A DNA stretch of 64,000 bases. Source: Hypomesus transpacificus (lineage: Eukaryota > Chordata > Actinopteri > Osmeriformes > Osmeridae). A program made the position numbers and the translations under genes. Positions 1-64,000 of this stretch are shown here, in pieces. Position 1 is the stretch's first letter; each line of letters starts with the position of its first letter. The notes below the pieces were generated by a model. That model was not told where the DNA came from, did no database searches, and saw only the letters and a list, made by a program, of their open reading frames with translations. Location of the stretch: assembly GCF_021917145.1 (NCBI RefSeq), contig NC_061081.1, forward strand, positions 1,825,035 through 1,889,034, given 5' to 3'.

Positions 1-549
1 CTTTATTTTATCATCCTATTGCAGACCAACAATAAACTCCCATATAAACCCAATAAACCCTTCATGCAATTTTCACCCTAACACTAATTCTAGCCCTAAC
101 CCCCCTAAAAAAAGCACTTGACATTATAGGCCCCAAGAAATTGTCCCTTCAAGGTCACTGGTCTCTAAAAGAGTAGATAAACAAGACCACACACACAAAC
201 ACAGAATTGATCAGTGTGCTTTGACCTCAGTCTCAGATATAGACACGGGACCCAAATGAATCAGTGTTTGCATGTGCTCTGTTCTGCTCGCAGTGTTTCA
301 ACACACACCCATCACACACATAACGGATCTGTGTTCTTTGACCTCTAATCTGTCCCATATATAGATAGGGGTTACAAATGAAGCAGTGCTTGCATATAAT
401 CTGTTCTCATTGTTCTGTTTCAACACACACACACACCACACCACACACACACACGCCACACACACACACAAAAACATAAACACACATAAACACAAACACC
501 CCAACCCTAATACTACAACACTCATGCACGCAGAGACCACATTGTGTTG

Positions 550-555
550 TTTATT
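550..555 (-). promoter_or_regulatory. Poly(A) signal of ptgdsb-1 pseudogene
   Basis: AATAAA on the minus strand about 460 bp downstream of the relic stop codon. The same signal lies at the equivalent place behind the intact copy (16,976). Confidence 0.5.
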
Positions 556-1016
556 TAGATCCCGACAACCCCCCCCACAAAGTGAACAACAGAGAAGTCT
601 AGTTTCATGTGATCATCCGGGGCCAGAACAAAGAAAGTACAGCTTCACATGCTGTTAACATGGTTACACTTTCTGGGGTTCTCCATGGTTGCCAGAACTT
701 TTTAGCAGTAAAGCATGTGGAAGTGCTGCAGTCATGTGCAGTAAAGCATGTGGAAGTGTTGTGATCTATGCAGGAAGACCGGTAGCAAGGGTAGCAGAAG
801 ACGGGTTCCTGAATGAGGAGAAGAAGCAAAGAAACACGTTTAACTACTGTGATTAGTTTGGTAGGAAATGCGTCTGTTATGACTCGATATAGGACTATTT
901 CTGTTTGGGAAGGGTTCCCCAGGGTTTCATTGTGATTGACTATTCAAATCCAACTCACCTGAAGTCAATGGTCCTCAGCTCAGGGGCTAACTCATGTAGC
1001 AACCAGAGTAGCTCAC

Positions 1017-2255
1017 CTAGTCCCCTGAGGGAGGGCAGTTCTCTTCTGGAAACAAAGAGACATCATGTACAACATCAACTATGAACTATTTGAAACATGG
1101 AATCAGTTTTGTATTGTCAGACAGTTGAGTTTCAAAAAGTAGGACTGGATAGGTCTAGATGCTTCCTGATCACCTGCAGGTGGCGGCGTCAGGATGGCTT
1201 CCTGTGGAAAGCCTCGAGACAACGAAAAGTCTTTGAACTTCTGGATCACTTCAGGCTTCACCCTCTGCGACCTGCAATATGACAACCACAAGGTTTGAAC
1301 AGGGGAATTGTCTTAGCCCACTTTTTGCCATAGTCACCTGACTGTACTCTCTGGCCATCCACCCTTGCACCAGACTCACCATAGAGGGCCACCTGAGTGT
1401 ACTCGCGCTCCATCTTCTTGTGTTTCAGGACCAGGGCGTACTCTGTGTAGTTGGTGTCCACCACAGTGATGTCCTTCACCTTGTTATGGCCTGGAGGAGA
1501 ACAGGAAACAGTAATAACATTGATAAACAGATAAAGATCCCATTGAAAGATGAAGGCTCATCTCTCACCTCCATCACTCTTGTGCTGTCCCTCTATCCCT
1601 GTCTCCCTCAATTCTATCCCTATTTCTCCGGCTTCCAACCTTCAGCTTGTCTCTGTAGGGGGCGAAGCCCTGAGAGTCATAGGCCAGACCCACACGGTAC
1701 CACTTCCCTGCAAACTGGACACACACACACAAACACAAACAAACACCCTCCATTGGCCAATGGAAGTTGGCAAGCCTGCTGTGTCCTGCCCTGCCACAGG
1801 TTGCTGTCTTACGACCTTCGACCCCTCAGAAGTTCATCCTGTTCCAAGGCAACCGCAACACACATGTAAACAGAACACCCCCTCCACAGCAGAACACAGT
1901 GTTCCTTTACACTGAGGGGGAGGAGGCAGGGAGGCTGGCAGGCAACCAATAGGAAGGGGAGAGCAGACAAAAAACATCTGACTCCTGACTACAGAAGGAC
2001 ACATCTACTCCTGACTTTTCCTCAAGGAAAAGAAACAGCACCACAGATTTGAGATCAGTGTTGTCAGAGGTCAGAGGCTAAGTTGCCACAGACAGCTGGG
2101 GCCTGATTCTGGATCAGTACTAAAACGCTGCTGTATGATAATAATAAATGGCGTCTCACCTTCCGCAGGTCAAAATCTCTCTTAGGCTGAACGTTGGCAC
2201 ACACACCCACCCAGCACAGCATCGCCGCGGCAACCGTCATTAAGGCCATTCTCAT
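1017..2255 (-). pseudogene. ptgdsb (pseudogene): ptgdsb-like lipocalin pseudogene (ptgdsb-1)
   Basis: This is a decayed copy of the lipocalin gene at 17,443-19,334. Exon 1 (2160..2255) is intact and encodes the signal peptide and the start of the mature chain. Exon 2 survives only as about 1634..1714, carrying the FAGKWYRVG lipocalin motif. A deletion of roughly 0.65 kb, with its junction near 1,634, removed the rest of exon 2, intron 2 and all of exon 3. Exon 4 (1380..1490) is intact. Exon 5 (1174..1271) is 98 bp instead of 102: a 4-bp deletion at its 5' end shifts the frame and gives a stop after three codons (G-R-R-G-stop). Exon 6 (1017..1045) remains. A functional lipocalin cannot be made. 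The deletions are seen directly by comparison with the intact copy. Confidence 0.9.
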
Positions 2256-2338
2256 GGTAGCCAGGGAGAGATCTACACAGAAAGATAGATGGAAGGAGAG
2301 AGTGGAGCACAGTAGGTATTTCTGTCTGGAGGTAAACG

Positions 2339-2630
2339 TTGTAGTGGACTCTTTGTAACGCTTAATTGATACAGTTTGGTCTAATGTCCATCCTTATGGA
2401 CAGAGGGGCAGTGCTAACCGCCCCTGCAGCCATGGTGATGAAAAGATAATGAAACAGCGCCGCCCTGTGGCTGAAGAAGTGACCCACACCCTGACACTCC
2501 TGCTGAAGCCTTCTGTACTCTGCACCCACATACACAGTTTAGGAGTTTGTGCCAGCCCTAGCCCAGTGAAGCGAGGGACAAGATAGCAGCATTTACAATG
2601 ATTTAGGAAGGTGTATTGCCTATTCTGAGT
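2339..2630. repeat. Duplicated intergenic segment
   Basis: This stretch closely matches 22,608-22,906, which lies between ptgdsb-2 and slc27a4. It contains a hairpin-forming block (2,388 onward) that recurs at 20,230, 21,416 and 22,659. It shows that the spacer between the two genes was part of the duplicated block and that about 3 kb of it was lost from this copy. Confidence 0.8.
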
Positions 2631-2800
2631 ATGAACACTTTACCAAAAATCTATAAAAACAATGATAAAAAAAAAACAATAATACAAGTGATAAAAGTAA
2701 TAAAAATACATTTAAATGTCACAAAACAAAATACAAGCCGCAGTCTTTGCGAGAATCAAGAGCACATAAGCCGCAGTCTTTGCGGTGTCTCGAGTCTGTC

Positions 2801-5040
2801 TTGGGATCCCAGTCTCCGGAGCAGAACAGCTGGACTGTCCTCCCCATAGAGCTGTGGATCTCCGACATGGCTGAGAGAGGGGGATGTAGGGAAGGAGAGA
2901 GGATGGAGCGGGGAGGGAGGGGAGGGAGGGTGGTGGATGGAGTGAGGAGAGGGGCAGGTGGAGAGAGGGGGGATCAGTAAAAGACAGAAATACAGACAAC
3001 AAGAGGCCGATGATTGAAGAGAAAGGCAGAGAAAAGGTGAGAAGAAGGTAGAGAAAGAATGTGAGGAAGATAGAGCGAGACGGAGAGGAAGAGGAAAGGG
3101 AGGAGCAGACAGAGAGAAGGAAACGGCTACTGAGTACAACAGAGAGAGAGCGAGCCATGATTTTCCCAGAAGCCCCCACAAACAGACACACTGTAGAGGT
3201 AGGTTTCCAATTACGTAAAGACATAAAACCACTGGATATATTGTATAGGCTTGATTCAGGTCTGCAGTGTCTGCCAACGAACAATACACAACAACAATAC
3301 CACACTGTCAACTAAATCAGCAGTGCTACTAACATCAGTACACTGTTCTGGTCATACTGCACACTGGTAATTGGACAGCTAAAGATAGCCCCGCACAACA
3401 ACCAAGTAAAATGTCTGAAATACAGTATACTAGGGCTAATATCCAATGATACTAATAGCACCACAGAGAGACATGAAGGTCAGGAGAAAGACTTGACCAA
3501 TACTTGATTCTCATTGGCTGGATGGGACGACAGAACTTTACTGTCACTGATCTAAAGTATACAAATGGACTACATGTCAAAACACAACTTAGAAGACTCT
3601 ATTATTGACAGAAAGTGTCTGCTTGTACAGTATGTACAATTGACATGTGCCGTCAGTGATGTAGGAACCAACCCAGAGAGACATCAGTCATGCATGAACT
3701 ATGACCTTTGACTGTGAGGGTGCTGATGCCAGCCAATACAATGGTACTTGATTCTGCTATAGTTATCCCTACCTTTAACCATCCATCCAAAGTTCCCACC
3801 ATCTCTCTCTCTCTCCTTCATGATGCAACAACGAATATAGTTCTTATCCCTAATGTAGGTTACTAAGCACACTTACTACTCCCCTTCTGAAGATGCTATA
3901 AAGCTAAATATTTTGAGATAATGAGGCTACTCATTATTTACTTTATGTCAACAAAAATAATAATGTAGCCTGGCCCAACTAACAAATTCATCTGATTAGT
4001 TCTGGCATGGTGATACATTCATGTACATTCGTATCCACAAGATTGCCACGTTCACAGCTGTTTTTACAGCACTGTCCAAAGAAAATCATATTGTATGGTA
4101 ATCTATCAATGAATGGGGCCGTGCTCTACACTGGGGCATTTCAAGGCGCTTAGCAGCATGCGGTACTGGAGAGGCTGAAGACAGATGATGAGAATGTAGC
4201 CTTCAAATAAGATAATCTGGTCACTCCAATAAGAACCATCAATGCATGCCATTCATGGAGAAAGGCCTAATGTTGGAACCTGGTTTGAACACCAATCTTA
4301 TATTCACATTTTGACATGTCTGAGTAGCCAGATGCTATAAATTGAAGCTTCAGCTAAGTGTATGCGTAGCCAGTGGAACATAAGTACCCGTTCATTCAAC
4401 TTTCGACCTATAATCCATGTTGAACTTGCAAAAACTACAATCTGAGATTTCTCAACGACAATCAGAGAGACCATTTGCACTCATTTCCTCATGCTGGCGA
4501 TCACCCCCAGTGGAACTCTAGTGTAACTTCAACCAAATTCGGTAAAATGGGGCTTAATAGGGAGTGGGGCTCTCTGTAGACGGGCTCTGGTATGGCCTTA
4601 TTGCCCTTTAGACCTTTAACACAATAACTGGAAATATGTAGGCCCTAATCGTTGTGGAAGCGGATTTCCTGTCAAGCATCAACACAGGAGAAAATGGATC
4701 AGAGAGTCTACACAACTTCGCAAACGGATTTGCCAAATATTACATTTGTCGACGTTACAAGACTTGTGGAGGAAAACTCAGTCACCAAAAAGAAAAAATC
4801 AATAAAGGGTACACATTTTTCCACAAGGAATTTGTCCATAAGGTCTTGATGATGCTCTCTGTTATTCGGTATCCGTCAGCCTCACTCCTGGCGCGGACAC
4901 TGGCCTACGTAGGCTAGTTATTGGAAACATAATTTTACAATAACCAAGCCTCCTGTGCCCAAACGCAGGCAACTATACATTTGGCAAGGTTTTCAAAGGA
5001 CAGTTGGTAGAGCGTCGGTTAGGACCAAGCTCCTGGATAT
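2801..5040 (-). pseudogene. slc27a4 (fragment): slc27a4 duplicate remnant (partial exon 4 plus 5' flank)
   Basis: 2801-2870 matches the 5' part of slc27a4 exon 4 (28,910-28,979), including its CAG acceptor. The match continues through the adjacent intron to about 3,285, equivalent to 28,980-29,460. From about 3,285 to 5,040 the sequence then matches 32,188-34,005, the region upstream of the slc27a4 start codon. Exons 2, 3 and 5-13 are absent. This is a duplicated slc27a4 that has lost nearly all of its coding sequence, so no protein is expected. On the left edge a short motif (AGCCGCAGTCTTTGCG) occurs twice, near 2,736 and 2,769. The stretch 4,640-4,830 has no obvious partner in the other copy. 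Confidence 0.8.
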
Positions 5041-5124
5041 CATGTAGGCTATCCTTATGTTCAACACAACCATACATATTTCATGCCCCGGGGCACGGCA
5101 ACACAGGGGTCATTGTGCATCCAA

Positions 5125-5162
5125 AACTCGGTGTGTGTGTGTGTGTGTGTGTGTTTGTGTGT
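5125..5162. repeat. (GT)n microsatellite
   Basis: Simple GT dinucleotide run just right of the end of the slc27a4 duplicate remnant. Confidence 0.8.
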
Positions 5163-5378
5163 CCCACTGAAAAGCTGACATTGTGAGGCTGTAGGGGGTT
5201 CTTAATCACAGAGGAACTTATAAAGAAATGGGGCAGGAGGGTGTAGAGTGTTGATGGGAGACTTGTCTGGTGGGCATAGTGTGATGGGAATGCTTTGGCT
5301 GGGTGTATTATGTACACCAATGTGGGTGTGAAAGGAATATTATTATCAGTGACCTATGCACTTTGTAAAGCTCTCTCT

Positions 5379-5432
5379 TGGAAGTCGCTTTGGATAAAAG
5401 CGTCTGCTAAATGAATACAAGTAAATGTAAAT
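5379..5432 (+). mobile_element. SINE tail fragment
   Basis: The sequence AAGTCGCTTTGGATAAAAGC followed by GTCTGCTAAATGAA matches the conserved tail of the SINEs at 25,981 and 40,126. Only the 3' end is present; the tRNA-like head is missing. Confidence 0.75.
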
Positions 5433-5439
5433 ATTCAGA

Positions 5440-6060
5440 AAAGTAGTCTGGCCATGTGAAAATGCTAAATGAAAATACTCCTCGTGTGTGTTTGTATATC
5501 CGTGTGAGAGGCACAGACAGAAAATGTGTAATTGTATGGGTTAACGAGAAATCGATTAAAATCTATATCTATTAAATCTATGTGCGTGTGCGTTTGGTCT
5601 GTCCAGAACTGTGATGTTGTGAGGAGATGTTGTCTGAGCAGAAGAGGGACGGGCCAGGTGATGGCCTGGTGTGAAAGGTCACAGAGATCTGTTCCTTCCT
5701 GCTTCCTCTGCGAATATACCCAGCATTCTGCATGCTGTGCAGCACCAATCAGAACCCGGAACTCTTGGAACCACAGGAAAGACTTAGATAAAGTCATGGT
5801 TAGGGGCTTAGATAACTAGTGAGAGGGGAGAGGAGGGAGGAGCAGAGGAGAGGAGTGAAGGGATCTAGCAGGGGCGACAGCTAAAGCAATCCTGCTGGTC
5901 ACTGTTACACACACAAACACACACTTGCTTCAAGCAGAACGAGGCGATGACGGTCAGCAGGACGGGTGAAGGCGTGAGGACAGAGACGTCATGGGAGGAG
6001 CCATGGAGGGGAGATGGACGAAGGAGAGAGCACAGGCCAAGGGAGAGAGAGGTTGACCCC
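5440..6060. other. Spacer with no recognised gene
   Basis: Unique-looking sequence between the slc27a4 remnant and the orphan ambp 5' flank. It contains short open frames on both strands, but I see no recognisable domain or splice-consistent exon. If an extra ambp copy once stood here, its exons have been lost. Confidence 0.4.
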
Positions 6061-6065
6061 CTCTG

Positions 6066-6200
6066 AACACATCAGTAAGAACGCAAACAAATCACGGTTC
6101 AAAGTCTTCTGTGTCTCTGTTTGATCATTTCTGTCTGGGCAGTTTAAACAGATGACTGTACGAACAGGAGCCTTCAAAGGGACGCGTGCACACACACACA
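6066..6200 (-). other. Orphan copy of an ambp 5' flank
   Basis: This stretch resembles the sequence just upstream of the ambp-1 start (about 9,860-9,990) and the ambp-2 start (about 16,220-16,385). All three share a block reading roughly ACAGATGA, then AACAGGAGCC, then TCAAGGG, followed by a (CA)n run. In each full copy the block lies between the start of one gene and the 3' end of the gene to its right. Here it stands to the left of the 3' end of ambp-1, but no ambp start follows it. I infer the remains of a further ambp copy whose body was deleted. Confidence 0.55.
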
Positions 6201-6296
6201 CTATACACCCACGACACACTAGCGTAAAGTACCAAACAGTAGGTCAGGACAGAGACTCAGAGAAGGCAACACAGTCAGATCAGCTTTCTCTACTGT

Positions 6297-6302
6297 TTTA
6301 TT
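6297..6302 (-). promoter_or_regulatory. Poly(A) signal of ambp-1
   Basis: AATAAA on the minus strand about 105 bp after the ambp-1 stop codon. It is conserved at the same spacing in ambp-2. Confidence 0.75.
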
Positions 6303-6406
6303 AAGTTTCTGCGTATGATTGTCTGACAAAGCTATGTTTGACTGTGACAAGCTGAGTAGGTCAGCTGTATGTCTTGTATGTGTGTGGTCTATCTTTCTAG
6401 ACTCCG

Positions 6407-9400
6407 TCAGTTGGCCTGCAGGAATTCTCCTTCTCCTGCACAGTACAAACACAAATTAAACAACAATTAATCTTTCCAGTAGGAACACAGTTTCTTCCCT
6501 CTGTGTCTCTATTTGTTTGTGTGTATCTCTCTGCGTGTGTTGAGCTGTGTGTGTGTGCGACTCTCACCATCCTTCACCACCCCACAGTATTCCTCACACT
6601 CAGCCTTGCTGTAGAACTTGTTGCTGTTCCCCTGGCAGTAGCCCTGCTTGTAGGGGAGGCAGAGGCCTCTGGAAGAGTCAAAGGCCCAGACAGGGGGCTG
6701 GCCGGAGCAGGGGCTGGCAGCCATGGGAAGCCTGCAAGATGCTGGGGGAGCGATTAGACAGAATTAGAGTGAGGCATGTAGCAGATAGTCAGGTAGGCAG
6801 GCAGAATGACATACATGGAGACACAGAGACAGACAGACAGACAGACCCTCAGTGCGGCAGCTCTGCAGACATTCTCTCTCGGACAGGAAGTTGTTCTGGT
6901 TGCCAGCGCAGCCTCCATAGCCGAAGGACTGGCAGCTCATGGAGGTGGAGTTATAGAAGTAGCGCTGCAGGAGTCCAAAGCACGGCCCGCCATCCGGCTG
7001 CAGCATACACGCCTCTAAAAGGGTCAGATTCACATTGAGAGTCAGAGAGAGAGAGAGTCAGGTGGAGAGTTAGATAGAGAATCAGGGAGTGAGTCAGAGA
7101 AAGGCAGATAACTCAAAGGGAGAGCTGGAGAGAGAGTCAGAGCATGTTAGAGAGAGTCAGATGGAGATTCAGATTGAGTATAAGATGCTAGAGTGATAGA
7201 GTGCTTGTCTGGCCCCTCACCTGTGCTCCTGAAGAAGGACGTGTCATCCCCAGAGCCCTGCTCCTCGGCAGCGAGCACAGGTAAGACAACATTCCTCCTC
7301 TTCCTGCTCACTGACTCTAATGGTACAGCTGCTGGTTCTCCTGGTGTACATTCTCCTGGTTTGCGCACAGGAAAACGACACAGAATTAAAAAAGTGACTT
7401 TGACTCTTTGTCCGAGGGTGTGTGTGTGTGTGTGTGAGAGAGAGAGGAATGCACCTTTGTCCTTTTTGATGATGACCTTTGCAGTATCCAGGCCCAGGGT
7501 TCCTGTGACCCTGTGGAACTCTGCCATCCCAGTCTCATCTGCTGTCATAGTTCGGCCTACAGGGGGCAGTGTTTCACTTCAGAATAGGACATTCACAGCT
7601 CTGCGTCAATCCAGCCCTTCATACCTTCCATCTCTCCTCTGGGCTACCACTTCTGGGTGGGTGAAAACATGGGCACCTCTGCACCTCTGTCTGTACAACT
7701 GTACTGATGTCGGATCCGTGATTTCTCTTTTGTTCAAAGGATTAAGGAGACTGTGGATTGAAACTCTCCAAGTCTGTGTTGTGTCATATGGGAAATGGTT
7801 GACACCAAGAGACTCACAGTAGAGTTTTACGCTGGTGCTTCTGTTTTGGTCTGCCTTCTCCTTGGACGTGATGACGATGGCATACTGGTCATAGTCGGTG
7901 TGAAGCACGTAGGTGTCCACGTCAACCCCCCACTCTGAGGAGGGGAGGAGGGAAGGAGGGGAGGGGAGGAGGGGAAAGCCACAGAGGGAGCAAAGAGGAG
8001 TAGAGACCAACTTGTTCATTTTTGTATTTACTGTGAGAAAGAGGTGAGAGAAGAGAGATAAAGTAGAGGAAGACAAGAGGAAGGGGACTCACTGGCAATA
8101 TGGTAGTTGAATCTTCCAGGTGTGTCGCTTAGCTCATACTCCCCTGATGTCTGCTTGCATTCGTCATGTCTGAACACACGTAAACACAGGTTTCGTGAAT
8201 CCACTGTGTGTTATCAAAGCATGTGAATGTGTGCATCTTTGTCAGTGCCTAGAGAACAGCATTATGCAGATCTCTATGTGTGTTTCTATGATTGTGAATA
8301 CGTGTCTGAATTGACGTTGAGGTGCGTCTGCATGTGTGTATGTTTGCATCCCGGGAGAGTTGAAGCCACCCCGGTGTTTTCAGTAACAGAGACTTGAAAC
8401 CGTTTCCCTTGTCCCCACGCAGCTAACGACAGCTGAGACTCGTCCGCTAGTCAGCTTACCCCTCCACAAAAGCTGCTGTCTGAAGGCGTCACCTTTTGTC
8501 AAATCAAAAGCACGGCAGTGCCATCCCCTTCCTGCCTTGGAGTCTGCTGCGTTGTATTTCACAGTGCCTGTATGTGTTTGCTTGTGGGTGCGTGTGCACC
8601 AGAGCGTGTCACCTGTATGATGTCCGTGTCGTTGTGACCTTGCCCGGGGCGTCGGCCTTCTCCAGCTCCAGGCTGCCGACGGCCATCTCCCCCGTTCTAT
8701 GTTTCATCCAGGGGCAGTTGGTTGCTGTGGCAACATCATGCCACTTCCCCATGAACTACAAGGAGGGGGAAAAAAACGTGTGGTAGAGATGGGGGGTTGA
8801 TGGGGAGTGAATGGTTTGGGACCAAGCTCCCTCCCCCGACTCCTCAGCTTGAAGCAAAGGCTCAGATGGAGCTTGGTGGTATTGCATCATTTCATCATTA
8901 GTCATTTATTCTATCATCTCAAAATATCCAGAACTATGTTTCCCAACCAATTTCTGTTCTCAAACCTGGCACAAAGTAATCACTTCTTCATAGAGTAATT
9001 TTATCTGCAGACCAATTCATTTGAAATAAATCAGATATGGGGAAACTAGCGCCCCATTTGTTTGCTCCTGTCAATGATGACATCGATCAATTATTAAGCC
9101 AGGAAATCGGCAAGCCACTCTTTCTTTGCCATAGAAACGAACAGGGTGCCATCTTGAAACATCTTTAATGCTTGTTTTTTTTACTTAATCATGGGTCTAT
9201 GTGTTGGGAGAGAGGGAGGGAAAGGAGGGGAGGGGATGAAGAAAACAGGGGTGGCAAGACACAAAGAGATGTCATTAAATAAGACAGAAAGAGAAAAATA
9301 AACTGAGAAACAGCACGAGAGAGCATTCAGGCACAGATGTATAATATATTGTACAGATCCAACATAGTCCAACATTAGCTTTATGTTTCAATGTCTCTAA

Positions 9401-9715
9401 ACAACAACAACAAAGAGAATCTCGACTTGGACATCAGCTCGTTAACATACTGTTAAGAACCTGTACAAAGACAGAGGTAGGAACGGGGAAGGGAGAGTGG
9501 AAGCATGGTGGAGAGAAAGAATGAAAGAATCCAAAGGACACAGACAAATAAGGAGAAAAGGAGAATAAGGAAATGGAGAGCGAGGGGACCTCGGGGCGTA
9601 CCCTATCCAGGTCGAAGTTCTCCTGAGTGGTGTAGAGAGGATTGGAGGATAGGGGGACTCCCTGGTGGACCCCCACCAGACCCAGCAAGACCACGACCAC
9701 TGCTCCCTGATGCAT
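6407..9715 (-). CDS. ambp: Alpha-1-microglobulin/bikunin precursor, normal copy (ambp-1)
   Basis: Nine exons give 352 aa, the length of human AMBP: 9602..9715, 8613..8755, 8093..8169, 7818..7934, 7455..7556, 7221..7355, 6847..7014, 6568..6741 and 6407..6435. All junctions are GT/AG and in phase. A signal peptide (about 1-20) is followed by a lipocalin domain with GKW at 41-43, the free Cys52 equivalent to human Cys34, and the Cys90/Cys187 pair. SRKRR (201-205) is the furin site separating alpha-1-microglobulin from bikunin. Bikunin starts with EEQGSGDD, whose Ser219 matches the chondroitin sulfate attachment site. Two Kunitz domains follow (230-285 and 286-343), with an N-glycosylation motif NST in the first. 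The product is known from the family as a secreted liver precursor giving a heme-binding lipocalin and the inter-alpha-inhibitor light chain. Odd points: Cys151 where human has Gly, and P1 residues Phe and Ser in the Kunitz domains. Confidence 0.95.
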
Positions 9716-9970
9716 CCTGTCTGTCTGTTTGGCAGTCGACTTAATGTCCGTCTTCATCTCTGGGGGAGAACAGGCCTCTCCCTTACACACACACATGCAC
9801 ACGCACACACACACAGTCTAATGCAATCTCTGGGCACACGCATACACATCTGTGAGAACACAGACATATCATGTTTCAAAGTTCACCGTATCTTTTGTTT
9901 ATCTTGTCTGTTTGTTTCCCCTAGTCAGTTCAAACAGATGAGCCCATCAACAGGAGCCATCAAGGGCATG

Positions 9971-9972
9971 CA

Positions 9973-10036
<64 letters not shown>
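9971..10036. repeat. (CA)n microsatellite
   Basis: Long CA dinucleotide run in the spacer between ambp-1 and the 3' end of ambp-2. Shorter CA runs lie at the matching places left of ambp-1 and right of ambp-2. Confidence 0.9.
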
Positions 10037-10038
<2 letters not shown>

Positions 10039-10162
10039 ACACACATAATAGACACACACAACAACCCCCCCCCCACACACACAGTACAGTAAAGTACTAA
10101 ACCATAAAGTTGGAACAAGGCTTCACAAACAACAACACAATCAGATCAGCTTTCTCTACTGT

Positions 10163-10168
10163 TTTATT
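10163..10168 (-). promoter_or_regulatory. Poly(A) signal of ambp-2
   Basis: AATAAA on the minus strand about 105 bp beyond the ambp-2 stop codon, in a block nearly identical to the ambp-1 3' end. Confidence 0.75.
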
Positions 10169-10272
10169 AAGTTGCAGCGCATGATTGTCTGACAAAGCTA
10201 TGTTTGACTGTGACAAGCTGAGTAGGTCAGCTGTATGTCTTGTATGTGTGTGGTCTATCTTTGTAGACTCCG

Positions 10273-13200
10273 TCAGTTGGTCCGCAGGAATTCTCCTTCT
10301 CCTGTACAGTACGAACACACAAATAACAATTAATCGTTCCAGTAGGAACACAGTTTCGTCCCTCTATGCATGCACTTGATTTTAGTTTGTTTGTGTCAGG
10401 TGTGTGTGTGTGTGTGTGACTCTCACCATCCTTCACCACCCCACAGTATTCCTCACACTCAGCCTTGCTGTAGAACTTGTTGCTGTTCCCCTGGCAGTAG
10501 CCCTGCTTGTAGGGGAGGCAGAGGCCTCTGGAAGAGTCAAAGGCCCACACAGGGGGCTGGCCGGAGCAGGGGCTGGCAGCCATGGGAAGCCTGCAAGATG
10601 CTGGGGGAGCGATTAGACAGAATTAGAGTGAGGCATGTAGCAGATAGTCAGGTAGACTGGCAGAATGACATACATGGAGACACAGAGACAGACAGACAGA
10701 CCCTCAGTGCGGCAGCTCTGCAGACATTCTCTCTCAGACAGGAAGTTGTTCTGGTTGCCAGCACAGCCTCCATAGCTGAAGGACTGGCAGCTCATGGAGG
10801 TGGAGTTATAGAAGTAGCGTTGCAGGATTCCAAAGCACGGCCCGCCATCCGGCTTCAGCATACACGCCTCTGAAAGGGTCAGATTCACATTGAGATTCAT
10901 AGAATCCTAGAGAGAGTCATAGAGTCAAATGAAGATTCAGGTGGAGAGTCAAATGATTCATATTAATTTTTAGTTAGAGAATCAGATACAGAGTGTTAGT
11001 GGGTCATTACACACATGGTATTGCATCTCACCTGTGTTCCTGAAGAAGGACTTGTCCACACAGGTAACCACAGGTATGACCATGTGTCTCCTGTTCCTCT
11101 TGCCTGGTTTCTTTGTTGCTGTCTTTTCTGGTTTATCTTCTGGTTTATGTTCTGCTGATTTATTTGGTTTATCTTTTGACGACTCTCCTGGTTTATGTTC
11201 TGCTGATTTATTTGGTTTATCTTTTGACGACTCTCCTGGTTTATGTTCTGCTGATTTAGCTGGTTTCTCTTTTGACGACTTTCCTGGTTTATGTTCTGCT
11301 GATTTATTTGGTTTCTCTTTTGACGACTTTCCTGGTTTATGTTCTGCTGATTTAGCTGGTTTCTCATTTGACGACTTTCCTGGTTTATGTTCTGCTGATT
11401 TATTTGGTTTCTCTTTTGACGACTCTCCTGGTTTATGTTCTGCTGATTTAGCTGGTTTCTCTTTTGACGACTTTCCTGGTTTATGTTCTGCTGATTTATT
11501 TGGTTTCTCTTTTGACGACTCTCCTGGTTTATGTTCTGCTGATTTAGCTGGTTTCTCTTTTGACGACTTTCCTGGTTTATGTTCTGCTGATTTATTTGGT
11601 TTCTCTTTTGACGACTCTCTTGGTTTATGTTCTGCTGATTTATTTGGTTTATCTTTTGACGACTCTCCTGGTTTATGTTCTGCTGATTTAGCTGGTTTCT
11701 CTTTTGACGACTTTCCTGGTTTATGTTCTGCTGATTTAGCTGGTTTCTCATTTGATGACTTTCCTGGTTTATGTTCTGCTGATTTATTTGGTTTCTCTTT
11801 TGACGACTCTCCTGGTTTATGTTCTGCTGATTTAGCTGGTTTCTCTTTTGACGACTTTCCTGGTTTATGTTCTGCTGATTTATTTGGTTTCTCTTTTGAC
11901 GACTTTCCTGGTTTATGTTCTGCTGATTTAGCTGGTTTCTCATTTGACGACTTTCCTGGTTTATGTTCTGCTGATTTATTTGGTTTCTCTTTTGACGACT
12001 TTCCTGGTTTATGTTCTGCTGATTTATTTGGTTTCTCTTTTGACGACTTTCCTGGTTTATGTTCTGCTGATTTATTTGGTTTCTCTTTTGACGACTTTCC
12101 TGGTTTATGTTCTGCTGATTTAGCTGGTTTCTCTTTTGACGACTTTCCTGGTTTATGTTCTGCTGATTTAGCTGGTTTCTCATTTGATGACTTTCCTGGT
12201 TTATGTTCTGCTGATTTAGCTGGTTTCTCATTTGACGACTTTCCTGGTTTATGTTCTGCTGATTTATTTGGTTTCTCTTTTGACGACTTTCCTGGTTTAT
12301 GTTCTGCTGATTTATTTGGTTTCTCTTTTGACGACTTTCCTGGTTTATGTTCTGCTGATTTATTTGGTTTCTCTTTTGACGACTTTCCTGGTTTATGTTC
12401 TCCTGATTTAGTTGGTTTCTCTTTTGACGACTTTCCTGGTTTATGTTCTGCTGATTTAGTTGGTTTCTCTTTTGACGACTCTCCTGGTTTATGTTCTCCT
12501 GATTTATTTGGTTTCTCTTTTGACGACTTTCCTGGTTTATGTTCTGCTGATTTATTTGGTTTCTCTTTTGACGACTTTCCTGGTTTATGTTCTGCTGATT
12601 TATTTGGTTTCTCTTTTGACGACTTTCCTGGTTTATGTTCTGCTGATTTATTTGGTTTCTCTTTTGACGACTTTCCTGGTTTATGTTCTGCTGATTTAGT
12701 TGGTTTCTCTTTTGACGACTTTCCTGGTTTATGTTCGGCTGATTTAGTTGGTTTCTCTTTTGACGACTTTCCTGGTTTATGTTCTGCTGATTTATTTGGT
12801 TTCTCTTTTGACGACTTTCCTGGTTTATGTTCTCCTGATTTAGTTGGTTTCTCTTTTGACGACTTTCCTGGTTTATGTTCTGCTGATTTAGTTGGTTTCT
12901 CTTTTGACGACTTTCCTGGTTTATGTTCTCCTGATTTATTTGGTTTCTCTTTTGACGACTTTCCTGGTTTATGTTCTCCTGATTTATTTGGTTTCTCTTT
13001 TGACGACTTTCCTGGTTTATGTTCTCCTGATTTATTTGGTTTCTCTTTTGACGACTTTCCTGGTTTATGTTCTCCTGATTTATTTGGTTTCTCTTTTGAC
13101 GACTTTCCTGGTTTATGTTCTGCTGATTTAGTTGGTTTCTCTTTTGACGACTTTCCTGGTTTATGTTCTCCTGATTTATTTGGTTTCTCTTTTGACGACT

Positions 13201-16200
13201 TTCCTGGTTTATGTTCTGCTGATTTATTTGGTTTCTCTTTTGACGACTTTCCTGGTTTATGTTCTGCTGATTTATTTGGTTTCTCTTTTGACGACTTTCC
13301 TGGTTTATGTTCTGCTGATTTATTTGGTTTCTCTTTTGACGACTTTCCTGGTTTATGTTCTGCTGATTTAGCTGGTTTCTCATTTGACGACTTTCCTGGT
13401 TTATGTTCTCCTGATTTATTTGGTTTCTCTTTTGATTTATTTGGTTTCTCTTTTGACGACTTTCCTGGTTTATATTCTCCTGATTTATTTGGTTTCTCTT
13501 TTGACGACTTTCCTGGTTTATGTTCTCCTGATTTATTTGGTTTCTCTTTTGATTTAGTTGGTTTCTCTTTTGACGACTTTCCTGGTTTATTTTCTCCTGA
13601 TTTATTTGGTTTCTCTTTTGACGACTTTCCTGGTTTATGTTCTCCTGATTTATTTGGTTTCTCTTTTGATTTAGTTGGTTTCTCTTTTGACGACTTTCCT
13701 GGTTTATGTTCTCCTGATTTATTTGGTTTCTCTTTTGACGGCTGTCCTGGTTGACACTGTCCTGGTTTTTAGATGGAAAAAACAACATTCAATTTGAACA
13801 TAACCCAAGACTATTCTTCGGTGGGAGTGTGTGTCTTTGTGTGTGTGAAAAGGCTGTACCTTTGTCCTTTTTGATAATGACCATTTCAGCATTCATGTGC
13901 AGCTCTCTCAGGAACCAATAAAACTCCTCAGTCAAAGTATTGGCAACCCACTTGGTTCGACCTGAGGAGGGCAGAGTTTTATTTAAGTCCAACACTTCAC
14001 AGTTGTGTATTGAAACTCTCTAAAAAGAGTTTGTGATATGCTGTTGTGTTATATGCTGTCGACATTAACAGACTCACTGTAGAGTTTCATGGTAGTGACT
14101 CTTTTGCCTGTGGCCCTCTCGGTGGATGTGTGGAGGACGATGGCATACTTGTCATAGTCGGTGTGAAGCAAGTTTACTTCCACATCAGCTCCCCACTCTG
14201 AGGAAAGGAGGGTTAGGGTAAGGAGAGGAGGATAGAGGGTCGAGGAGAAGGAGGACAGGGGAGGAGTGGATAGGTGAGTCAAACATGCCAAGATGATCTT
14301 ATTTGCCATAAGAAATCAAGAAAAGAGAAAGGAGAGAAAAGAAAAAGGGGAAAGGAGAGAGAAAGTAGAGTAGTCTACTTTATTTAAGTAAAGAAGACAA
14401 GATAAAGGGGACTCACTGGGTACATGGTAGGTGAATCTTCCAGGTGTGTTGGTCAGCTCATACTCCCCTACTGTCTGCTTGCATTTCCCTTGTCTGAAGA
14501 CACGCAAACACGCAAGTTTTATCAAAGCATTTTTCGGGGTCTGGAAAGTGTGTGTATGCGTTGGTCTGAGTATTTGGGTATTATCTTCCTGTGTTTGAAT
14601 AGCCACGTCTGTCTACCTATTTTATGTTAATTTGAGATGTGGTATCACTAGAGCACAGGTACTGGAAAGGCCTCGTCAGCACCATGGACAGCACCACAGG
14701 CATGACAGAGGTCAGGCGATCCATCGTAAATCCATAATTGGGTTCAAGACAGGATTTGGGGGTATGTACAACGCAGTGAGAGACGGACGGCAGCTAGTTC
14801 ATGTAAAACTTGTTGACCTATTTACTCTACGGGGACAACAGAGCTGAACCGAAGCACATGACAGAGGAACCCAGAGGACCCTCGACCGAGGAAGACCCTT
14901 AGTTCAAGTTTTGGAATGACCCCTGCCCAAACTGACTTGATAATGCAGAACACTGCAAATAAATGCTTACAATTAAAATTCAATTTCACTTTAAATGTCT
15001 GTGTCTTAAGCATCCATTTACCTGCAATTTTGTGCATTTATGTCTATTCTTACTGCATAAGTATATTCAGCCAACGTTTTCCACCTGTCTGCATCACCAA
15101 TCGTGTCTGGAGGAGGAGTAACCTCACTAAATTGATCCACCCAAAGTTTGTTCTATTTTCTATATTGAGTTTTCCAGGGAGTTTTTCCTTGACTTCCTCG
15201 AGGCTTTAGGATCAAGGCCAATCAATGGGCGTCTGTGAAGCCCTCGTTGACATTGCTTGTAAATAGACTTAAGACTTTAATTTGATTGGATGTGAGCATG
15301 TATGTGTCTGTGCTGGCGGGGGTGTGAGCATGTCACCTCCATATCGTCCGTTTGGTGCTGACCTGGCCGTGCCTCCTACTCCTCAGCTCCAGGATGCTTA
15401 TGGCCACATCCCCTTTCACTTGTTTAATCAAGGGGCAGTTGCTCGCTACGGCAACGTCATACCACTTTCCCATGAACTGGGGGAGGGACAGAGAGAAGGG
15501 AGGGAAGAATGGGGGAGAGAGAGCAGTAGAGGTGGAGGGGTAGGAGATTGGGGAAGGCAGGAGGGGGTAAGAAAGAGGACAGAGAAGGGCAATGAGGGGG
15601 AGGGGTGAAATAATGCAAACATGGCAATAGAAAGTGTTCACTTACATATCAATGAGATGACCAGTGGTAAAAAGAAATGTAAAATAAAAGAGAGAGACGG
15701 GAAGAGAAAACTAGACAGAGAACAAGAATGACAAAGCATTCAGGTATGAGATGTAATACAGTGTACAGATTAAAACCCAGACTACCCTTCACTTTCCAAA
15801 ACTGAACCACAACAACAGCAAAGAGTACCCAGACTTTTCCCATCATGAACACCAACTCAGTATACACACAAGATGTTAGTCTGACAGACAGGATGAAGAT
15901 AGGGGTATTAAAAATACAGGAAACAGAAAAGAAGAAACGGACAGTGGAAGCAAAGAAGAAAGAGAAATGTGAATTAAAGAGTTAGAGGAACAGAAAATGC
16001 AGAGAAAGGGTTAGGAGAATAAGGAAATAAAGAAGGGGTTAGGGTTGGGAGAATACGGAAATAAAGAATGAGGGGATCTCAGGGCATACCCTGTCCAGGT
16101 CGAAGTTCTGATTGTTGTAGAGAGGTTTGCAGAACAGGGGGACTCCCTGGAGGACCCCCACCAGACCCAGCAAGACCACGACCACTGCTCCCTGATGCAT
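10273..16200 (-). CDS. ambp: AMBP precursor with giant lysine-rich repeat linker (ambp-2)
   Basis: Nine exons predict 1,216 aa: 16090..16200, 15337..15476, 14417..14493, 14078..14197, 13860..13961, 11032..13761, 10702..10869, 10427..10600 and 10273..10301. All phases match ambp-1. The chain has a signal peptide, a lipocalin domain (GKW 40-42, Cys51, Cys88/Cys186), a repeat region (196-1056), the furin site KRNRR (1071-1075), and Kunitz domains at 1094-1149 and 1150-1207. Exon 6 is 2,730 bp against 135 bp in ambp-1. The frame is fixed three ways: the incoming phase, the conserved GQCQPG that aligns with GECTPG of ambp-1, and in-frame exit into KRNRR-HMVIPVV and the Kunitz exons. Furin cutting would leave the repeats as a tail on the lipocalin. 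The Ser-Gly chondroitin site is missing from the bikunin start, and extra cysteines occur at 24 and 1084. No stops or frameshifts were seen. The function of the tail is unknown. Confidence 0.9.
11144..13726 (-). repeat. 48-bp coding minisatellite in ambp-2 exon 6, about 54 units
   Basis: The commonest unit, read in the spliced frame, is PNKSAEHKPGKSSKEK, 16 residues with 5 Lys, 2 Glu, 2 Pro and 3 Ser. Recurrent variants are N to A or T at position 2, A to G at position 5, K to E at position 11 (GESS) and K to N at position 14. A few units have 24-bp insertions (PTKSKEK-type) that keep the frame. Every variant I inspected leaves the frame open. Units with G at position 5 dominate the N-terminal end (high coordinates) and units with A dominate the C-terminal end. 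Proline, glycine and lysine content predicts a disordered, strongly basic chain of roughly +3 per unit. Confidence 0.95.
14640..15275. mobile_element. Probable old retroelement fragment in ambp-2 intron 2
   Basis: This stretch is absent from ambp-1. It ends with sequence of the kind TTTTTCCTTGACTTCCTCGA, GGCTTTAGGATCAAGG, then GTGAAGCCCTCGTTGACATT, followed by a T/A-rich tail. It resembles the 3' tails of fish LINE-type repeats as I remember them. The family could not be confirmed and no coding domain was recognised. Confidence 0.4.
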
Positions 16201-16975
16201 CCTGTCTGTCTGTCCAGCAGTCGAATGATGTATCAATAAGAAGGCAAATGTGTAATGGTTCAAGTTCTCTTTTCTACAGATTGCATTTGTTTATCTCTCT
16301 CTGGTCATCGTAGACAGATGACCCAACAAACAGGAGCCCTTAAGGGCAAGCACACTCTCTCACACAAGCACATGCACACACACACACACGTTTATTTTTG
16401 TATCCTTTTGAGGACAGACCATAAACTACCATTCAAAATGGTGTTATCCCTAGCCCCTGACCTTAACCCTCCCCTTAAACCCTTCATGCAATTTCCACCC
16501 TAACACTAATTCTAGCCCTAACCCCCCTAAAAAAAGCACTTGACATTATAGGCCCCAAGAAATTGTCCCCACAAGGTAACTAGTCCCTGAAAGAGTAGTT
16601 AAACAAGACCACACACACAAACACAGAATTGATCAGTGTGCTTTGACCTCAGTCTCAGATATAGACACGGGACCCAAATGAATCAGTGTTTGCATGTGCT
16701 CTGTTCTGCTCGCAGTGTTTCAACACACACCCATCACACACATAACGGATCTGTGTTCTTTGACCTCTAATCTGTCCCATATATAGATAGGGGTTACAAA
16801 TGAAGCAGTGCTTGCATATAATCTGTTCTCATTGTTCTGTTTCAACACACACACACACCACACCACACACACACACGCCACACACACACACACACAAAAA
16901 CATAAACACACATAAACACAAACACCCCAACCCTAATACTACAACACTCATGCACGCAGAGACCACATTGTGTTG

Positions 16976-16981
16976 TTTATT
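16976..16981 (-). promoter_or_regulatory. Poly(A) signal of ptgdsb-2
   Basis: AATAAA on the minus strand about 460 bp after the ptgdsb-2 stop codon, conserved in the pseudogene copy at 550. Confidence 0.6.
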
Positions 16982-17442
16982 TAGATCCCGACAACCCCCC
17001 CCCACAAAGTGAACAACAGAGAAGTCTAGTTTCATGTGATCATCCGGGGCCAGAACAAAGAAAGTACAGCTTCACATGCTGTTAACATGGTTACACTTTC
17101 TGGGGTTCTCCATGGTTGCCAGAACTTTATACAGTAAAGCATGTGGAAGAGCTGCAGTCATGTGCAGTAAAGCATGTGGAAGTGTTGTGATCTATGCAGG
17201 AAGACGGGTAGCAAGGGTAGCAGAAGACAGGATCCTGAATGTGGAGAAGAAGCAAAGAAACACGTTTAACTACTGTGATTAGTTTGGTAGGAAATGCGTC
17301 TGTTATGACTCGATATAGGACTGTTTCTGTTTGGGAAGGGTTCCCCAGGGTTTCATTGTGATTGACTATTCAAATCCAACTCACCTGAAGTCAATGGTCC
17401 TCAGCTCAGGGGCTAACTCATGTAGCAACCAGAGTAGCTCAC

Positions 17443-19334
17443 CTAGTCCCCTGAGGGAGGGCAGTTCTCTTCTGGAAACAAAGAGACATCATGTACAACA
17501 TCAACTATGAACTATTTGAAACATGGAATCAGTTTTGTATTGTCAGACAGTTGAGTTTCAAAAAGTAAGACTGGATAGGTCTAAATGCTTCCTGATCACC
17601 TGCAGGTGGCGGCGTCAGGATGGCTTCCTGTGGAAAGCCTCGAGACAACGAAAAGTCTTTGAACTTCTGGATCACTTCAGGCTTCACCCTCTGAGAGCGA
17701 CCTGCAATATGACAACCACAAGGTTTGAACAGGGGAATTGTCTTAGCCCACTTTTTGCCATAGTCACCTGACTGTACTCTCTGGCCATCCACCCTTGCAC
17801 CAGACTCACCATAGAGGGCCACCTGAGTGTACTCGCGCTCCATCTTCTTGTGTTTCAGGACCAGGGCGTACTCTGTGTAGTTGGTGTCCACCACAGTGAT
17901 GTCCTTCACCTTGTTATGGCCTGGAGGAGAACAGGAAACCGTAATAACATTGATAAACAGATAAAGATCCCATTGAAAGATGAAGGCTCATCTCTCACCT
18001 CCATCACTCTTGTCCTGTCCCTCTGTCCCTCTCTCCCTCAATTCTATCCCTATTTCTCGGGCTGTCATCAGACTTGGGAGTACGCTTGATTCGTCTCACT
18101 GGGAGCAATGTGACATACAGATCATCACCGTTGTGCCAATGGCGAAACGTTTGACATGATGCATTTCAGCAGACTCACGTGTGCTGAAGTAGGTGAACCT
18201 GCCAGGCACGCTGCTCCTCTCATAGGTGTACAGCATGCTGCGACACCCTGCAGGACTACACCCAAACCACATAGATTCACATGAAAACATCACACAAGTC
18301 TTTTCATTCTTTTGAACCGTTGAATGTACATGCTCAAGCCAATGTACAAGCTTTTATTTTCAAAGGAGAACGTCAACATTCACGGGCCCGCCCATGATGA
18401 TGACGACCCACTGGGTCAGAAGAAACATTTCAGACGACAGAAAGGAGAGGCTCTAGAAGGAATGGAAGGACTGACTGTGTATTGAATAAAACCGCCACTT
18501 GGTTCCTTTTCACATTCTTCCACCTGATAGTCCTTCTGACCCCCTTGTCTCTACGTCCCTGTCTATCCTTTGACCCCAGGGATCCCTGCTCAAGGTATTT
18601 GCTACCTGCCACTCTCCTCTGACTCACCTCTCAGACCCACAGGGCCAGTGTGTTGACTTACGTGACTTCCCACATGGTGAGGTTGACGTTCCCATTGGCA
18701 TAGGGGGTAAGGATCCCCATTCCAACCCTCAGCTTGTCTCTGTAGGGGGCAAAGCCCTGAGAGTCATAGGCCAGACCCACACGGTACCACTTCCCTGCAA
18801 ACTGGACACACACACACACACAAACACAAACAAACACCTTCCATTGGCCAAGGGAAGTTGGCTGTGCTGTGTCCTGCCCTGTCTTGCTGCCCTATCCCTG
18901 CTGTCTTACGACCTTCGACCCCTCAGAAGTTCATCCTGTTCCAAGGCAACCCCCACACACATGTAAACAGAACACCCCCTCCACAGCAGAACACAGTGTT
19001 CCTTTACACTGAGGGGGAGGAGGCAGGGAGGCTGGCAGGCAACCAATAGGAAGGGGAGAGCAGACAAAAAACATCTGACTCCTGACTACAGAAGCCCTCA
19101 AGGAAAAGAAACAGCACCACAGATTTGAGATCAGTGTTGTCAGAGGTCAGAATGAGCTAAGTTGCCACAGACAGCTGGGGTCTGATTCTGGATCAGTACG
19201 AAAACGCTGCTGTATGATGATAATAAATGGCGTCTCACCTTCCGCAGGTCAAAATCTCTCTTAGGCTGAACGTTGGCACACACACCCACCCAGCACAGCA
19301 TCGCCGCGGCAACCGTCATCAAGGCCATTCTCAT
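17443..19334 (-). CDS. ptgdsb: Prostaglandin D synthase-like lipocalin (ptgdsb-2)
   Basis: Six exons give 184 aa: 19239..19334, 18662..18801, 18179..18255, 17810..17920, 17600..17701 and 17443..17471, all with GT/AG borders and matching phase. Residues 1-20 form a signal peptide. FAGKWYRVG (33-41) is the first lipocalin motif and TNYTEYA a later conserved strand. Cys83 and Cys179 should form the usual disulfide, and the C-terminus ends ENCPPSGD. The protein would be a secreted eight-stranded barrel that carries small hydrophobic ligands. No Cys lies between residues 38 and 82, where mammalian L-PGDS has its catalytic Cys65, so synthase activity is doubtful. It resembles the fish ptgdsb group; c8g is a more distant lipocalin and fits less well. 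It lies directly upstream of ambp-2, as part of the duplicated block. Confidence 0.9.
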
Positions 19335-19703
19335 GGTAGCCAGGGAGAGATCTACACAGAAAGAGAGACGGAAGGAGAGAGTGGAGGACAGTAGGTATTC
19401 CTGTCTCGGGCTCAATTTGACTGGGAAAGAGGGAGAGAGCAAGGGAGGGAGTCAGAAAGATCCGCCTATTACCTGTTAGCCAATCATCTCCCAGGAACAG
19501 TGAGAAGTTGTGGTGATTTGTTGATGAGAAAGAAATCATGATTCCAACAGTAGGATCTTGTTTATATGGCATTTATGCATTGAGGCAGCGACTGACAACT
19601 GTTGCTAAACCACTTCATTTTAGTTCAATCAATGGGGTGGGTGGAATGACCATAAAGCTGTTCTGATACTAACATTGGTCTTTGCTAAAACATACCATAC
19701 AAC

Positions 19704-20080
19704 TTTATTTATTTGTCTTTTATTTCGCGCATATATGGAACTGAGGCTATAACATACATCAATACGGCACACACATATAAGCAGACAGTACATCAATGTT
19801 TGCATGCCCGATTGGCAACAAGCCATTCCTTGAGGCTGTGTTTGAATGTTTTCTGTCTTTTGTGCGTATGTGTGATGGCAGAGCATTCCAAGTGTGTGCT
19901 GAATTGACAGAAAATGCTGACTTGCTAAAAGAGCTAGACCTATGTGAAATAATACAATCACCTCTTGAAGCAGATCTAGTGTGTCTGCGATTCTGAGTGC
20001 GCTGTTTAATAAAATCACAAAGCGGAGGTAGAGCCATACCACTTAAAGTGTTAATAACCAAACACACATCAGCGAATGTA
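19704..20080 (-). mobile_element. 5'-truncated non-LTR retrotransposon fragment
   Basis: On the minus strand the translation contains SAFSVNSAHTWNALPSHIRT, the type of C-terminal end found in many LINE reverse transcriptases, followed by an AAATAAATAAA tail. The fragment interrupts a sequence that is uninterrupted at 21,250 and 22,436 (the block ending ACCATACAACT then TGATATGG). That gives clean insertion limits. Only the last portion of the element is present and it cannot be active. Confidence 0.7.
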
Positions 20081-20107
20081 CTGATATGGACCGATAAGAA
20101 CAAGCTA

Positions 20108-22592
20108 AGACAGACATATCTACTGTCCAATGAAACGACACATAAATGACAAGACAGGTACAGTAAAGTAGTTCTGTCTGCACGGTAAACAAACATGTCC
20201 TTTTGTGAAGTTGTTTTAGTGTCCCCCTTTAATGTCCATCCTTATGGACAGAGGGGCAGTGCTAACCGCCCCTGCAGCCATGGTGATGAAAAGATAATGC
20301 AACAGCGCCACCCTGTGGCTGAAGATGTGACCCACACCCTGACACTCCTGCTGTAGCCTATTGTACTCTGTATGTAAAAAGTACATTACATGAGACTACA
20401 TGAATCTCTGCTGTGAACTCTCAATTAAATATGATTAAGTTAAATTATTCAGTCTATGTTGATAAAGTGTCACCATTACTTAGTCAATAGTCTTTTCCCA
20501 CCAGGCTTCCTAACAGGACGTTTTAATTAAAGAACAAACAGAGACAGCATGACAACCCCTCTACTTTCATTATAAGAAGAAAATAAAAACACCAACGTCA
20601 ACAATTTAAATAGTTTTATTAATGTTGATTTGCCATTGCCACGTTTTATCCTTTTTTGTTTCTTCAAGAGCATGATTTGTACAGCTAAAGTCATCTGAAG
20701 AGGACATCAGTGTGTCTCACCCCACACCTCACACACCTCCCTCTAAACAACCCCCTCCGCCCACCACCCCACCCCTGACAAACACACACACTATACCAGC
20801 TGCCTGCTGCCTGGAAGCAAAGAAACAAACACGGTCCCTTCTCAGCCATTGTTTGGAATAGTTCCTGAGTACCACAACAGAATAAAAAGACAAATAAAAA
20901 GTGCACTCTTTACATAGACCATAGACGGGGAGGGAGGGAGCCTCACGCTTGGCAAGATCCCATAATGTGACCCCATAATGTGACCCTATAATGTGTCTTT
21001 TGCAGATCTCCACAGGCGTCAGGGGGAGGTCTGGAGGACGGTTTTCCCAGGGCACGTTCCTTTACTAAGCATTCACCCTCCCTTCCCCTCTTCTTTGCGG
21101 TGGTCTCTGAACTTCGACGTCATTGGCTAGCGACTGACAACTGTTGCTAAACCACTTCATTTGCGTTCAATCAAGGGGGTGGGTGGAATGACCAGAAAGC
21201 TGTTCTGATACTAACATTGGTCTTTGGATAAGCTAAAACATACCATACAACTGATATGGACCAATAAGAACAAGCCATGGGGTCCCCTTCAAAAGACAGA
21301 CATATCTACTGGCCAATGAAACGACACATAAATGACAAGACAGGTACAGTAAAGTAGTTCTGTCTGCACGGTAAACAAACATGTCCTTTTGTGAAGTTGT
21401 TTTAGTGTCCCCCTTTAATGTCCATCCTTATGGACAGAGGGGCAGTGCTAACCGCCCCTGCAGCCATGGTGATGAAAAGATAATGCAACAGCGCCACCCT
21501 GTGGCTGAAGATGTGACCCACACCCTGACACTCCTGCTGTAGCCTATTGTACTCTGTATGTAAAAAGTACATTACATGAGACTACATGAATCTCTGCTGT
21601 GAACTCTCAATTAAATATGATTAAGTTAAATTATTCAGTCTATGTTGATAAAGTGTCACCATTACTTAGTCAATAGTCTTTTCCCACCAGGCTTCCTAAC
21701 AGGACGTTTTAATTAAAGAACAAACAGAGACAGCATGACAACCCCTCTACTTTCATTATAAGAAGAAAATAAAAACACCAACGTCAACAATTTAAATAGT
21801 TTTATTAATGTTGATTTGCCATTGCCACGTTTTATCCTTTTTTGTTTCTTCAAGAGCATGATTTGTACAGCTAAAGTCATCTGAAGAGGACATCAGTGTG
21901 TCTCACCCCACACCTCACACACCTCCCTCTAAACAACCCCCTCCGCCCACCACCCCACCCCTGACAAACACACACACTATACCAGCTGCCTGCTGCCTGG
22001 AAGCAAAGAAACAAACACGGTCCCTTCTCAGCCATTGTTTGGAATAGTTCCTGAGTACCACAACAGAATAAAAAGACAAATAAAAAGTGCACTCTTTACA
22101 TAGACCATAGACGGGGAGGGAGGGAGCCTCACGCTTGGCAAGATCCCATAATGTGACCCCATAATGTGACCCTATAATGTGTCTTTTGCAGATCTCCACA
22201 GGCGTCAGGGGGAGGTCTGGAGGACGGTTTTCCCAGGGCACGTTCCTTTACTAAGCATTCACCCTCCCTTCCCCTCTTCTTTGCGGTGGTCTCTGAACTT
22301 CGACGTCATTGGCTAGCGACTGACAACTGTTGCTAAACCACTTCATTTGCGTTCAATCAAGGGGGTGGGTGGAATGACCAGAAAGCTGTTCTGATACTAA
22401 CATTGGTCTTTGGATAAGCTAAAACATACCATACAACTGATATGGACCAATAAGAACAAGCCATGGGGTCCCCTTCAAAAGACAGACATATCTACTGGCC
22501 AATGAAACGACACATAAATGACAAGACAGGTACAGTAAAGTAGTTCCGTCTGCATGGTAAACAAACATATCCTTTTGTGAAGTTGTTTTAGT
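20108..22592. repeat. Near-perfect tandem duplication, unit 1,186 bp
   Basis: 20108-21293 and 21294-22479 are almost identical at an offset of 1,186 bp, and a third partial copy runs 22480-22592. A further piece of the unit lies at 19,580-19,703. Each full unit contains the same short non-gene open frames, a T-rich block and the hairpin block beginning TGTCCATCCTTATGGACAGA. No protein or RNA gene is recognised in the unit. Near identity points to a recent duplication or an assembly artefact. Confidence 0.9.
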
Positions 22593-22909
22593 GTCGCCCC
22601 TTTTGTAGTGGACTCTTGTGGTGATATTTGTAACCCTTAATTGATACAGTTAGGTCTAATGTCCATCCTTATGGACAGAGGGGCAGTGCTAACCGCCCCT
22701 GCAGCCATGGTGATGAAAAGATAATGAAACAGCGCCGCCCTGTGGCTGAAGATGTGACCCACACCCTGACACTCCTGCTGAAGCCTTCTGTACTCTGCAC
22801 CCACATACACAGTTTAGGAGTTTGTGCCAGCCCTAGCCCAGTGAAGTGAGGGACAAGATAGCAGCATTTACAATGATTTAGGAAGATGTTTTGCCTATTC
22901 TGAGTAGCA

Positions 22910-24551
22910 ATGAACTCTTGTTGGAACGTCTACCAGGTTATATCCGGACTATCGACTTTGATATTGTCACACAATCTTCTCAACTCGCCAGGCTGTGTGT
23001 GTGTGTGCATGATCAAGACCACAGCAGGTATCCAAACAGTGAGGGCCTCAGCCCAGCCCAGCGATGACTGAGGACTGGGTGTCCGCTGACACCTCTCAGG
23101 GCTCCATCATGTGCACGCACACACTGCGTCTCCTCCGCCCTCAGAGCTAGGATCTCACGCAGAGTCAAAACAAACAACAGCAAATATACCAGCCAAGCAA
23201 CATCAACAAAAAATGGTCAAAACACAATCAAACAAAGAATAATTAATACTTCTTTTACAAAATAATAATTTAAAATACAAAAAAGGTGAAGACAAACTCA
23301 AAAGGAAATGGGAAGGCAGAGACAAATTGCTCAATCATGTGCCACCCTGTGGTCAGGTGCAGAAGTGCAGCCCACGGCTAGAAGCATCAGAGCAGTGTTT
23401 CTGTCTCCCCCACCTCAGTCCCCAGAATAACACTTTAGTTTACATCATTGGTCACTCGCTTTTCAAACGCTTTGTCTAGACTCTATACTAAGTACAGTGA
23501 AACCAAACAACCTGCAGGGTGTCCATACAAGAGGGAGGAACCAAGGGTGGATGTCAATCATTCCAAGAGCCCCCCACCCCCATTAGGTTACATTTGTACA
23601 GTATACTAAATAGAGAGCTGGAGCAACGAAGTGTTAGACATGTAGAGACGTCATCGTTCCGCGAGTTCCCGAAGACTACTGCTTTAGGTGGGAATGGTGG
23701 GCGAAAATAGTCCTTGGGGAAAAATGAACTCTACCACCCCAATTCAAGATAGAGGGAAGGAGACAGGCGAGCAAAGGAGAGGATGCCAGTTCAAAACAAT
23801 TGGGAGCAAAGTCCCTGAAATAATGTTCGGATGAAGACAGCCAACTCTCTGGTCTCTTCTCCCACCTATGCCTCCTGCTGTCCCTTCATCTATCCCTCCA
23901 TCACCCCACTCCACCTCAGTCTCAGCAGAAGGCTGAGTGGGGTCATAAGAGTCTGCCTGTTAGGCTGAGAGCTTGTTTGACAGCTCAGTCTGGAGCTCCA
24001 AGCAGCCTGCAGTGACAAAGGGGTCACGTGATCCTGGAAAGAGCAGTGCACGGAGGTCTGGTGGAGGGTGTGGTGTTATGACAGGATATGGACACTGGCC
24101 TAATACAGAGACTTCCTGTCATGGGAAGGGTGCAGGGAGGGGGGCACCAGAACTGCAATAGAAGAGTGATCGGGAGGCGGGACAGAAAACAGTGTGCTAA
24201 CTAAGAGTATGTGGTCCAGTATTTGTATTATGGAGGACTGATACTGGAGTGTGTATAGGGTCCTAGCCAAGGCGCTAGAGAGGAGTGCGAGGGAACAGGG
24301 AGATCGTTCAGGATGTAAGGGTGTGGTATAGGACAGGGCCTGTGAACCCACTGTAAGGCACAGAGCTCTGTTTGTGTTGATCATTCATGCTGCTGCTGCT
24401 ACGGAAAATAAATAAGAGAAATAACGGTATAAACAAACCCAACCAAAAAGACTGTTCCTCTGTTGTTCTTCCCTCCTCTCTCCTTCCACCACACATCTTC
24501 ATCCACCACGCTTCACGTGAACACACTACACAAGTACACACTTCACAACAT

Positions 24552-24587
<36 letters not shown>

Positions 24588-25654
24588 GGGACCTAGTAGG
24601 CCTAACCTGCTCAATCCTTAAAGACGCCACAGACATTTATGACATCCCCAAGTTGGAAAAAGAGGGATTCACAATGTTGTTCTTTGTGTTCCAACGGGTG
24701 TAAATGGAACAGTATGTGAGATGGGGAGTGCCCCCTAGGGGGGCGGGGTGCTAAACCAGGCAGAGTCATGGCAGCGTTAGCACGATGCATCTGAACTGCA
24801 GCCGAAGGAAACACAAAGTTTAAACATATCATCCATCATCATCATCATCATATTACACAGTCACGGCTATTCTAGGAATTTAAATGATACCTTTGGTGTG
24901 ATGCAGATATAGAAAGCAGTTTTAGATCAGTTCATCTCAACTGATTATTGCACAGCCAACACTGGATGTCTATTGCACTTTTAACCTCCTTCAGATTAAA
25001 CCACTAGGAGGCGCCCTCCCCAGTACTTCCCAGACTGGAAGGTGAATCCCCTCTCTACTGACCTCTACAGGTGTACCCTACCAAGACAAGGGCTCTCTGA
25101 ACTAAAGTACGACACTAGCAACTGTGCAGGTTAGGCCTGGTTAGGCCCTCACTGTGAGACAGACGGACAAACAGACGGACAGACGTTTCTCTAATTTCTA
25201 CTGTGCATGATGTCATTCCCTTCATGTTCCCGGTAAGGTGCCGGTACGTTCTTTCTTCCTCCTCTTCCTCCTGGAGCTCTGTCCATCAGGTTTGCAGTTA
25301 GTTCAGTTTTTGCATTCGGAACGCCACGCCCATCTCAGTGCCTACCCCTTCCACCAGTGGCTGAGGGCTGGGTCAGGGGTCAATGAAGGGTCGCTGTCAC
25401 AAGTCTCTGTGTGTGTGTGTGAGGGGGGGCATGTGTTTGGTGTTTGGTGTGTCAGATGTCAGATGACCTGGGTGGAGCCCATCTGCCTTTCTCTATGGTC
25501 ATGGAGGTAACAAGGGGTGTGGGCAACAGAGGTCTGGGATGCTGTGTGTGTGTGTGTGCGTGCATCTGTGTGTGAGAGAATAAAGCTGGTGTGTGTATGT
25601 ATGAATATGTGTGTGTGTGTGTGTGTGTGTGTGGGGAGGGCGGTTCCTGTGGTC
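22910..25654. other. Spacer and probable 3' UTR of slc27a4
   Basis: I see no coding exon here. The right part probably includes the slc27a4 3' UTR, but I did not find a convincing minus-strand AATAAA to define its end. The stretch holds a poly-G run (24,552-24,595) and several short CA and GT runs. Confidence 0.5.
24552..24595. repeat. Poly-G tract
   Basis: An almost pure run of about 42 G interrupted by one T near its right end. Runs like this are often mis-sized in assemblies. Confidence 0.9.
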
Positions 25655-32044
<6,390 letters not shown>

Positions 32045-32187
32045 CTAATAAAGGAAACACAACCACACATACACACACACATCAAAACATTAGCACTGTA
32101 ACGTATATTTGTTTTAGGTAGGGTTAGGATTCACACATCACAAAAAGCAAGCTATAAAAGGAAATTGGCTAGAGGAGGAAACATCAT

Positions 32188-34005
32188 AACAACAATACCA
32201 CACTGTCAACTAAATCAGCAGTGCTACTAACATCAGTACACTGTTCTGGTCATACTGTTGCACACTGGTAATTGGACTGCTAAAGATAGCCCTGCACAAC
32301 AGCCAAGTACAACAGCCAAGTACAATGTCTGAAATACAGTATATTAGGCCTAATATCCAATGATACTAATAGCACCACAGAGAGACACAAAGGTCAGCAG
32401 AAAGACTTGACCAATACTTGATTCTCATTGGCTGGATGGAACGACAGAACTTTACTGTCACTGATCCAAAGTATACAAATGGACTACATGTAGAAACACA
32501 ACTAAGAAGACTTTATTATTGATAGAAAGTGTCTGCTTGTACGGTATGTACAATTGACATGTGCCGTCAGTGATGTAGGAACCAACCCCGACAGACAAGC
32601 ATGTCAGTGAAGCATGAACTATGACTTTTGACTGTGGGGGTGCTGATGCTAGCAAATACAATGGTACCTGTTTCTGCTATAGTTATCCCTACCTTTAACC
32701 ATTCATCCAAAGTTCTCACCATCTTTCTCTCTCTCCTTCATGATGCAACAACGAATATAGTTTTTATCCCAACTGTAGGTTACTAAGCACACTTGCTACT
32801 CCCCTTCTGAAGATGCTATAAAGCTAAATATTTTCCTGAATCTAGAATGCTGTTTGTTTTTACACTTAAGCCATTTTAAAATGTGTTGTTTAAAACATTC
32901 CAAGAAATTATTAAACATTTTCTAAACTAAAACATCACTTAACTACGGTCCCTTGCTGTCGTTTATGTAGGCTTTGTCGGAACATCCTGTCCGTTTAGGA
33001 AATTAGAGATCATTCCAAAAGGGTTTGTTTACGGATGGACGCAACCACCCAAAGCCACAACCCCTTATGTTGCAAGAAAATCAGTCGCGGTTACTTGATA
33101 TGGCAAGGAGAACTAGACATTATTAATGAACTGGACGGCTGAAGGGTAACATAGATAACTGCTGTCGTCAACGTTCTGAAAGGAAACATGTAAAGTAATA
33201 CAAAGATTAAGATGGACAGAACATTCATCTTCGTCAGTTAGATTGTTCTGACTTCCATTCCGCATTTGCGCGAAGGCTACTCATTATCTACTTCATGCCA
33301 ACAAAAATAATAATATAGCCTAGCCCAACTAACAAATTAATCTGAGTGGCTCTGGCAGGGCATTATGATACATTCATTCGTATCCACAATATTGCCACGT
33401 TCACAGCTATTTTTACAGCACTGTCCAAAGAAAATCATATTGTATGGTAGCCTAATCTATCAATGAATGGGGCCGTGCTCTACACTGGGGCATTTCAAGG
33501 CGCTTAGCAGCAACACTGCGGTACTGGAGAGGCTGAAGACAGATGATGAGAATGTAGCCTACAAATAAGACTAGTCAATCCAATAAGAACCAGCAATGCC
33601 GTTCATGGAGAAAAGGCCTAATGTTGGAACCTGGTTTGAACGCCAATATTCACATTTTTCTATGTCCGAGTAGCCAGATGCTATAAATTGAAGCTTCAGC
33701 TAAGTGTATGCGTAGCTAGTGGCGCGCATCGGTATAGCCTTTCCCTATTCGAATGCTCGAGCTATTTCTGACTGCCAGTAACCCCCATCTCAATTGCTGG
33801 TCTTGATGATGCTCGCTGTTATTCGGTATCCGTCATCCGCACTCCTGGCGCGGACAGTGGCCTACGTAGGCTAGTTTTTGGAAACATATTTTAACAATAA
33901 CCAAGCCTGCTGTGTCCAAACGCACGCAACTATACATTTGGCAAGGTTGTCAAAGGACAGTTGGTAGAGCACGCGTCGGTTAGGACCAAGCTCCCAGATA
34001 ACATG
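32188..34005. repeat. 5' flank of slc27a4 shared with the left duplicate
   Basis: This stretch matches 3,285-5,040 with scattered differences and small insertions or deletions. It is the surviving right arm of the segmental duplication. It probably contains the slc27a4 non-coding leader or its first intron; no exon limits could be set. Confidence 0.75.
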
Positions 34006-34379
34006 TATCCGGAAACAGACCGTCCTGGAGAAAAAGATGGCAAAAGCCTAAAATGTGTTAATCACATACCTTGCTTCACGTATCCACAATCACTACAATG
34101 TGCGTATAAACACCAGCCCCGTTTTGTGCTATTCCGCCTTGATCGGCTTAGCAAAGCCTTCCACCGTTTGCCTGGCTCACCCTGTCGCCCGCTTGGCTTG
34201 TCAGACACACACCGGGGTTCAGTTCAGCTCTCTCTTCCACCAGCGATATTCTATCAAATTAGCGTGGCGCCTCGGTTCAACTTTACCCCCATTTAAATCA
34301 TCCGTCAGTTCTTATCACTGGAATCATTTTTTCTGTTTTATAGTAGCCATAATCTCGCTCGCTACAGTAATTCAAATGA

Positions 34380-34860
34380 CCTTATAATTTTCTTAGCTTC
34401 GCCCGCCCCCTCCGTATCCACCGGTACTGTAATAAGTGATTGACAGCAGCTACAACCAACCACCACCACCGTAGTTTACAATTGCATCCGATAGAGGCGG
34501 AGTTTGCGGTTCTGACTCAAGGAAATGCGGCCCTGGCGACGACTCGAGTGCTCGGCTGCTCTCATTCGTTTCTACCCGGTAGTAACAAGGCCGCGCTGCA
34601 GGACCGTGAGGCGCTTGTGAAAAAAAAACATCAACAGTTTCTTGGGTGGGGAATCAGCGTGCAGTCACACCACCCAGACCCCGGGGCCACGTAGATGAAC
34701 GTCAGAACTGTACACAGGACCTGCGCATAGCCGCAAATCTCTGGCCATTTAAACATTGTTCAAGCTCCACCAGCGGCGTAGGCACAAGCAGTTCCGATGG
34801 CCACATGGTTTCTGGACACCATGATATGTTAAGGTGACATTGTAGCCTTATCATCCTATT
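34380..34860. promoter_or_regulatory. Possible slc27a4 promoter region (weak)
   Basis: CpG-richer, repeat-poor sequence upstream of the slc27a4 5' flank that is not shared with the left duplicate. Position and composition suggest a promoter, but I found no decisive TATA box or splice-linked leader exon. Confidence 0.25.
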
Positions 34861-34911
34861 ATGTTGTGCTTTAGTTTGATTTCTCCGAAAGAGGAAGTTA
34901 CAATTCACATT

Positions 34912-35513
34912 CAGTGTTTCCCACAGATTAGAAAGCTATATGTGGCGGGGGGGGGGGGGGGGGGTGTTGTTTCATGTCAGACCGGGGGGGGGGTCGAAAT
35001 AATTCACAAAATCAATCAACAACAACAAACAAATAATTTCTGCATATGCAGGTAGCGACGCTGCATACAGGGTGCTAAATAACTATTTAACTGGTCGGCT
35101 CCATGACGCCGGGTAAGTAGCTAGCTCTTGAAACTTCTCACCAAAACAACGAAGGGGAACCTTCGATTAAGACATGTCCGTCGGTACCTAGCGAAAAGTA
35201 GCCTCAACTTTCCTAGACCTTTAGCTACGGCACTAATGCTGAAGGCTCGCTGATGTAGCTGTCGGTCTTACTAGAACGGCGTATGCATCGTTGCTAACGT
35301 GTGCTGACGTAGTGACTGTGTGTGTATGTGAGAAAGACGCGTGCGTGAAAGAGACGGAGGGAGAGCAGGGAAAGGAAATGCAGCTGAACGAATACGCTGC
35401 GTGTTTTTACCTAAATAGCGAAAAAAAAAAATGTTTACGAAACGCAATGTGTGGCGGCCGGTGTTGATTCTGTGGCGCACCGCCACAAATTAGTCTATGT
35501 GTGGGAAACACTG
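34912..35513. mobile_element. hAT-like MITE
   Basis: The element opens with CAGTGTTTCCCACA and closes with TGTGGGAAACACTG, perfect 14-bp terminal inverted repeats typical of hAT elements. Sub-terminal GTGGCGG and CCGCCAC blocks extend the inverted repeat. It is about 602 bp with no transposase frame, hence non-autonomous. The flanks share only ACATT, not a clean 8-bp target duplication. Confidence 0.8.
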
Positions 35514-35869
35514 ACATTAAAGCAAATACTATAGGCTCAAGTTCACAATTTAAACTTTGCTCTGTAGGGAGAATACAACGATAAGGTGTTATGCATGTTA
35601 ACCTTAACATTATATTATCTTCTGCTTGTCAAATTAGAGTTTTATATCAACTGATGGTCTTTGACCGATGAAGATTAGATGAGGAGATGAGCTAAGCTCC
35701 AACAGGGCAAGCACTATCAGCACAAGACAAAACACACAAAAAAACATTATCAGCTTTTGCCTTCCCCTGATAACGACACGCCTTGTACATGCTGTTTGCT
35801 CAGTTCTCCAAGCTTTCCATAAGTATTTCAGAGACGTCTGTTGTGGAGACTTGTTCAATTAAACAAAAC

Positions 35870-35875
35870 TTTATT
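35870..35875 (-). promoter_or_regulatory. Poly(A) signal of swi5
   Basis: AATAAA on the minus strand about 465 bp after the swi5 stop codon. Confidence 0.5.
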
Positions 35876-36339
35876 TTGACATTTACAGGCAACTACCATC
35901 CAGTGTAAAGTATATCCTTCAACAAGTTGCTAGCGGAACATAACACATTAGGAGCCTGACCAATCCAGCTACGTGCTGTCCCAGGCCCAGTTCTCCAGGC
36001 CCAGCTGTGGTGTAATCCAAAAGATAGTCAGATCTGAACTCATCAACATTTTAACACCAGCACTAATATGAGAACAATTGAGTCTGATTCAGTAAGAACA
36101 GGCTACCCACGACTCCAGTGACCAGGCCACCCTGGAGGATAGGGTGGCCCCGGGTTGACTCCCATGCACCAGAGCCAGTAGTCCAGCTCAGGTGTCTGCC
36201 CAGAGCAGTTCCCTAGCCCCTACACACCCGGCTCTCCAGTATGTCTGATGGGTTCAAGCAAGGTTATCTAGATCCAGTCCTTTGATATTCTTTCCAGCCT
36301 CTCGGTCTGTGATGGGAGGAGCTGTATTCAAGGAGGATC

Positions 36340-38215
36340 TCAGTCCTCCAACTCCAGGCCAAAGTGGCTGTACAAGTCTCCTGTGGTCACTCCTCTTAGG
36401 GAGGCTGAGGAGCACACACACACACCACACACAGGATTAGCCGTTGTTCTTTCGTTGACGCATGACACGCGCCATTATGAAATTCCACCTACACACACGC
36501 AAATGGTGCAGGAATGTATGTGTGTGTGTGGGGCGTCAAGACAGTGGCAAATTAAAGAGTGTGTGTGGGTCAGAACTGGGGCCAGCAATAGAGAGTTTGT
36601 GTGTGTGTGCGTGTGAAGGTCAGGACAGTGGTCAGAGAAAATGTGTGTGTGTTTGTGTCATGAATGTGGCCATTGTGTCAAAGGGAAACACCACCACCAC
36701 CACAGTGCGGATGTCTCTCTCTCTCCATCTCTCCCTCAGTGGCCCTCCGTGGGCAGCAGGGCTCACTGTCTCTCTCCCTCCCTCGCCTTCCTTATTGCCT
36801 CATCCTTTCATTCCCTCTCTCCCTGCCACCTCTCTATGTCTCTCTCTTTCTCTTTTGTCTTTCCTCCTTAGTCTCCTTCATTACTTTATACTTCTCTTCC
36901 ATCCCTCCAACCCGCCTCACTTCATCGGAATCAAGAGTATTTCAACAGCCAATCAGAAGTATTTAGCAACTTCCCCTTCTGCATGTTTAGAAATAAAAGA
37001 CATCACTTAAGATGAAGTTGAAATCAAACAAAGCTTATCAACGGCTCATATTGTGCACTAGGCAAAACATTCTAGAAGTAGTACTTTAAATGACCCAGCC
37101 TACCATTTTCATCCAGTGAGCAAGACTGAGCAAAGACAAGGTTTAAGGCTACAAGCCCACCGGTATAGGGTGGTGCCCAAAGCAGTGTTTTCAATCTGTC
37201 CATCTTCAATGACTGAGTGAACTTGATTTATCTGGATTTTGAACTTGATTTATCTCACCTGGAGAGGGCCTGATCAAAGAGAGATGTTAGCTAATCTACC
37301 TGGACCTGAGTGGGCCAATAGTGTGTGTGGTGTGTGTGTGTGTGTTGCCCTTACCTATCTTACCCAACAGACTTTGTCCGATGTCTTTGATGTCGTTATA
37401 CTCATGGAGAAGGTGAATGTGCTGCTCCAGCTCATCCACTTTTAAACCACTGCACACAAAGAGGAAACACGTCAGCCATGATAGTACATGGGGCTTGGGC
37501 ACACACAACATATACCCACTCTTTCTCCAGCAGAGCAATCTCTGTGTCTAGATCTGCCCGTCTCCTCCTCAGGTGGTCTATCTCTGCCTGGGGGTCGGCT
37601 GAAGTACTGCTGCCCGGGGCATTAAGGCTCTGAAGCTGAAATGCATTGAGGACCAAGAGAACCTGTGTGAGTGCTTGCGGGTTGTTTATGGGTCGTCAGT
37701 AGCAAAGAGAGATTCTATTATGTGTATTTGTGTGGAAGTTCCTTAGTTATAGCCAGACGTACAGGTGATTTAAAGTTGGAGTTGACTCTTTTCAATCCTG
37801 CGTTGGGAGTCCTGATGAAAGTTCTGATGCTTTCAGAACTTCGATCACTATGGAAATCACCGTAATACAGTACTTTACCGCCACTTAGCGGCTCAAATAT
37901 AGTAGTACAAGCATACATGTTTAGAAAGGAAGTTTTTGCAACACTTTACTCCACAGACACTACCACACACACACAACACTATTTCAAAACTTTTGACAAA
38001 AGTTGTTGACATAGCTAGAATTACTTCCTTACGTTCATTTAGCAGCTAAGTTAGTTAGCAGTTAGCTACAGTATCTACCTTCTGAAAGCACCGACTCTAG
38101 TGCTAGCTGACAAGACATCTCCCCTCGGAGTTGACGGTTGATCTTTCAGCTCAGTGCTTTCAGGCCGTTCTGTGACGTTTTCCGTACAGCATTCAGAACG
38201 AGACGCCACTATCAT
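36340..38215 (-). CDS. swi5: DNA repair protein Swi5 homolog
   Basis: Five exons give 145 aa: 38079..38215, 37763..37787, 37520..37635, 37355..37449 and 36340..36404. The C-terminal half carries the family signature [17 protein letters not shown] followed by [18 protein letters not shown], very close to vertebrate SWI5. The preceding part is a charged heptad-like helix beginning [17 protein letters not shown]5 pairs with SFR1 to stimulate RAD51 strand exchange in homologous recombination. The 25-bp second exon is inferred: exon 1 ends in phase 2 and exon 3 must start in phase 0, and this exon supplies the missing phase and the peptide NSNFKSP. The third exon uses a weak donor (GA|GTGGGT). The last two exons are certain; the N-terminal part is less so. 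Confidence 0.85.
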
Positions 38216-40125
38216 CCTAAAAATATTGAAATTCGCAAAGTAATCTAGATATTTTAAAATGAATGTGTCTGACTACCACTAATAGCAGTCAGCAGGATAG
38301 CAAGTTCCAAAGCATTTCCGGTTTTGCGAATTTGCTTTCAGAATAACAGCATTTGAGATGTGAATTCGGTAGCGCTCCTGTGAGCTATCATATCACTTAC
38401 AGCTAGCTCTAATTGTCGTTAATATTACAAGTATCGCCAAGTTTAAAAGCGTATTTTGATTTACAGTAAGTCATTATAGTTTATGATCGTTATGATTGTA
38501 TAATTACTTGTCTAGTTATTTGTATCAATCTGTGAAGTTCCAAAGTGTAAATCCCAAAGGTAAACTTTGTAAATGATTGTTAATATTACAAATAACTTTG
38601 ACATACGTCTATTCACATTTTACACACAAGTCCCAATACACAGTGACACATTAGCTGTCCTTGTCTTTTGACGTTTAAATAACAGTACTCTGGTGACCTT
38701 TATTTGGAAAATAAGAAGGAGAAATTAACCGGAAATAACGTTCCTTATTGAGGCTGGTCTCAGCCTGCTTTGTTTGGTTTTTAATCTCGCGCCACAATGT
38801 AAACTGAACAGCTGCCTTTTCATTGGTAAAACCGGAGGAGGCGAGACATCTGCAGTAACACAATTTGACCACGCGGTGGTGATATGAATTGACAATCAAA
38901 TGCACCTAACTTTGGTCAATAATTCAAGCCCGTCAGTATGTACACAAACAAAAGCATCTGAAATAAAGAAACAAATGTGTGATTTTCTCTTTAATACAAA
39001 CTCTACTAGTCTGTCTGCTCCACTAAAGCAAATTCCTTGTTTGAATAAACCTGATTCTGATTCAGATGGCATGGGGTGGCATGGAGGGGAGGACGGACGG
39101 TGTGACCCGATGCCACCATCAATTATTCTAACATTGTAGTTTAAATAATGCCAATAATAATAATATCAATATTATTGAATGTAATGTACATTAATGTGAA
39201 AATGTAGATATTTTAACATGGGGAGATTAAGATGGCAAGTCTTTCTGCTGGGGTGGCTACTTCCTGGTGCACATTGCACAGGACCAAGTTTATGAGGATA
39301 GAGGATGGAGGAGGATGTGTTAGCCACCATGACAGCTCGACTGCATTCAATCATGTTAATTCATTCTGGCTGTGCCCCCCCCACACACACACACCCCCAT
39401 CTCCACTGGATCTAAACATCACTTCACTGGCGTTACCGACCAGGGTCATAAAGCACACTGCAGACACACACCACCCAGGGACAGAGGGAAGGTGTGGGAG
39501 GGGAGTGGTGCGCGTATGAGAGAGAGACACAGGGAGAGACAGAAAAAGAGACAGTCAGAGAGAGGGTCTGTCATAAAGAGAGAAATAAAGAGTTACAGGC
39601 AGAAAGAGATTGTGTACACAGGACAAGAGGTTCACCAGAGAGACAGATGATTCAAAGCTCTTCATAAAACATCAAACCAGCAGCAGTGTCCATGGCGGTC
39701 AGCTAGATGCAGAAGAAGCCATTGTGGTTCTGAATTATTCAGACCCGGCAAAGATATTCTTCTGTTCCAATGGAGGCAAGGGAGGTCAAGGCACATTTTA
39801 AATCACTCAAAAACAAACAGTTACAAAAATACAGTCACCCACAACTCATTTACTGGTCCCTAACTACACACTCACACAAACACATCTCTCAGGAATCCAC
39901 AAAGGCATGTAGAGTTTACAGTCAGGGAGCTCTGCTGTAGCCTTCATTAAGGAGGTTCAGTCATTCAGTCGTACTAAATTAGACAGACCTTTAAGCAGTC
40001 AATACCCAACCTTGGTGTTTTAAGAGTCATCGGGATTATCAGAACACTGAGACACTTACCTAGAAACTAGGGCTCAGACATTCAACACTCAAGAAGAGTT
40101 GAAGTCATGGCAAATCTGATTCCAG
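38216..40125. other. Intergenic sequence, nothing recognised
   Basis: Upstream side of swi5. AT-rich sequence with small CA runs. No exon, RNA gene or complete mobile element is apparent. Confidence 0.4.
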
Positions 40126-40320
40126 ACATTTACATTTAGTCATTTAGCAGACGCTCTTATCCAGAGCGACTTACAGTAAGTACAGGGACATTTCCCCCCG
40201 AAGCAAGTAGGGTGAAGTGCCTTGCCCAAGGACACAACGTCATTTGGCACGGCGGGGATTCGATCCGGTAACCTTTTGATTACTAGCCCGACTCCCTCAC
40301 CGCTCAGCCATCTGACTCCC
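40126..40320 (-). mobile_element. Full-length tRNA-derived SINE
   Basis: Read on the minus strand it has a tRNA-like head with A-box sequence GATGGCTGAGCGGTGAGG and B-box sequence GGTTACCGGATCGAATCCCC. A central block with GTTGTGTCCTTGGGCAAGGC follows, then the tail AAGTCGCTCTGGATAAGAGC. It is the most complete of the three copies in the window. Confidence 0.9.
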
Positions 40321-41844
40321 AGACACCCAACAACCAAGTTGTACCGTAGTGGTCAGTAACTGTACAAGGTGGGACGGGATTTCTCGGTAAAGAATGCCGC
40401 AAGGCTTTGAGAACTGTGTGCACATTCACACACACACGCACACACACAAAAGTATGCACACACGCACCCTTTACATGCTATCACATCATGGGGGCTTCAT
40501 GTGTGTGTGTTCCTTGTGCTACTGGAGGAGTAAGAACAGGAGCAAACCTGGAGATTTCCACACCCTTTTATTAGTAACAGAGTGATCATGAGTAAACATC
40601 TGAAAGCATGACGAAAAAATTTACTTTAGAGCTGAAACCAAACCATACTGAAAGAAAGCAACAATGCAGCAAAAAACACCAATAATATTAATAATAATAA
40701 TAAAGTTTCTAATAATATCACTGGAATTATTCTCTGTGGTACTAAAGTTCCTGTGCAGCAAGAAGTCAATCACAATTAGGAAGATAAACTATGAAGGTAA
40801 ATCACGTGTGTAAGTGTCTGTATGTGTACATTTGTGTGTAAGTATGTTTGTAGGTTGCAAGAGCTAAAACCAGATAAATAATATAAGTCGCAAGAGGAGT
40901 CCTTGTTTCAACTTGGGGAGAGGAAGTGAGAGAACAAAAGAGAAAGATACTAGAAAGAAAAAGAAAGAGAGATGTGCTCAGTACCAGTGGATGGACAACA
41001 CACCGGGGAGCCTGCCAGTTTCTACCCTGCCCCCCCCCTCTCTCCAATCACCCCACTCCTCCCCTACAAGCCCTCTTACCCACCCCACCTCCCCTTTCCT
41101 CCCACACATCCCCCTCTCCTCTCCCACCTCCCCCTCTCATCTCCCATCTCCCACTCCCCTCCCCCTCAGATTAAATCTAGGTAATAAATAATCTGATTAG
41201 GAAAGTGGTCTCCCGCAGGGCATAAACACAGAGCAGCCTGCCTTTCGAACAGAGCGACCCCTAGGCCTGCTTACTGAGCCCAGAGAAATCCACCCCAGGC
41301 CGAGCAAAAGATTTCCACGCGAATCCGCCCAGTGCAGTGCGGTGAGTACACCCTAGTAAAGTCCAATCCAATCAAATGAAGATAAGTGATTCAATATAAT
41401 CAATAATGACTCATCAAGTTGGGGCAACGCAAGGAATCAAGGTGAAAACATTGTCGATATTGACACCTCAGTGTACACTAACAAACAGTGTAAAGTTACA
41501 GTGTAGACTTGGTACAAACATTCACTTCTGGGTCTTAGTTCCACACATAGTCCTGGTGTATCTGAACGATCAGCCCACACAGAACAACGCTTCACAATAC
41601 ACAGCCATGAGAGCTTGGTAGAACAACAACTTTAAAAAAGGGACAACAGTTAGTAAACCCTTCTTGTGTCTCTTTTGCCATCTTTTGAGGCCACACACTC
41701 TGCCAGGTTAGTCTCTGACATCTTTAGAAACTTAAAATGTCTTCAGAAATGATATTTTGAAAGTGTTATTGCAACCCAGTGAGACTCTGGGTAGTATGGT
41801 TGGAACACAAGCTTTAGTTGTGTGTTAAGGTCTGTGTGGGATGT

Positions 41845-41934
41845 CACCATCAACATCACAATCGTCATCATCATCATCACCACCACCATCATCATCACCA
41901 CCACCATCACCATCACCATCACCATCACCATCAC

Positions 41935-41981
<47 letters not shown>

Positions 41982-42009
41982 CCATCATCACCATCATCAC
42001 CATCATCAC

Positions 42010-42065
<56 letters not shown>

Positions 42066-42072
42066 CCATCAC

Positions 42073-42137
<65 letters not shown>

Positions 42138-42195
42138 CCATCACCATCACCATCATCATCATCATCATCATCATCACCATCACCATCATCATCTG
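41845..42195. repeat. (CAT)n/(CAC)n trinucleotide microsatellite
   Basis: About 350 bp of CAT and CAC triplets. All six frames stay open because the repeat is a trinucleotide, giving meaningless poly-His, poly-Met, poly-Ser and poly-Asp frames. Confidence 0.95.
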
Positions 42196-43041
42196 ACATT
42201 AACAAACAAAGTGTGCGTAAGTGTCCATCCAGCAGGGTTGTAGTGTCTCTGTCACACTGTGTTCCTGTGAGCGACAGGCCCCGGCACTCTGTTAGCCAAT
42301 ATGAAGGAGACAGGGAGGAGGGGCATATCTAGAAAAGGATTAGAAATGAGAAAACCAAGCAGAGGAGGCGGTCCTTCAGAAGCTCTTTGTGTCATAATAG
42401 GTGGCGTGATGTAACGTCATGGCCTAGTTAACGTTCTGGGATCGTTTGCTATGCCTGCAGTCTGATCCTGGCTGGGATGCCAAGTTTCCTCTCCTCCTCT
42501 TCTCCGCTCTTAAGGCTTGCAGTCACGTTTTAGTCAGTGATGACTGTTTCACCACAATGATATGCTTCGTCTTCCATTAGAGATCAGGGGCACTAAGGGG
42601 TCCAATCAGGAGAGGAGATACAACAATGGATCATTATGTCTTCAGCAGCAAATGTAACATTTCTGATCTAATGTGTTATTGTGATGGAGGAGCTGTCTGA
42701 GTGAGGAGAGGAGACCAAAGGCTAAGGAGAGGATTAAGGAAAGGAGGGAAGAGAGAACTGAGTAGACGTGAGGTGAGGATAGAAGAGCAGGGGAAAGTTT
42801 GTTTGTTTGTTGAGGCAGTCTATATATCAGCCAATCTGTAATTAAATCAGTATCTGTATCAAATATGGTGGTAGTGTCTGCTCTCTAGCCATCTCTTATT
42901 CCCTGTTCCTTTTCCCCCTCCCTGTCTTATAACTGTCCCTGTTACCCCTCTCCCTGGCTCTATACGAAACCTGTTCCTGTCTCTGCTGGTGTCTCTTGCG
43001 TTGCCTTGCCCCCTCCAAACCACAAGGGGGCACCATGCTGA

Positions 43042-52481
<9,440 letters not shown>

Positions 52482-52581
52482 NNNNNNNNNNNNNNNNNNN
52501 NNNNNNNNNNNNNNNNNNNNNNNNNNNNNNNNNNNNNNNNNNNNNNNNNNNNNNNNNNNNNNNNNNNNNNNNNNNNNNNNN
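52482..52581. other. Assembly gap, 100 N
   Basis: Exactly 100 N, the usual placeholder for a gap of unknown length. It falls immediately downstream of the last visible sardh exon. Confidence 0.99.
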
Positions 52582-52678
52582 CACACACACACACCTACCT
52601 CCTGTGTGTGTGTGTGTATACGTGTCTCCTCATCCCCTTAGCCCCCTATATCCTCCCCCTCCCCCTCTCCATCCTCAC

Positions 52679-53136
52679 CCTGGGTGCGAGGTGCCAGGGG
52701 CAAGGTGGCAGTGCCAGGCTCCAGCCTGCTCACAGTCAGGTCAGCCTCTGATCCCCCTCTGTTGTTCAGCATGCAGGTGTACACTGTGGAGCCTGTCGAC
52801 AGGAACAAACTGGTCAGGGCACACACACACACACACGTATCTTACACGTCCCAACGCCCATGAACACACACATGAACACACACACACACGTCCGTCCTGT
52901 GCAAGCTGGGCTAGAACATGCATCTCAGGCAGCACATCCAGCATTTTCTCGGGGGAGGTGACTGACTGCAGAGACATGCTGCACCATCTCCCACGTGTAA
53001 GAATGCTGACATGCGGAGTGGAGGTCATGTTACTTTTCATCTGTGAAAAACGTGTGCGAACAGTTTTTTTTTTGGCTTCATGTCTCCCAGTGAGGATTTC
53101 AAGGGGCTACTGAGACTGCATATCTACTGCTCAATA

Positions 53137-53167
<31 letters not shown>

Positions 53168-55106
53168 CCGACTCCATATTTCATAGACTAACCTGCGTCT
53201 TTGTTGACATTGGCCGTGAAGAGCCAATCAGCAGCCTTCTTGGCGTCCGGTCCTGTTAGATAGAACTTCCCGAAGTAGGACATGTTGAAGACAGCCACTC
53301 CTTGTCTGCAGGTCAAACACTCATTCTTGATCTGAAACAGACGCGCACACACCATACATTTAGGAGATTCTATCGATTACACACTACAACATATTTGCTT
53401 TTTGCAACTTCATATCATAATATTGATCACAGACATAAAAAAAGCCACACACACACCACATCGTGATGTGGAGGGAAGTCGAAGGTGTACTCTTTGCCCA
53501 GAAGATCCTTGTACTTGTATTTCTCATTCTCCTTGATGTCATAGGCTCCATAATAGTCATAGTCCAAAACCTTAGAAGACACACACATGTGCACACACAC
53601 AGACACAAATTAATAAGTAAGATGGAGTCATTATGCAGATGATTAATCATTTTGCAGTTGAAGCACAGACAGATGCTCGTGTAACTGAGGGATACAGTTA
53701 GAATTAAGAACTGTAATGCATTTGTGTGTGTGTGTGTGTGTGTGGTGAGTTACCGGGGCAGCCCCGTCTGTGTTGAACCATCCTGGTCTTTCCCAGCCAT
53801 GTCTCTCCTGGAACACGCATCCCTGCTCTGTCAGCACCTGAAAAATACACAAAACAAGAACTAACTGAGCACCAGTAGACGTCATCGAGAACCTAATCCA
53901 AATCCCATCTAATCCTAATAATCATTATCAATATAATAACACTAATTACTTGGTGTAGGATTGTAATTTAACAATTATCTCGGGGCTAAACGTTCCTCTG
54001 TCACCTACGGAGGACAGTCCCCAAACTGCCCACTCCTGTCTGGAATTAGCCTGGTCTAAGTGTGGGTAGCCCTGCTCATGTCAAAGCTGTCTATTACCGG
54101 AACAGATCACACTAAAACACATTTCACAGGAGAAATTCAATCTCTATTTTCATCTCGCAAACTCTGGCAGTTAATATCAGACCTAGGAAATGATGCAAAC
54201 AATAACCCATCTCTGTGCTCCATCTCTTTCTCTCCCCCTCTCTGTCTGTCTGTCTGTCTGTCTCTCTCTATGTATCTCTCTCCCTCCCCAAGAATAGCCA
54301 CATTCTTTTCAGGCGCCTAGAACACTGAGGAGGCCGGTTGCTAGGCAATCCCCCTTCACAGAGTCTGAAGGTTCTAAAGGACGGATGGACAGAACGACAG
54401 GCGGGGGTTGGACCCACCCCACAATGCAGGGGCAGAGCCTCATCAAGCAGCAAAACACAGTTATTTCCTGCTTGCATAGCTCTCATGCATTTTCATAATT
54501 GCACGCTCCAAAAATATAGGCTCTATTCTGATTGCAGTTGCCATGCCGATGAGGCCTCATCTCCCAGACCTACTGAGCAGGGTTTGTGGGGCTGTGAACT
54601 GGACCACTGTTGTGGGGCCTTCTGGGATGATAACTCGGGCAACTGACTGATGCGAAAGGGTGTGTTTCCACAGAGGTTTACATCTTGTAAAACTAAGTAG
54701 AAGAGAGAGGACAGGAGATCTAATTATGTGTGCGTGTGTGTGAACGGAAACAATTCCTATATTTCCTATAGCACACACACACACACATCAACCCCCCCGT
54801 GCCCTCCTGGTCTGAGGCTGGCCTATCACGGCTAAGTGGCTGCTTTAAAGGCCATTGTAGCAGAAACGGCAGCAATGAATGAGGAGTTAGCGGCTAGCGT
54901 TATTACCGCTAACCACTCTCCATCTCTAATTTAGAAGCCCATTATCCTGCAGACTCTTCCTAAGCTGCTCTCATTAGCCTTAAAAAGAGAAAGAGAGAAG
55001 AGGAGGGAGGGAGGGAGAGAGAGAGGAGAAGAGAGGAGAAAGAAAGCAAGAGAATCTGAGACTAGGTGGGCGTACATTTGATTGAGAGAGGCAGAAAGAG
55101 AGAGGC

Positions 55107-55186
<80 letters not shown>

Positions 55187-55376
55187 GGGAGATTGAAGAG
55201 AGAAAGAGGACAGAGTGTCCGTTAATAATATTTGAACCAAAAAATATTTTAAAACAGTAGCTTAGCAACAAATCACACACAAACAAAGAACACACACACA
55301 CACATCCAGATTTCAGCACACAAACCGCTGTTGATAACAAACACTGAGGTCTGTAAAAACCTAACGACATCCTAAT

Positions 55377-55429
<53 letters not shown>

Positions 55430-58400
55430 AAGGCAAACATTGCTCCAATTTCCATTCATTCGGTCATCCTTTTATTCATTAGATGGAGCCAATCGGAGTG
55501 CAAGGTTAAGGCGGACCAAAGGACACCAGGAAGTGATGGGGTTCCATTCTCTCTATGGAGATTACTCTGCTCAATCTCCATCAGTAGAATTACAGCAGCG
55601 TAACTTTCAGCAGTGTCTGTGGCCTGTCTGCTAAACATGAACCATCACTGTGTCTGTGTGTGTGTGGAAGGGTGGGGGGGGGGGAGAGAGAGAGAGACAG
55701 AGAGGAGAAAGAAAGAAAAAGAAAATGGCAAAGGCTACTTAGGATAGAGAGACAGGCAAGAGAATGGAAGCAAGAGAATGGAAACAGGACAGGCAGAAGA
55801 GGCAAAGGGGGTTGAAAGGACAAAGGACGGATGGAGAAATGAGATGAAATGTAGATAAGGGACAGATGGGGGGGGTTCAATGCCCGAATGAGAGAGCGAG
55901 GGAGGTGAAGAGGAGGGCAATGGAGCGGCAGGACAGAGAAACTGACGTGTGTGCACCAGACTGGCGTGGGAAGAGGGGGGGGAGGAAAGAGAGCGGAAAA
56001 TAAACAGGTAAAGGAGAAGAGGAGAGACAGGTAGAAGAAGAGGAGAGACAGGTAGAAGAAGAGGAGAGACAGGTAGAAGAAGAGGAGAGACAGGGAGAGG
56101 AGAAGAGGAGAGGCGGGGGGGGGGGGGGAGAGGACAGGAGGAGAGACCGGTGTGGAAGAAAAGACTGAGTCATGGAGAGGCCATGGTGACTTCATCCACA
56201 GAACAACAAAGTAGAGCCCTCGGGAGCCGTCCTGAAGGTTGAGAGCAGGCATCCGACTGTCTACACACACACACACACACACAGCCCCACCTGGTGAAAG
56301 GGGTCCGTCCTCATGTTGCGGCTAGCCAGGGGCTCGTCGAAGGGGAACACGACAGAGTAGTTCTTGGCGTATGACTCGTGACTCCTCTCTCTGATCCACT
56401 GGTTGTTCCCCGTCAGAGAGTTGTGGAACCGCCTGGACAAAGACAGAGTAAGGCTCTGTGTGAGAGCCAGGGTTCCATGTGTTTGTATGTACATTCTGAG
56501 TGTTGGTGATATGTGTGTGTACACATACAGTGCCCTCCAAAAGTATTGGAACAGTGAGGCGAATTCCTTTATTTTTGCTGTAGACTGAAAACATTTGGGC
56601 TTGACATCAAATAATGAACGTGAGACCAGAGATCAACGTTTCAGCTTTTATTTCCAGGTATTTACATCAGGATCTGATGCACAACTAAGAAAATATCACA
56701 TTTTGTTTGAATCCACCCATTTGTCATGTGAGCAAAAGTATTGGAACAGATATACTTAAAACATATTTAAGTGAATAAGACTTAATATTTAGTTGCAAAT
56801 CCTTTGCTTTCAATAACTGCAGCAAGTCTGTGACCCATTGACGTCACCAAACCTTTGCATTCTTCCTTTTTGATGCTTTCCCAGGCTTTTACTGCAGCCT
56901 CTTTCAGTTGTTGTTTGTTTTGTGGGGTTCCTCCCTTCAGTCTCCTCTTAAGCAGGTAAAATGCATGCTCTATAGGGTTTAAGTCTGGAGATTGACTTGG
57001 CCAGTCTAATACCTTCCATTTCTTGCCCCTGATGAACTCCTTTGTTGTTTTGGCAGTGTGTTTTGGGTCGTTATCTTGCTGCATGATGAAGGCTCTGCCA
57101 ATCAGTTTGGTTGCATCTTTCCTTAAATTGGCAGACAAAATGTTTCTGTAGACTTCCGAGTTCATTTTGCTGCTGCCATCATGTGTTACATCCTCAATGA
57201 AGATTAATGAGCCCGTCCTAGAAGAAGCCATGCAAGCCCAAGCCATGACATTACCTCCACCGTGTTTCACAGATGAGCTTGTGTGTTTGGGATCATGAGC
57301 AGTTCCTTTCTTTCTCCAAACTTTAGCCTTTCCATCACTTTGGTAAAAGTTAATCTTTGTCTCATCAGTCCATAAAACTTTGTCCCAGAATTTTTGAGGT
57401 TCATCTCTGTACTTTTTGGCAAATTCCAGCCTGGCCTTCCTATTCTTCTTGCTAATGAGTGGTTTGCATCTTCTGGTGTAGCCCTTGTACTTTTGTTCAT
57501 GAAGTCTTCTGCGAACAGTAGATAGTGATACCTTCACTCCTGCCATCTGGAGGTTGTTGCTGATCTCACTAACAGTTGTTTTAGGGTCTTTCTTTACAGC
57601 TCTCACAATGTTTCTGTCATCAACTGCTGATGTTTTCCTTGGTCTACCTGTTCGACGTCTGTTACTTAGTACACCAGTAGTTTTCTTCTTCTTCAGGACA
57701 TTCCAAATGGTTGTACTGGCTATGGCCAATGTTTCTGCAATGGCTCTGATTGATTTTCCATCTTCTCTAAGACTCACAATTGCTTGTTTCTCACCCAAAG
57801 ACAGCGCTCCGGTTTTCATGTTGTTTTCACCTCTGAATACAGTCTGCATAGACAAAACCTATCTTACCCAATCTGAACCTGAGTGTAGACATTCAGTGGT
57901 ATTTATTGATTGAATAATGTATGTAATAGGACACACCTGGGCAACAAAACACACCTGTCAGTCATATGTTCCAATACTTTTGCTCACGTGACAAATGGGT
58001 GGGTTCGAACAAAAAGGTGATATTTTCTAATTTGTGCATCAGATCCTGATGTAAATACCTGGAAATAAAAGCTGAAACGTTGATCTCTGGTTTCACATTC
58101 ATCGTTTGATGTCAAGCCCAAATGTTTTCAGTCTACAGCAAAAATAAAGGAATTGGCCTCACTGTTCCAATACTTTTGGAGGGCACTGTATATATATATA
58201 TATATATATGTGTGTTAGGACTTTACCTGATATCATAACCATACATGTCCTTCTCAGGTCGTCCATGGATAATCCAGTGAGCCAGCTCTCTACCACATCC
58301 TCCTCCCAGCATCATCCCTGTTCACACACACACGCACACACACACAGGAGGGGGAAGCCTTTGTGACATTGAATTGCATCATAACCCTTCCTTGTCATGT

Positions 58401-59730
58401 ACAGAGTGACATTTACTCTCTCCCCAGGAGTCTACAGGCTGACAGCTGTCAATCATATGAGATCACTCAATATCTGCCAGCACAGTACACCACGGAGAGG
58501 AATTTGAATGCTTAGCATGTACTTAGTGTAGTACAAGGGTGAGTGAAACCAAAAGAGACAAGAGTCAGAGAGAGAGAGAGGGAGGAGAAGGGGAGGGGCA
58601 GGATCGAGGGCGGGGGAGGAGAGGAGGATGGATGGATGGATGGCTGCTCGTGGTGTTTCTGCTGTGCTGTCCCTGTCCGGGGAGGAGTGTTTGTCTGTTC
58701 CAGGCCCTAGGCTGGGTCTGTGACGACGACAGCACTCTGTCTGTTCTAAAGGACATCCACATCATTAGCAGACTGATGAGTTGGAGGGTGTGTGTGTTTG
58801 CGTGTGCGTGCGTGTGTGTGCTCCCAGGAACACAATTTGAGATAATGAATGAGGAGGATGTCCTGCTATCGCACAGCAAGAGTGTCCTGTTGCACACACA
58901 CACACACACACCTCTTCTGACTAGGATGTCCTCCATTAATCCCTCATTGACAGATCTGGGGATGTTCCAGGAACAGGGAGGGGGGAGGGGGGGAGGGACA
59001 GGGAGACCCCCCCCGCCCTTTTGCCCAAGCCTGGCTCACTCACATCCAGACCAACATTCCTTCTCCTTTCCCGGCTAGGTTTTACATGCCCAACCCTAAC
59101 CAGTCTGACACCTTGAATAAAGTGATTTGCAAATAGACTATGTTGGGAAAATGTTGCTTGTGGTGCCGTGATGGAAGGACCAATAGGATCACAGGAGCCT
59201 AAGGAATGTTGATGAAGCAATCAGATTGGTGTGTTCCCTGTTCTCTCTCATGGCAGCCTGAGAATCACTCAAGGCGCTTCTGTAAATGTCAGAACAAGGG
59301 TGGGATGGAGAGAAAGAGATCATTAGAGGGAGACTGTCTGCGTCTAACCTGGGAAGGAGTAAGGGAAGGGGGAGGGAAAGAGGGGAGGGGCGAGGGAGAG
59401 GAAGAAGGAAGGAGAGGGAGAGATGAGAGACGGAGGGGTGGAGAGTAGGGAGGGACGGCTGGGGGATATCTGTGCTGACATTAACAAGTGTCATTTTCAA
59501 CATTCACACGGGAGTCTCCCCAGAATGATGGGAGAGCTTCAATGTTCGATATCTCTTCATTCCGGTTCAGGGTCGCCCAGAGCAACAGCTCCAGTCATGG
59601 AAAGAGGTGATGAGAGATGAGGAAAGAGGAGTGGGACAGCTGAGAGAGGGGGAGAGAAAAAGAGGAGGGGAGGAAGAGAGGAGCCAGGAGGGAGGTACAC
59701 ACTTAGTCTCGCTGACGGATATGAAATCCT

Positions 59731-59771
<41 letters not shown>

Positions 59772-60608
59772 CCGGGTGCCTCACCTGCACTGTTGAAGCC
59801 ACAGCCCAGGAAGAAGCCCCTCACCTCAGGCGCCTCACCCATCAGGGGCTTGTGGTCCGCTGTGAACGACTCTGGGGAGACCAGGAGGTGTTTGTGTATC
59901 AAATGCGAGTCTCCAGAGAAATGTCTAAGTGCTTGCAGCGTTCTAACCAAACTAACCATGGGGCTGTAGAGCTGAGATCATCCTAGTACAACAATGCTCA
60001 TATAAGCTTGAATAACAACCGACACACACACACACACACACACACAGAGTGAGGGCCCCTAGGGGGGCTCAGTGTATCATTCTAGCTGGGGAAGTCTATC
60101 CATTAGCTGTGATAGGAAAGGACACACACACTAGCATGATAGGGATCACAGGACGTGCTACAGAATACCGACATGCTCATCAATGTATTCATGAGAATTT
60201 CTCCTGTGATCTGGTCTGGGTTCACACACACACACACACAAACACACACGACAGCTAAGGGAGACATGGGATCCTCTGAGCAGATCATCATCTGTGAGAC
60301 CACAGATATTAACCCTCTGACATCAACACACACACAGCTCTGAATCCCCAGTTTCAGTGCTGTACTCTGTTTGTTTGTGTGTGTGTGTGTGTGTGGCTGT
60401 ATGTGTGCATGCGTGTACCCATGTGTGTGTGTGCGTATGTGTACCAGGTCCACAGACAGTAGATTTGATGCCAGTCTGCTCCAGGGCAGGAACTCTGTTG
60501 ATGGCTCCCTCTATGTGCTGCATGAACACATCCCAGTCCAGGTCAAACAGGCTGAACGCAAAGCTATCAGACACCTGCAGAACACACAAACAGACAGAAC
60601 TGTAAGGA

Positions 60609-60697
<89 letters not shown>

Positions 60698-63600
60698 GAG
60701 AGGATGAGAGAGAGGGGGACAGACAGAGAGATGGAGAGAGAGGGTGAGAGACAGAGGATGAGAGAGAGAGGGGAGAGACAGAGAGCTGATGTTCACCATT
60801 CTGACAGTACAATGCTGAACCTGTGAGACAGCCTGTGACTATATCATGTAATAAACAACAGCAGGGGATGTGTGTGTGTGTGTGTGTGTGTGCCAGGTTC
60901 ATAAATAAAGACTGTGGAGGCAGTAAATACCAGAGGTAGGTAACGGAGGTCAAAAAGACCTCCTCCTCCCACCCTCTCTCACTTTGTGTATGTATGGACT
61001 GAAGTCTGGATGATAAAGGCAGTTCATGTCGACATGCGCACACACACCAACCACACCCGGTACAGTACAGGGTGGTCTGGGCTGGCAAAGGGGCAGCAGA
61101 AAACGAATGCTTGAACACTGCAAACACACTGTGTCCTGTTGTTACTCTGCATTAGTGCTGTTCCCTGTAGCTCACGGTCAGTGAGAGTATGAAGAGATAA
61201 AGCAGAGAGAGAAAAACAGAGAGACAGAGACATTAACGTTACCTCATCCCAGAAGACGGGGTTCTGTTCGTAGCCTCCAACAGAGAGTGCGTCTCCTTGG
61301 AGACGAAGGTAGACAGATGCATCATGGTCCCTTACATTGGGCATGTTCTGCAGAGTAAAAATGGAGAGCCGGAGAGAGAGGGACAGAGAAACAGAGAAAG
61401 ACAGAGAGAGAGAACACAGTGATAAACCGTCTCTTTGAGAACAGGGTGAAACACGTCACAGGTGTCTTCATAACAAATCAATACATGTATTTACAGCACA
61501 CACACACACGTGCACACACACAATATGGGAACACACAGATATTCACAAACACCAAGCAGACTGAGCTGGGTACAGGGTGGCCCAGGCTAGCAGAGAGAAA
61601 CACACACTGCCAGTGAATCGTTTGACCTGACAGGTTACATCATCTGCGGGGGCATCACACTGCTGCTGTTATTTCTAGCAGTCTACTGTGTGTATGTGTG
61701 TATAATCAGGCCAGGCCTAACTTTGCAGCATAGAGCAAAGATTCAGAGAAGATGCAGCTCTGGACCCCCAGGCCACACACACACACACAGACACACACAC
61801 ACACACACACAGACACACACACACACAGACAGACACACACAGACACACACACACACACACACTGCCTGGTGATTTTCTGTGGGAGGAGGGCCACACAGGG
61901 TTACCAACTACAGGTGGTGAGCGGGACAGACACGAATACAGACACAGCGCTTGATTACAGTCGCCCAAACACAGCAGAGCAGTACTAACAGACCACACAG
62001 AATCAAATCAAACGCACCTGAATGCCCTCAATCCTCTCTGTGACTACATAGGCGTGGTGCATGGCGACGAGGGGAACCCGAACACCCACCATGTCCCCCA
62101 GCTTGGTGGCCCACACACCTGCAGACCCACACGCGCATAAACATTATTCTTTATCTTTAGTTCATTTTCTTGTCTCAAAATTGAGTTGAACATTCATTTA
62201 AATAAATTGCCTGTGGGCCATGCACAACCAGGAATGCATTCAGTTATTGCTTTTATATCAACCAACGCAAACACAAAAACACAAGTTGTTCGCCGGGTTT
62301 CTTCCTCAGGCAAAATGTCTCTCTCTTTCTGTCATTGAGTGCCCTCTGCTGGTGGGAACTGAAACTGCATGCTAACGGGTGGTCGCACGTTCTGTGACTA
62401 AGCTTCTTGTGTGAGTGAGTGTGACTGGCATGGGAGTGTGCTGTGTGTTAGCATACTAGTCCCCCCCCCCCCCCCCCGTGTTTTGAAGAGCAACAGGAGT
62501 GTTCTGATTAACATTTAGCCTAATCAACCATTCCTAATCCATTGATAATTCATTCAGAATGGAACTCTTCCATTCTCTATGCCACGGTGCTTTAACTGGC
62601 TGAGGGACCATGCGCATACGGTCCAGTCATGTGACCCACCAGCACAGTTGACGACGCAGGATGTCTCGATGGTTCCGTGGGCGGTCTCTACAGCCTTTAC
62701 CCTCTTCACACCAAGGTCATCTGTCCTCACCTGGATACCTGTTACCGGGCAGTTCTCGATCACCTGAGGATGGGGAGAGACACACAGCGGCAGCCTATCA
62801 GGGAGCAGCCACGGTATAGTGGAATCGTGAAAAAATTGATGTTACCATGGCATTACCATGGTGATTCGATTCTGACTCTCAAGATCTTAGGCATTCCTGC
62901 CTAATTCCACCAAGGGCAGCTGCCAAAACACATGACTCTCTACAGTTCCAACACAGTACTGGTACACCAACCCTGAAAAACGGGGGACTGGACTGGTATG
63001 TTCATGTGTGTGTGTGTGTGTGCATAACTCTGTGTTCATGCATGTGTGTGTGTGTGTATGTGTATGTGTGTGTGTATCTGCATGTGGGTGTGTAAATGCA
63101 TGTGTGTGTGTGTGTATATGCATGTGTGTGTGTGTGTGTTTATGCGTGTGTGTGTGTGTGTGTGTGTTTATGCGTGTGTGTGTTTATGCATGTGTGTGTG
63201 TGTTTATGCGTGTGTGTGTGTTTATGCGTGTGTGTTTGTGTGTGTGCGTGTATCTCACCGTTGCCCCCCTGGCAGAAGCTGCCCTGGTGAGGGTGGTGCA
63301 GGTGCCTGCTGGGTCCATGGTGCCATCCTTGGGCACATACAGCGTTCCGTACAGGTCATCCACGTTCATCAGCGGGTACAGGTCCTTGGTCTCAGCCGGT
63401 GACAGCACATGGGACTCAATCCCATAAACCTTCCCTAGCTGCAGGAGAGAGGACAGAAGAGACATCCGTCTATAAAAGCCCAACTACAGAAAAATCTTCT
63501 GTCCAGGCTAACTATCTAGGATCCCTGTAGGTCTGGGGACCTGACACTTAACCACGCATCTGGTCTAGCCTCCCTGTTAACGCATGCATACAGGTCCAGC

Positions 63601-63887
63601 CTTCGTTTTCCAATCCAGGTTCTATAACTCGTCTGGGCCTAGAACCTAGCTACATAGATCAGGGCCCTAAATCCACAGGCCGTGACTCAGCTCAAGGCCG
63701 GGGCGTACCGACATGAGGCGCTTGTACTCGTCCAGCCTCTGCTTGTTGGAGGCGATGAAGAGGCCTCCGTTCTGGATCCAGCCTGTGTGGAGGCCCGTCT
63801 CCTCCTCCAGGTCCTTGCTGATCACGTTCCTGGTGTGGGCCAGCAACTCCACCTCCACGTCACTGGGCCGGAGCTGCCACAGCAGGC
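52679..63887 (-). CDS. sardh: Sarcosine dehydrogenase, mitochondrial (partial)
   Basis: Thirteen in-phase exons cover 529 codons of the roughly 918 expected: 63709..63887, 63259..63438, 62640..62763, 62018..62118, 61243..61347, 60445..60574, 59785..59871, 58227..58317, 56291..56432, 53754..53837, 53460..53570, 53193..53331 and 52679..52792. They start at [19 protein letters not shown] and end near [17 protein letters not shown]. Typical stretches include [35 protein letters not shown] and [17 protein letters not shown]. This region is most of the FAD-dependent oxidoreductase domain and the start of the folate-binding GcvT-like domain. The enzyme oxidises sarcosine to glycine in the mitochondrial matrix and passes the one-carbon unit to tetrahydrofolate. 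The N-terminal exons (targeting peptide, GxGxxG motif) lie beyond the window, and the C-terminal exons fall in or beyond the gap at 52,482. Confidence 0.95.
55111..55186. repeat. (GA)n microsatellite in sardh intron
   Basis: Nearly pure GA run of about 75 bp; a long CA run follows at 55,379-55,427. Confidence 0.9.
56528..58188 (-). mobile_element. Complete Tc1-like transposon
   Basis: A 1,661-bp element with terminal inverted repeats beginning CAGTGCCCTCCAAAAGTATT, flanked by TA target duplications (56,526-56,527 and 58,189-58,190). The two arms (56,528-56,755 and about 57,964-58,188) match over about 225 bp with only around ten differences. Each arm holds an outer and an inner copy of CAAAAGTATTGGAACA, the IR/DR layout known from Sleeping Beauty-type elements. 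It sits in the sardh intron between the exons ending at 58,227 and starting at 56,432. Confidence 0.95.
56782..57855 (-). CDS. Tc1/mariner-family transposase, intact 357 aa
   Basis: A single open frame with no stop or frameshift. The N-terminal part has two helix-turn-helix motifs ([15 protein letters not shown] and a second around [13 protein letters not shown]) with a GRPRK motif between them. The catalytic triad is visible: Asp in WTDETKI, Asp in QQDNDPKHT, and Glu in NPIEHAF exactly 34 residues later, so DD34E. The usual transposase start could be the first Met or the one at residue 13 ([10 protein letters not shown]). Cut-and-paste transposition into TA sites is known for the family. Intact coding and well-matched ends suggest a young, perhaps still mobile copy. 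Confidence 0.93.
   Translation of the reverse strand: MSMQTVFRGENNMKTGALSLGEKQAIVSLREDGKSIRAIAETLAIASTTIWNVLKKKKTTGVLSNRRRTGRPRKTSAVDDRNIVRAVKKDPKTTVSEISNNLQMAGVKVSLSTVRRRLHEQKYKGYTRRCKPLISKKNRKARLEFAKKYRDEPQKFWDKVLWTDETKINFYQSDGKAKVWRKKGTAHDPKHTSSSVKHGGGNVMAWACMASSRTGSLIFIEDVTHDGSSKMNSEVYRNILSANLRKDATKLIGRAFIMQQDNDPKHTAKTTKEFIRGKKWKVLDWPSQSPDLNPIEHAFYLLKRRLKGGTPQNKQQLKEAAVKAWESIKKEECKGLVTSMGHRLAAVIESKGFATKY
60617..60691. repeat. (GA)n microsatellite in sardh intron
   Basis: Nearly pure GA dinucleotide run of about 75 bp. Confidence 0.9.
63005..63250. repeat. (GT)n-rich microsatellite in sardh intron
   Basis: About 245 bp of GT with regularly spaced interruptions of the type TATGC and TTATGCG. 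It ends just before the splice donor of the exon at 63,259. Confidence 0.9.
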
Positions 63888-64000
63888 CTGGGGTGGGGGG
63901 GGGGTTAAAAGAAAAGACGGAGCAGATTTTAAAAAGTGAGGGAATCAGGTTGAAAAACATTTTTTCATCAAATCCATTCAACTGGCTATTACTGCACCCC

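Follow-up and report, generated by a model that had tools for sequence, protein, structure and literature searches.

An AMBP paralog of Hypomesus transpacificus with a 53-unit repeat array between its lipocalin and Kunitz domains

Introduction

AMBP is an old fusion gene, and passages of PMC7965949 call the reason why alpha-1-microglobulin (A1M) and bikunin are made together largely unknown. A locus of the fish Hypomesus transpacificus raises this question in an unusual form: of two adjacent AMBP genes, one (ambp-1) is of ordinary length, and the other (ambp-2) carries a long tandem repeat in the exon that links the two halves of the fusion. We asked whether this array is real and read as protein, and what kind of product would result. 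The window, that is, the whole stretch of DNA analysed, comprises 64,000 nucleotides (assembly GCF_021917145.1, contig NC_061081.1, positions 1,825,035 to 1,889,034).

A search of the open full-text literature, judged by title and the start of the abstract and with most subscription journals outside its scope, returned no repeat-bearing AMBP. Among chordate lipocalins, fish AMBP appears only as a single monophyletic group, with paralog groups given for APOD, RBP4 and PTGDS, in the passages of PMC8420045 that treat them. Fish gill or plasma proteomics studies mention AMBP in passages that are silent on a repeat form (PMC5033585, PMC10668809).

Results

Two tandem AMBP genes

The minus strand between 6407 and 16200 contains two tandem AMBP genes, ambp-1 and ambp-2, for which we built models by hand from splice sites and homology. 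GT and AG are present at every intron in both models, and the ambp-2 model is intact, with matching exon phases and 1,216 codons free of stops and frameshifts. The features are as follows.

6407..9715, minus strand: ambp-1, 352 aa, 9 coding exons; ordinary-length neighbouring paralog and comparison gene
7355-7221, minus strand: ambp-1 exon 6, 135 bp
16200-10273, minus strand: ambp-2, 1,216 aa, 9 coding exons
16090..16200, minus strand: ambp-2 exon 1; start codon and signal-peptide-like stretch; 103 of 111 bases the same as in ambp-1 exon 1
15337..15476, minus strand: ambp-2 exon 2; lipocalin, GKW motif, Cys at the human C34 position
14417..14493, minus strand: ambp-2 exon 3; lipocalin, Cys at the human C72 position
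14078..14197, minus strand: ambp-2 exon 4; lipocalin
13860..13961, minus strand: ambp-2 exon 5; lipocalin
11032..13761, minus strand: ambp-2 exon 6; last lipocalin Cys (186), repeat array, furin-type site KRNRR, bikunin N-terminus without an SG site
11147..13753, minus strand: repeat units in ambp-2 exon 6; 53 in frame, consensus KPGKSSKEKPNKSAEH; ends computed from unit offsets
10702..10869, minus strand: ambp-2 exon 7; Kunitz 1, 96% identity with ambp-1
10427..10600, minus strand: ambp-2 exon 8; Kunitz 2, 99% identity with ambp-1
10273..10301, minus strand: ambp-2 exon 9; C-terminus and stop

Pfam recognises a lipocalin and a pair of Kunitz stretches in each protein. In ambp-2, the lipocalin (PF00061, 79.5 bits) covers residues 39-180, two PF00014 (Kunitz) stretches follow downstream in the common reading frame, and the top PDB match of the lipocalin part is human AMBP (4es7, 1.3e-32), which bears out the original prediction that this gene is an AMBP. 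For ambp-1, the top solved structures are human bikunin and human AMBP. A basic processing site, RNRR at 1072-1075, lies between the lipocalin and Kunitz halves of ambp-2 and is predicted to be cleaved. By eye, exon 1 of ambp-2 resembles a signal peptide, and passage of the protein through the ER and Golgi is therefore expected.

The predicted sizes of exon 6, 2,730 bp in ambp-2 against 135 bp in ambp-1, were confirmed; the gap of 2,595 bp is a multiple of three, as is every exon length difference between the two genes. Human AMBP is described, in the passages available, as having 10 exons, with bikunin on exons 7-10. The array would thus probably lie near the human A1M/bikunin exon junction, since a single exon 6 spans that junction here.

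A tblastn search with both proteins, from which matches wholly inside the array were filtered out, detected no AMBP copies within the 64-kb window besides ambp-1 and ambp-2. Directly upstream of ambp-2, a lipocalin-like fragment is found on the minus strand at 17532-17987 (PF00061, 22.9 bits at a cut-off of 23).

The repeat array of ambp-2 exon 6

Tandem Repeats Finder identified a 48-bp unit present in 52.8 copies at 11140-13669 (94% matches, score 4255). Translated in the spliced frame, the array comprises 53 units by our count; 49 are 16 aa long, three are 23 aa long, and the last merges into the non-repeat end. The 48-bp unit of the original prediction therefore stands, its sequence being a cyclic form of KPGKSSKEKPNKSAEH, and the copy number is revised from about 54 to 53. 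The consensus is also the commonest exact copy, accounting for 15 of the 49 16-mers, which fall into 13 protein types and 15 DNA types. All unit-length changes are multiples of 3, consisting of three 21-bp insertions. The placement was likewise confirmed: the array lies between Cys186, the last lipocalin Cys, and KRNRR at 1071-1075.

With up to 3 mismatches allowed, a 20-base core of the unit has 53 matches in the window, compared with a mean of 0.02 in 100 shuffles, and all 53 are within ambp-2 exon 6, one of them in the degenerate 3' end, at 11121. The first unit, QPGQPSKEKPNKSGEH, starts at the third full codon of exon 6, where ambp-1 encodes the A1M C-terminus GECTPGEPA. Because of this position, the unit was probably derived from the start of exon 6, that is, from the linker itself.

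NCBIfam gave 0 families for the initial 229 aa of the array. With the full ambp-2 protein as the query, the repeat part matched PF08017 (Fibrinogen_BP) at 62.4 bits, above the cut-off of 50; we did not accept membership in this family, judging the match to a low-complexity repeat to be compositional, because the repeat seems to have arisen within an AMBP exon.

Predicted reading of the array as protein

An open reading frame is no proof of coding here, and we rejected it as such: the array (11140-13738) is open in three of its six frames, two sense and one antisense. Because openness alone proves nothing, the coding claim rests on the splice phase and the flanking domains: exon 5 sets the phase at the start, and the furin-type site and the Kunitz domains downstream require the same frame. 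We also considered and rejected the array as an intron or inserted element. On an approximate splice-site matrix, the array has no donor-like sites, its 102 GT dinucleotides ranging from -4.5 to -9.4 and 16 native donors from -0.8 to 7.3, and none of its 335 AGs follows a pyrimidine tract (at most 0.40, compared with 0.55-1.0 at 16 native acceptors). An inserted element is further countered by the location of the first unit at the exon start, at the ambp-1 A1M C-terminus, and by the confinement of the core to the exon (53/53 window matches).

The array could nevertheless be missing from the main product, either because exon 6 is skipped or because the assembly has inflated the array. Skipping would keep the frame (2730 = 3 x 910), but would remove the last lipocalin Cys together with the furin-type site. 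The assembly does have gaps, with a single N run in the window, at 52482-52581, far from the array; however, the order of the 53 units, which are of 15 DNA types, is irregular and repeats in blocks of at most 4 units, unlike a copied assembly block. We regard either possibility as highly improbable and conclude that, as a sequence, the array encoding the giant tail is real.

Composition and modification motifs of the tail

Measured from Cys186 to the point of cleavage, the tail comprises 889 aa, about 96 kDa, with K at 29.7%, S at 18.1%, E at 13.0% and P at 12.7%, a charged-residue fraction of 0.44, and only one residue in total from among F, W, Y, I, L, V, M and C. Digested in silico with trypsin, it falls into short peptides. 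AlphaFold2, run on 8 units as a single sequence without an alignment, a setting that often gives poor models and makes the run weak evidence for disorder, assigned no secondary structure (pLDDT 58.8, pTM 0.12); the 889-residue tail is probably disordered.

The unmodified net charge is +148, close to the roughly +150 originally predicted, and the basicity of the bare chain is thus upheld. One alternative reading is that the secreted tail would be a bare polycation, largely unmodified and binding heparin, chondroitin sulfate, hyaluronan, nucleic acids or bacteria. Its charge, its lysine content and its charged-residue fraction fit such a role, as does the classification of FAM20C as an acidophilic kinase in the accessible part of PMC12650399, given the Lys-rich setting, which may lower the use of tail S-x-E sites by this kinase. 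Against this stand the 106 S-x-E motifs and 35 NKS sequons of the tail, in a protein expected to travel through the ER and Golgi. FAM20C strictly requires Glu at +2 (PMC12650399, as far as its passages on specificity go). Each unit has up to two S-x-E motifs; of the 53 units, S[AG]E is present in all 53 and S[KN]E in 50, with NKS in 34 and missing from 19. Elsewhere, S-x-E has one occurrence in ambp-2 outside the tail and four in all in ambp-1, none of them in the linker. When the residues of the unit were permuted in 200,000 trials, two S-x-E motifs and a sequon co-occurred in 0.6%, two S-x-E motifs alone in 2.8% and a sequon alone in 17%, in a test framed after the motifs had been seen. In 35 motifs, the sequon Ser is also the S-x-E Ser, leaving 71 independent S-x-E motifs, and phosphorylation and N-glycosylation may compete at these 35 common serines.

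Counting two charges per phosphate and no sialic acid, the computed net charge of the tail is already cut to +95 at 25% phosphorylation, and falls to +42 at half, about 0 at approximately 70% and -64 at full phosphorylation. A plain polycation is not a safe prediction because phosphorylation of approximately 70% would bring the net charge near zero, and we consider a bare polycation unlikely. Of the strongly basic, disordered tail originally proposed, the basicity of the bare chain and the probable disorder hold, but a polycation after secretion is not secured.

The bikunin half and probable gene conversion

Human bikunin carries a single chondroitin-sulfate chain, at Ser-10 (stated in part of PMC8418075), and the heavy chains of inter-alpha-inhibitor attach to that chain (in passages of PMC7965949). 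The ambp-1 protein has a Ser-Gly glycosaminoglycan site in an acidic context before Kunitz 1, where aligned human bikunin reads EEEGSGGG, whereas the bikunin encoded by ambp-2 (bikunin-2) has none; its N-terminus, encoded in exon 6, reads HMVIPVVTCVDKSFFRNT. Because this site is lost and the heavy chains attach to that chain, bikunin-2 should lack chondroitin sulfate at the SG position, and with it the heavy chains. Thus, the predicted release of a free bikunin agrees with the furin-type site, but the released protein would not be an ordinary bikunin. The tail contains 14 SGE triplets, which are in a Lys-rich setting and would remain with the lipocalin after cleavage.

The Kunitz part is nearly identical between the paralogs (118 of 123 residues). 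At the nucleotide level, identity is 96%, 99% and 93% in exons 7, 8 and 9, 98% in intron 7, 80% in intron 8 and 97% in the 3' flank; upstream, it is 93% in exon 1, 63-83% in exons 2-5 and 46-64% in introns 1-6. The following regions are pertinent.

10180..10900, strand not assigned: probable gene-conversion tract, common to ambp-1 (about 6280-7040), from identity steps and blastn
6568-6741, 6847-7014, 10427-10600 and 10702-10869, minus strand: Kunitz exons with P1 residues, from alignment with human bikunin

In sixty-column steps from 10885 down to 10236, 11 of 12 show 0.91-1.0 identity and one, at 10409, shows 0.66; five steps upstream of the tract are at 0.53-0.76 and the next downstream step is at 0.80. 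A blastn alignment of 6214-7096 with 10079-10951 gives 89.6%. Because identity steps up near 10900, in intron 6, and holds, apart from the one step, to about 10180, these data suggest that the Kunitz end was homogenised between the paralogs, probably by gene conversion. The bikunin N-terminus, encoded in exon 6, is outside the tract.

In the alignment with human bikunin, the residues at what we take to be the P1 positions are Phe (Kunitz 1) and Ser (Kunitz 2) in both fish bikunins, and Met and Arg in the human protein. Trypsin inhibition by Kunitz 2 is doubtful for both bikunins, because P1 appears to be Ser there and is Arg in human.

The lipocalin half and selection

Both copies keep Cys at the human C34, C72 and C169 positions in the alignment (Cys 51, 88 and 186 in ambp-2). 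The functional residues of A1M given in part of PMC7965949 are Y22, K69, K92, K118, H123, K130 and Y132. Both copies retain K130 and Y132 of the human protein and have substitutions at Y22, K69, K92 and H123; at K118, ambp-1 has the human residue and ambp-2 a different one. Judging from these residues, human-type heme binding cannot be assumed for either copy. Two additional cysteines, Cys24 (16129-16131) and Cys1084 (11060-11062), are present in ambp-2 and absent from ambp-1, and Cys151 of ambp-1, at the exon 4/5 junction (7818 and 7555-7556), is absent from ambp-2.

Comparison of the lipocalin parts, including the signal exon, yielded dN 0.277, dS 0.358 and a ratio of 0.77 over 189 aligned codons; by these alignments, the lipocalin end has diverged fast between the paralogs, and the Kunitz end is nearly identical. 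This ratio raises the prospect of neutral expansion, whereby the disordered linker of a relaxed paralog tolerated in-frame slippage and the tail has no particular function. Such an origin is consistent with the loss of the SG site, the gain of Cys24 and Cys1084, and the absence of residues K92 and H123 of the human protein from both copies and of K118 from ambp-2. The units point the same way. There is no sign of purifying selection among them: 12 of the 14 distinct changes are nonsynonymous and two synonymous, compared with an expected synonymous fraction of 0.23 (P = 0.35), and the absence of stops among the 14 has a probability of 0.27 by chance. For this comparison, and for that of unit order, three units were taken without their 21-bp insert and the last unit was trimmed to 48 bases; a two-base N-to-A change was counted as two changes.

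The reading frame itself argues otherwise. All 1,216 codons of the model are free of stops and frameshifts, and every difference in exon length between the paralogs is divisible by 3. In neutral simulations (3,000 each), the 191 lipocalin codons stayed stop-free in 14.5% of runs at 0.1 substitutions per site, a frequency that leaves room for neutrality, but in only 4.4% at 0.18, an assumed value equal to half of dS, and in 0.4% at 0.36. Neutral expansion is, on balance, rather unlikely; the frame of ambp-2 has probably been maintained, under constraint that is relaxed or changed.

Other features of the window

Tandem repeats also occur outside the array: a 41-bp unit in 8 copies (31099-31427, 100% matches), outside the modelled genes, and a TCATCA unit in 58.3 copies (41844-42193, 91% matches). 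Mobile-element sequences include a Tc1/mariner-type transposase frame of 358 codons without a stop (56785-57858; PF01498, PF13358) and the one Rfam element of the window, a UnaL2 LINE 3' element (RF00436, 40134-40187, 64.9 bits); UnaL2 belongs to a LINE first described in eel. No tRNAs were found in the window. On the minus strand, 27305-27820, 29937-30458 and 43045-43596 contain fragments of an AMP-binding enzyme gene (PF00501, the first below the cut-off) and a FAM163 family gene (PF15069).

Discussion

The sequence shows ambp-2 to be an AMBP gene with predicted modification sites built into its repeat and a lost chondroitin-sulfate site, both of which go beyond the original prediction. The interpretation that we favour, with about as much doubt as confidence, is that ambp-2 is an intact tandem paralog whose product is a secreted A1M-type lipocalin with a modified, mixed-charge phosphoglycoprotein polymer as its tail. 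Under this scenario, a 16-residue unit of the linker exon would have been amplified, apparently from the exon's own first codons, to 53 in-frame copies. Secretion and cleavage at KRNRR would yield two products, a bikunin devoid of chondroitin sulfate and a lipocalin whose disordered C-terminal tail is 889 residues long. In the secretory pathway, the S-x-E motifs of the tail would be phosphorylated by FAM20C and its NKS sequons N-glycosylated, and the tail might leave the cell not as a bare polycation but as a large, hydrated phosphoglycoprotein polymer fused to the lipocalin. The likeliest effect would be a much larger hydrodynamic size, leading to longer circulation; the tail could also provide multivalent weak binding of ions or polyanionic surfaces. 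With its SG site kept, ambp-1 would go on supplying the light chain of inter-alpha-inhibitor.

A more far-reaching version, which we put forward tentatively and think doubtful, is that a plasma lipocalin has grown, de novo, a 53-unit phosphoglycopolymer tail of tunable charge, that its bikunin has been freed from the inter-alpha-inhibitor pathway, and that the duplicate has taken on a new job, for example, in ion, mineral or ice interaction, or as a large circulating radical sink.

The ambp-2 protein resembles AMBP in its signal-like exon 1, its lipocalin with the C34, C72 and C169 cysteines, its furin-type linker site and its two Kunitz domains, but differs from it in the 889-aa lipocalin tail, in the lack of the bikunin SG site and in the replacement of Y22, K69, K92, K118 and H123. 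Similarly, bikunin-2 is like the inter-alpha-inhibitor light chain, its Kunitz part being the same as that of ambp-1 at 118/123 residues, but has no SG site before Kunitz 1.

Two further likenesses are by analogy only. Osteopontin, caseins and phosvitin are secreted, disordered FAM20C phosphoproteins, and the ambp-2 tail resembles them in being long, disordered and dense in S-x-E; unlike them, it is Lys-rich, tandem-repeated, studded with NKS sequons and fused to a lipocalin. Hyosophorins and antifreeze glycoproteins are repeat glycoproteins of fish, and the ambp-2 tail is comparable in that it is predicted to be secreted, is a tandem repeat and offers a possible site of glycosylation in most of its units; the unit and the host gene differ.

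Were the tail secreted, plasma would contain a polymer of a new kind, one that arose by repeat expansion of a few codons and has glycan and phosphate sites in its units. Array length may well differ among individuals, and the effect on the size of the plasma protein is directly testable. More generally, ambp-2 keeps the fusion that defines AMBP while dropping the chondroitin-sulfate site and carrying a giant linker tail; its location beside the ordinary-length ambp-1 provides a natural experiment for asking what parts of the fusion are required.
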